DNA of 64,000 nucleotides. It comes from Taxawa tesnikishii (nom. ined.) (Eukaryota > Ascomycota > Dothideomycetes > Dothideales). This document shows, in pieces, positions 1-64,000 of the stretch (position 1 is its first letter; each line of letters begins with the position of its first letter). The position numbers and the translations under genes are program-made. The DNA is taken from positions 992,001 to 1,056,000 of the forward strand of contig JAPDRO010000003.1 of NCBI GenBank assembly GCA_030247885.1, in the 5' to 3' direction. A model generated the notes under the pieces. The model searched no databases. It was given only the letters and a program-made list of their open reading frames with translations, and had not been told where the DNA came from.

Positions 1-580
1 TTACGGACAGGGATCTCTCGAGTAATGCACGAAACCGTTGGGTTCTGATGTCTGTCAAAAGGAAGTCTACGAGTACCTTTCATGTAGCGATCCTGTGTCC
101 ACTTTACCCGATGAACGTACGTCCGTAGCCAATGGTCCTCGGCAAACTCTCGGGCCTGGTGTGATCTGGGTATCGTTTATAATGATGGTAAGTTGCTGTT
201 GCCAGTCAGGACCGTGACGTAGGGTCTGTGATGGTGAACATCTCGCCTCCTTCACGCTTCCGATACACATATGGTATGAAGGTATTGCAAGGCACCTATA
301 GCTTTGGTCTTGCAGCGCGTACGGAAATGCAGTAGGAATGTATCCGCCATGATTGCCTGTCGCTTCAGGGCGAGACTTGCCATCTTTTCAAACGGGTCAG
401 AAATCTGGGGAGCGAGTGGCGGGGAGTAGTATTCGAGTACCTCGGCCGGGATGAAAGTGTGAGCTACGACATTCCGCTGCTCCTAGGTGTAAGATAGTCT
501 AACAGTCAAATCTACTCGAGTACTTTCTCCCTTCTCTGTATTCAGCTCATTGTATTTGTACTTTTTCCTGCACACGCGCA
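1..580. other. intergenic, no gene seen
   Basis: I see no conserved reading frame here. The pyrimidine-rich stretch just before 581 is a plausible promoter and 5' leader for the acyl-CoA dehydrogenase gene. Confidence 0.5.
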
Positions 581-2017
581 ATGGCATCTTTCGTGAAGAG
601 CCTCAGACCACTCACACGGGCTTCTCAGCTGAGCCGGCAGTCACTTTCGAGGTCATGTCAGCGGTATGCACTTCAGTGACGGCATACAATGCTCGACACT
701 ACTGACAATCTCTTCCAGAGCCAGGCCATTCTCCTCCTCGATATGCCACCGATCAAACATTACAACAGAAGGTCCGCCCCTCGACCTGACGGACATTCCT
801 CCCACACCCATCACCCACTTCTCTGAGACGGAAGAGATGCTCGCTGCTCAAGTGTCCAAGTTCGCACAGGATGTCATTCTGCCCAAGTCGCGGGAGATGG
901 ATGAGAACGAGCGGATGGATCCGGAGATTATTGAGCAATGCTTTGAACAAGGTCTCATGGGCATTGAGATACCGGAGGAGTTTGGAGGGGCCGGACTCAA
1001 CTTCACAGCTGCGATTGTGGCTATCGAAGAGCTTGCGAGGGTGGACCCCAGCGTTAGTGTCCTGGTGGATGTGCACAACACATTGGTGAATACCGCAATC
1101 TTGAAATGGGGCACGGAGCAGAACAGGAAGAAATGGCTACCGAAGCTGGCTACAGGAACGATAGGTAAGTTCTGCGGAACGTTCGATTCGGTCTATACAG
1201 GCCTCCTGACACAACCGGCCTAGGCTCCTTCTGCCTTTCCGAACCTGTCTCTGGATCCGACGCTTTCGCACTCAAGACGCGTGCTGAGAAGTCATCCAAC
1301 GGCTACCGGATAAACGGCAGCAAGATGTGGATCACCAACTCCCTTGAAGCTGGCTTCTTCATCGTCTTCGCCAACCTCGATCCCTCCAAGGGCTACAAGG
1401 GCATCACGGCTTTCGTTGTGGACAAGGACATGCCAGGCTTCTCGATCGCGAAGAAGGAGAAGAAGCTCGGTATCCGGGCGTCTTCTACATGCGTCGTCAA
1501 CTTTGACGACGTCGAGATCCCCAAGGACAACCTCCTGGGCGAGGAAGGCCAGGGATACAAGTACGCCATCAGTCTGCTGAACGAGGGCCGCATCGGCATC
1601 GCAGCACAGATGACGGGTCTGTCCCTGGGCGCATTCGCAAACGCTGCGTCATACGTCTGGAATGACCGGAAGCAGTTCGGCCAACTGGTTGGTGAGTTCC
1701 AGGGCATGCAGCATCAGCTCGCGCAGGCCTACACCGAGATTTGCGCCGCCCGTGCATTGGTTTTTAACGCCGCACGGAAGAAGGAAGCCGGCGAGGAGTT
1801 CGTGCGCGATGCCGCCATGGCAAAGCTCTTTGCGAGCCAAGTCGCTGGACGCGTCTCCGGGAGTGCTATCGAGTGGATGGGCGGTATGGGATTCGTGCGG
1901 GAAGGCTTGGCGGAGAAGTTCTGGCGCGATAGCAAGATTGGCGCCATCTACGAGGGAACGAGCAACATTCAGTTGCAGACTATTGCGAAGTTGCTGCAGA
2001 AGGAGTACACGCAGTGA
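581..2017 (+). CDS. mitochondrial short/branched-chain acyl-CoA dehydrogenase
   Basis: Three exons, 581-663, 719-1164 and 1224-2017, give a 440-residue protein. Both introns (55 and 59 bases) have GT-AG ends and junctions that keep frame. The first 30 or so residues are rich in Arg and Ser with no acidic residue, as in a mitochondrial presequence. The body is a full acyl-CoA dehydrogenase: N-terminal helical domain (FGGAGLNF), middle beta domain (SEPVSGSDA, MWITNS) and C-terminal helical domain with WMGGMGF and IYEGTSNIQ. The Glu of the last motif is the usual catalytic base of short- and branched-chain members. Known role: FAD-dependent alpha,beta-desaturation of acyl-CoA in the matrix, passing electrons to ETF, whose alpha subunit is encoded at 23.6 kb. 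The exact substrate (2-methylbutyryl, isobutyryl or butyryl-CoA) cannot be fixed from sequence alone. The frame is intact. Confidence 0.93.
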
Positions 2018-2906
2018 TAGAAGCGAACAAATCTGAACGAACTCATTGCAGGCACCGATTGCTAAGACTGGTCTGGCGCAGAAACAAGTCGATGGAATGC
2101 CACAGAAGCTCTGTAACACAACCAACCTGCGTGCTAAGATGCTGCGCTACGTGAACCTTTCCGTTCGTGGATGCAGGTTCAGCCGCCGCGCTGAAGCCAT
2201 GCATGGGTCAAACGTTCTGACCGACCAAACTATCCCCAGGATTTTGACCGCCGGAATCGCATCCGCGTGAACCGCACATGGCATGGCAGACAGGCACAAG
2301 GCACAGTAACTTTCCTTGCCGAACCTTAACCACAACAACTGCCGCTTCTACCAAGAATTTGACCAGCGGTTCCTGATAGACACGGATTCCCACCGACACA
2401 AGATCTATGCGCATTGGTTTGTGTCGTTATGAGAGCCTCATTGTGTCGTAATACCGAGGCGTCGCGTTCGTGGTTGTACGACGCGTCCGACGCTTTGGCA
2501 GTGTTACGTTACAATTACGGATTGTCCATCACTTCTTGGCCAAGCAACCGCGGACAGATGCAGGCGGTACTCCATGTTAACTGCCCCATTATACGGCCGC
2601 TTCAGGCACGAAGTCCGGCAATACTTGCTGATTTCTGCCGAAGAGCATTGGGATGGAAAGACCAAGCTGCAAGCGACGCCTCTACCATCACAGAGACGCA
2701 ATAACCGCAAATCGCGATTGTGCAACTCTGATCCTGTCAAGTCAGTTGAGCAAGGGTAGAGCAAGGATGCATCAGAGACATCCCAGATGAGGAGTGGGGT
2801 CGAGGAGTCGAGGAGTCAATAAGTAGGTACCTCTTCCGCTTCGCATCCAGCTTCCATTCTCCAACCTGACTTTCATCTCCTACTCGTCCGAGGAAAGCTG
2901 CTCAGC
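2018..2906. other. intergenic, 3' flank and promoter
   Basis: This holds the 3' flank of the acyl-CoA dehydrogenase gene and the promoter of the Rds1-like gene. The open frames on both strands are short and have no recognisable motif. Confidence 0.5.
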
Positions 2907-4861
2907 ATGCTCCATAAGGCAATCGTTCTCGCTCTCGGAGCGCTGGCAGCTGCTGCGCCTGCCCCTGTGGTTACTCAGATCTCTGACGGCCAGATCCAGG
3001 CACCTGGACCATCCTATGGGTAAAGCCCTTCCTCTTGCGCAGTGTCTCAAGTCTTCAGCGCTAACATGCGGACGCATACAGTGTTGATAGCGCTTATGGA
3101 AGCAACGGTGCATCCAGCGACATTGGCGCACCCGGCAGCAGTGGTGCAGGTGCAACAGGCGTCGCGTCCACCGGCAACGGTGCCCCTACAACAGGTGGCA
3201 TTGGCAGTAGCAGTGCTGTAGCTGGCAGCAACGGCGCATCTGGCGCATCTGGCGCATCTGCCACTGGCGCTGCCTCTAGCAACGGTGGTGCTACACAGAC
3301 AGCGGGTCCAGGCAGCGGCCCTATCCCAACTTCTTTCGGCCCAGACAGCCAGATTCCTGCGATTTACACCACGCCTCCTAGAGGAACCGAGCCTGGCGCA
3401 GCGCCACCGTTGGTGAGCAGCGCGACCACTGGCATCACGACTCACGGCCCCTACTCTGGCACACCTACCACTACTGGTGCGGAGATGGGACCGACCACTA
3501 TCAGCGCCACGATACCAGCAGAACCAAATCCGTGGGCGACCTACTACAACCCCAACGGCAAGCTGACCCAACCTCAGCCCATGCCATACATGCCCGGAGG
3601 TAAGCCTCCCATATAAGTCGCTGCACAAGGCTTCACGTACTGACTGAGCGGCAGGTGGTGTTGGTGTGAATGGAACTCTGCCGGTCTACATGGTCCAAAG
3701 CGACTTCGACTACGAATCCGTTGCGCTCGGTCTCCACCAGGAATATATCGAGCTGGACCTTTTCCACTATGGTCTCGAAGTCTTCAGCGAGCAGGACTTT
3801 CTCGATGCTGGTCTCACTGTCGAGGACCGCCGCCTGATCGAATACATGTCGATTCAGGAAACCGGCCATGCGACCCTTCTCACCAACATGCTCGGGGAGT
3901 CTGCGCCGAAGCAATGTATCTACAACTACCCCTTCAAGACGGTCCGCGAGTTCATCGACTTCAACGTCAAGCTCACCCGCTGGGGCGAGTCCGGCGTCTG
4001 GGGTTTCCTGAGCCACCTCAACTCCAAAGAGGTTGCTACTCTCCTTGTGCAGGCTGAGGCTATTGAAGCTCGTCAACAGGCCGTCTTCCGCCAAATGCTC
4101 GGTCTCCACCCTATGCCAATCTGGTTCGCTCCTGGTAAGCCTCTTTACATCCTTTGCAAGAACTCTCACTGACACACCTACCAAAAGGTGTTCCACAATC
4201 CTGGCACTGGACACTGCTGGCCCAGTACATCAGCGCCTGTCCCGAGAACAACACGCGCCTCGTCTGGCAAAACTTCCCCAACGCATACATTGAGAACCAA
4301 CCAAACCCCAACAGGTAAATTCCTTCCCTTCTCTGTTTCCCTTTCGTACAGATCTAACAATCATAACAGATGGTCTCCCAACGACACTGCCCCTGGGAGC
4401 TCGCCGAGCACGGTGCTCGCTCCGGGAACCCCTCTACCGACCAGATCCCAGAATCCGAATCCTGCGTCAACGTCAACGTCACCGGCTACAGCTGCGGTCC
4501 TGCCATCTCTCGCGACCGCTACGAGCCCCTCAGCTTCCCTGGCCGTCTTGTCAACTTCACTTGGGATAACCCAGGTCTTCCCGTCGGCCCCAACAACTCG
4601 TATGTTACGAGCACTCAGGCCGGCGAGCCTGCCTTCGTGGCTTGGGTCGGCCAGTTGAACGTCACGTTCACGCCATTGACCATCACGGGCAACAACAGCG
4701 GGTACAGCTGGCAGCCGCCGAACGAGGTCTTCGAGACCGATCCGGCCATCAACGGAACGGTCTTTGTCGCGTTGACCGACACCGACCTTTACGTGACACC
4801 CTTCAACTTGACATTGTTGAATCCGCATGTTAGAGCGCTGGGTATCTATGAGTCTGGTTAG
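2907..4861 (+). CDS. secreted Rds1-like ferritin-like domain protein
   Basis: Five exons: 2907-3019, 3082-3599, 3655-4134, 4188-4314 and 4370-4861. An N-terminal hydrophobic signal (MLHKAIVLALGALAAAAPAP) is followed by a Gly/Ser/Ala-rich linker of about 100 residues. Then comes the ferritin-like helical domain (FDYESVALGLHQEYIELDLF, YMSIQETGHATLL) and a C-terminal beta-rich part (VNFTW, GPNNSYVT, ALTDTDLYVTP). The family includes fission yeast rds1, a stress- and nutrient-responsive gene; its biochemical activity is not established. Exon 5 starts in one frame (WSPNDTAPG) and ends in another (NPSTDQIP onward), so one base is missing between about 4398 and 4435. Removing a 32-base GT-AG segment there would also restore frame, but that is shorter than normal introns. 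With one base added the exons total 1731 bases (576 residues). Confidence 0.85.
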
Positions 4862-5226
4862 GATGACTTCGGCGGAGCAGAAAGAAGATGGGGCCCATCT
4901 GTGGCTTGGAAGTTGGATAGGACACCGACTGGATCGAGGCAAATGTACTTGTAACAGCTTGTGACTGATATCAATGTAGAGTAACCTTGAAACTCTACAT
5001 ATCCTTGACGCCATCACCGAGACAAGGACGAACAGTGAATCTGACTGTGAGCGCCGAGAAGGATGGCATACGGACATGAAAGCGCATGGCAGCTTCGCCG
5101 AGTATCTCATAGGTTGTGGTTATCAGCGCACGCGTAGCGTCCGGCGGGATATCATGAACAAGCGTTTTTAAGATCAACGAGTTCCAGAGTGTCCACTAGC
5201 TGTCATTTCTTTAGTATGTGCCCCCA
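4862..5226. other. convergent 3' flanks
   Basis: Space between the end of the Rds1-like gene and the end of a minus-strand gene. No feature seen. Confidence 0.5.
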
Positions 5227-6377
5227 TTAGTCCAACTCGATATCAAGCTTCAGACATTGCTTCCCTGTGGATTTCGGCGGCACGTGGTACGTGAAGTTCC
5301 ATTGGGTAACCGTAGGGTTGAAGGAGTGCTGGTTCTTAGCAGGACCGCCAACGACATTTTCATCAAATGTTTCGGCTCCGATGCTGATATTGGGGGCCAG
5401 CCATGCAGTGATGTTCCGCGGGTAAGTATCAAATGGAGGTGAGTAGGTGGAAGCGGTGAAGGTGTGTTCGCCGATGAATTCGTTCAATGCAGTTACGACA
5501 TCAGCTGGTATAAGGGAGGCATGAAACTCCCCAAGGACGGCATAGACAGGAGCGTATGCGAAGTCAGCGCTGTGCGACATGACCTGCGGCTATCTCATGT
5601 CAGCAGAGCAGTACGCTCCTGAAGAACGCTTCGGAAGCTCTTTGATGCCCAGCTCATCCCCAATGAGAGCTTCGCATCACGGAAAGTGCAACGAGGTAAG
5701 GAATGTATAGCTTACTCGAGATACGAGCGGAGGCTTTTCTTTGCCTACGATAACCCAGAACCACAGGGCCATCGAGCTGAAATACTTGTTCATGTCGAAA
5801 CCGTACGCTCTGTCCCAGGGTCCCGCCATGTTCTTGGGTTGCGGGTGCCACAGCTGAGAAACGGATTCCCAAGTGGCCCCTGATCATCTGAGCGCCGTAC
5901 TTTGTCATGACCGAATCTTTGAGGGAGATATCTCGCCCAAAGGGTCGAGCCAAACAACGAGACTCCGGTGTACGTGCCGCTGTTGAATTCCGAAAGCGTG
6001 TTGGCTCGCTTGAACAAGTCAATGACACTTCGTGCGTAGTCCTCGCCAGACGTGGTTGTGTTCCGGTCATTGAGACGTCGGCCGGTGCAGCCCGCGACGA
6101 GAGCACGCATAATTGATGGGTTGCTGTATGCTGGGTAAAGATTGTCACCGTCCACACCACCGACACGATAGAAATCTCCAAAAGTGGCATTGCGGAGAGA
6201 TTCGAGCATCAGTTCCGTCACATCTGAGCTGAGCAGATGTGGAAACTCTTCCAAGGCAACGATGAAGGTAGTGCCGATGAAGCCACGCCAATTTGGATCC
6301 CAAGTGCCGTAGATTTCGGCCGGATAAGCTGGCGAGCCTACGTACGGCATCTTCTGGATATTGCTGGTAATCACCAA
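5227..6377 (-). pseudogene. disrupted gene of a conserved fungal family of unknown function
   Basis: Recognisable coding sequence runs 6377-5716 and, after an intron (5715-5584, GT-AG), 5583-5227. Conserved-looking blocks include GSPAYPAEIYGTWDPNWRGF, GGVDGDNLYPAYSNPS, NSGTYTGVSLFGSTLW, GPWDRAYGFDMNKYFSSM, SPPFDTYPRNITAWL and FDENVVGGP. I recall this arrangement from predicted membrane-anchored or secreted fungal proteins of unknown function, but know no assigned activity. Two single extra bases, near 5924 and 5877, move the sequence through three frames; removing both makes the exons total 1017 bases. The C-terminal stretch between VVGGPAKN and WNFTY appears shorter than in relatives as I remember them, and no N-terminal exon with a signal or membrane anchor is evident upstream of 6377. 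It is therefore either a decaying copy or a damaged assembly of a real gene. The 6377 end is an in-frame methionine, not a proven start. Confidence 0.6.
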
Positions 6378-6975
6378 ACCTGTCAGGCTTTCGCGTCAGC
6401 GAGACGCACTTCAAGTGACGGCGATCTACGGTTTCATCGTCGTGGCTATTGTGCAATCTTCCTTGGGCGCCTCTCTGGCACGTGCGATCGCCTTTTTCTC
6501 TTCCCCTTACTACCAACCTGTTACTGGTAAGTGATGCACATGGGTGCACGGATGCTAGACGCCCAAAATCGACCGTTGACCTTGAGACAGCTGCAAACAT
6601 GAACTACACATGTTTAGTCGTGGGCGCAACTTTCCTATTGCAACTAATTTGGTGTTTCAGGGCTGGAAAGAGATACAGTGAAGAGGTGCAACAAGCGAAA
6701 GAGGAACAACATAGGACAAGAACAGGGCAATTGAGATATTGTATGAATTTCCCTGAGCTGTCAACCTTGCGTTGAGGCTCTTCATCGCATGATTTCTCCC
6801 AAACCATGACCCTTCGAGACTATATCCCGCGTAGCATCAAGCCAGATTGGGTATCATAAGAACTTATCAATGTCCATCCATCGAGACCTTCACCAACGCC
6901 ATAAGAGAACCGCATAGGCAGCCCACCCAACAGAGCCCGAGCACAGCTGCGCTGCAGCATCCACCGTCCCAAAGC
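6378..6975. other. no supported gene
   Basis: Possible lost 5' part of the disrupted gene on the minus strand and 3' flank of the SNF2 gene. I could not find a convincing exon. Confidence 0.4.
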
Positions 6976-9900
6976 TTACCTGAACAGGCTCCTCAGATCC
7001 TCCAGCTTCTTCTTAGCCGCATCTCCCTTGCTCAGCTTGCCCTTCGCCATGGCGGTCTTTGCCAGCTCAAGCTTCTTCTTCTGCAGTTCAACGACCTTCT
7101 CCTCGAAACTATCCTTCATGATATAACGCTTGATCTCAACATCCCTCTTCTGGCCCAATCTGTGCACACGGTCGATAGCCTGGCTCTCGACACCGGGGTT
7201 GAATTGAGGCTCCATCATGTAGACCTTGTTCGCTGCCGTGAAGTTCAAGCCCTGGCCGCCAGCCTTGATAGAGACCAGAATGACGGTAACCTCGGGGTCG
7301 GTGCGGAATTGCTCGAGCACGCGCGAACGCGCAGAAACGGACATCTTACCATCCAGACGCAGGAAGGTGATGCCGGCATCATTGAGAGCGATTTCAATCA
7401 GGTCAAGGTAACCTGTCCAACCGGAGAACACGACGGAGCGGATGGGAGGTTCGCCTGGGCCCATGACAGCGCTGGCGGCTTGGTGAGCATGCAGGTCGGT
7501 GATGAGAGCCTTGACCTTGGTGTGCGGTCCGCTGTAGTTTCCATCGTTCTTTGATCTGGGGTTGCGGCGCAGGTCTTGACGGCGCTCGATATCCGCGTCC
7601 AACTTGGATTGATAAAGCGGAGAGAAGCTCGCCTTGATATACTGCTCACAGATGGGGCACTTAGCGTAATTGTCAACAGTCTTGCGGGCGTTAACCTCCT
7701 TGTTGAACTCGTCAATGCAGTCAGAGCAGATAACCTGGTAGCAGGGCGTCATGTAACCAAGCAGGTCCTGCCTGTCTGGATCCTCGTCGATTGCATCGTA
7801 AGTGACTGCTCCAATCTCCTTCATGCAACGGGAGCAAGAGTTCATGCCGCTGTCGCGGAGCAGATGAAACATGCTGTACAGCTGCTCTTCACTGAGTACA
7901 TGCTTGTTGTCATCATCCTCATCGCCGAGGTCAATGGCCGAGGCGTAAGTCTGGCCTTCGAGCAACTTGAGATCTTCGGTACTCAATAGGTCCTTGCCAT
8001 GGACGCAGATGAGACGAAGGCGGGTAATGGAAGCCAGGACGTGCGCGTATCCTTTTCCGCCCAATCCACGAGTGCTCGTCATAGCCTTCAGCCTCTGACG
8101 AGAATCCCTTGCGAAAGCTTCGTAGAGAGCCCTCTCAGCCTCATCAAACTCCAACTCCACGATCATTTCCTTGCGGTCCGGAAGGTCGATCTTCTCTTTT
8201 CCGCGGCGAAGGGTGATGCTGTCGACCAGAAGACGCAGGTTGTTCAGAGCCTGAGGATCAGCGTTCTTGAATGGCGCCATAACGAACTTATCCCATGCAG
8301 TTGCGTCGTCGAAGGGCTTGACCTGGATGAACTTGATGAGGGCACCAAGATCGTCAAGCCTGTTCTGAACCGGGGTACCAGTGACGGCCCAGCGACGCTT
8401 GCTGTGCAAGGCACAAGTAGCCTTGTAGACGCCAGTGGTCTGGTTGCGGATCATGTGCGCCTCGTCCAGAACAATGCGGAACCAGTTGAGCTTGCCGAGT
8501 GCCTTGTACTGGCTGTTGGAAAATGAATACTCAGAATTGACCGTGGTGTAAGAGGTGATGACGATGTCGTACTGATCAAGCTCATCCAGGTCTTGCTCGC
8601 GCTTAGATCCATGGTAGCTGTAGTAGTTGATCTTGTTACGCTTTAAATGGGCCTTGATTTGCTCGTCCCAGTTGCTGAGCACACTCTTCGGACACACAAT
8701 CAGCGTGGCTCTGGTGTTTCGTTCTGCTCTGGTAGCTTCAAGTTCGTCCGGAAGCGCCTCGTCACCAAATGTTCTGGCCTCTACGATGGTAGAACAGATC
8801 AGGGAGAGGATGCTCAAAGTCTTCCCAAGGCCCATGAGATCTGCAAAAGGCCGCCCAACGATGGTTGCAGGACCTTGACTTCTTGACCTGTGATGACGTT
8901 GTACCAGATCTTTGACAGGTCCTTCTTAATAGCCGCCTTCCAGAGAGGGTTGGTGCCCTCGTCGCTCGTCGCGTCAAGCACCTTCTGAGTCTCCTGCTTC
9001 ATCAAGAAGTAAAGGGCCTGCTTCTGATGAGGCATCAGCTTGGTGTTCAGAAGAGACATATTAGGTTCCAATTCTGGTAGATCCTCCGCAGACTGGAGAG
9101 TGTCAAACATAGTCTGCACGTCATTGCGAATCTCCTCAACAGTGCGGATGGTGTAAGCGCCGGCGAATTGCGGCGGCTTCTGGAGGATGCTAGCCTTAGG
9201 GATGTAGTCCGTCTTGGGAACATGGGGATTCACAATCTCCTTGTCTCTCTCCAATCCGGCACCTAGCGGCTCGTAGAGGAACACCTGCTTTTGCGAGAGG
9301 GTCTTTCCAATGAGTTCGACCTTGCTCCTTGGCGCATAAACGTAGATGTTCGCATTGAACGCCTTTGAAATGTGGTCTCCTGGGTTTTCGCCTGGCAAAC
9401 GGTCCCGCTGAGCCAAAAAGCCTTGGAAGCGTATCTTGTTTATGTGCCGCCCAGTCAAAAGAACCGACAAGACGCTTGCAGTTTTGAACTCCAACATGCC
9501 AAACTGGGCTTGGTTCTTGTCGATGCAGTTGATCTTCATGGGGACAGCACGATCCTGAACGAGATTGATCCTTGAGGGTGGCCACTTGTCTTGGTTAATT
9601 CTGTCGAGAACTGCGTTGGAGGCAGATGGGACCCGATAAGCCATAACCATTGTGTTGATCATTCCCAAGCAGACTTCTTTGTTCAAATCAGGACCTGTAG
9701 CGCTGACAACCATGACATCGTCATCGTCATCGTCAGCAGTCAGATCGATAGCACCGTTCGGTGTCAGAGGTGGGCCGGCCTCGGCTTGACCTTCATCGCG
9801 CTTCTTCTGCATATATTCGCTGATGGGGCCGACTTTGGTGCCGCCAGTGAACTGACCCTTGTGTTTCTTGCCATCTTCACTATCAGCATCGTCCATCTTG

Positions 9901-10349
9901 CGTCTCTTCTGCGGTGCAGCCTCGCGATTGGTGACTCCATGCATTCTCTCGATCATGCTACCCACACCTGGGGTGCCGTTGTCGCCGTCGGAGGCTGCAC
10001 CGTCAGAGATGGAATGATTGCTCTGAACGTCCTTGGACTTCCCGTTCTCACGAGCGCGCTTGGCGGATGTGGCAGCCTTAGGATTCAACAATGCCGTGGG
10101 GTCAAAGCGCCGAGTTGGCGGCTGTGGTGTTGCCGCCTCATTGCTCTTATCCGCCTTCTGCTTCCGAGCTGTTTCGGTCAGTGGGTCGTCGGTATTGACG
10201 TCCAAGGAGGAATCACGAGAGGAGCACGAAGTAGAGGATTGTTGAGAGGAAAGATCTTTCTCTGAAGCAGGATACTGCAGCGCGGCTTCGCTTTCAGACC
10301 AGGATTTGGTGGTAGGAAAGGTATCGTTATCAGCGAAATTGTCCGCCAT
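6976..10349 (-). CDS. SNF2-family ATPase with RING finger (Rad5/Rad16/HLTF-like)
   Basis: A large intronless minus-strand gene, about 1124 residues after one frame correction. Order of parts: a charged, Ser-rich disordered N-terminus (MADNFADNDT start, poly-Asp near residue 205), a conserved region around LLTGRHINKIRFQGFL, SNF2 helicase lobe 1 (Walker A GLGKT, DEAH-type box VLDEAHMIRN, TGTPVQNRLDD), a RING-type C-x2-C ... CSDC ... CPIC module inserted between the lobes, and helicase lobe 2 (SIKAGGQGLNFTAA, DRVHRLGQ). A RING between the lobes is the hallmark of the Rad5/Rad16/HLTF branch, which remodels chromatin or stalled forks and acts as a ubiquitin ligase in DNA repair. Which member this is cannot be settled here. 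The frame breaks once, at about 8854-8858, just before Walker A: one base is missing (GLLADLMGLGKT is expected). Confidence 0.88.
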
Positions 10350-11130
10350 GTTGTGGTGGGGTTCTGCAACTTTAGAAAAGGAAACGAGAAAAAGAAGTAG
10401 TATGAGACAGAAAAATGAGCAATATACCTTTTTCTTTGACGAAGGCCCTCGGATTGAGGAGCTGCGCTGGGTTCATGAAGAACTCCTCGAACGCAGCTGA
10501 AGATGAACGGTGTTTGATTCTTCACGTTTGAAGTGCTCAAGCGATGCGCAACAACGCAATAGACCGGAGAGAGTTGTAAGCTTGGGATAGGCTGTTGGCA
10601 AGACGTGCCTCGAGGCGCAAGGATGAGCTGGATTGACAGCGGCAGATACAGGTACAGGTACCTGCGGTTGTATGCTCGAGTTATGTTGAAGGAAGTTAGG
10701 CTAAATGGAAGGGGCGCGCAGGTTTTATAGCCGCGCAACGCGTCTGTCCGAAAAGCGGTGAAGACAGCGATCTAAACAGTGAAGGAGTGACTGAAGCCGA
10801 TAAGTTTACAGTAAATGTTGGTGAAAGTTGCAGTGAATGTTCGAGTCTTTGCTGTGACGCACCAGTAAAGGTGGCGTAGGGCTGAATCTGGGGGCCGGGA
10901 GATCGTGGATTGCCAAGCCGATGCTTCCACAACGAGCAGATGATGCGTTCACGGGAAGCTCTGGAAGAAGAAAGGTGGCAGAGGCACGAAAAGGATGGCT
11001 TTGTTCCCGATGTTGTACATTCATGTGCTCCGCATACACCGAGTTATGTCTACATAGTAACCTGCCGTCTTCGAGATTCATCCAAGACGCCTCACATGCA
11101 CCTTCACATGCATGTCCCACTCCCTTCTCC
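10350..11130. other. intergenic between two minus-strand genes
   Basis: Promoter and leader of the SNF2 gene plus the 3' flank of the PI 4-kinase gene. GT- and AG-bounded stretches are present, so a leader intron is possible. No separate gene is supported. Confidence 0.45.
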
Positions 11131-13492
11131 TTAACACCATGTGAAAACCGGATTGCGGCTTTTGACCATCTCGATGCGTTCCACAATAACCTTGCGCCTG
11201 TTACCTTCCTGATCCTCAGCCGCTGCATATCCCAGATCCCCTCCAGATCATCGTGTTCAGAAACCCCACTCTGCCTGCGAGAGTTATTAAATGCGAGGGA
11301 GAACCTCCGTCTTTCACCGAGATCATCGAAGAGGTGTCGTGGCTCTTCGTAGCTCAGTCGTGTTCTCGAGCGCATGAAGCCTGGACGGGAGGACCGCACT
11401 TCCTTGCCAGCTTCGAAAGTGAAGCCCTGCACACTGGATGGCGACAGGGGTCCGTTGCTATCTTCACTTGGCCGCACATCGTTGCTGCTGTTCTGACGTG
11501 ACATATTGAAGCGGTTGGCTTGAGGCGCATGGTCGCCTAGACCCAGCAGATCATGATTCGGCTGCGGTGCAGAGGCGTAGGCGGCACTGATATCCATTTC
11601 GTCCTCTTCCATGATATTGCTGGACTTTTTAGGTATTGCTTGTGTCTGCTTCCGGCGCATCTCTGCTGAAGGAACACGCATTGGCAGCGCGACGGGAATT
11701 TCAATCAGATCGTCCCACACGCAGACACGGGCGCGTCTAGTCAGCTCGAGCGGACCATGATCTGGGGTCTTGAGAGTCTCGACGACGTTCCAAGCTTGCC
11801 CCTTCATCACTGCAATCTGACGTGCAAACATCTTCTCATTGAAGGCGTCATCCTGCTCGAAGCAACGGCGAAGGGCGACCTGCGTCTCGCTCCACCAATG
11901 TTTGGAGGTCAGGAGGGGCAAGAAGTGCATCTTGGTCTTCTCCGAAAATGGCTGACCGATCAGCGACACTGGCAAGAATAGCCAGCCGAAGGGGTAACTT
12001 CGCCACTGGAAGACCGTTAGATATAACGGCGCAACGCAGAATTAGACCCGGTACTTACAGCATCTGGATGCTTCCATGGCCACGCCAGACTGTTATCAAT
12101 GGCTCCGATGGTCACTCTCCGTTCTATGTCGGCAGGTGCAGGGCTTGTGGAACCGTTTGTGGCCGTCATGGACTCTTGACGTTTGTATGGATCCGGGTGG
12201 CCATTGGCCTTATCTGCCTTATCTGGAGGAATCCTCGAATTGAGACTGTCTTTCTTTGGCGGGTGAACAACAATGCTAGCTTCCTGTGTCTGTTGATCTA
12301 TTCGCACCATCCAGTTGTTCAAGCCACGGTCTGTGTTGCGCATGATGTAGTCCAGAATCACTAGTTTCTCCAGCTGCTCACGGAATGATTGCTGCAGCTC
12401 CTCGGTCCAAAACTCATGCTGCGAGCCAATATGGCTTGTAAGATGGGCGCCTTCTCCATGACCATCTTCATCGTCAGAAGGTGGGCCGCTTGGTCGACAC
12501 TCCTCAGCCCATCGCCTCCGCTTCTTTTTGGGTGCCGCATCTGTACGAAACCCGGAATTATGCTGATCTGGCCAAGGGTGTTCTTTGAGAAAAACGTTCG
12601 CATCCTTGAAGCCTTTCAAGAATACCTGAAAACTACCTTGTTTCTCTGGCAAGGGTTTCTTCTTACGATAATAGGCTCGCCTGTCCCAGAAGTCATAATA
12701 GAAAGATTTGGATGATAGTGATACGACGTCTGTGTATGGCACGATGTTTGTCTTCAAGCGACTATCCAGCACGTATGCTGCCGCTTCGGACACGTAGCTC
12801 AGGTTGGGGATCAACAGGCCTCGGCCGAAAGCGAATGGAAACAGGTTCCGGTGTATCCACTTAGTCCATTTAGGGTTCTTGTTGGCGTACGGCTCCTCAT
12901 CCTTCGGCTTGAAAACTCCGACCACCTTGCCGCCCGAATTCCTGGCGAAATAGCTACCAGAACTTCCTTGTGATATCAGTTTGGGGTGCATTCCCAGTTC
13001 GATAGCAGTGCGAACGCTTTCCACGATATCGTCAAACTCTAATTTTGATATTCTTTCTCCGTTGTCGTCATTGTCATACTCCGTTGCCAGTGTTTCAGCG
13101 GTCGCCGGTCGGATCCAGTCTGGGGCCTGGAACACTGAGTGGTGTATCTCCAGCTGCTCTTCCTCTTGCGTCTTTCCCTTCACCTTCCTTATCTTGAACT
13201 TCTGCGCGATCTCATCCGCCCACCGTTCTAGCCTTGCGTTGATGGCCTTGATATCGACGCCGGAATTGGTTCGTCTCCGCCTGTAGGATGACCTTCGCGG
13301 TGAAGTAGACGCAGAGCCGGACGCTTGCATCCGCTCCCGCCGCTTGGGCTGAATGGGAGCATACCGTGTGCCGTCGTTCGATATGGTGCCATGTCCTTGG
13401 TATGGATCTTCATCTTCCGACAGCAATCCCTCTTCCTCCTCCTCGGCCTGGGCAATGCGAGCGTAACCGGACGTTGGCGGTCTTTTCGGCAT
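11131..13492 (-). CDS. LSB6: type II phosphatidylinositol 4-kinase
   Basis: Two exons, 13492-12059 and 12005-11131, with a 53-base GT-AG intron in phase 0. The acidic, Ser/Arg-rich N-terminus is followed by the type II PI4K fold: SQGSSGSYFAR nucleotide loop, GVFKPKDEEPYANKNPKW lysine motif, NRDxxxxN-like DYIMRNTDRGLNNWMVR catalytic loop, AIDNSLAWPWKHPD metal motif, then YPFGWLFLPVSLIGQPFS. The enzyme makes PI4P on endosomal and vacuolar or plasma membranes; yeast Lsb6 is the family reference. The last coding part is out of frame after DDLEG near 11236. Adding one G to the G run there yields the usual ending (KSRNPVFTWC) with stop at 11131-11133, and exons of 2310 bases (769 residues). As written, the frame instead reads through to 10806 into non-conserved sequence. 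Confidence 0.92.
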
Positions 13493-14683
13493 GGCGACTC
13501 CTGTTCATCGTACGAATGTCATAAAGGCGACTGGTGAAAGTTTGAGCGGTCGCAAGTGCGGAGTCTAAGGCGTGAGCATGTGGTGGTGACCTCGTAATGC
13601 CGCCAGCTGTACGCGATGATGTTCAGGGATTAGGGTTTCGCTTCGCTGATTGCTGGTTCCCCGGATTCCTTGGCGGCAATGTAATGTCGATGTGATGCTG
13701 ATGATTGCTGCAGTATCGTCGATCAAGAGGATTACATTTTCCAACGCTCTCGACTGAGTTATCTCGCGATATGTATCCCGCTTCCGTTGTTCAATGGTGT
13801 TAAAACGAGCTTGTGAGGGAGAGCATGCGAAGAGCTCCTCATCCGCAGCAGCTTTGACCGCGGATCGAAACTCAGCTCGCCTTGACGTTGTCGGTAATTT
13901 ACCCTAGCACGCGGGAACTACGGGAGCAGGCGCCACCTAGTGGATTGGCGCAGAGCATCTTGAGATTGATTAAGGTACAGGGGACTGTGTTTACATGCAA
14001 GCAGCCTATTGCTTCTGTGGGAATGCAGGAGATGCAGGAGACGCAGAAGGGAAAATGCAAGCGGAACCAATTGTTTCGTGTAAGTAGAACTCAAGAAAAG
14101 ATATAAGATGTTCAGTAGCCATAGTTTGGCTTCGAGGAAGCGGTCGTTCTTCGCTTCCCGGCTTGTTGATAAACAAAACAGTCTTGACTGTCAAATGACA
14201 GCTGCACGTTGGCAGATGCTGGCGTTACGAAACGTTCAATAAGGGCAGCAGAGCTGATTGTTCGAAGATTGCGTTTGATGTAATGCGCAAACTAGTGTTG
14301 ATAGCGGCTATCCTTGCGTCGCTATCATTAGCCTGGTGACCCCTTAGAAAGCCTCCCGCACAGATTAAAAGTACTCCAGTGCCTCGTCCACAATTCTGCT
14401 CGTGTCCGCTGCAATTCGTCCGTTCGACAATCTACCGACCTTCGTTCTTTACGCCTCTTGCACCGCGTTCAGTGTGCTTGTCACTCCTTTTCAAAGTCAC
14501 TCTCTTGTCCCCGTCATTCCTTGCAATAATCGTAATACTATCGAGCATAATCACTTTCCACAGCCTACGTCTTCGATTTCCTTAGATCTTCGGACGACTT
14601 GCGGTATCTAATTCCTCCAACTGAGCCCAGTTTTCAACATTTCACCAATACCTGCGACGTTGAGCCTGCCTACGTTCGACACA
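13493..14683. other. divergent promoter region
   Basis: About 1.2 kb between the divergent PI 4-kinase and GATA-factor genes. It contains no conserved frame. A CT-rich leader precedes the GATA-factor start at 14684; the gene's leader is probably long. Confidence 0.5.
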
Positions 14684-16292
14684 ATGGCCTCCATACTTCA
14701 CCAGTACCGACCCTCCTCTGCCCTCGGCCAACCTCAACAAAGTTTCCAAGGTCCTCTCACACCCCCGATCTACCTTCATGACCGTCCCTTCTTTTCACCA
14801 GGTGGGCCGAGCGGACACGGATACGAGATTCCACGCCCAGCATCCACAAACAACCTTCACTCTGCACCGCAGATGTTTGTGCCTCCACGCTCCTTCAGTG
14901 GCCCGGTACAACTTCCGGCCCTTTCGACGTTGGCTTCTCTGGCTGTAGCAGGTGGTCCTCAGAGGTGAGTTGCGGACATTGTTGTTTAGACGTTCTGAAA
15001 GCGTTGGCGGAAGCGCGCGGGCACGTTGTTTGGCTGTCGGCTTGGATGCGACGGTTGCAATGGTCCGCAGTAGCGCCAAGCTTTGGGCAATAATCTCTCG
15101 CGACTCGCAATCATGCAACTTAGCGACTAACAATCTCCTCCAACAAACAGACTGAATGCCGGCCACAGCATGAACTACGCGACCGCAGCTCCCGCAGCCA
15201 CTGCCGGCGGGCAGCAGAACGGTCCAGTAAGTAATCCTTCGTCTCCCTTGCTGAACCCTTGGATGCGCAATATGTTGGCGGGCTGTATCTTATCCTTATC
15301 AACGATAACCGCGATAACCGTTGGACGCGTACAATACAATTCCATCAACATAAAGGCAGAACACGTTGCTGACCATGTTGTCCCTTTCCAGCCTGTATGC
15401 CAGAACTGCGGCACGAGCACTACACCTCTATGGCGACGCGACGAGGCCGGCTCCGTGCTGTGCAATGCTTGCGGCCTCTTCCTCAAGCTGCACGGCCGTC
15501 CGAGACCCATTAGCTTGAAGACTGATGTAATCAAGAGTCGCAACAGGGTCAAGACCTCGAGTGGTCCTAAGAAGAAGGTGTGCTATGTATTCTTCCAGAC
15601 GACGCGTCATTGAATGCGACTGACACGCTGTTCAGCCTTCCATCGAGACGAACGGCGGCTTCCCTGCTTCCCACCCCGATGCCTCCAACATCAACGCGCT
15701 GTCGCAGCAGCACCGCAGGATCTCAGACCACCGTTCGCCATCTCCACTCTCACGTACTGGCACTCCCGGTCTCGGCCACAACCCAAACATCGCTCCCCAA
15801 CACCTCTTTGACAACGTCTCTCTGACCGAGCCTGCATTTCACTCCCCATCGCTCCCCGCTTTTGCGCTTCGTCAGCCCTCACCCTCCGCCTCATCCCTCA
15901 ACGGCTCCCATCTCGAACCGCCACAAACGTACGGCGACCTTGCTGCCACCAGCGGACACCTCAAGACCCGTGTCAGCGAGCTCGAAGTCATCAACGACCT
16001 CTTCCGCGGCCGCGTCACAGAGCTTGAGCAGAGCGAGCAAGAAGCACGGAGGAACGAGGCCATGGCTCGTGAAGCTGCGGATAGATACAAGGCAGACTTG
16101 GACACCGCCCTCCTTCGTGAAGCCGAGCTCAAGAGGAGGATCGAACATCTCGAGACCGAGCTGGCGGAGTTCAAGTCGCAAGCACCACCTCAGAAGCGGC
16201 AGCGTTTGAGCGACATAATCACGGATCACAGCGCCGAGCACAGCCGCGCCTCATCGCCTCTTTCCTCCCCGCCAGAAGCTAAAGCTTCGTAA
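14684..16292 (+). CDS. GATA zinc-finger transcription factor with C-terminal coiled coil (AreB/ASD-4-like)
   Basis: Four exons, 14684-14964, 15151-15226, 15392-15577 and 15636-16292, sum to 1200 bases (399 residues). The N-terminus is Pro/Ser-rich. The single GATA finger ([18 protein letters not shown], then CNACG) has C-x2-C-x17-C-x2-C spacing and is followed by the conserved basic tail [20 protein letters not shown]. The last 100 residues form a long heptad-rich coiled coil starting near [18 protein letters not shown] and ending before QKRQRLSDI. One finger plus a C-terminal zipper is the layout of Aspergillus AreB, Neurospora ASD-4 and yeast Dal80/Gzf3, which modulate nitrogen-regulated genes, often as repressors, and sexual development in ASD-4. 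The frame is intact. The start at 14684 is the first ATG in frame. Confidence 0.9.
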
Positions 16293-17283
16293 AAGATCTT
16301 GCTACGACTCTCCTCGCTTAATTCTTCTCCTTGCCTCATCTTGCTACTTCTGGGCGTGTCGCATCCTCGAAAAAGCGGCAACAGCGAGCCATACCCACGT
16401 CTTTCTCGCTGTTGCAAGGATATCATGAGCGGTTTTGTCCTTTCCTTTTCTTCAAAAATAATGTCCCCACTATAGAAGAGATACCATCATACCCCCTTTC
16501 TTTGTTTTGATACGAGCATTAATCGACAAAATGAAGAGCATTTCCATACGCAACTCCAACCATCCGCTGTTCGTTGATACGACGTATTCATTGACGGAGA
16601 GATGACACAGGGACTGCAAGCAGAGCAACGGTTGCCGTTGAGGAAGAGGAGCACGGTTTGAATGGAAACGGTCCTGCAGCTGTGTGATTGCGGTCATCTC
16701 ATCTCACCGTTTCACCCGTCCCTCGCTGCAGGTTTAAAAGGCGATGAGGAAGAGCGATACGAAAGCGATCGTCGATGTTCTATCTTTTGGCGTGGAGAGT
16801 GGCTGGTTCAGTGGTGTGTTGCGGTGGTTTGGCGCGACGAGACTGTGTCGTGTTATACTTGCTGTCCATGTTCGAGAACCCTGTTCACCACGCTTGTTGT
16901 AGTGCTTACCGCTCGAGATCCACAGATCGGATACCGATATGCAACAGTTTTGATGCCGCCGCTACCTGGTGGATGGAAGGATGATGAAGAAAAGACGCAA
17001 CCAAGAGCTTGCCGGTTGGAGGGCTTTCCTGGTAAGCCCCCGAGCTTGCGAAACGTAAGGTGGAGTAAGTGAAACCACATGGAGACAAGACGGGGTATTT
17101 GACGGAAGAACAAGGAGACTTGTGGGATGTGGCGGACAGCGTCGAAGGCCAGACTTTCAGCACCGATTTACGAAGGAGGGTGCGATTGCATAGCAGACCT
17201 GCTCCTTGACCTTGATCCAGCTATCAGTTGCGCAATTCAACCTTCGTCAGTACAGCTACCCCTTCTCGCCCTCCTCCCGTCCA
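16293..17283. other. intergenic, no gene seen
   Basis: Space between the convergent ends of the GATA-factor gene and the secreted-protein gene. Short frames only, with no motif. Confidence 0.5.
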
Positions 17284-18120
17284 CTAACACCCGGTACAAG
17301 TACATGTGTTCTCGGAGCACGCGCCACGCTTCTTGTACCCAAGGAGTTCTCTGGGAAGTAGTTGGTTGGCGGAGCTTTGCATGGAGTCCGGTTGGGGCAG
17401 GCCGTCACGCTTGGCATGGGTGCCGAACTTCGTGGTGCAGGTTTGGGATCCTTGATCGTAGAGGGTGCCCTCTACTACGTTGAAGACGGAAGTGTTGTCA
17501 TCGACGTCGTACCAGATATATCTATGAGAATAGGGTAAGTGAAGCCCGAAGATGCAGTAGGACAAGAAACAAGAGACAATACGGATGGAAGGACAATGAA
17601 GGAAGGAGAAGGCAGTGGGACGAGAAAGAGAAGACACGAGGGAGCGAAGAATGAATACGTACTGCATGTCGCTAGACGTCAGACTATCCTCGCATGTACA
17701 CACATTATCTGCGTCGTCGTGACATCCACTCTGAACCCAGATGTCGAGGTGGTTAGGCTCGCAGCTCGCGCATAGTCCGTCCAAAACTCCGTATTTCTGC
17801 AGATAGGGAATGTAGATCATGTCGCACTGTTGCAACCCGGTGTTCCCTCCCTCTTTGAATGCGACAGTCAAGGGGTTCTCCCAGGATCCATCGCCACCCG
17901 CTTTGAAGTTCCGGCCGAGACAATCGTAGGCCGTAGCATCCTTGTAGCAGCAGGGCGGACCACCGGAGCAGCTAGAGGTCGTGTCACAGTTGTCTGGGTA
18001 TCCGAAAAAGGTAAGTTGAACGGACAAGCCAGGATAGTCTGTACGTTTGGAAACGGAAGCAGAAGCATTGGCGAGAGATAGGGACAGAAGGAAGGTGGAA
18101 AAGAGAGAAAAGGTATACAT
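17284..18120 (-). CDS. small cysteine-rich secreted protein
   Basis: Two exons, 18120-17663 and 17521-17284, give 231 residues. The start has a strong signal peptide (MYTFSLFSTFLLSLSLANAS) followed by a possible Kex2 site (SVSKR). The mature protein has about 16 cysteines, including NCDTTSSC, GPPCCYK, LCASC, VCTC and a C-terminal CSENTCTCTGC, which suggests a disulfide-rich extracellular fold. A second dibasic region (HAKRDG, YKKRG) lies near the C-terminus. No family is recognised; small size, signal and cysteines fit an effector-like or wall-associated protein. The intron (17662-17522) is 141 bases, a multiple of three, and has no stop, so an unspliced message would encode a longer protein with a hydrophobic insert. 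Confidence 0.75.
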   Translation of the reverse strand: MYTFSLFSTFLLSLSLANASASVSKRTDYPGLSVQLTFFGYPDNCDTTSSCSGGPPCCYKDATAYDCLGRNFKAGGDGSWENPLTVAFKEGGNTGLQQCDMIYIPYLQKYGVLDGLCASCEPNHLDIWVQSGCHDDADNVCTCEDSLTSSDMQYVFILRSLVSSLSRPTAFSFLHCPSIRIVSCFLSYCIFGLHLPYSHRYIWYDVDDNTSVFNVVEGTLYDQGSQTCTTKFGTHAKRDGLPQPDSMQSSANQLLPRELLGYKKRGACSENTCTCTGC

Positions 18121-19152
18121 GTTGTGATGTACAGAGGCAGAGGATGTGCAGCAGAAGAGATGGAAGCAGTTAGGACTTGAGAGTTAAAGGGGCAGATCTG
18201 ATTGCTGTACTTGCTGCTTGGATGAACCTGATGCAGTTGCAGATGAAAGTTATGTACTCCCTCGAAAGTCCAATAATAGAGCTGTCTCTGTTCGCGATCA
18301 TTGCTGAGCAAGCAAGCCTGTTGCCCCTTCCGGCTTGCTCTTACTGCGATAGGCGAACCGGAACCTTGGCTTCGTTGCACGGAGCCTTCGATGCCTTTTC
18401 AGCTCACAGAGCATCGACGGCAAGAAACAGCGATACTCAGCAATGACGTCGGTCACAGCAGAACTGTCGTGTTAGTAGTGCTGAGAGCAGATGCAGTGTG
18501 AGACTCCATTCGCCATACTTGGTGGAACCAACAACAGACTCGTCAGCACTGTGTTTCAGCATCCGGAGTTGACAACAGCCTCAGGAGTTCGGCTGGTTAC
18601 TAAGTAGAGATGCCGAGTGCTTAGTGAACACTGTCCGATCGGAGGACAGCTGGTGCGCGCATCTTCACGACGTTACTGTTGCTCACGTGAACCTGAAGGA
18701 TGGACGATGGATAAGAGGAGACGAGAGGTTGAAAGAAGAGATGCTTCCATCGGGCAAACGGTACACGTGCGACTGAAGCTAAAGCGGCCAACATGCTCTC
18801 TGATTGGCCGAATTGACGAGTGAACAAATGCACGCTAGGATGCGCTTCACCTTGAGAGGACCGACAACACAGACAGCAATGCTTGCAGTCTGAACAGGTC
18901 ACGACCCCCACATGAATCGTCTTCAGGTAGCTAGAGAATTGCGTGGAAAACTCGAACGAGCAGACCAGCATGATGAACTGCGGTCGACGTCATCATGATC
19001 ATGTCAAGTAAAGAAGTGGGCTATCATTTCCGTATCAACACCGCCCATCTCATATTCCGGGCTCGACAATCGCACTATTTCCTATCACGACCCAGTACTC
19101 CAACTCTTCTTTTCTCGATATCGAACTCCTCTGAAAGAAACATTCACGCAAC
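18121..19152. other. divergent promoter region
   Basis: About 1 kb between the secreted-protein gene (minus) and the DJ-1-like gene (plus). No conserved frame seen. Confidence 0.5.
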
Positions 19153-20175
19153 ATGGCCGGGAAGAAAGTCCTCATTGTCGTGTCGGATGCAGACCACTTC
19201 CCCATGAAGAAGACCTCCGGTGCCGATGCAGGAAAGGTTGTCGACCAGCCCTCCGGCTACTTCCTCATGGAGCTGGCCAAGCCTCTCAGCAAACTCCTGG
19301 ACGCCGGGTACGTGGTGGCCCGCAGCATCTCAGCGTGCCTCGTGTTCTCAACAGGCCGCCCCTTTCAGAGCTAGAGTATGCCGGAGTATCTCTGCACGGC
19401 AGTGCTGTGAGGAACTCAGCCAACAAACGCCTGAAGGAAGCCTATCTATGGGGTCCCGTCCCAAGAGGGTTGTCCATCTGACGGAAGGCCTATTGAGAAC
19501 GCCCGCGCATGCTTGTTTTACTCGCGACGTCATGCATTATAATAGTGTACTGACCTCTATCAGGTACGAAGTCACCTTCGCCTCTCCTGAAGGCAAGGAG
19601 CCCACTCCGGACCCCAACAGCGAATCCTTGCTCGCCTTTGCCGGCAACTTCTACGAGCGCAGGCGCGAGAACGAGCTCATCGAGCGCATGAAGAAGGAGA
19701 ACGGCTTCTCGCATCCACGCAAATTCTCCGACATCTCGGACCAGGAGCTGGAGAAGTTCAGCGGTGTTTTCCTTCCGGGTGGACATGCGCCGCTGGCGGA
19801 CTTGGGAGACAACAAGGATCTGGGGAGGATTCTGAAGCACTTCCATGCTGAGCACAAGCCTACGGCTGCTATTTGCCACGGTCCTTATGCGTTCTTGTCG
19901 ACAAAGGCCGTCGGAGACTTTGCGTACAAGGGTTACAAGATCACGAGTTGGTCAGATCAAGAGGAAAAGATGATGGAGACCATGCTTGGGGAGAGATCAA
20001 GAAGGTCGAGAGCTCATTGAGGGACGCTGGTGCGGATATGCAGGAAGGAATCGGCGAGAAGTTTGGCAGTATCACTGTCGACAGAGAGGTTGTCAGCGGC
20101 GGTAACCCGATGGCGGCGAACGCCTTGGGAGACCAGTTTTTGGAGATGTTGAAGACGGCTCCGGCCAAGGCTTGA
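19153..20175 (+). CDS. DJ-1/PfpI family protein (Hsp31-like)
   Basis: Exon 1 (19153-19307) begins MAGKKVLIVVSDADHFPM. A 256-base intron (19308-19563) joins at DAG|YEVTFASPEG, and exon 2 runs to 20175. The fold is the class I glutamine-amidotransferase-like DJ-1/PfpI type. It shows the GVFLPGGHAPLADL strand-loop and the nucleophile elbow AICHGPYAF, whose Cys is the catalytic or oxidation-sensitive residue. Family members act as glutathione-independent glyoxalases, protein deglycases or stress chaperones; the precise activity here is inferred. The frame breaks once, at the G run near 19988-19991 (MLGGEIKKVESS expected). One added G makes the exons 768 bases, or 255 residues. The C-terminus NPMAANALGDQFLEMLK matches the usual end of the domain. 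Confidence 0.87.
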
Positions 20176-20698
20176 GGAGTCACAGCGTGCTCCCTTTTCA
20201 ACGTGGAAGAGCGTTGCGAGAGAATTGACGAGATACATGCAAGACCTAATGATAACTCATGATCACTGATGCCTCGATTTCTTCAAAGACCGTGCGTGGA
20301 CCGTACCGATGTGGTACCAGAAAACAGCTCACGCGTATCTGTTTCTTGATTACGCTTGCGAGTACGGCGAGTCATAGCGGGATGGAAGTCTCGCTGCTAT
20401 ACCAGATGCTATGCAAAGTAACCCGGATCAAAGGGGTCGGATTGAACGACGGCGACCTGCTGTCAAGGGTGTGCTCGGCCAAGGAACGAGAGGACGCTTG
20501 AACACTGTTACTTCTGTCGGCCTTGACGTATTCTTCCCCAAGAAGCTAAACACAGCATTTGAGAGCAGGGCTAGATGCAGGTTTACGCGATCCTTTGTTG
20601 ATGAGCTCGGATATCGAGTTTCGAAGACTCGTTAGTGAACAGTCTCCTCTAACCAGCAACGGGCATAGCAGCTCATTTTTTCTAACCGATACACTTTC
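20176..20698. other. convergent 3' flanks
   Basis: Between the DJ-1-like gene and the end of the SWI3/RSC8 gene. No feature seen. Confidence 0.5.
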
Positions 20699-23113
20699 CT
20701 ACAAAACTAACTCTTGCAATGCAAACTGCATAGTCCCGCCTTTCGGGAGGGGGAGAGGGGTTTTCCTTTTGCCCTGATCCTCCCCCTCATTGAAAACGCC
20801 CATCAACGCCGTCGTGCCTGATACATCCCGCAAATCATTCGTCCACCATCCCTGGCCCTGAAGGAATCTCCTAGATCTCATGCGTCTTGACCCCTCCTCC
20901 TCCGCAGTCGGGGGCTTTGCATCTCCTCCCTCTCCCTCGTCACCCGCTATTTTGAAGCCCAGCCGCTCGCTTCCATCGCCTTCCTGGTCCGCACTTCCCT
21001 GCACGTTGACGCCGAGTTGGCGGAACTTGTCCTCGACGGCCGCGACCCGCTTCCTGAAGGCAAGACGATCGAGGAAGAGTCGTTGGCGTTGTCGGTCGAG
21101 GTCGCGTCTCTCGGCCGCAAGTAGCGACTCCATCTCGGCGAACTGTGCGAGCTTGATCTCGAGCTTCTGCAGCTGCAGGTTCACGGATTGTGAAACGAGC
21201 GCCGTGATGTGGCGTTCTGTGTGCGAGGCGAGGGCGCTGGAGCGTGCGGCCGTGAGGGAGAGAGCCAGGGTGGCGGGATCGGTTGTGCGGTCGTCGTTTC
21301 CCGTGGTAACAAGAGCCGTGCTGTCGCGGTCCACGTCCATTTGGCTTTCGTCCTTCACGGTCTCCGCGGCGCCTTCGGGTTCCTTGCCTTTGTCTCGTGT
21401 CTGGTCAGCGTCGGCTTCAGAGTCCTTGGCCAGTTTGCCACGGATGTGCTTCTTCATCTCGTCAACCGTCCTTCCTGCCGCTGCGGCTGTGACACCTGGA
21501 TCGGCGAGACCGGCAAGGAAACCCACAACGCTCATGACAGGGTTTTCTGCTTGTGAGAAGGGCACGCGGCCTCTCGTCAAGTAGGCAAGGTTGTCGGTCT
21601 GGCCTGATTTGGCGTCCGGTTCACCATCCAAGTAACGGTCCTCGATCTCAAGCTGCAAGAATTTCAAGACACACTCTTCGCGCGTCCGAGTGCCGACATG
21701 GCCGGCTACAGAGTCCCAATTCTCGTCAAACATCTCCAGACCTTCGAGCAGCAACAGGAGCTCGGAATCACTCCATGGAGCATCCCGGTCTGCGATACTC
21801 GTATACTTGTCGTTTTCCAGTTTTGTGTATTCTGCCGGTGAAGCCGAGCTGGGGAAGCGGCCGTCCGAGAAACACTGGGGACAAATGTCGTACTTGCCTT
21901 GCGCAGTAGCAGTCTTGCCAGGGACAGAAACCGGAAGCGCCTTGCTGTTGTGGTAGCGCACACGTGTACAATCCTTACCACACGAATTGCAGTAATAGGC
22001 GTTCGACTCTTTTTCAATGCGTCCTCCAGGTTGCCGTTCGCTTCGCCGTTGGATTTGCCATCTTCGGTCTTACCGGGCGTCACCTCCTTGCCACTGGCCT
22101 CGTAGATGTTCCTCCGGACTTCTAGGTTGAGGTCGGATTTCGAGGGCGGTGCGGCGTTAGCGAGACGTTCGGTTCCGGCATGTGGCTTGCCTGCAGTAAC
22201 GGTAGAGCCTGGAGCGGGTTGATGGGGTTGCAGGCCACGTGGAGTGTCTGCTGTGATCTTGAAATGTCCGGTGAATGGTGGAGCGATGTTTGAGGGTCGG
22301 GTTTCTGGGTCAATCTGAGGGCCTTTAGCATGCAGAGTAGCACAGGTTGAGCGTCTTGTCTCACCTGGTAGTTGATCAAACCCCACTGTTCCAAGAAGGC
22401 GTGAACCCTCATGATGGCGCACACATCTCCTGCCAAATTCCTTCTGCATGCGGTCACCGTAAGGTACTCGGCTGGGTTCAGGCGGTATGTATTGATCATG
22501 AAGTCTCTGTAATCCTTATAGACAGCGGGCGTCTTGCTGCGGTTCCGGCTGTTGAAGAACTCGGGCAGCGCCTTCTTCTCGAGATTGTGTATTTGGTGCA
22601 TGTCGAACCACGCGCTGTAACTCGGGAGGATAATCGCATGCGCCTGGTCGATAAGATGCGATCGCGCCGATGCCTCCAGCGTCGACTTGGGCTGCGCTTG
22701 CTGGCCTTCTGCTGCGCTTTCGGTTGCCTCGGGTGCATCTCTGTCTGGGCTCCCTGCTTCTTGCTTTGTCTCATCACCAGCATCGCCCATATCCTCGTCT
22801 TCTGGACCTTCAAGCTCTCCTTCTGCTGGCGGGCCTTCCGGCGCATCAAGTGGGTTGTCTGAGGGCGGGCCAGGAGCAGCTGCTGTTGTATCCGGTGACT
22901 TCTTGATGCTCGTCGCTCCGTCCTCGGTGTCCTCCATCATGGATGTTTCTTGGTCTGCGGCCGTGACTATCAGGATCCCCGTACAGCGCGCATCGTGCTT
23001 CTTCACGTACCTGCTGTGTCTTGCGGTCCCCTCTCAACGACCTCGTTCTCGCCCGTTATCAACGCGTCTGAAACTGCGGTCGGCGCATTGGGGTCTTCGC
23101 TTGCGGGATCCAT
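20699..23113 (-). CDS. SWI3/RSC8-type chromatin-remodelling subunit (SWIRM-ZZ-SANT)
   Basis: Three exons: 23113-23011, 22954-22365 and 22314-20699, with introns of 56 and 50 bases. After an acidic N-terminus come a SWIRM domain ([20 protein letters not shown] through [11 protein letters not shown]), [17 protein letters not shown], a ZZ-type zinc finger (CNSCGKDC ... CPQCFSDG), a SANT domain ([37 protein letters not shown]) and a long C-terminal coiled coil. This is the scaffold subunit shared by the SWI/SNF and RSC families, which binds nucleosomal DNA and dimerises through the coiled coil. One base is missing at about 21990, inside the zinc finger (RTPYYCNSCG expected). With it restored the exons total 2310 bases (769 residues). 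Confidence 0.92.
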
Positions 23114-23598
23114 GATGTGTGCGAAGCGCGTTCGATCGGTAAAGTGCTAGGGAAGAAGGCTGGAACTCTGCGTGGCCGTGAGGGGCCCAGGCGATGGTGA
23201 AAGTGCCAAACGCGCGTCGAGACGTTCCCTTGGCTACTAATACGGTGTGTTCGGCGAGGTGGGCGTGGTGGCGCAGACGCGTGGAGGTGCAGCGGGCAGT
23301 TTGATGGTATGGTATAGCTTTCTGTTACGGGCGCGTTGCGAGTACGCGGGTGGTTCTCCGTCCCCTGCGAAGTTGCGCTCGACTTTTGCCAAGCATTGAA
23401 CCAATCTACCGCAATTTGACCGTCGGGCCGGGAGCCTCATGAGCCTCGGGCAAACGTGGGGGAAGGTGGAAAGTGGAAGGCGCGACTTGAGCTCTGTCAT
23501 TCACATTCACATTCACATTCACCCAGCCTGTTCTTCCATACACTCATTCGTTGGACTTCTTGGATACGATACGATACGATACGATACCGCCGCACACC
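23114..23598. promoter_or_regulatory. divergent promoter with two short tandem repeats
   Basis: This 485-base gap separates the divergent SWI3/RSC8 and ETF-alpha genes, so it must carry both promoters. Near the ETF-alpha side it holds a CATTCA hexamer repeat (about 23500-23523) and an ATACG pentamer repeat (about 23566-23588) ending only some 11 bases before the ATG at 23599. Confidence 0.55.
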
Positions 23599-24798
23599 AT
23601 GTTCCCAGTTGCGAGGCAAACTGCCCTGTGGCAGGCACGCACATGCCTCCGCAGCAAGGTCTCGATACCGGCCCCGATGTCGCGCAGCGCAGCGCTCGCC
23701 CGGTTGCTATCTACTCTCGCCATCCTGGAGCAAAGGGAAGGAAAGCTGAATGTATCGTCATTGGCAGCTGTGACAGCGGCACAGAAGCTGGGAGGTTCCG
23801 TTACGGGGTTTGTGGCTGGAAGCAACGTCAAGGCAGTGGCAGAAGAGGCGGCCAAGGTGGAAGGGCTCGAGAAGGTCATATACGTGGAGAACGGGGACTA
23901 CGACAAGGTTAGCAGCGTCTGCTCAAGGACACGGCGGATCGCAAGAAGAAGAAAAAGTGAACTAAGTTGAGGTTGTGCAGGGTCTGCCGGAGAACTACGC
24001 GCCTCTGCTGGTGGAGAACATCAAGAAGGGTGGTTACACGCACGTGCTTACCGGTCACTCTGCATTCGGCAAGAATTTGATGCCCAGAGTAGCAGCCATG
24101 CTTGATGTCCAGCAGATCTCGGACATTACGAGCGTTGAAAGCGAAGACAGTACGTCCCGGAGGCCAAGCCAAACCCCAACCCCACCTTTGGCCCAGTGTT
24201 CTGTAGCTGACCCTTTGTAGCCTTTGTTCGCCCAATCTACGCTGGTAATGCTATCTTGACCGTCCAGACTGCCGACAGCCCCAAGCTCGTCACTGTCCGC
24301 GGTACTGCCTTTGCCGCAGGTGAAGCCAAAGGTGGCAACGCTTCGGTAGAAGAGGGTGCTGACCCCAAAGCTCCTTGCCCGACTGAATGGTTGTCCGAGG
24401 ACCTTGCCAAGTCAGACAGACCAGACCTCGCCACTGCGCCGAAGGTCGTTTCTGGAGGCAGAGGTCTCAAGTCCAAGGAGGAGTTCGACCGTCTCATGCC
24501 ACCACTCGCAGATGCGTTGGGTGCGGCTATTGGCGCGAGTCGTGCGGCAGTGGATTCTGGCTTCGCAGACAACAGTCTTCAGGTTGGCCAGACAGGCAAG
24601 AACGTTGCGCCTCAGCTCTACTTGTGTGCTGGTATTTCGGGTGCCATCCAGCACCTTGCTGGTATGAAGGACAGCAAGGTCATTGCTGCTATCAACAAGG
24701 ATCCTGATGCTCCTATCTTCCAGGTTGCTGATGTGGGGTTGGTGGGTGACTTGTTCGAGAAGGTGCCCGAGTTGACGGAGAAGCTGAAGAGCTCATGA
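23599..24798 (+). CDS. electron transfer flavoprotein alpha subunit, mitochondrial
   Basis: Three exons, 23599-23907, 23981-24149 and 24221-24798, sum to 1056 bases (351 residues). The N-terminus has a mitochondrial presequence (Arg-rich, [20 protein letters not shown]). The N-terminal alpha/beta domain begins near [17 protein letters not shown]. The C-terminal FAD-binding domain contains [45 protein letters not shown] and [21 protein letters not shown], all hallmarks of ETF-alpha (yeast Aim45). It pairs with ETF-beta in the matrix to carry electrons from acyl-CoA dehydrogenases, such as the one at 0.6-2 kb, to ETF-ubiquinone oxidoreductase. The frame is intact. Confidence 0.95.
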
Positions 24799-25863
24799 TC
24801 TTGAGCGAGGAAAGGCGAAGTGAGGTGAAGGGCTGTACAACCTACTGGCGTCAAGGCGTTCCCTACAAGTAGGCAATTTCTTCCATTACATCTGCGTCGA
24901 AAGTCGTAACACCAGCAAGGTTCACTTCACCCGTTCAGGGTTTGTCTTCTTTTTCACTGGAGAAAGGCGTGCGGCTGTTTTCGAGCCCAGAAGGACGGAC
25001 AATCACAAGCCGCTGCCGCAGTATCTACTGGCCCACCGTTGAACTGGTCAATAGAATGGTTTCAACATGTATACCCTCAAGCGCTCGGGCAAGATTCGAA
25101 ATTTGTTTATTGCAAAGCAAGAACACGTTTCTGGAGTGACCGCAAGAGCGGCATACCTTCCCTTCCAGCTAATGCTACTACTGGTCTCTCTTGCCGCAGG
25201 ACAGTAAAACAGGTTCACCATAGCGCGTTCAAATACTCGAGCAACACTTGTTAGTTGTCTGTTGCCAACCAGAACGAAGTCGCGGGATCTGGCGCGGTGC
25301 ATTCGATAAACGGTATCGTGGTAGAGCTGCCAGCACATGAGCCCAACATCGGATGCTTGGCGGTTGAGGGGGGGGGGGGGGCGTACGGACAACTGTCCGG
25401 AGACAGAGAACTAACTCTACACTCTGGCATTTGAGCCATTCCCGTATAGACGTCAAGCCAAGCAAGCCGACCGCGGCTCCTGAAAGCCTTGCAGATGAAA
25501 GCAGATTCGACCCGACCCGGAGAAAGGACCAACCTCAACATTCTGATTATTGACTGACTGAGGGGAAAACCTCTGTTTGAATAAACCTCGAACGGGTAGG
25601 CTGCTGCAGCGAGGTATCTATCCTTTGCAGGCTTGTTCGTTCAGATGCTTGTGCAGATAACCTTTCGCTTTGAGATACTTGAGTCGGCGTGAATGAGTCG
25701 GCGGGAACGCTTGACAAGGAGTCAAGGCCATTGACAGGACAGGATCTCTTTTCGGTCTGTCTGTATAAAAAAAAAAAAAAAAGAGGGAGAACTGCAGACA
25801 TCCTTTATAAAGCGCAATGCAAATCGTCAATCGTACCATGTATCCCCGTATATCCTTCCCCGT
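24799..25863. other. intergenic, homopolymer tracts
   Basis: No gene seen. It contains a run of about 12 G near 25370-25381 and a run of about 16 A near 25767-25783, both prone to length error. Confidence 0.5.
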
Positions 25864-26325
25864 TCACTTTGCATGTAAACGCGAGTCGACGAACGAAATA
25901 GGCGCGCTATGCATCCTCTTTCCCAACACCAATATATTCCAAACACCATTGCAAACCCTACCACAGAAAACACACCGTGCTTTTTGCTTCACGCCTTCTT
26001 TCTTCCATCCTTCTTTTCCCCTCCTAACATCACCTTCCCCTGCTCGTGACGTATCCCCCGACGACGTCCTGGCTGTCGTCGGTGCTCCTTTCCTCCTCTC
26101 CCCTTCGACAATATCCTCATAATTCGGCGGCGCCTTGCCTACGGTGTCTCCCGTGCCAGCACCGTGGTAGTCCTCAACAGCCGTAGCACCCGACAGTTGC
26201 CGCACCCTCCGTGCATTCTCAGCCTTCAAGACCTCGAAGTTCTGCTTGTATTCCTGCTCGTTTTCCTTTTGAGCTCTGCGTTTCCGCGAGATGCCCTCGA
26301 AGCAGCAGATGATTAGGGATGCCAT
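25864..26325 (-). CDS. small conserved-looking hypothetical protein
   Basis: A single exon of 153 residues starting at the ATG at 26325 (MASLIICCFEGISRKRR). The Cys pair in a short hydrophobic start, followed by a basic then heptad-like stretch (QEYKQNFEVLKAENARRVRQL), suggests a membrane-attached (perhaps lipidated) N-terminus and a short helix. The C-terminal half is basic and low-complexity, with CVFCGRVC. No family is recognised. The C-terminal third could be out of frame or non-coding, since its composition differs from the first half. Confidence 0.45.
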   Translation of the reverse strand: MASLIICCFEGISRKRRAQKENEQEYKQNFEVLKAENARRVRQLSGATAVEDYHGAGTGDTVGKAPPNYEDIVEGERRKGAPTTARTSSGDTSRAGEGDVRRGKEGWKKEGVKQKARCVFCGRVCNGVWNILVLGKRMHSAPISFVDSRLHAK

Positions 26326-27581
26326 GGCTGTGTCGAGGATTTGTGTGTGATGCGAGGATTGCCAATCTGGGGACTTGGATCGGGTCTCGTGAGGGTCTCG
26401 TGAGGGGATGGTGGTCTTGATTGGTTTGGAGATTGTCTTTCCGGACCCCGAGGGATTGGTGGGAATTGTGGACTTGTCGATTGCGGTACTTGAGATGGAG
26501 GTGGAGGAAGTGATTGGGTGTGTACTCTAGGAGATGTGTGGTGCCAAGGGACAGGAGCAGACTGCTGCTTTCTTATGGCAGGATCGGAACGAGGGAAGAT
26601 TTGTTAGAGTGTAGAGCTAGGGTCTAGCATGATGATGTCTTTCGGGCGGTTGGACTAGGGAATGCCATGACGGGCGTGGTCCAGGTCGGGGCTGGCCATG
26701 GTTTAGTTGATGCATACGAAGACGGTCCGACGTCTCCGGTGGGTGGCGGTCGAGGTGAATGGGCATGGGCAGTGGGCGGTGTCGATCATAGTGATGGCAT
26801 GGGCTTTCTGAGATTAGATCATGGGAAACACAACGCAGGACGAGTGGAAAGCTCCTGCCGGTGATCGACGGAGTCACTCCCGGTTCCGGTTCCGTTGGAG
26901 CGAGCTCGGACTCCCATGCGCCAAGATGATGTCAACAAGTCTATTCGCGCGGAGGCTCCAGAGGCAAGACAAGGCATCCAGCACGGAGCAACAAGAAGTA
27001 CACCAGGTACACCAGGTACACCAGGTACACCAGGTACACCGGCTACGCCAGGCACAACAACCGTCCGACTGTTCCGTTTCACCCCTTCTCACACTCTCCG
27101 AGACCACGCAAGCACTTGAATTACGAGTGACGAAAACAGAGTCGCGGCACGGAAAACAACAGTGCCTTGCCCTCTTTCTCATATTAAGTCCTCCACACAA
27201 GGAACAGCGCAAACTATAGAGAGCAGACGTCCAGCTCTGACCCTCCCCATCTACTGCTCTTGCTCCGCCGCCAAGACACCCGTCCGCCCAAGGAGGAAAG
27301 AAGGCGGCTTTTGGTTTGTTGAGATTACACAAAAGCCTCCTCTGTTACCCTGTCTACCTTCCACACCGCAGGGGCAAAATGAACAAAAACACTCTGCCGA
27401 GAAGTGAAGGACCGTATCACAAGATGTATCATACCCAGAAGGACTGATTCAACTGTAGAGAGAAGAAAAGGAAAGGCAACCAATGCAGAAGAACCTCGTC
27501 AAACGCTCCCAGTTTTCGAATGCCCTCCTTGAAACGCCGGTAAGAGAACCCAGATGTGAAAGTTGATGCGTGGGGTCGTTA
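26326..27581. other. intergenic with minisatellite
   Basis: Promoter of the small hypothetical gene and 3' flank of the Bni4-like gene. Open frames through the tandem repeat at about 26998-27050 are repeat-driven and not supported. Confidence 0.5.
26998..27050. repeat. 9-base tandem repeat (about 5 copies)
   Basis: A 9-base unit ACACCAGGT is repeated about five times, the last copy diverged. It would read Thr-Pro-Gly on the plus strand but lies in no supported gene. Confidence 0.8.
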
Positions 27582-29907
27582 TTAGAAGAAGTGTGTGTGT
27601 GGCTTCGACAGCTCGTGTACTTCCATTTCCTACAATACACGTCAGCGATTGAGTTCCGTTCGTTAAGCGATCGACGACACAACTCACCATCTTGAATGTG
27701 TTGAGCTCCTCTTTGATTTGCTGCGCCAACATTGGAGTGAGACGATTACAGGTCGCTATGTCGCCGCGCCGATCATAGTCCGTGCTTGACCAAGCATCGT
27801 AGAATTGTATGCGTGGAGAGAAGGAGATGTTGCGAGTACCGCCGTATGGTGTGTTCGGCATGCTCTTGGCAACGAGACGTGTGCTGAAATAGTCGTTAGA
27901 GCCAGTCGTCGAGGTAAGGCTGCGGCTAGGCCGCTCATCCTTGGGCGTGCCGGGCATGCTGGAGGATGGGCTTTGGGTGCGTTGAGAGCTAGCGGAGCGG
28001 CTGCCGTCAAGAGGGCGGAGGTCTGGAGACAGACTAGGAGAGTTGGTTCCGGATCGCTTCAGGATACCCTTCTTCACAGCTGCCAAAACCTCTGCCCTGT
28101 CCTTGTCGCTACCGACAATACTTTTCCTCGACATGGAGTCTGTCCGGTCAATGGCATCGGTTACGTGGGCCGCGTCGACAGAGTTCCTCTCAAGCTTGGG
28201 AAAGCCTGTGCCGCCGCCGACCTGCTCTCCTGGGTGGATGTTGACGTTGACCTTCTGCCTTTCTGCCTCCACCGTGACCATGGAGACCTGTGCCAGGCTT
28301 GGCTGAACCGGTCCGTCAGCGGCAGGAACACCAGTAACGGATTTCGGCCTGAAGAGTCCCTTCAACGACCGCCCAGACTTCTTCATGCCCTTCCCCATCT
28401 TTCGAAGCATCATCGAAGCAGATGAAGCGGTTGACGATATTGAAAGGTTATCAGTGGAACCGGTGAAGCCGCCTTGTCCAGAATATATTCCTGCGCCAAT
28501 GCCAGCAGCCTCTTGCTTGCGAGCAATCTCATCCTGTTCGGCTTCCATCTCTTCCGGAGTCTTCTGCCGAGGTGGAACATTTTCCGTCGCTCTTCTGAGT
28601 TCAGCAGTAGTTCCAAAGAGAAAGCACGTCGAAGACGAGATTTCATGCCCTTGTTCAGGTCTTTGTCAGAAAGAGCAGCGAGATGTTGGGCTGCAGGGCT
28701 GGATGCCTGAGCAGGGGACAATGTCTGCCGAACAGGCTCAACATTTTCCGACGGTGACTGCGGGTCATTAGGAGAAGCGGATTTGGATAGAGGGGAGGGT
28801 GTGGTAAGTCGCTTGTGGGCATCTGAAGACCCCGAGATGGGACCTTGAGTACTTGCTGTGCGGGTTGTGGTGATATTCTGCCAGGCTGGGCAGCTGCAGC
28901 AGGCTGTAAGAGCGGGCCGAGATTAGTAAATACACCAGAAGGGCCTATAGGCATAACTGTGTCCTGACTTACAGGTGGAGTGATAGAGGAAACCCTTGCT
29001 GCTTCCACACTTCCACTGCTGCTGGTTCGTTGATGGAATGAAACGGGCCTTATCGTGCTGGAAGTGGATAGCGACGTAGACTTGTCGCCGTGGCTACCCT
29101 GGGAAGACGGCCGTTGAGCCTGAGGAGCGGTACTTGCGGCTCCCAGGTTTTGTGTTTCGAGGTTGCCCATACTTCTCCTACGGTATCTCTTGGCAGATTC
29201 TGATGATCCTGACTTCGTGACCTGCACATCCTCGCTTGGTGTCCGGCTGAGAGTTCCAATCGCTGGCGGTGGGTTGTAGAGATGACCCACGGTAGCCATA
29301 CCAGAGCCTGACGGAGCTGCCGAAGTGGCAGCTGGAGACGCTGGTGCTTTGTTGGGCGCCCCGCTAGAATCTGTGCGACGTGCGCCCCGCCTGTAGCGCT
29401 CAGGTGATGCCTTTGGTGCCGGCTCGAAATTCCCCAAGGACAGGTCTGGAATGGACGAGGAGAGGCTAATGAACGAGCCTGGCCGTGATCCAGAGAAAAG
29501 ATCATCCTTGCTCGCTTCTCTTTGGGAAGGAGAAGACGACGTCTCTGAAGAGACGGTCGAAGTCGACGGGGATGTCACATGGCCATGTCTGTTGCTGCCA
29601 GCAGTGCTGACAGACAAAGATGACTGACTGTTCGTCGTCGCCGGAGCAGAGATCATTCGTGTCTCCTGTCGAAGGTGTGGTGTCGACTGAAACGCATACG
29701 GCTGCACTGGTGCCGCTGCAGTCCCCGATATGACGGTGTGCCACCTTGTGTGTTGTAGATGCTTCTGGGTGTTTGGCCTGCACGAGGCGCTTGTTGGTAC
29801 GATTGTCCGGAAGATCCTTGGAACGCGCCGGACGAAGAAGAAGGCCGGGAGTGAAGCATGGTGATGTTACTGGAAGGCTGGGTGAAAGGTGACAGTACCT
29901 CAGCCAT
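27582..29907 (-). CDS. Bni4-like septum / bud-neck scaffold, PP1-binding type
   Basis: Three exons: 29907-28973, 28903-27688 and 27629-27582. Starting MAEVLSPFTQPSSNITMLHS, the protein is almost wholly Ser/Pro/Thr-rich and disordered, with basic patches (MGKGMKKSGRSLKGLFRPK). The conserved end is NISFSPRIQFYDAW, then YDRRGDIATCNRLTPMLAQQ, and a final 16-codon exon EMEVHELSKPHTHFF. ISF resembles the RVxF docking motif for protein phosphatase 1. In yeast, Bni4 tethers PP1 and chitin synthase III at the bud neck; the match rests on this C-terminal block. Three single-base losses, near 29722 (YRG|TAAAPVQPYAF), 28843 and 28612, shift the frame; restoring them gives 2202 bases (733 residues). The 69-base intron (28972-28904) is stop-free. 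Confidence 0.78.
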
Positions 29908-32900
29908 GGGGGCCTTGAGCCGAGAGGGTGTAGGATCGTCCGTACTTGCAGAGGTGAAGTCGATCTGGGTAATTGAGTTTGTCCGCGGTAAGCACCTACG
30001 CGACCTCCAACGTCAGTAACGGCACAAGCTGGCGTTCACGACGTTCTAAGTCAATGGGTGTAAACACTGTTGGTTGACGGGGAAAGGATTGGGTGTGTTG
30101 TGGCAGTTTACGAGTTAGCGGTGGTAGCCCCTAACAGTAAAACGGGAGTGACGTGCGCTATTCAATTGTCGGAAGCCGGTAGCCAGTGCGGATCACGGGC
30201 GCTGCGTTTCCCGGCAAGAGTAGCAGGCGTAGCAAATAACGCATGTGATCGAGAGGATGCGTTTTTTCGAGCGTACCTGTTGTATGGGTTGTTTATGGAT
30301 GCGGGTGGTCGTTTCTCGCTCTTGATGTAGTCCAGCCGGAGCGGACCTGACTCGCTCAGAACATCATCGATGGACGGTATCAACGAAGCAGGCGGATCTG
30401 CTCGCGGTCGTGGTTGATCAGACGAGGGAAGGCGGTGGTCGTCGAGGCGCGGATGGGAGGTGGGACTGGCTAGGATGATGTTGAGGCTAAGGGGCAGCGA
30501 GCGGATGAAAACAAGCAGACGAGAAAAGCCAAGACAGCGACAATTACGGGAGCAAGCAAGCAGAGCAATGGGGACGAAGGACAAGGAGAGGGAGAAAGAT
30601 ACAACAAGCAAGAGTTTCAGCAACTTGTCGAGCAGAACACACACGCCGACGGCCGGGAATGAGTGGGAAAGGAGTGTCGAGCACCTTCAAGGGCAGGACA
30701 GCGATGAAGGACGGAGCGGAGGCGAGCTTAGCGTCCCGTCCGTGCTCCAGAGCAGAGCCGTTCCAGGCATTTTAAGGCTTCAGCTAGGGTAGGCACTGCA
30801 GCAGTTGTTTTTGCATCACAGACACAGCGGTGCTCGCAGGACAGCAGTATGGACGTCAATTGCCTAGTCGTGCGCTTGCTCAAAGAATCGGCCACTGCTT
30901 CTTGCCTATACAGCAACTCAAGGCACCCTTGCCAGACGCCGAGCGATGCTCGAGCAATTCACGCAGCCCGCCCCCAAGATATGTATCATGCATGCCCCGC
31001 GACGACGAGTGTACTAACACTACTCTAGTCCAATATATATTTTGCCTGCGTGCCACGCTGCAGCAGACAACACTCAAACCCCTCTGCTGGTTTGCGTGTG
31101 TCTGCTACGCGCCTGCCTCTCACGGCGCGGCCTACGAGCACGACAATGGCCATACCTGCATATAGTTCCTGCGAGCCGTGCTTAGAGGCCAAGCTGCAGG
31201 TTATACCCGCTTAACCCATGCCGTGCATATCACATGTAGGGTGTGCCCGCTCTCCTCTGCTGCTGCATGCTCGATGCCTCTCACGCTCACCGCAGCATCC
31301 GAATCGCTCGCAGTAGCGCGCTAGAAGCAACAACACTCATGGCGTCGCCGACAGCAAGCCGGTGCCGCGCATTTGCAACACCGCCTAGTAGCATGCTGAA
31401 ACGATCAACACCATGTCCGGAATGCTCAACATCACGCAACGCGCGTGCTCGCGGTACGGTACCACATTGTGGGAATGGGAGCGTCTCGAAGGAGCGAAAG
31501 TGTCGGGAAAATGTCACTGGAAAAGTAAACCCTCGGCCAATTGCTGTTGGAGAACCGGCGAAGTTGCTGACGGAAAGACATCTGAGGTGCCAATCAGACT
31601 TCTCAATTGGTCCGCAAGTGTATGCAGGGTTGATACGAGGATTGCGTGTGCGGCTGTAAGCGGTAACTTAGTGAGTGGGTGGGGCATCACCGATTGAATG
31701 AACGCGTCTCCCGTAACAACACGATTTCTGATGAGGATGCTCGTCGGATGCGCCTCTCTCTACTCGCGTATGCCACACTGCACGCAGAGCGGATGTGCGT
31801 CGATACAATTACCTTTGATTCTTCAGTACCAAGCCAAGTGCGCAAGCGCTCCCTCTTTCAATCAAAAGTAAGGTGGCCAGGGGTAATGATGATCTCTCCT
31901 GTCCCAGATCTGCGGACTCAGTGCGGAGCCATGGCCAAGCAGCGCCGCTAGCAACAAACGGCCGCCAAAGGTTGTAGCTCAACATCAGGTGTTTAATTAT
32001 GGCTTTTCCATCGCAGAGAACATTCCACCCCAACTCCAGCCTAGCCAACCCTCTCCAAAGAGTAGTCTCAACCCCGTAAGGGTATCGCTGTTGCACGCCA
32101 GCGGAAGGCGTCATCACGACCTGAGCAATCGCGATGGCCAGCCCTCATCAAGCCACCAAGATCCAGTTGCGCAGCCACAACAACTCAGATTGGTCGCCGA
32201 TCGACATCGCCTGACACAACAATGTGGGTGAATAGTGCGAAGGACAAAAGGCTTATCTGTTCACCGCCACAGGCCCACATGAGAGCTTGTGGCTGTTTGC
32301 GATTGGACGATTTCGCGAGAGAGGGTCGATTCACGAACTCTTGGACGGCCTCACCAGCAAAGACAACCTACTGTCAACTTCGACGTGTTCCAACCTTCTG
32401 GGAACTGCAGTTGCACACCTTGTGCAGAATTTCATTAAGCATCACCGGCCGAAACTGCGTACCTCCAGCTTTGCGTTTGTACTACGTGGAGGACACGTGC
32501 GGAGCGCGACCCCATCGCGAGCTATGTCTTTCAACCAGAACACATGCTTGGATCTACACAACGTGCCGCGAACTAGCAATGCCATTTGAATCTGTCTGCC
32601 TTTGTCTCGGATGTGCTAAGGATTCACGACGCTGTCCGTTCGATACGGATACGAGAAAATGTACCGCAGTTTTTCCCCGCCCTTGAATGTGGATAACTTC
32701 TCAGGAGACACACTTCAAATCCAAGTTACGCGGACCAATTCCAAGCATTTGACCGCTCTGCGAGCATTCTGCTCTGGTTCTCTGAAGGCTGAAGCATCCA
32801 TTTTGACGGAAGATTATGCAACAATGCTTCTGCCATTGGACGGCCGTCTGAAGAGATGCTTGAGGTTGGGCATGAAGCAAATTAGGTATCGGTCTGATTG

Positions 32901-33068
32901 TTGGAGAAGTCAGGCTTTCATTCGTACAGACTTGCACCGTCACGCTGTAAGTGTCTCTCTTCTCTATCCGGCTTTCTACGAGCGTTGCGGACATACAATG
33001 TCCCTCGATGTAAGAACAAAAACGTCGTCGTCATCGCCAGGGTTAATTTGGCGATAACGAAGACATAT
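29908..33068. other. gene-poor region
   Basis: About 3.1 kb between the start of the Bni4-like gene and the tRNA-like sequence. The first kilobase is presumably promoter and leader. An open frame at 30162-30644 (minus) has a hydrophobic start but no family resemblance. No transposon terminal repeats or coding remnants were recognised. Confidence 0.45.
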
Positions 33069-33158
33069 CTCTCTCGAGTGCACCCGAACCACCAACCTCT
33101 CCATTGCACCGAATGCTGGATAACAGTCGAACGGGCTAGCCGATTGCGCCACGAGAGA
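33069..33158 (-). tRNA. tRNA-Asn(GUU)-like sequence, probably degenerate
   Basis: Read on the minus strand, 33158 downward, it matches the eukaryotic tRNA-Asn plan. The acceptor stem of 7 perfect pairs is TCTCTCG with CGAGAGA. The D arm is TGGCGCAATCGGCTAG. The anticodon loop is CTGTTA, anticodon GTT, and the variable/T region is AGGTTGGTGGTTCGG. An extra stretch of about 16 bases follows position 37, the usual place for a tRNA intron. Departures from consensus are one D-stem mismatch, one anticodon-stem mismatch, G instead of the near-invariant A58, and a lost G53-C61 pair. These suggest a pseudogene or a weakly diverged copy. Confidence 0.45.
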
Positions 33159-33520
33159 CGTTGAAGCTGCTGCGCGCCTTGGAGAAGTCATGGCCGCATC
33201 TTTAGAGACAAAAATGGACGGGCAGGAGCATATGTAGCTTGTTTGCGTGTTCTGTGTCAGAGTCAAGATGCTCGATGACTTTACCAGAAAACCGAAATAG
33301 AGCTCGCGACGATACTTTTACACCCAATCGCTGAATTTTATGTACATCGTTACAGTGTCACATAGACATCTATTCGATACAGGCTCTCGAGCTCTAGGAG
33401 CATCGTTGTAGGCTCCTAGTCGAAGCGGCCACCGTCCGTGGTAACTTCAACTTACAGGCGCCAAATGGCCGTTCTTGTCATACTTCGCTTCTGCAGCACT
33501 TCGTCAGTAACCTCGTTCCC
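33159..33520. other. intergenic, 3' flank of COX11
   Basis: No gene seen; it holds the 3' flank of the COX11 gene. Confidence 0.45.
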
Positions 33521-34365
33521 TCAAAACTCGAGCGTTGCCGTCCACTCACTGAAAAAGGTGTAGTTCAACGTGATGGTATCAATACCCTTCATGGCCGGAT
33601 CCCTCAGGAACTCTGGATCGATGTAAAAGAAGACGGGCATGTCGACCGTCTCCCCTTTGTTCAGCCTCTGCTCCTCGAAACAGAAACACTGGATCTTGCT
33701 GAAATACGGCGCCACCTGCGCCGGCGTAACGCTATACGTCGCTACTCCGATGATGTCCTCATCCGGGCTCTTGTTCGTCGCCGTGTAGAACGCTAATGCC
33801 GTCTCGCCCGGCAGTACTCGCACCTCGCGCTGCTGGGGAACGAACTTCCAGGGTAAGATGTCTGAGGTAGAACCGGCGAAGGTGATGCGCAGACGTCTTG
33901 AGGACGTCACGGGAGTGAGGCGGGATGCGATGTCGTCCTCGCCTTCCGTGTAGTCTGAGTGTTTGATGGGTTGGCCGCCCCAGCCGGTCTGTTGACAGAT
34001 GGTCTTGTACATGGGTACGGCGCCGTAGGAGAGGGCGACCGTGCCCATGATGATGGAGAGGGTGTAGTAGCTGATTGGGGTCAGCCTCTGCTCACGCCAT
34101 TGCGAGTTCCCTTCTCCCGGTGTTCGTGCAGCTGTACGTACAGCGTGTTTTGATTCTTTGCTTTGAACGGCGCTCGCAGTTGCTCCATCGTCGGCGCTGC
34201 ACCCTGTCTCGTCTTTGGGCTCGTCTGTATGCTACGTAATTGCCGGACCGGGAGGTTGTGCCGCACCGGGCCTCGCAATGTTTGTGCACATCGTGAACAT
34301 ATCCACGGCTCAGCTTCCGTCACCAAGCGCGTAATGCGACTGCTGAGAAGAGTCGGAGGCCTCAT
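33521..34365 (-). CDS. COX11: cytochrome c oxidase copper-delivery protein Cox11
   Basis: A single exon beginning at the ATG at 34365 (MRPPTLLSSRITRLV). It has a mitochondrial presequence, one transmembrane helix (SYYTLSIIMGTVALSYGAVP) and the CtaG/Cox11 copper domain. That domain carries CQQTGWGGQP, LPWKFVPQQREVRVLPGE, the copper-binding KIQCFCFEEQ (CFCF) and MPVFFYIDPEFL. The protein delivers copper to the CuB site of Cox1 at the inner membrane. One base is missing at about 34105 (HREKGNSQWREQRLTPIS expected), between presequence and membrane helix; with it the gene is 846 bases, 281 residues. It is divergent from the HIT-finger gene, with 177 bases between the two ATGs. Confidence 0.93.
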
Positions 34366-34542
34366 GTTGAATGTGTGGTATGAAGATGGTTTCGGAGGTG
34401 AATGAAACGCCGCATGTTGATGACTAAGCCGCTCTTTGGTCGACTTTCTGAACGTTTCGGGTGAGGATTTTGCTCTGTCTGGTGACTGACTTGGCACGAA
34501 GGACGGCTTCTTGAAAAATAGAGCAAAGTACTGCTGCCAGAA
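34366..34542. promoter_or_regulatory. short bidirectional promoter
   Basis: Only 177 bases lie between the start codons of COX11 (minus) and the HIT-finger gene (plus), so both promoters must share it. No specific factor site was identified. Confidence 0.6.
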
Positions 34543-35129
34543 ATGGCGACAACATGCGGTGTGTGTAACACAGAGCCGTCGAAGTACAAATGTCCTTCGT
34601 GTCAGTTGCGATAGTGAGTCGTGTTATGGAGGGTCTTTCTGAGCGTATCTCTGACAGGAACAGTTGCTCTATAGCTTGCTATAAAGTACACAAGGTGGAC
34701 CATACGGATGGCATCAAGCCGCAGACAACAGCAGCTCCTCTGACTCGACCACCTGCTTCTCAAAGTACCGTTCCGGCCTCTCAAACCAAGTCCAAGAGAC
34801 CAAACTTCAGTGGATTAGAGTCAGATGCGGACCTCGTACGCCTAATGGAGCGCTATGCTGGCCTACGCATACAGTTGCAGAGTGTTTATGGACTTACGCT
34901 AGAACCTCACCCGGATGAACCACGCCAACAACGGCATACCAGAGGCAGAGGGAATTACAGGGGAGGTTTTCAGGCTCGGCCGTCGCATGGACAGTGGACA
35001 AAGGAGAAAGGCGATAAGGAGGCTGTTGGGCTGTTTAGGTCGCAGAGAGAGGGCGTAGAAAGCGAGGGGTTGGAGGAGTTTCTGCAGCTGCTGAAGATGA
35101 AGTACGGCACTGAGCAGCAGAATACTTGA
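34543..35129 (+). CDS. HIT-type zinc-finger protein (Hit1/ZNHIT3-like)
   Basis: Two exons, 34543-34613 and 34664-35129, total 537 bases (178 residues). The N-terminus is a zf-HIT module, MATTCGVCNTEPSKYKCPSC followed across the intron by QLRYCSIACYKVHK, which gives the C-x2-C ... C-x2-C ... C-x3-C ... H set. The acceptor at 34661-34663 is chosen because it restores RYCSIAC; an earlier CAG leaves the finger broken. The rest is charged with an Arg/Gly patch (RGRGNYRGGF) and a C-terminal helix LEEFLQLLKMKYG. Hit1/ZNHIT3 proteins work in box C/D snoRNP assembly; the orthology is likely but not certain. The 50-base intron is open in one frame. Confidence 0.82.
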
Positions 35130-35742
35130 TGGGTCACGGTAGGATTGGCAACAGATGCCACGACGATACACTGGGCAGAAGACTGAAACCCAACCGGCCA
35201 GGTGAAGGACAACCGGTGATACGGCGGCTCCTCGATGGACCGAGTATTTGCTAGTGGCTTTCGAATGGGTGCGCGGAAGGCCAGGATGGTACCTGAAGAA
35301 ACGAGTTGGTGGATGAGAGGGTCAAAGGGCAGCAAAGCGCCATGCTCACGAATTGCTCTATGCTACAAGAGGGCATGCGACGAAGTGGAAACTCGTACGC
35401 GGTGGATGCGAAGAACCGAAACGAGTGAAAGAGCTTGACAGAACTTCTTACTACGAGTAAAGTGAATCCCTGTAAGATCTGTTTGCGATATTTACTCGTT
35501 GACGCATCACTTTTGCGAACGGGCGCGCGTCTGCCTGAGGCCACGCGAAGCACGCGCTTCGCTTCGCGCTTTTCTCTTTTCATTTTGTCGTCGCCTTCGG
35601 AGGTTTTCATTCTCCAATCTCCCATCTCACTCCAAGTTTGCCTTGATAGATACACTTCGCCTTCACTGTCAAGCTTGAGCAAAGGCGTAGCGGGAACGGC
35701 AATGATGACAGATATGACGGCGGATACCGGCGTGGTCGTCTC
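35130..35742. other. intergenic, no gene seen
   Basis: 3' flank of the HIT gene and promoter of the next gene. There is a short direct repeat of GCTTCGC-type units near 35550-35570. Confidence 0.45.
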
Positions 35743-36938
35743 ATGGTGCCTCTTTTCAACAAGCTCAAAGTTCGACCACAAAACTCACATGTTGCAGGGG
35801 CATTCCCGTCAAAATCACCCGCCTGGCTGCCCGCCTGGCAGCTCATCTCCACATGAAGCCCATATGTGAGATGTTGCGTCTTTGCAACAGATACGGCAAG
35901 GGTGAAGGCGTCCTCGTCAACAAGATCCCTATCGAGATCATTTCCATGATCGAGGAGTGTCTTCACGCTCCGCTCCGCGAACACATGCTACAGCACTGGG
36001 AGCACAAGCAGGCCTACTACGAAGGGAATTTTAGAGTACGAGACTATGTCGGCCGGGGCGATGACAATTACTGGGAAGCCAGAACGCTTGCATGCGAAAG
36101 CCAGTAAGAAGCGTGGACTCTTTTACCCTTATAGCGAGGGAGACTGGACCTCAACTCCAAGTTTTTTTGGGGAAGTACGTGAGCAAATGAAACAAAAAAA
36201 TGAACGCTAAAAGGAAAACGCATGATGAGGTTTTCTGCAGCTGGCACTGCAGGGTTAGCCGGCTAACTGTTGGGGCGTTTCTTCAATACGACGAAGTGGG
36301 TACAGGTTCTGTTGATATGTCAGATCCAAGTGAGGCAGTAGGCTTAACAGGCAACTGCTTGCCGGACTTCTGTGCCTGTTGAGTGCTTGACAGCCTGCCT
36401 GAGCACACCGCGTCCTGCAGTCACAGGTCGCTGACTAGCTTGGCAGATACTCAAGAAGGACTTCGGCTTGGTAACATTCATCATGCAGCACGACGTCGAT
36501 CCGGCGACGGCCAGATATCTGAAGCGTGTGATGTTGTATGAATGGCCAGAGCAGGTTACACTCAGTTATCTGACCTTGCCCTCGCAACGCGCCGACTATC
36601 GTCTGGAATACGAGCAGAATTTCAGGGACGAACTAAACGGCGACCCGGGCAGATCAATGCTGCTGTCGTCCGACTCCCTGACATTGACTGACTCGCACAA
36701 GGAACGCTTCTCGCGCGCGATACGTATCCTCAGGCTCGAGCCATACGTGCATCCTAGCCAGCTGAAGGACGACTTGTCGGCATTCTCACTCGCCCACGGA
36801 TATCCCACCCCACGAGTCCAGCCCCCAGTCCGTATTACTGACGAGTTCGGGCCCGACGAGCTCACCAAGCAGGACGCTGACATCGAAGCTAGAATCGAGC
36901 ATCAGTGTATAACGTCAAAACGCAGAATAGCGCGCTGA
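35743..36938 (+). CDS. unknown protein, F-box-like N-terminal region
   Basis: Reconstructed from exon 1 (35743-36174) and exon 2 (36447-36938), 924 bases or about 307 residues. It starts MVPLFNKLKVRPQNSHVAGA and has PSKSPAWLPAWQLIS. A short F-box-like helix VLVNKIPIEIISMIEECL follows, then EGDWTSTPSFFGE, then after the intron ILKKDFGLVTFIMQHDVDPA and a charged C-terminal half. Exon 1 needs one added base near 35851 and one removed near 36095-36105; these cancel, so the total stays a multiple of three. The 272-base intron is long for this window and may hide a small exon. It resembles the lineage-specific F-box-like families of Dothideomycetes; no function can be assigned. Confidence 0.5.
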
Positions 36939-37391
36939 CGTTTCTTCAGGGCTTGAAAAGGGTTCCTGGCCGCAGCTGATGGTACTAGTGGAACAGGTCA
37001 TATCGCCATGGTGATGTTTGATGGCAAGACGATGTCCATGTCCGGAGAGATTCCTGTTCTCAGCAACGCTTCCGCTCACTGTTGTTACGACACTTGGTTG
37101 CTTCCTAGCACATGCTACTTCCCTTTCGGTCTCCACATTATTGCATCAATCAGCGCGTGGAAGAACTGGCTACGATCTCAGGGATTCTGTACATCACAAA
37201 GAGATGTGATAATGTCTCAACAATCCATTTTTGCTTGTTCTTTGCTTCTCATGTATCTACAACAGGCTCGACCCAACGAGAATTCAAGCCGATTCCAAAA
37301 CTGCCTCGTTTCAATCGTATCCAAAATGATCCAATCATCCAACTTCCCCCACCGAGCAACTATCCGAACCTGTCCCACGTCCACTCCTCGT
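36939..37391. other. convergent 3' flanks
   Basis: Between the unknown gene and the end of the agmatinase gene. No feature seen. Confidence 0.45.
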
Positions 37392-39095
37392 TTACATGTC
37401 CTGCTTGTACTCAATCTCGGCCTTGCCCATCTGGCTCAGAGGTCCGTTCTTGACCATCAGGGTCATGACTTCGTACAGCGTATCCGCGGCGGCCATGGTG
37501 GTCAGCTCGGCGTTGGTGTCGTAAGCCGGGGCGACTTCGACGATATCTGCGGCAACAAGCTGAATGCCCTCCAGACCGCGGATGATCGTCCGAAGCTCAC
37601 GAGTGCTCCAGCCACCTGTTTCTGGAGTGCCGGTCTTGGGGCACGAGTCAGTACGTTTCATCACGAGAGAGTGGATGGGACATGGGGAATGTACATACCG
37701 CGGGTGCGAAGGCGGGGTCAAGGGTATCGATGTCGATGGAGAGGTAGACAGGGTTCTTGTGGCCTGTGACGAGACGGGTCAGAAATCATCTCCTCCGTGA
37801 GAACGTGGACGGGGGCACAGGAACACAACGTACCGACGCGCTCGTGGATCTTCTTAATAATGCCCTCAGTGCCAATCTTGTCAATCTCCCTGGCCTCGAC
37901 AATGTGGAAGCCGCAGTATCCGTCGTTCTCGTAATCGGAAAGACCGGAGAGGGTGGTACGGATACCGGCGTGGATGTTGGTGTCGTTGCGGAGAAGACCC
38001 TCTTGGGAGGCGTGGTAGAAGTAAGTACCGTGGTTGATGGACGCCTGCTTGGAAGGCGCACCACCGAAGACCTTGGGGCGCCAGGTGTCCCTAAATAATT
38101 GTCAGTGAGGAGGCAATAGGTGCGGAGGGACGGAGGGGCTTACAGGTGAGAGTCAAAGTGGATCACGGTAATAGGGCCGTAAGCCTTGTTCATGCTGCGC
38201 AGCAGAGGCAGTGTGATGGTGTGGTCACCTCCGAGGGTGATGACACGCGGAAGCGTCTTGCCCTTGATCGATGGACCAGCCTTCATGGCGTCGGTTGCTG
38301 GCTCGCGCATCAGGATGCTGTTGTGTCCTTCCTCGATCTGCTTGATGGCCCACTCGTTGTCGTAGCTAAGGAGACTGGGTCAGCCGTATTCTCTCTTTCC
38401 CGCTCTGCCCTTCGCGTCCCGCTGCTTCACTGGCGTGTGAGAGAAAGCTCAAAAGGGAGGGACTCACGAAGTAACTGGAATATCACCGCAGTCGATCACA
38501 GTGGCCCAGCTGTTGAATGGGTTGGCATCGAGAGGGACGTTGTAGCCGCCGCTGAATCGCACTTTCCGTGAGCCTTATGATTCCACAACAACTGAAATCA
38601 GCCTGGATTTCTGGCTTGCAAACGTACTAGAGATTAAGACGGCGAGAACCTTGTCTGATGCCACTTGGACCGAAACGAGCGCCTGGGCGGTAGGAAGTGC
38701 CAGTGTCGAAGGGAGCGCCTGCGCGAGAGAGTCAGCTGTGTCGGCGGGTTGAGGATGACTTGGGAGCGATTGGGTTGGAAGGTGGTGGTCTGCGTACCGA
38801 TGAAGGCAATGTCGTACTTCACATCGTCGCTGGCAAGGCATGGGTGGTAGGTGATGCGGCCGAAGGTGGAGATGCCAGAGAAGACGGAGTCGGCCTGAAC
38901 CAGCAATCAGCTTTCCCTATTCTGCGATTGAGCCCATACCAGAGCTTTCCGTACCTGAGTGCCACCATCACCAGGCAGAGTGTTGTACCACAAGCTCTTG
39001 TGTGGGCCCGCAATGGGTTCCTGATCATGGCCGTGATCGCCGTGGGCAGACACGGTGGCCGCGAGGGCAGCAACGGCAGCAGCAAGCTTGAACAT
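37392..39095 (-). CDS. secreted agmatinase-like ureohydrolase
   Basis: Eight exons: 39095-38955, 38894-38798, 38718-38628, 38551-38468, 38365-38144, 38090-37834, 37763-37699 and 37634-37392. They sum to exactly 1200 bases (399 residues). The start [20 protein letters not shown] is a signal peptide, followed by a short His-rich stretch. The arginase/agmatinase fold is complete: [10 protein letters not shown], the metal motifs GGDHTITLP and FDSHLDTW, and [13 protein letters not shown], with [20 protein letters not shown]. These His and Asp residues bind the two Mn ions that hydrolyse agmatine (or a related guanidino compound) to putrescine and urea. A signal peptide on this enzyme is known in filamentous fungi, but its extracellular substrate is not settled. 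The frame is intact across all seven introns. Confidence 0.92.
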
Positions 39096-40095
39096 GTTGC
39101 AATTGACAGACAAGTAGAGGATAGGAAAGGAGATGAGGGAGAGAAGACGCAGGAAGAAGAGGAGAAGGAGGGGTAGTTATTTCACCAAGCTGATGCCGGG
39201 CAGGTTGACGCAGAGGAAAATCGTCAGATCATGGCATGGTACAGAAAATAGAGTGTTTACCTAACAACGCATCGTCACCGCAGCTTCCACAGCTCTTCCC
39301 CACGAGCAGCTAAACCGCACAAGGGAGCCATGCACGCTGCGACGGCGTTTGTGTCATGGATACAGAGCGTGCCTGTCGATAACAACTGCAGCGATGTATC
39401 AGCGCGACGGCCTCATGCAGCAGTCAGTTAGCGCATTACGTTTGAGGCTGATGCACCGCAGCGCGCCCCGGTCTGGGGTTGGGGTCGCCTTCTTCGTGCA
39501 GTGCAGCGAGGCAGGCCGGCCGGCATTCAACAACGGTTTGTGGTATGCGCCGCAGATGGATGCCTCGTCTCATTGGAGCGGGGCGTTTATGCACACGGAC
39601 TGACACATGGCGGCGGTGTGGGTCGATGGCCGCGACTCGGAAGCAAACAGTATGGGGCGGACTGAGTAAGGCACGTTTGTCAATTCTGCCTTGGCCCCTG
39701 GCACGGAAGCTTGAACGTTGATTGTTGATCGATCCCAGATATTGGAAGATGGGCGTGTTGTGTTGCTTCTGTGGAGCGATAGATAACGGATTGCACGGCT
39801 TCCGCACCGACAGCGCCGCCGGGGCCGGGGCGCGTCGAACGAGGTTTGACGTCACGTGTGTACTGTACTATCCAAGGTTCTTGCAGTCGGGTACGGAAGA
39901 CGATGAGAAATTCTATCATTCTTGTGGGGGTATTATCGTACGTACAGTGTAATACAAAGAGGGCGATGTCGCCGTCTGCTCGTCGCCTGGTTCAAACAGA
40001 CGAGGTAAAACAAGCGACGTCCTGTAAAGAAAGCCAGCTCTACCCATCTACGATTCACCCATCCATTTACCGAGTCGAGAACCGTCATGCTCACG
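39096..40095. other. intergenic, no gene seen
   Basis: Promoter of the agmatinase gene and 3' flank of the MFS gene. No conserved frame. Confidence 0.5.
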
Positions 40096-41983
40096 TTAAT
40101 CACTTTCTTCTCCCTGGCGCGCCTCATCGTACCTCTCAGCATCGCCTTCACCTTTCTTGACTCGCACCAACAGCATCAGCACGGTGACGGCGGCATACAG
40201 AGCTCCAACACACCAATAAGGCAAACCCGCACCCAGCCCGCCTAGCCGCATGCCGGCCTCGAGCGTCTTAGCGAGCAGTGGACTCCCAACCATCAACCCG
40301 AGCGTGTCCACAACGCTGATGAGCGAGTACAGCTTCGCAATGTCGTGGCTCTGCACCAGTCCTGTTAGGAATGAGCGGAGGAGCAATGGGAAGCCACTGC
40401 CCAGCGTAACAACCAACAACGAGAAGATGAAGACCGGACTTGAGGGCGCGAAGGCCGTCAGCACGAAGCCGAGACCCATCATGGCTGCGCTCAGACGCGA
40501 GAGGTAGAGGTCGGAGTGCCGGCCGTCGAGGGAGAAACGCTGTGCGATGTATTTGGTGAAGGCTGGAAAGAGGAATCCGAGGAAGAGGAACGTGAAGCCT
40601 CCGCGCAAGGAGACATAGACGGTGGCGCACGAGAGACTAAGGTCGTAGCGTGCACTGGCATACTGGATCTGCATCATCAGCGCGGCCGAGGTGAACATAT
40701 GTACCACAAAGGTTGCCGTGAGGGCTACGACACGCCAATCCTTGAAGAGGAAACTTGTTGCGTCTTTGATCTTGGTTGTCCAGCGTGCAGGGAAGTTTGC
40801 GGAAACTGGCGGGGACTCGAATTCGGCATCGGGTCCAGGATAAGCAAGATGTTCGCCTGATGGTTGACGAGACCTGCTGGGCTTGGGCGGAAGTGATGAG
40901 TGGGTATAGTCCAGCGTTTCCGGTAGCCAAATACCAAGCGTCACCGTCATAAACTCTAGAACCAAGCCCAGAAATACTGGAATCCAGGGATTGTAGTACA
41001 TGAGCCAGGCAGCGATAGGCGGAGCCACGAAGTATGCGAATAGATTGGCAGCGCCGATTCTAAGAAAAGTGGCAGATCTGGTGAATGTCAGCTTGATCTT
41101 GATGTAATCCGCTTGGATGGCAGAATGTTTGTACCTCTTGGCCTCTGGAAGGACATCTGAGAGCACTACGAAGTACAACGCAGAGACAACAGGCGTAGCG
41201 CCACCTAACAGTCCACATAATGCGCCGAACCATGCGGTGTGAGGATCAAAGGACTGCCAAAACCAGCCTGAACGGATCGTTAGTTCTTGCAGCAATCTAG
41301 TTTTCGTCAATGATCGCGCACTTACAGACAAGCTTGATCCAGATCTCCTTGAGCGGAAACGAGAGCAGGCCCAGCAAAAGGATCGGTTTTCTTCCATATC
41401 GATCAGCCACCCAACCGAAAGGGATAGCAAGCAGCAGGCCTATGGGTTATCAGTATTCAGCCACTTGTGTACTTTATCGAATCCATAGCTACATATTCTA
41501 AATATACTCACTCGGGATGTTGTCGAAGAAGACCTGATTCCCCTTCTGCGCGGCCATCAAGCCCTGTATTTCCGCACCCTTGCACCAATGCTCATCCACG
41601 CCGCCGATCGCACCTGGGCCCACAGCGTCTCTGCCTAAGAGTATCTTGCTCGGGTCCTTCTTTTCCCAGTATTTATAGCAGTAGATGCTCTCAAAGATGC
41701 GCGTTTGTGGTGCATCCATCAATTGATCCCCACACGAGAGCATGATGATCGTAACCAACATTACGAAGACTATGGCTGTGGGGCTGTGTCGATGCGAAGG
41801 AGCGCGAATGTCGATGACCTCTCCGTTCGACGGAGGGGAAGATACGGGTAGGAGGGGTGTATGCTCGGATGCAGAGTCATTCTTCTTGTGCGTTGAGGCA
41901 GAGGAAGACGATGATGGGGAGCGTTTGTATGCGTCGGATGGCTCTGCATCGTCCACAAGTGCGGTTGAGCCACCGCGAGACAT
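40096..41983 (-). CDS. major facilitator superfamily transporter
   Basis: Four exons, 41983-41512, 41439-41326, 41267-41135 and 41077-40096, total 1701 bases (566 residues). A cytosolic Ser-rich N-terminus with HTPLLPVSS precedes TM1 (TAIVFVMLVTIIMLSCGDQL). The MFS signature between TM2 and TM3 is present as GWVADRYGRKPILLLG. A long central loop (residues about 280-320) separates the two halves, and the C-terminal half ends with VGALYAAVTVLMLLVRVKK. This is a 12-TM MFS carrier of a fungal clade of unassigned substrate, likely an efflux pump or vacuolar carrier. The start at 41983 is the first ATG; the upstream in-frame extension has only a GTG. The frame is intact. Confidence 0.88.
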
Positions 41984-42866
41984 GGTGCCGGGCGACGTTT
42001 GAGAAGCAGGATTGGACACAGGGAAGCGATTGTCAAGAACGCGTTGCAGACAGGATAAGAGAAGGAGAGGACGGGCGCCTACTTATGTCTGATGACACCT
42101 AAAAGCAGGCAAAAGGTCAGCCATCATCACGTACGCTGCATGCGATGTCTGCGATCAAAGGACTATGAAACTCGTAGTCCTGGCACGGTTCGTAGCGCAG
42201 GAGATGAGGGATATGCGGAGTTCGGAACTCGACAAGAGCCATTCCGACGCGGGTGACGTTTGCTCTGTTGCGCGTCCTTGCGATGGTAGGTAGTGTACTA
42301 AGACCACATGCGAACCAATACATGGCTAGCGAAGCAGCAATGCAACCGCGTTGCCTGAGGCTAGATGTATTGTGTACTGCAGCGCCGTGTACGTGGAGAG
42401 GGGAATGTCGCGTCCAGGATCGGAATTGCGTAACGCGGCCACGGATTAGACATTGATGGGGGTTAAGACAATTCCGGGGCGAGCAGCAGCAAACACCACA
42501 GACGTGATTCGCGGTCGATGACCACGCAGACAGCCACAGCAGGAGTAAGGGGCAAGGGCAAGGTCCAGAGGTTCATCGCAAGTCGTTGCGCCATTACTGT
42601 CAGCGGTGAGAGAGCCCTGGGAGCCCTGGGAGCCCTACGAGAGCTCGTACCTAACAATTACCTAATGAATCCCGCAACGGCGTGCTCTTATTCGCGTGTG
42701 TCATGGTTTGGGACAGGAACGTAGACTAGTCGTAGTATATTAGAACGACATGTCCTGAACCTCACCTTCTACTGCGTGAGAGTATGTAAGAAATGAAAAT
42801 TCCAAAAGTCAACTGCTCATCATCAACCAATATTATTCTAATTCAGACTGCCCAAGCAGCAGACAA
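41984..42866. other. intergenic with short direct repeat
   Basis: Promoter of the MFS gene and 3' flank of the permease. A 10-base unit (GAGCCCTGGG) is repeated nearly three times at about 42610-42640. No gene seen. Confidence 0.5.
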
Positions 42867-44690
42867 TCATGCCGCCACGCCCTCGACAACGCCTTCGATA
42901 TACAACGAATGGACTTTTGGCCCCGGGTATCTCCTCGTTCCCCAAACAAACCACCAGATAGTCGTGACCACCAAACACCCAACAAGGATGACACTGTTCC
43001 AGTTCATCAGCTGTGTCGTTACTGGCATGGCGTATGCTGCAGGACTTTGTCAGCCTCGTTCTTGATCGAGCATGTTCTGGACGACTTACGGAAGCAAAAC
43101 ATGATATCGAAGAAGATTATCAGACCGCAGCTGATGGCATTGATCACATAACCCCAATTGCCCATCCAGAACGGTCCTGGAGGTACATTCTTACGTCCGG
43201 TCAACAGGTGCGGCAGGATGGCGCACAGATAGCTTGCCGAGGTCAGGACGATGAAGGATCCCACCAGATCACTGAATGCCGTCTTGGAGCCGAGCGCAAT
43301 CGCACCGAAACCGGAACACAGGATGGCGCAGAGGATTGTTGACGGGATTGGACAGGAAAGACGCTCGTTGACGCTCGAGAAGACGCCTGGGAACGGAGTT
43401 GCGTTGTCACGGGCGAGAGCCCAGAACAAACGGCCGACCTGTGAAGCGAATTAGGACATAGAATTCATCATCGAAACAGGAGAGAACGCTCACCGTCAGG
43501 AAAGTGCCGACCACACAGATCATGATGGAAAAGAAGATGATGAGAAGAAGACCGAAAGTGCCACCCTTGTTTCCCGTCGCCTGGGCATACACAGCCGCGA
43601 GGGGAAGGATCCACTGCTAGACAGGACGGCGTCCAGGTCGGTGATGGCATAAAGAATGGCGATGGCGTAGCAGAACGCCGTCAGCGTTCCCAGGATGATC
43701 TGCGCAGCCACAGCCTTTGGAATGTCCTTCTTTGGGTTCGGCAGCTCCTCCGCCATGTGCGTTACCGAATCAGGGGTACCTATATACCGAATCAGGACCG
43801 TTTGATACGCCAGTCAGATATGCCACACCACCACTTACCTATTGTAAAGGCACCGTTTAACACGCCAGTCAGAAATGCCACACCACCACTCCAGCCCGTC
43901 GCGTTGTTCCAATCTTTCCATACGAATGCACTGCTTGCGTGCTCGCTCGGCATGGCAGCGCAGACAGTGATTGTCACAATGCCACCAGCGATGAGGAGGA
44001 AAAGGCCGAGATTCTGCATCATTGGGATGAGGCGGTTGCCGAAGATGCAGAAGGCGCAGCAGCTCCACGTTATGCAGAGGAAGGCGACGTATGTATGCCA
44101 TGGCTGTGCGACAAAGTCTGGGTGGAAGATGGCGTACATCTGGACCACGATGTTTGAAGGAATCGATACAATGGAAGCCAGGTCGAAAATCCATCCGAAG
44201 AAGTTGAGGTAGCCGGTGAAGAAGCCCAACGCGCGACCGTACTTAGGGCCAGGCGTCACGGACGCCCAGTGGTAGACACCTCCTGCCGAAGGTATGGCTG
44301 ATGCGAGTTCTGCGATGGACGCAGCGACGAAGCCATAGTAGACGCAGGCCGTCAACAGCTCGTACAGAACACCTGGAGGACCGCCATTGAGGATGGAGAC
44401 TGTGAGTGAACCGCCAAACGCAACCCAAGCATTGTCAATGGTCAAAGCCAAGCCGCAAATGCTCAGCAGGCCGTATTGACGGTGCAGTTGATCCCTGTGC
44501 CCGGACGCATTCACGATCTGGGCAGAGTCAGCTGAAAGTCTTGTACGATGCTGCATATACGCACTGTTCCTGTCTTGGTCTCTATGGAGACTCTCCTGTC
44601 CGCAGCCTGCCGCAAGAGTTCTGGTGTGAGCACCTTCTCCTCGTCTCCACCTTGCGACTTCTTCTCGTCTGAATACGTCCTATAGTCCAT
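42867..44690 (-). CDS. APC-superfamily permease (choline / GABA permease type)
   Basis: Five exons: 44690-44565, 44517-43839, 43779-43494, 43438-43090 and 43036-42867. The start MDYRTYSDEKKSQGGDEEKV is followed by about 12 predicted membrane helices, with GLALTIDNAWVAFGGSL in TM1, PSAGGVYHWAS, GTPDSVTHMAEELPNPKKDI, VGRLFWALARDNATPFP and PYAMPVT. This arrangement is the fungal choline/GABA permease branch (yeast Hnm1, Uga4), a proton-coupled amino-acid or choline importer; the substrate is not deducible. One C is missing in the C run near 43610-43614 (GSFPLAAVYAQATGNKGG expected). Corrected, all exons keep frame. The intron at 43780-43838 is unusual and described as a finding. Confidence 0.88.
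43780..43838 (-). repeat. 59-base intron made of copies of the flanking exons
   Basis: Intron 2 of the permease. Within it 43798-43835 is 35/38 identical to coding sequence at 43853-43890 of the upstream exon. Positions 43785-43796 are 12/12 identical to 43763-43774 of the downstream exon. Only the terminal bases that form the donor (GTAAGT) and acceptor (TATAG) are not accounted for. Confidence 0.85.
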
Positions 44691-46083
44691 AGCTGAATTG
44701 CGTCTCTTGGTTTCTCTGGGTTTCACAAGTCGATACGGGCAAGCAGACCGTACAAGCTTTAAGGCAAGACAACAACGACAATACACAGGTCGTATACGCG
44801 GCGCGACAAACTTTTTACTAAGTGTTATATTGAAAGGGACTAGTTGAAGATAGAGGCACTACTCAATCTACATCTAGATGTACGATGACATGTGCAGGTG
44901 AGTAAAGGCTGCTTGTTGATAGCAGCCACACGGAATATGCAGCCATGGGTACGAGAGTAAACGCCGTATCGTTGGCTGACCACCAACGCCCCTGCACAAC
45001 TGGAAACAACAAAAGGGAGAGCCTTATCAGCTTCCCTCACCATTGGACCCGGTCTAACTGCCGTTTGGAGCTAGGCTGATCCGTGTGGCCCCAAAAGTCA
45101 ATAGCCACGAGTCGTTGGTGTAGCCAGGAACAGCCGACGAAGTTTTTATGTTGCAGTTTTTGTAAAATCTGTGCAGAGGTGGAGACAGTCGTATCTCCCA
45201 CGCATGTCTAGACTGTTGTGTTGTCGTTCACCCTGGCGAGAAGCGAAGGCGTTGCACCAGCCTCACCTGCATATAGTATAGGGCTGGGCTGTGGACACGT
45301 GATGCGGAAGCGGCCTGTGCATCTTCTCCAGGATTTGTCCAAGGACAAGGAACCTCTCGCGTTCCTGCGATAGGCACACCTTGACAAGATATCAGATACA
45401 CATGCACATCAGCGATCAGCTCGTCACTATCATGTAGGCAGTTCATATCGGTGACGATTTCTGATCTACGTTGCTTCGTTTTCGCAGCAAGAGTGCTAAT
45501 CATCCCCGGCTAGTGAAGGTGCAGGATTGATGTAATGGTCTTAGCGAAGCGCTTTACGTTTGCGCGCTCCGGTACTTGCGATAAGGACCTGCTCTCGGAA
45601 CTTTCGGGTCTTCACGGATACCGCAGACGGTGGCCACGGCATGCCTCCTCCACTGCTTTCTTCTGGGGCTCCTTCAATCCCTGCAGCATCCGAGGAAAAC
45701 TATCTGTATCCTCCTCCGCATGTTGGAAAGGCAGTGACTAATACACGGGGATGATCGCATGCCACTGCATCGAATAGTGCCGGCCATGCGTCTCGACTTA
45801 CGTTCTACCCTTTGTAAGTCTTGTTTTACGTACAATTGTGCTTTTCTTCAACCTGCCTTTGTCGTTGGCAGCAGTCATCCGCTTGTCTAAGACGCTGTTC
45901 CACGGGTCCCGATCTCCAATGCATCGACAACTCCAGCTATAATCGGCTCTTAGGGTAATCTGCTTTGTTTCCTATCTGCATCTTAGCGTGAGTGAAATTG
46001 GTGCTCCCAACAAGAAAAAGAAGAGAGTGTTTCTGTTCCTTTCTCTCCCATCTGTCTCTTCCTCTCACAAGACCACCATCGTT
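44691..46083. other. intergenic, no gene seen
   Basis: Divergent promoter space between the permease (minus) and the MATE gene (plus). Frames are short and without motifs. Confidence 0.5.
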
Positions 46084-47784
46084 ATGGAGAGCAGACAAGA
46101 CGACGTGCCGAGTGCACGCTCATGGCTTCCAAGTTTTTTACGCAGAGACACGGACAAGAAGGATGTCAAACGGAGTCCATCTGACACCACACCACCCAAT
46201 GAGAGGACAGCACTGCTTCCAAAGCCTGCAGATGATGACAGCGAGCCACAATCGGGTTCTGTGTACGACCTTGAAGATGGCGACCGCAGCACCACTCAGC
46301 TGGTAGCCGCCGAGTTCTGGGTCCTCCTCAGAGGCTCCATCCCTGTTATTTTAGCATACACGCTTCAAAACTCACTGCAAACCATCTCCGTGCTGGTCGT
46401 TGGCCGTCTATCCCCAGAAGCGCTTGCAACGGCCGCCTTCTCCTACATGTTCGCTATGGCGACCGCATGGCTGATAGCGCTCGGTGGGACGACGGCTATC
46501 GACACGATCGCGAGCGCGAGTTTCACCGGTAGCAAGAACAAGCACGACCTAGGAATCATCCTGCAGCGAAGTTTCATCGTCTTGGGTGCTTTCTACATAC
46601 CGGTCGCGGTGCTGTGGTTGGCTTCGGAGCCGGTCTTCAAGGCGCTCGGACAGGAGGCGTATCTCGCAAGGGATGCGAGCAAATTCCTCAGTGTCTTGAT
46701 CCCTGGAGGATTGGGATATATCTACTTCGAGTGCCTGAAGAAGTATCTACAGGCCCAGGGTAAGCCTTATTTACACGTTTGTGGTCATTGTTGGACAAGA
46801 AGCTGAGCAGCGTCCCCAGAGATCATGCGTCCAGGCACATACGTCCTCCTTATCACCTCCCCATTGAACGCCGGCCTCAACTACCTCTTTGTCTACACCT
46901 TCAAAATCGGACTCCTCGGTGCGCCCATCGCGACCGGCATATCCTACTGGCTCTCCTTCCTTCTGCTCCTCGCCTACGCACGCTTCATCCATGGCTGGGA
47001 CTGCTGGGGCGGCTGGTCTCGCAAGTGTCTGCAAAACATCTCCACCTTCGCCCGTCTCGCCTTCCTGGGCGTCATCCACGTCGGCACGGAGTGGTGGGCG
47101 TTTGAGATCGTCGCCCTCGCCGCGGGAAAACTAGGCACCATCCCTCTTGCAGCGCAGAGCGTCATCATGACTACCGACCAAGTCATGAACACCATCCCCT
47201 TTGGTGTCGGTGTCGCTGCTTCCGCGCGTGTCGGCAACCTGCTCGGCGCCCGTAACGCGCACGGTGCGGCAAGAGCAGCAAACACGGCTGCGTGGTTGTC
47301 AATGTTCCTGGGTGCGCTCGTGCTCGCGGTCCTGATGGGCGTCAAAGACTTCTACGCCAAAATCTTCAACGACGACGTCGACGTCGTTCGCCTCACGGCC
47401 GAGGTTATGCCCTACGTCGCACTCTTCCAGATTGCCGACGGCCTGAACGGGTCCTGTGGCGGGTCGCTCCGTGGCATGGGCCGCCAACATGTCGGCGCTA
47501 TTGTCAACCTCGTCAGCTACTACTGCGGCGCGTTGCCGCTCGGCATCTGGCTCGCCTTCAACGGGTGGGGGCTGGCGGGTCTCTGGGTCGGGCAGTGCAT
47601 TGCGCTGTACTTGGTGGGCTTTTTGGAGTGGGCGATTGTCGCGTGGAGTGACTGGGAAAAGCAGGTGCAGAATGCGTTCAAGAGAATGGATCACAATGAG
47701 CGTGTCGAGGCGGGCATGGCGCATGCGGAGGTGGATGGTGATGCGGCAGGTGTAGAGGGGTACCAAGAGGAGGAGAGGAGGTAG
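46084..47784 (+). CDS. MATE-family multidrug/toxin extrusion transporter
   Basis: Two exons, 46084-46759 and 46820-47784, total 1641 bases (546 residues). A charged, disordered N-terminus (ESRQDDVPSARSWLPSFLRR, NERTALLPKP) precedes 12 membrane segments in two repeats. The first repeat starts at EFWVLLRGSIPVILAYTLQN, with SFTGSKNKHDLGIILQRS. The second contains AAQSVIMTTDQVMNTIPFG, ASARVGNLLGARNAHGAARA and ADGLNGSCGGSLRGMGRQ, standard MATE motifs. It is probably a vacuolar or plasma-membrane H+-coupled exporter of organic cations (yeast Erc1-like); the substrate is unknown. The start is the first ATG in frame; the longer open frame upstream begins with GTG. The frame is intact. Confidence 0.92.
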
Positions 47785-48211
47785 ACTTGCGCAGTGAAGG
47801 TTGATAGGATGTTGTTTGAATGCGTTGTACACGTGGTCGGGAAGGTAGACAGCAGTATATATGGATGATCTTACGTGAATGACACAAAATTTCAATCAAG
47901 CGCCAATTCTGCAGTAGTCCAACATAACCCGCGTCATTACGATTCTGTTACATTTGAGCCCACAGTTACCTCTCACTATTTTGCTACATGCAGTTGAGAA
48001 CTACGCACAAAACAGTTGAGATACAAAGGCGAGAGTATTCAATGAATAATTGTGTGTTTGGTATGAGCTATTGCAGCAGATTATACAATGCAGGGGTATA
48101 TCCACCAACCATCAAAAGCCCAATCCTACCCAAACTCCATTTACAATGCAAGGTACCTTTGTCGTCGTGACTGTCCGATGATCTGTCCTCCCATGCACAT
48201 CGTCAAGAGCT
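47785..48211. other. convergent 3' flanks
   Basis: Between the MATE and small heat-shock protein genes. No feature seen. Confidence 0.45.
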
Positions 48212-49014
48212 CTACTGGATTTCAATCCTTCTCGTGGTTGGAGCGGAAGCCTTGGGAACCGAGACGCTCAAGACTCCGTTCTTGAGCGACGCCTTGACGT
48301 TCTCCTGGTCCACCCTTGTGGGGAAATTGAACGTTCGGGAGAACTCTCCTACTGAGCGCTCAGAGACCCAGTACCTCTGCTGCTGCTGTTGTTGTGGGGC
48401 AGCAGGGGCAGATGGTGTTTCGGTCTTAGTGACTTGCTGCTCGGTGGCGGTGGCGGTGGCGGTGGCGGCAGATGGTTGCTCGGTGGCAACGGATGAGATG
48501 GATGGGGTTGGGATACCGCCACTCATGCTGACATCTTCCTCATCCTCGACGCTGGCCTTGTGGTAGCCATCTGATGTGGTGGAGGATGTCTCCGCCTTCT
48601 CGACCTCAGCCTCAGCGGACTCAGTAAGCTTGGCCGGTTCTGGTTTGGTCTCGACTGCGGCAGCCGCCTCCTCAGTGCTCGGACGACCGCTTTCGGAGAC
48701 TTGTTCAGTCCTTCCCTTGATCCTCAGAGTTGTCGCATCCGTGAACTCGATCTCGACATTGTTGGCCTCGAGGCCCGGCAACTCTCCGTGAAGTTCGTAT
48801 CCATTCTGAGTCTCCTTGACATCAAATCTCGGCTGGAACGAGCGGATGGCCTGCTGCTGTTGCGAAGAGGGGAAGAACTCTTGGTTAAGAGTGTGTTTGG
48901 CGTAGTCGTCAAGCAGGCGGAAGAGAGGCGCGAAGTCGCCGCCAGAAGGAAATCCGAAAGGCGAGCTGATGCTGTGGCGGGGGCCAAAGGGAAGGCGTTG
49001 CTGAAGAGAGACAT
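48212..49014 (-). CDS. small heat-shock protein (Hsp20/Hsp30 type)
   Basis: The alpha-crystallin domain is split by a long insert. The first part is FQPRFDVKETQNGYELHGEL to TLRIKGRTEQ, then about 100 acidic, Ala/Thr/Gln-rich residues, and then SERSVGEFSRTFNFPTRVD to the end (ISTRRIEIQ-like; the actual sequence is APTTRRIEIQ). Fungal Hsp30 proteins share this long loop. The start is ambiguous. MSLFSNAFPLAPATA at 49014 looks like the usual Hsp30 start and requires one extra base before SPFGFPSGGDFAPLF. Alternatively the in-frame ATG at 49180 gives 322 residues without correction, but its first 50 residues include a GTAAGT donor-like site and look like leader sequence. The protein is an ATP-independent chaperone induced by heat. 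HSE-like sites lie upstream. Confidence 0.83.
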
Positions 49015-49240
49015 TGTTCGCGTTGGTGATGGCGCTACTGGAGTGGCTCTTGCGATTCTGTAGACTGTTGGAAGTCTGTTGTTGATGCGGATGATTTGCA
49101 TGAGTGCCTGTTGTTGTGTCTGTATCTTGGTGATGACAGGAGAACTTACTGCTGGACTCGAATAGGGATATATACTCCATTGCGGTGGCTGTCGAGATAA
49201 TGTGGGATTATGAAGCAGCATTCCACAGATGTCGGACGTA

Positions 49241-49305
49241 TTCGAGAAGCTAGGAGGTTGCACTCGTAAGCTCGTTGTCGCCTTGTGGTATTGTAGATTC
49301 GAGAA
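49241..49305 (-). promoter_or_regulatory. two heat-shock-element-like sites
   Basis: TTCGAGAA occurs at 49241-49248 and again at 49298-49305, each a TTCnnGAA core. Both lie upstream of the Hsp20 gene, with further GAA/TTC half-sites around 49211-49224. This fits binding by heat-shock factor. Confidence 0.5.
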
Positions 49306-49362
49306 CGCTCGCGCAGCTTCCAGCATCTTCTAAAGGTCACGTGACTAGTCGAATTGCCACAT

Positions 49363-50578
49363 TCAACCAGTCTCACAACAAACTCCGCGATGGTACTCTG
49401 CTAGTAATGGAGACACCTCCTTTAAGTCCGCAGTACGCATCCAGATGATACCAGAACAAGCAGAGTCATGGAGATCCTCAATGCAGGATCTGTGCCTGAT
49501 CAGTGTGTCGCCTAACCAGCAGCCACCGTACAACCTCCGGGTGATGTCGTGCTGCCTCGACACCGTTGAAGACACTCTATTCTGGACGCAGGACACGCAA
49601 GCCCCTTGACGAACAAGAAGCTGTACGATCTCTAGGCGACCGTATGCGCATGCAGCCACAAGTGGTGCGTCTTCGTGTCCGCCTTCCAGGTCAAGTTCCG
49701 CTCTTGCACGGAGTAGAATTTCCACCGTCGCGGTGCAACCTAATTCTGCCGCGTGACAGAGTGCGTGCCTTCGACATTTGCTCGATATTTGACGACCCTG
49801 TGGATGTAGTCCATTGACCACCTTTTGATTATGATCTTGACAAGACATGGCCGCTTGAGGACGGGATTCAATATGCCGCGACCTGGAAAGCAGTAGTCTT
49901 TTAAACCGGGGCAACCAGGCCGGAATAAATCGTTGCAATGGCTTGGACCCAGACATGTGTGCCTCGTCGACCAGAGTGCTTTGCCACTCATCTTGTGCTG
50001 TCGGATTCAGTCCTGCCGTGAGTAGTTGTCTCACCGCGTCTACCTAGCCACCCTGCGCTGCAAGAAGAAGGAGATCCACCTGACCGTGGTTTCCTCGTTG
50101 TCAATCTGCCCCTGAGATTGTCAATAACCTGGCAGTGTCTGGCTTACCTGAAGCCGCTGCACGCATGGCTGGTGTATCCCCTTCGATAAAGGCCTTGTCA
50201 TCCATCACCCACAGGGTATCGGTGTGTGTTCCCGATCTTGTTTCGACGTTCACCTTGGCATTCTAATCGACATGCTCCCCTCTTGGATATCAGCAGTACA
50301 TTCTTGTGACCTTCTCATGCGGTGGGTCGAAAAAGGTTGCAACCGTACCTATCTGCAATAGTTATGTTTGCACCGCATTTGAGCAAAAAGACGGGGTTAT
50401 TCGCAAACCCGGCCTCTACAGCACATCTGAGAGCTGTCTTCAAGCTGCGGGTGTCCCGCGAGTCGATATTGCAACCGACTTTTAGCGGTTGTCGAAGGTT
50501 TCTGTACTCGCCATTTTCGGTACGGGACACAGCTAACAACTCCAAGGCTTCATACCATGGCTCGAGAACTTGAGTCAT
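49363..50578 (-). pseudogene. ankyrin-repeat gene remnant
   Basis: Ankyrin-like pieces are spread over the minus strand. These include KTALRCAVEAGFANNPVFLL around 50400, an EGDTPAMRAAAS segment around 50180 followed by a donor-like GTAAGC, GNHGQVDLLLLAAQGG near 50060, and DAVRQLLTAGLNPTAQDEWQ near 50020. Next come HALCHAAELGCTATVEILL and DAPLVAACAYGRLEIVQLLV. A TAG separates the third and fourth pieces in the same frame, and further downstream the pattern ends in non-ankyrin sequence. No start or intact N-terminal effector domain was found. It could be a decayed NLR- or ankyrin-only gene, or an intron-rich gene with indel errors. Confidence 0.5.
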
Positions 50579-51103
50579 AAGTGGTAATCGGGCACATCAC
50601 ATATGCACTGGGAGGATACCGTCCCACATAATTGGTCTTTTTGCTGGTTTCCTTGTTGAGCTGTAGTATCCTTCCGCTGGTGCCTTTGACAGAGCGAACA
50701 TAACAAAATGTGTTCCGGAAGATTGCTTCTGTGATCGTCTTGCTATGCTGGCCGAGACGGACAGCGATTCGGCAAGAGTTCAGTTGGTGGATAGCTGACT
50801 GCAGAAGCGACGAAACGCAAGAGCCGAAGGTGTCTTGTCTTGTCCACTCCACTGCAGAACGGGCGGAACTGAAACGATTGATGGATTTCATCAAGGATGG
50901 CAATTGGTGTTATATAAACAGTTCGAAGGAAGAAGGAAGGAAGATGTTGCTCGGTTTCATCGAAAGGAAGCTCGCTTGCAAAAGTTCCTTGCCAAGTTTG
51001 GGTTGACATTACGCCGGTCTCGCGAGCATGTGATCGCTCAAAGTTGTACAAGCAACAGCTTCCTCGTGTTTTGATTCTGATTGACTGGATTGCTACAGTG
51101 CTT
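50579..51103. other. no supported gene
   Basis: Possibly the decayed 5' part of the ankyrin remnant. I see no conserved domain. Confidence 0.4.
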
Positions 51104-52330
51104 CTACACAGTTTGAGCAGACGGCTCCCTCCTCAACCTCGCCAAAGTGGCCTTTCCTGCTCTGCTCTCATTGGACTTTCCAATCTCGCCAGTAATCCAC
51201 TCGCCTATCCTACTTAGCTCCTCCAGGTTGACGCCTGTAGGTACACCCAGGCTGTGCAACGTATACACGAGATCCTCCGTCGCGACGTTCCCGGTAGCGC
51301 CAGGACTGTAAGGGCAGCCTCCAAGCCCACCGACTGCGGAATCGAACGTGCGAACGCCGTGCTCCAGGGATATGACAGTGTTCACCAGCGCCTGCCCGAA
51401 CGTGTCATGGAAATGCAACGCCAAATCGTCGTTCCGTATGCCCGCTGAATGGAGCGTACGCAGCAGCTCTCTCGTCCGTCCCGCTGTCCCCATGCCTGTA
51501 GTGTCTGCCACTGATATTTCGTCTGCGCCCATTTCGAGCAGAGTTGCGGCCAGTTCTGCCACCTTGTGAGGATCTACATCCGGCCCCTCGAACGGGCAAC
51601 CCAGTGCTACGGAGATGTAGGCTCGTACAGCATATCCTCTGTCGCGCGAGGCTTCCATGAGCGGCTTGAAACGCTCGAGCGACTCTTCTATGCTGCAGTT
51701 TGTGTTGCGCTGAGAGAAAGACTCTGTCGCAGCCATGAAAATGGAGACCTCGTGCGCGGGTGTATCAGTAGTGTACTCCGGAGTGGAAGAAGCTGGAGGA
51801 TCGGAGCCTGCCGACGGAGACGGCGGAGGAGTGGGATATGCATCTTGTTGGTTCGCGTGCGCGTCATGTACTTTGAAGAAGTTCTCAAGCCCTTTCATAT
51901 TGGGAAGAAGCCACTGGTAGGTGATAGGGTTCGGAGAGTCGGGCGCTTGTTGTAACACACTCTGAAGGATCTTGTCTGAACTGGCCATCTATTAGGGATG
52001 AGCATTCGGTCATGGATTACCGGTCTTGCGAACTTGGATTTCGCGCTTTCGCTTGGTCGCTTGTTAGGGTAGCATTACCTGAGGTACCCATTTCGGAGCC
52101 ACAAAGGAACCCGCTTCAATCGTTTGGAGTCCTGTCTTAGCAAGCCGCCTCACGAGCTCCACCTTTGTTTCTACAGGAATCGAAGCCTTCTCGTTCTGCA
52201 GCCCATCTCTTGGACCGACCTCCACTATCCGGACGTGATCTGCCGTACATCTAATGGTGCTAGAAAAGAAGCGGCGAGAAACTTGCTGGATAGAGCGCTT
52301 CCCCAACAAGCTGCGAGTGGCGAAGGACAT
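51104..52330 (-). CDS. hydroxymethylglutaryl-CoA lyase, mitochondrial
   Basis: Two exons, 52330-52079 and 51988-51104, total 1137 bases (378 residues). The N-terminus MSFATRSLLGKRSIQQVSRR is a mitochondrial presequence. The TIM-barrel carries VRIVEVGPRDGLQNEKA, EAGSFVAPKWVPQ, GCPFEGPDVDP, ADTTGMGTAG, HFHDTFGQALVN and GGLGGCPYSPGATGN, which holds the catalytic Cys loop. The insert DAYPTPPPSPSAGSDPPASS between barrel strands is a low-complexity loop common in fungal versions. It cleaves HMG-CoA to acetyl-CoA and acetoacetate, the last step of leucine catabolism. The frame is intact. It diverges from DPH1 with 255 bases between starts. Confidence 0.95.
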
Positions 52331-52585
52331 TGTGATGGTCCAGTAGTCCTGAAGCTGCTAGGCAGTTGCTGAAGGTAAGTGGACAAGTGCAGGAAGAGGA
52401 GCAGTCGGGGTGACCGTCATGCAACAGCGACAGCAACAGCCGATCCCGGTGTGGAGAAATGCGGGGTATCAAATCTTATCTGATCCGGTGGGCGCGTAGA
52501 TGTTCCGCTTGCTGCTGACCCTCCATCCGTCGGACCCCTCAACTTTTTTCCACTCACACATTTACTAGTCAAGCACAACACAGTA
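52331..52585. promoter_or_regulatory. bidirectional promoter, HMG-CoA lyase / DPH1
   Basis: 255 bases separate the divergent start codons. No specific factor site recognised. Confidence 0.5.
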
Positions 52586-54060
52586 ATGGAAAAGGACAGG
52601 CAGCAGGCAGACTTGGGCCCGGATGTGTCAGCCGACATGAATGGCGAGGTGGAAGCGCCTCGCAAACAGCCAAAGAAGCGCTTCATAGGTCGGCGGGCAG
52701 CAGCAGAAAAGGCAGCAGCAAGAGGCGAGACGACTGGCGGGATCGAGGACAGCGGCGCAATACAAGGTGCAGGCTTGGATTGTATTTGCTTGTGATAGAT
52801 ATCATACTAACTCACCCGTTAGTCGCTCCTCCTCGCCGGACAGCCCGTACCTTGAACCAAGTGCCACCGGAAATTCTAAACGACGAAGAAATCAACGCTG
52901 CCATTGCGCTGCTTCCCGCAAATTACAACTTCGAGATCCACAAGACCATACACAGAGTACGGACATCCGGTGCGAAGAAGGTCGCTTTGCAATTCCCGGA
53001 AGGTCTATTGTTGTTTGCGACAACTATCTCAGACATGATAACCCGCTTCTGTTCCGGTACAGACACATTGATCATGGGAGATGTTACATACGGCGCCTGC
53101 TGCATTGATGATTATACTGCGCGAGCGCTTGGCTGCGACTTGCTGGTACATTATGCGCACAGCTGTCTGATACCGGTCAGCGTTACCCAGATCCAGACAC
53201 TCTACGTCTTCGTGGATATCGGGATAGATGTGCCACATCTCCTTGCAACAATAGAGCGCAACTTCAGACCCGGAAGCAAGATTGCTATGGTGGGAACCAT
53301 CCAGTTCAACGCTACTCTCCATGGAACCGCACCTGCGCTACGAAATGCTGGATACGAGGTGCTCATTCCTCAGATTGCTCCGTTGAGTAAAGGCGAGATT
53401 TTGGGATGCACGAGCCCTAGATTGAAAGAGGAAGACAAAGTCGATCTGATCCTTTACCTGGGAGACGGCCGGTTTCACTTGGAGAGTGCAATGATCCACA
53501 ACCCCTCGATACCAGCGTACAGATACGACCCGTATTCGCGCCGGTTAACGCACGAGACGTACAATCACGATGAGATGCTCGATCTGCGAGGCAATGCGTT
53601 GAGACAGGCGCGTGGAGCGAAGAAGTGGGGGTTGATTTTGGGATCGCTCGGAAGACAAGGCAATCCGCATACGATGACACTTATCGAGAACTACCTACGG
53701 GAAAAGGCTATTCCGTGGGTGAACCTGCTACTCAGCGAAATCTTTCCCGGCAAGTTAGCGATGATGGATGATGTTGAGTGCTGGGTGCAAGTCGCGTGCC
53801 CGAGGTTGAGCATAGACTGGGGTTACGCATTTCCACGGCCGTTGCTGACGCCGTACGAGGCGCTAGTAGTGCTAGGAGGGAAGGAAGGATGGGATCTTGA
53901 ACAAGCGAATGCGGGTGTCGATGGCGCGGTTCACAAGGCTAAGAGTCAGCAAAGGGTATATCCTATGGACTTTTACGGCAAGGAAGGGCTAGGGCGGACG
54001 AAGGTGGAGGATACGGTGTTGAAGAGGGCCGGAGGTGCTATGGTAGGAGCAGCTGTGTAG
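52586..54060 (+). CDS. DPH1: diphthamide biosynthesis protein 1 (3-amino-3-carboxypropyl transferase subunit)
   Basis: Two exons, 52586-52766 and 52823-54060, total 1419 bases (472 residues). A basic N-terminus ([11 protein letters not shown]) precedes the diphthamide-synthase fold. It has [19 protein letters not shown], then [20 protein letters not shown] with the first cluster Cys, then [35 protein letters not shown] and [12 protein letters not shown] with a later cluster Cys. Together with Dph2 it forms the radical-SAM-like [4Fe-4S] enzyme that transfers 3-amino-3-carboxypropyl to the modified His of eEF2. The C-terminus is slightly longer than the core ([18 protein letters not shown]). 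The frame is intact. Confidence 0.95.
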
Positions 54061-54379
54061 CGCATAACGAAATGCTGAAATCTTTCCTGATCATTCTCAA
54101 ATCCAACAAGACGTTTCCGAGCCATATCTGTGGTCGTAGGTGACGGGTCGATGTTTGCGTGCTCTTGGCAGGGAATGAAACGCGAAGCGCGTCTTTCGAG
54201 TCCCAGATGTTCGTTCGTGCAGCCACTTGCGACAAGTGCTTGCAGAGCTCCGGAACGCTTTTTTCGACTACTATTCTTACATTCCCTGACGGGACGCGCA
54301 TTTTGTGATTCCTACACATGACTCCCTCCATCCGGTAACGTCGAATAGTTGACGCTCTTCCGGGTCACTCCCTTAGATC
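54061..54379. other. short intergenic, no gene seen
   Basis: 3' flank of DPH1 and promoter of the dynactin gene. Confidence 0.45.
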
Positions 54380-57300
54380 ATGGCCTCTTTACCCCTCGGC
54401 GTCGACCAAACAATCGAGCTCAACGATGGACGCCTAGCAACAATTCGCTTCCTCGGTCAGACTGCCTTCGCTGCTGGGGAGTGGGTTGGAGTGGAGCTGG
54501 AAACACAGACGGGGAAGAACGACGGCTCAGTACAAGGGGAGCGTTACTTCGACTGTGAGCAAGGCTATGGCATGTTCTTGCGCCCGACAGGAGTGAACCG
54601 GATTGTGGAACAGCCAAAGAAGAGGCCGACAAGTAAGATACAAAATGGCGGGCCAACAAAGAGCAGACCGAGCAGTATCGGATTGGGAAGGGCTGCGCTA
54701 GATAGCAGGAGAAGGGAAAGCAAGGTCGAAAGTCCTACGCCAGCAGGGAGGTTGCCGGCGAGTGGGCTGAGGGTCAGTTCAAGAGTTAGAAGTGGACTTG
54801 GAAATCAGTACTAATTGTGAGCAGTCGCCAACCAAGTCTCCCACGAAACAGCTTGCGCCAGCCAGCAACAACACGTCTAGGACCAACACACCGCCTGCTG
54901 CAAGTAGGCGTCCGGTATCCACAGCCACAGCGAAGCCGAGAACAAGCCTTGCTCCTTCGAGCACCTTGGTTAGTAGAAGAACGTCCACAGTGCCTTCCAC
55001 GGCAGCACCCACTCCCAGAACAGCTGGCCGGCCCTCTGTCGGCGGATCAACTGCACGAGCACCGCCGTCGACAGCGTCAAGACCAATCCCTGGGCGAACG
55101 GTACCTGGACGGCAGTCACTGGCACCCCAAACCGCACCCAGCAAGCGTGTCAGCACGGTGAGTGGTGGAGAACGTAGCGAATCAGGCAGTCAGCAATCGC
55201 CAGCCCTAAGTCCCAGTGAACGACCCTCATCCTCCACCGCTAGTGAAGAGTCAGAAGATGAGAGTTCGGAGGAGCACGACGAAGAGCCTCAAGAGCCCAC
55301 AAAGCCTACCCAGCCTCCACCTATGCCATCACCTAGACCTCCTGCTGCCCGCCGTACCTCTTCGCCGCCAGCTTCTCTGGCTTCACATCGTTCCACGAAA
55401 CCAGCAGCAGCCACGAATCGTGAGGTTGAGGATCTGCGGACTAAACTTGCCCTCCTCGAGCGGCATAGGCTAGAAGACAGGGAAAAGTTGAAGAATTCCG
55501 AACGTATAAAGGCGGAAAGGGATCGATATGAGAGCATTATAAAACAGTTACAACAGAAATACCAACCCCAACAGGCTGAGATTGCTGAACTGAAGCGGCA
55601 GCTCAAAGAAGCCGAATCGCATTTCGCCAACATCGAAGATTTGCAAGAGAACCATGAGACTGCTCTTGAAAGTGCAACTTTGGATCGAGAGATGGCGGAA
55701 GAACGGGCCGACCTGTTACAGCTTGAGATCGACGCGCTGCGGGAAAAGTATGAGGAAATGGAGCTAGAAATTGACATTCTGAGAGACGAGAATTCCGCGC
55801 TTAACCAGGAAATGAGTCCTGAGGAACGGACCAGTCAGGGTTGGCTGCAGATGGAAAAGAGTAACGAACGTCTTCGAGAGGCGCTGTTGCGGTTGAGAGA
55901 TATAACTCAAGAGCAAGAGGCTGAGCTCAGAGAGCAGATCAAAGAAATGAGCTCGGAGATGGAAAGCCTCGGTGAGGTCAGGAAAGAAAACGAAGTCATG
56001 AAGGAGCGTCTGGCGCAGGGCGAGGCCGCAATCGAGAACTACAGACAACAGCTTGAGGAAGCCGAAGGCGCAGAAGACACGATAGAAATGCTGGGCGAGC
56101 AAAAGGAGAGGCTACAGGAGGAGGTTGAGGAGTTGAAAGCTGAAGTGGACGACTACAAGGTCATGAAAGAGCTGGCCGACGAGCTCGAAGTAAACCATAC
56201 CGAAGCCGAGAAGCAATATCTGGAAGAGATTGATTATAAAAACTCGGTCATCAACGAGCAGACACGTCGCTCTCAGCAGCAGAACCAGATGATTGAGGAC
56301 CTGGAACTGACAATCGCAAAATTCAGACAGCTAGTTTCTGAGCTGCAGGCGAACTTGGAGGAGCTGAGAGCTACGCAACAGATTACAGAGACCGAGGCCG
56401 AAGAATTGTCCAGCAAGACGCGCGCGATGATGGAGATGAACATGAAACTACAGAACTCGGCTGCCAAGACGCAAGTCAAGGCCATTGATCTTGAGCTCAG
56501 GAGACTGGATGCGGAACAAGCAGCGGAGCATCTTGCCATTGTACAGCTTTTCCTACCAGAAACCTTCCACAGCGAACGCGATTCGATTTTGGCACTGCTT
56601 AGGTTCAGACGTATCGGATTCAAAGCTCGCCTTATCCAGGACATTATTAAGGAGCGAGTATCCGGTCAAGGTCCACAGGCCACGGACGAGGATGTCTTCG
56701 CTGCCTGCAGTGTTGTTGATAAGCTAGCATGGGTCTCGTCTATGAGTGAACGATTCATCAACAGTGTGTGTGGATGCTCCGTTGAAGAGTTTGCCAGGTA
56801 CGAAGGCGCATTGTACGAACTTGAGCCCGTGGAAAGAGCGCTCAACAGCTATGTCGATGGTTTAAAGAGAGAAGACTTGAGGGAGAGAAGGGTGGACGAC
56901 GAGCTGAAGCGATCCATGGCAGTCATGTCGCATCTGGCTTCCATTCACATCCAGGAGAACCTATCTACTTATGCGGACAGCATCCTCATGAGTACAGCTC
57001 TCACGCAAAGCCATCTCGAATTGAGCGCTTCCGCACTTTCTTTATGCAAATCAATGGTTCTGAGCAAGGCCTCGGTTGCGGAAGAAGCGCAAGACGGCGC
57101 CAACGAAATATCTCTGCTCGTCGATCAGGTCGACCCGTTCATCTCGCACATCTGGGGCGCGAAGTTCATGGCCGCCAAAGCACATTCTCGCCTCTCCGAC
57201 CTCTACTCACGCTCTCTGTCTCTCGATCCATCCACGTTACCACACTTCAGCTCGGCTGAATCCGCCGCCTCAACGCTTGCCGTCTTCGCCCGCGCGACCG

Positions 57301-58478
57301 GCGAAGCCCTCCTATCCCTCTTTAGCGAAGAAGGCCGCACAGACCCTTACACCCTCCACGAGCTCACGTTTGCGCTATCCAGTGCCGCAACCCAAGCGTT
57401 CGATCTCAGGACTCCTGAAACAACTCCTTTCTCAGCTCTGGGAGCGCACCTTCGCACCCTCACCGACTCTCTCACGGACGTCGCCGCACTTCCCTCAGAT
57501 CTCGAGAACGCGCACGAGTTCGCTCGTTCGCCTGCGCCATGGGTGCAGCGTAGCATGCAGATCAAGGAGACAAAGACCGCAGCCGTGGACACGGAAGCCG
57601 AAGTCGCCCGTCTCACCGAGGTACTGCACGAACGTAGCCTCTTGGTGCGCGCCAAGGAGCAGGAGCTCGAGGAGCAGAGCGTCAAGATCGAGATGCTTGA
57701 AGCGCGGATGCGGGATGCGGGCAAGCGCGGCGCACAGATTGCGGAGTTGGAAGCGAGTGTGAGAGACTTGAGGGAGAAGGAAAAGACCCTGAAGGAGGAC
57801 GTAACGGAGTCGAGGAATGTGGAGAAGAGGCTGAGGAGCGAAAGAGACGAGTGGAAGCGCACGGCGGAGGAGCTGAGGGGGAGAGAGAAGGCTAAGGGTG
57901 GTGGATTGGAGATCGGAGGCGCGAGTAAGGTGGAATTGGAGCACGAGAAGCGTAGGGTGAGCGGCCTGCAGGCTACGGTTAGGTGGTTGCAGGCTGAGAA
58001 CCAGCGGTTGAGGATGCCGGATGAGAAGTCGTTGGAGAGTCGGGAAACGCTGAGGTGGCTGCGGGAGCCACTGGTCCAGCCGCTGAGCGAGAGGCAGAAG
58101 GAGAGGAGGTTGGTGGAGAGTGAAGGTAAGGACGTCTTGAAAGAGCTTCTCAAACTGGCTGGAAGCGCAAAGATGGTGGATCTCAAGAACCTGCCCGAGA
58201 ACAAACTGGCTTGGCGACCCGTTCGAGAGACTAGTGCGTGGGATGTACAGCAGAAGAAGGAGGGATGGGAGCTCTGGAGGGAGTGGAAGGGTGAGGTGGC
58301 AATCAAAGCAAAGGAGATCAACACGCCGAAACAACTCGCCAATCAACCTTCGGATAGGGCCGGAGCGCGGATTGGACTTGGCCCAGTAGGTAAGATCAAG
58401 CAGGGCAGCCAGACGGTCCGCATCCTACATCCGGATATGGAGACGGATGCTTACGAGGGAGCGGTCGAGGTCGCTTGA
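54380..58478 (+). CDS. dynactin p150Glued subunit (CAP-Gly, coiled-coil)
   Basis: Exon 1 (54380-54772) plus exon 2 (54825-58478) total 4047 bases (1348 residues), with one 52-base phase-0 intron. Residues 1-80 are a CAP-Gly domain (GRLATIRFLGQTAFAAGEWV, with the GKNDGSV motif) that binds microtubule plus-end tails. Residues about 85-330 are Ser/Pro/Thr-rich and basic, with repeated SPTKSPTKQ. A very long coiled coil runs from about EVEDLRTKLALLERHRLEDR, interrupted by the dynactin domain (KAIDLELRRLDAEQAAEHLA to RFRRIGFKARLIQDIIKERV). A second coil and a C-terminal ELLKLAGSAKMVDLKNLP part follow. It is the fungal p150 (Neurospora Ro-3, fission yeast Ssm4), an adaptor for cytoplasmic dynein in nuclear and vesicle transport. 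The frame is intact. Confidence 0.94.
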
Positions 58479-58589
58479 ACAGGCTCACGTCGTGCTTTAT
58501 CGCATTATACCCTTCTTCTTGCATAGCAGAGTACGATTGTTTGCCTGCGTTCCAGGATCAGAACGAGCTGCCTCAGTATCTGAATGCAC

Positions 58590-58950
58590 AGAATGTGATG
58601 ATGTTGTGCAGCATCACAGTCTGCCAGCGCACCAACTAACACGCCACCTGGGACTTCTTTTGCACGGACGCCCCAACTGGCAGCCAGTACAAGACGCTTG
58701 GCTGGTATTTGGCCTGGTACAACCAGACTGACTCGCAGATCAGTACTTCGAGCCAGACCTCGAGCTGCAGCGCGTATCAAGATGGTATCTGGCACAACGC
58801 TTCGCCCTTTTCAGGCAGCGCTTTCCCCACGCACGATGTCACGGCGCCGCCTGGAGCGGTCGTTGCGTCCGTGTATATCGAGCTGGGTTCGAACTTTGTT
58901 GCGGCTCACTTGTTGCTCGATAACATGTTTCTGTTGCCACGGCAGAGGAG
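58590..58950 (+). pseudogene. remnant of a secreted-protein gene
   Basis: Coding-like sequence with at least one in-frame stop, and no start or signal peptide. It includes TWDFFCTDAPTGSQYKTLGW, YLAWYNQTDSQISTSSQTSS, SAYQDGIWHNASPFSG and VVASVYIELGSNFVAAHLLL. The Ser/Thr-rich composition and final beta-like strands resemble the C-terminal half of fungal secreted or cell-surface proteins, possibly a carbohydrate-binding jelly-roll. It lies between the dynactin gene and the WD40 gene, and no N-terminal exons were found. Confidence 0.45.
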
Positions 58951-59301
58951 ACAACTGGCAAGCCTCGTGTGCGTAGCCGCTATACAGATTTTGCAACGAT
59001 CATCTGACTTATCTAGGATCTCAGCCACGCATTGGAAAGAAGCGGAGAGCCATCAGACAGACCGACCAGTAGATATACAACAGCCTGTCTTGTGGACCGT
59101 GGTGTTTCCTCTCCATGCTGTACAACAAAAAAATACAACGACCCTGTACAAGATTGTTCCTACCCAACAGATGGGACACTCATAATCCAACTTCATTCGT
59201 CTCACATAAAAACCCACCCTCTTCTTCCACCCCTCTCCCAAATAAAAACCTCCAATGGATATGCAAAACCCACATCTGTATCCTCACAATCACAAGTCCT
59301 G

Positions 59302-62273
59302 TCATCGACCAGTCCGCGAGTGAGAGTCGTCACTAACGCTGTCCCCACTAGTGCTTCGTTCAATACTCAACTGACTGACCACACTTCCTCTCCTACTCGC
59401 TTGCGGCGGGACATGCAAGCCGCCGGGCGCAGGCGCTGCTCTGGCATCTACGATGGGCTTGTAGAACAAGTCCGACTGACCGCCCCGAAGCAGGAGCGGA
59501 TTAGCGTCGTTGAGCTCCGGCGTCGATTCGGACTTGACGTCCGGAGTGGCTCCCGACTGACCGCTTTGCGTGCGTGTCTGCGGCAGGCTCACGGCAGACG
59601 AATCCTGCCTCGTCTGCGCCGACCGAGCCGACAGCTGCCCGGACGACTTGCGCGGACTCACGCTTCTCTCTGCCTTGCCCGTGCGCCCCGATATGATGGA
59701 TCCGTTGCGTATGCTCGGAGAGGTCGCGATGCCCTGACGCCAGCTGAGGATGCGGTCGGAGGGGCCGTGGATGGAAGCCGAGTCCCTACCGGCATCTTTG
59801 TTGGTGCGGAGGCTGCGACTGCTGGCCTTGGTGCCGACGGAACCACTGCGGCCGAGGCCTTTGTTGGTGTTGCGGCTGCGCTTCGAGAAGACGGAGGATG
59901 TCTCCCAGGTGTCGGTGCGTCGCTTCGACCATGCGCAGTCCTGGCGGAAGACCTTGATGCGGCCGCTGAAGTCGGCCGTCACGAGGATGTTCCCGTTTAC
60001 ATGAGCGGAGCGTGCAATGTAAGTGGGCGACTCCTCGTGACGTTTCGATTGCTTTGTCTGGAGGTCTGCATCTGTCGCAGGCGGCGCTTGACGGACGCTG
60101 TCGCTGTCGCGGACGTCCGGAGCTTGAGAGGAGCTCTGCGATTCCGCTCGCTCCGCTCGACTCATGAGCGTGACTGGCGGCGGGTTGCAGAGATCGTAGA
60201 TGGGGTCTTCGGACTTGCTTAGCACCTGCTTTGTACGCGTTGGCGCAAAAGCAACGCAGGTAGTGATTGCGTTGTTAGCATCAAAGACCTCCATGGGCCG
60301 CTTGTCGCGTTTCTCGCCTTCTTCGGGTGCGAGGGACCAGATGTACGCTTTGTTGTCCTCGCTGCCACTTGCCACGTACCGAGCGTCATCGCTGAGCGAA
60401 GCGCGAATCTGACTGCAGTTATTCTCGTTGCCTTTGAACTTGATCTCCATACTCTTATCACGGAAATTGTAAAGGCGAACCCGAGAGTCATTGCTGCTGA
60501 TCAGGAGTTTGACGTCTCCGCTCGTAGAACCAGGTGGGTAATGCACGGCCTGTATGCCGGTGATCTTGCTACCCTTTGCGTTCTTGCCGTGCGTCGAGCG
60601 GACGTGTATCTGAGTCTGGTATTTTAAGCCTTCGGTCTCATAAAACATGCAGAGACCACTGAGACAGCCTGCCATGGCGTGTCTCCCATCCGGCGTAAAA
60701 GCTACGGCTGTGATCATGTCCGGCAACTGATTCCAATATGCGACAGTTTTATCTGGGATGCTCCAGAGGCGAAGCTTCGAATCGAGGGATCCTGCCAGGA
60801 AGAAGCGATCGTCCCTCGGATGGAAGGCAATTGAAGGCACGAAGTCGTTGTGCTTGAAAGTGCAAAGGCATTCTGCGCGACTAATATGCCATAATCGTAC
60901 AGTCTTGTCCATGGATGAGGACAGCAAGAAATTGTTCTAAACTGTCAGTAGAGCACGATCTGACAAGGAACGTTCAGACTGACTTTACTCCAACTTAGAT
61001 CAAGTACGGCGGACGTGTGACCTTCGTATTCTCGGATGGGTTTGCTCTGGAAAACAGGTGCGCTCAGCCGTAACGTCCGTCCTTCGGGATGGTCTGCAGA
61101 CGGCACGGTTGCCTGTTCATGCGCTTTTCTTTCCTCGGCGCTCGATAACACCGCCCATACTCGTAGGATTCTGTCCTGCCCGGCAGCTGCTAAGTATTTC
61201 CCGTCCTTGCTAAACTCCATCGCCCAGATCGTGTCTTGCGAGTCTGCGCTGTTCCTCCTTCTTCCATTCGTGCTGCTGCTCACTTTGCGCTCGAGCCTCT
61301 CGGTTCCTTGTAGCTCTTGCGCCAGAAACATCCTATCGAAATCTTTCTCCCTTTTGTTCCTGGCCCGCACTTTGATATACGCAGGTGGTTGAGGGTGCCT
61401 AGGATTGTACTCGATGTTGTCGACGGGCTGTGAGAACACCTGGGCTTGGGTACCCTCGAGACGCATCTCGCTGTGGATGGATGCAGCATCACTGGCATCG
61501 TCCGGGACGTCCCTCTTCTTGTTGCTACCAATGAATCGGCTTAGAAATGAGACGCCTTTCCTGTAGTTTATGTTGTGTCAGCTTACTCCACTAGGCGTCC
61601 AACGTATTTGGCTTATCTAAGCCAACAGGCCTACGGTCTCGACTCACTTCTTCTCTTTTTGCGAAGTAGTGCCAGTGTCGCTACGCACAGGCGGTGTTTG
61701 TGCGCGTCTGAAACTAGGTCCGCCGTCATCCGACTTCTTGTCATCTAGCGCTGGGCTCGTTGCCGAAGTTGCTGGCCGTAAGACGCTCGATGTTTGGCCG
61801 CCCGTGCTTGTACGATTGAAGATGTGCTATATCCACCTGTCTTTAGCCCCTCTATCCATGGTTAACCGGATTGCGTCCAGAAGCTGCCTACTTGTGATAA
61901 CGGGTCCATAGCAGATTGACCCTCTTGTCCAATTACTGTGTCACCGTTCTGAGCTGCCTGGCTGTTGGCTTGGTTCGATACAGTGTTTGATAACGAGCGC
62001 AACAATTTGCCCGGTGATGTTCTCCCACTCGCGGTTGCTGGTCTAGCTAACCACGGCCATTAGCTTTCGGTCTTTCGCTCGCAGCACTGTCCAACAGCTT
62101 GACCAGGCTGACACGTCCGCCTTACCATCTCTTGACGGGCTCCCTCTCGATGAGGGTCTCATGTATTCCTTGTAGTCTCTCGGATCGGCGCTATCTCTCT
62201 GCGGCGATTGTATGGGCGATGCAGTTCGGCTTTGCGGGTCGGTCACCCGGATGGCAGGTACTGTTTCAGCCAT
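59302..62273 (-). CDS. WD40-repeat protein, DGR2 / WDR44-like
   Basis: Five exons, 62273-62126, 62046-61892, 61826-61648, 61560-60984 and 60936-59302, total 2694 bases (897 residues). The Ser/Pro-rich N-terminus (MAETVPAIRVTDPQSRTASP) contains HIFNRTSTGGQ and FLSRFIGSNKKRDVPDD. A WD40 propeller follows: AMEFSKDGKYLAAAGQDRIL, YEGHTSAVLDLSWSK, LSSSMDKTVRLWHI, SIAFHPRDDRFFLAGSLDSK, AVAFTPDGRHAMAGCLSGLC, and further blades to ADFSGRIKVFRQD. The last 200 residues are disordered. The layout matches yeast Dgr2 and its relative WDR44, a Rab11-binding endosomal protein; the orthology is likely, but the fungal role is poorly known. All four introns are GT-AG and the frame is intact. Confidence 0.9.
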
Positions 62274-64000
62274 GCTGGAGAAGCGATGCAGCTATGTTCA
62301 TGCTGTTGTGTATAGACCACAATTCAAGGATCGGCTTAGCTTGCGCTCTGGTGGAGTTGCGCGCAATGGTGTGTACAGTCTATCAGATCGGTGCTGGAGA
62401 GGGCGGCGGTGGTTGTAGACACGAGTGTGACATGTTGCGTCGCAGAAGCGGAGCCAAGAAGAGCAACAAGGTTTGTAGATAGATATATATGCTATGCTAT
62501 GATGAGAACAAACAATCGCTTAGGTCGTGTTGCTCCATCCAACGTTCGGAGGTTCGGGTACGGTACGAAACGGGATACGGTCGTTGCCTGTACCGTGTAC
62601 GGCTGTTTGATTTTCTGACCTGTCTGACGTCACACTGCAGCCCCCTCCTCAGCGAGTCCATCCTGGAACCCGGCACCGAGTTATGAGATGGCCTCAATCG
62701 CATCGGTACGTTACGTTACATTACATTGCTTTACTCTACAAGTTTCTGAACACGGCAACGAGGCCGCCAAGTGGACACGAGCGTGGCTGTACGTGCGAGT
62801 AGATGTTGTAACAACGATGCGGGACCGTCTTGCCAAACCATCGCTCTCTCGCTTGTTCGCGCTGTAGTGACCGGACGCGGCGAACTCGTTAGCGCTCTTG
62901 AGCTTGAGAGACAATCTACAAACTCGATAAGGTGCCATTGTGTGCTTCTCCACATAACATCAGAGCCTCGCAACACAATACGTAGCTTTGCAATGATTGT
63001 ACTTACTGGGCACAAATCCTCGGCCAGCTCTGCTCCAGCGGATCCTTCTAACACCAACTCTTACTTATCTCTTCCGCTTTGACTGCTACATTCTCAACCG
63101 TAGTGGCGCGCCCGATGAAAGGTTAGACAACGGTCCCTGAGCCCACATCTAGCCTCACACTCACGAACCACCAGCCAGTGCAGCTCTCCAATTCAATCAG
63201 CCGTCAATCTTCGTATCACAGAATCGCCAGAGGGCAGTGATTTTTCCTATCCCACGGCAGCTCAATGCATCCCCGATGTCGTAGCAACTCGCTGACATGC
63301 TTACAGCTTGCCAATCTTCGGGATGAAAGTGCAACCTCAAGAAGGAAGGAATCCGAGCCAGACTCATCCGATCACTGCATCTAAGAAAAGGGAAACAAGA
63401 TGAAAGAAGACGCGGGCGCAGACGCAACGCCGGCAATGGTGGTGAACTCCCATCACAGCGCCTCACCGCCAACAACGGCGGGCAATGGACAGATATTTCA
63501 CGTCTGCATCGTCATGTAGACACGGCATGCCGCCTTCTTGCCCTAGCTCCCTCTCAGTGAGAGTGAAGGGCAGGTGCGCGACGCTGGGCGGCAAGAAGTG
63601 GGAAGATCTCGGGAGATGAATTGTTGCGGTGGACGGGTAGTAGACCGAACTTGTCCTGAGGGGTAATATCGCGCCGATGGCTACTTTGGGAAGGAGGCGA
63701 AGGAGGTGAAGGAACAGAAAGAGAGTCGTGAAATATGAAATCCCCAGGCACCTGGTTGCGCGCGTTTGTAAGCTCAGTGATAAGGGCCGTGTTGTCGCAT
63801 TGACCACGGTTTTGGACGTCTCATCTTTTGGTCGGCTATCCGGACTCTTAGGAAGCAGACGGACAGGAAACCTCTAAGGATAAAAAAGAGAAAGGAGATC
63901 TGTGTTTGCTGATAACGGGGATGAGAGCGAACGTTGCATCGTGGACATCACCGATTCGAGGACACTACTCAGGTGACCGCCCGCTGCAGCATGCAGCTTT
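62274..64000. other. intergenic to window end
   Basis: Promoter and leader of the WD40 gene, then about 1.5 kb in which I see no conserved frame on either strand. The minus-strand open frame at 63463-63807 has no motif. Confidence 0.45.

Follow-up and report, generated by a model that had tools for sequence, protein, structure and literature searches.

Few intron gains have a known source sequence. In one published model the source is local: an adjacent copy of exon sequence containing AGGT gives rise to the intron, the donor coming from the first copy and the acceptor from the second (PMC3443670, PMC4974935). A tabulation of 188 gains by tandem duplication has Cryptococcus among its species (PMC3443670). 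In a survey of fission yeasts a definite source was reported for two of 62 intron gains (SPOG_01682 and SOCG_00815), both seemingly tandem duplications, and for one of the two an EST shows splicing at variance with the annotation (PMC3629103). Parallel intron gains have been reported in the Dothideomycetes, and the same source puts other intron duplication in Zymoseptoria, including tandem duplication within a gene, at less than 1% of the single gains (PMC4457414).

Here we describe the second intron of a permease gene, nearly every base of which can be traced to neighbouring coding DNA. It appears to be a clear example of a mode of intron origin which is known but seldom caught, and a possible origin can be read off for each of its splice signals.

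The permease gene and its introns

The window, that is, the whole 64-kb stretch of DNA analysed here, belongs to a genome assembly of 29.4 Mb in 34 contigs. The product of the gene under study (Table 1) matches PF13520 (AA_permease_2) with an E value of 1.5e-27. Many of its relatives bear the name "choline transport protein," and the best named ones are from Elasticomyces elasticus and Neodothiora populina (protein search, best 120 of 1258 matches). Based upon the reading frame and the relatives, intron 2 is presumably used as an intron. As the original prediction had it, splicing restores the path FTIG-TPDSVTH in the translated gene model, whereas read-through stops after 14 extra residues; the spliced protein agrees with that of the relatives and would be left unchanged by the predicted splicing.

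Elsewhere in the window, positions 26998–27056 hold a nine-base tandem repeat, 6.6 copies of GTACACCAG. Two permease-like loci of the genome, L010 (G000 C2:34735) and L015 (G000 C2:383672), lie about 349 kb apart on one contig and carry the same 78-residue stretch; they are possibly the result of a recent gene duplication.

Table 1. Features of the permease gene and of its second intron (positions in the window)
Feature	Position	Strand	Basis or remark
Choline/amino-acid permease gene (Pfam AA_permease_2)	42867..44690	-	Gene model; ATG at 44690, stop 42867-42869, four predicted introns
Intron 1, ordinary, 47 bases	44518..44564	-	Gene model
Source unit of the tandem duplication, 55 bases, AGTGG...ATAGGTA	43836..43890	-	End of exon 2 with the three leading bases of the intron; sequence parse
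Intron 2, 59 bases, phase 1, GTAAGT...TATAG	43780..43838	-	Predicted splice, from frame and relatives
Second copy, 59 bases in all (39 copied bases, the 13-base patch and ATAGGTA)	43777..43835	-	Parse; 36/39 at offset 55
13-base patch CCTGATTCGGTAT, with CTGAT branch-point motif	43784..43796	-	Replaces 9 bases of the unit; 12/13 copy the downstream exon
Likely branch-point motif CTGAT	43791..43795	-	Branch A 12 bases before intron end
Exon-3 source of the patch, CCTGATTCGGTA	43763..43774	-	12/12 identity
Exon-3 stretch with short C run	43598..43612	-	Gene model; frame shifts by one base in GCA_030247885.1
Intron 3, ordinary, 55 bases	43439..43493	-	Gene model
Intron 4, ordinary, 53 bases	43037..43089	-	Gene model

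Copy structure of intron 2

A recount agrees with the two identities on which the original prediction was built, namely 35 of 38 bases between positions 43798–43835 and 43853–43890, and 12 of 12 between 43785–43796 and 43763–43774. The match to the upstream exon extends further, to 36 of 39 identical bases at an exact offset of 55 bases, and the source unit directly adjoins its second copy. Within that second copy nine bases of the unit (GCCTTTACA) have given way to thirteen (CCTGATTCGGTAT), twelve of which repeat the downstream exon. The claim that the intron is made of copies of both flanks stands insofar as both are present in it, but the downstream piece is a separate 13-base patch lying inside the second copy. 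A 7-base direct repeat, ATAGGTA, is found at both edges of the insert. Under this parse, and allowing three substitutions, 58 of the 59 bases of intron 2 are traceable to local coding DNA, which leaves at most one base without a local exon source; no remnant of an older intron is therefore required.

The duplicated unit contains AGGT, and the GT of its first copy and the AG of its second are the splice sites. The donor GTAAGT had been placed where the copied stretch begins, and this point proves to be the junction GTA/AGT of the 55-base tandem duplication. The acceptor TATAG likewise derives from the copy, in that its ATAG is the unit's end as repeated in the second copy.

Chance resemblance between intron 2 and its flanks was ruled out by resampling and by a scan for near-tandem matches. 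The best ungapped score against the 150-base flanks was 30 for intron 2 and 5–8 for introns 1, 3 and 4; with 200 resampled versions of intron 2 the maximum was 10, and with resampled versions of introns 1, 3 and 4 it was 10, 16 and 9. None of 2000 resampled 17-mers attained the 12-base match of the patch. Scanning the 64 kb for near-tandem matches gave three raw hits, of which a single one, the duplication at intron 2, was left after the complexity filter; three Markov-resampled windows yielded none.

The direction of copying is clear. Two of the three differences between the copies change codons in the intron copy, one for F, found in 237 of 238 motif-bearing relatives, the other for L, found in 236 of 238 (255 examined, among the matches listed), and the conserved residues are kept in the exon. 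Since it is the intron copy whose changes hit conserved codons, the exon is the source and the intron the recipient. The copies differ at 3 of 39 bases, and the protein of the nearest relative differs at 18% of exon-2 residues (among the matches listed). Set against each other, these two values suggest that the gain is probably younger than the split from that relative.

Splice signals and the branch point

A CTRAY motif is present in each of introns 1, 3 and 4, where its A precedes the last base of the intron by 10, 12 and 13 bases, respectively. The CTGAT of the patch in intron 2 stands at a distance of 12, and a CTGAC which came with the upstream copy at a distance of 34. A motif-based scan of the window, in which the permease gene's own introns are counted, gave 20 donor-branch-acceptor triplets at distances of 9–13 versus 4.6 expected from ten resampled windows, and three at a distance of 27 versus 0.2 expected. 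The patch would presumably have supplied the branch point of intron 2; a CTRAY motif could also have come to stand at that position by chance.

Origin of the intron

Intron gain by local duplication around an AG/GT, as originally proposed, is the best explanation for this locus in view of the donor at the junction, the acceptor at the end of the copy, the changes in the intron copy, and the nearest relatives which read through. We put at roughly 80% the probability that this lineage acquired intron 2, as a new spliceosomal intron, via tandem duplication of exon sequence. A 55-base exon stretch ending in ATAG/GTA would have been duplicated in tandem, whereupon the joining of GTA to AGT would have created the donor GTAAGT and the ATAG of the second copy would have become the acceptor. 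With the donor at the junction and the acceptor in the second copy, splicing would remove the extra copy and restore the old protein. Either in that event or subsequently, 13 bases would have taken the place of nine towards the 3' end of the second copy, 12 of the 13 being copied from the downstream exon, and with this patch a CTGAT branch-point motif would have come to lie at a distance of 12 bases from the end of the intron. We infer both the number of steps in this origin and the role of the CTGAT.

A one-step version of the same explanation, the odds of which overlap with those just given, invokes a single repair event. A staggered break at ATAGGTA would have been followed by a polymerase copying the left flank and then the right, and by rejoining, to leave a composite insert between 7-base direct repeats. 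Such an event is favoured by the presence of copies of both flanks in the insert, by ATAGGTA on either side of it, and by the very short templated insertions described at yeast breaks (PMC11724301), although those reported there are inverted and the present ones direct. We nevertheless regard it as tentative and on balance unlikely: simple tandem duplication already accounts for 46 of the 59 bases, the junctions, judged by eye, have essentially no microhomology, and short flanking repeats are not diagnostic, direct repeats of at least 5 bases being reported for 26% of conserved Drosophila introns (PMC3443670). Somewhat more doubtful again is a fuller form, in which one break-repair event built a complete working intron, its donor, acceptor and correctly spaced branch point included, out of both coding flanks at an AG/GT site used for introns by other fungal lineages, the geometry of the patch and not later mutation having set the branch spacing.

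Relatives and phylogeny

The remaining explanation of some weight is that an ancestral intron occupied the site, had its interior overwritten by copies of the flanking exons, and was lost in most relatives. It was considered against the results of protein searches (best 120 of 1258, best 120 of 577, and 25 of 25 matches), the second of which has a length limit that favours broken-off open reading frames. Among the matches listed, the alignment reaches the site in 225 of 231 proteins, which include the window's own P0027 and four that end just before it. Seventeen others of these 225 break off exactly after NGAF-x-[IV]G (P0110, P0113, P0122, P0124–P0126, P0128, P0129, P0131, P0132, P0135–P0140 and P0229). 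The tails of 11 of the 17 begin with E, K or M, as would be read from GTGAG/GTGAA, GTAAG/GTAAA or GTATG donors, and these 17 relatives, in other fungal clades, seem to have ordinary introns at the position of intron 2. The absence of an intron elsewhere is suggested by open reading frames of unspliced type among the matches listed, a type assigned by source label (jgi, lgn or ena without ncbi, uniref or nr). P0001, P0108 and P0180, for example, run into intron 4, as unspliced frames would.

The original prediction looked for relatives without an intron here, and regarded a normal, unrelated intron at the same position in all relatives as evidence against a gain; it mentioned neither the seeming introns of other relatives nor the one-base shift in exon 3. 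What we found bears on the first point and only in part on the second: the nearest relatives read straight through and appear to be without it, the 17 mentioned above (among the matches listed) seem to have one, and 13 of those 17, tested together with the window gene, do not form one clade with it. The closest paralog in the genome itself, L003 (54%), has no intron at the site. In two other paralogous permeases, L022 and L028 (C29, C3), an intron seems to lie downstream of the site, at most about ten codons away.

Trees were inferred from hand-picked rows: 94 of 230 other proteins for a quick tree, 69 of 255 for an exon-2 tree, and 65 of 255 for a longer tree, which leaves out the intron-bearing P0229, P0125, P0137 and P0140. 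In both the quick tree and the exon-2 tree the rows which break off at the site fall into a group of 3, a group of 13 and, by itself, the distant P0229. The quick tree (95 rows) has four state changes and places the window gene in a 15-row group (SH-aLRT 80). Support for this grouping is weak; no break at the site occurs in any of its 12 unspliced-type rows, and neither of the other trees confirmed the group. In the exon-2 tree (70 rows), which was made with more care, the window gene takes no firm position, lying near the base beside P0229, itself long and distant as well as intron-bearing. That tree has three state changes with or without the window gene's intron, and independent gain is accordingly not demanded by it. 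In the longer tree (66 rows, more columns), for which two state changes are enough, the gene again takes no firm position, here inside a fork of 43 rows. For groups named after the trees had been seen, holding the window gene with 13 near rows in the longer tree was not rejected (p-AU 0.413), and a single clade of the window gene with 13 of the 17 carriers was rejected (p-AU 0.0015). The four nearest rows by path in all three trees (P0180, P0001, P0089 and P0045) are of the read-through kind.

Because of the 17 relatives with seeming introns an ancient intron keeps some probability, although a rather low one in our estimation. In its favour, their frames break off exactly at the site with mostly donor-like tails, the GTA and ATAG ends of intron 2 are so short that old splice sites may have been reused, and on the exon-2 tree the intron costs no extra state change. 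On that same tree, however, an intron at the root would need eight losses, and to this are added the rejection of the one clade and the near-complete derivation of intron 2 from local exon. A gain at a site also used by other lineages is the simplest reading of these data, and an independent gain by tandem duplication is probable.

The shift in exon 3

Far less likely is the idea of a pseudogene, with the 59-base insert as a duplication that is left unspliced and disables the gene. It draws on the one-base shift of frame in exon 3 of GCA_030247885.1; apart from this shift no other break was seen in the gene model. P0232, an open reading frame with the source label lgn (which we take to be the Logan assemblies) on a contig of 40,616 bases, is in frame across the C run and 100% identical over the 54% of the query covered. 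P0027, the window gene's own frame, has three member sequences and is likewise from a contig of 40,616 bases; its tail, GKWWCGISDWRIKRS, is the start of intron 2 read through. Given the equal lengths, P0027 and P0232 would appear to lie on one contig, and their assembly may represent the same strain or reads as GCA_030247885.1. Since both occur in another assembly, intron 2 is probably no assembly artefact, and we take gene and intron as probably real. The one-base shift is probably an assembly (consensus) error or a strain difference. A simple pseudogene is made unlikely by the in-frame P0232, and the insert has a donor, a branch motif and an acceptor at the spacing usual for this gene.

Introner-like elements are known from the Dothideomycetes (PMC4457414), but insertion of one here has next to no likelihood and is refuted, at the sensitivity of the search, by a comparison of intron 2 with the 29.4-Mb genome (very common words skipped), which returned just two matches, the intron itself and the neighbouring source exon.

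Comparison with known systems

The preferred reading, gain by tandem duplication, agrees with the published model as described for vertebrate ATP2A1 in having an adjacent exon copy with AGGT, a donor from copy 1, an acceptor from copy 2 and an unchanged protein. Unlike that case as described, the second copy in intron 2 is partly swapped for a copy of the downstream exon which carries a branch-point motif, suggesting a second, templated patch as the source of the branch point. SPOG_01682 and SOCG_00815 are likewise fungal introns from tandem copies of nearby exon; the repeat units given for them are of 24 bases, whereas intron 2 has a single 55-base unit plus a patch (PMC3629103). The potato RdRp intron is also a recent gain by tandem duplication with a donor from formerly coding sequence, but most of its signals are reported to come from an existing intron and those of intron 2 would come from coding DNA (PMC4974935).

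With the introner-like elements of the Dothideomycetes, as reported, intron 2 would share a recent gain and a parallel gain at a position occupied in distant species; unlike them it belongs to no repeat family and its source is local (PMC4457414). As the site is seemingly occupied in other fungal lineages, intron 2 could serve to test whether AG/GT sites attract repeated gains. Taken as a whole, the case would appear to be that of the published tandem-duplication model with a patch added, in an unusually legible form.
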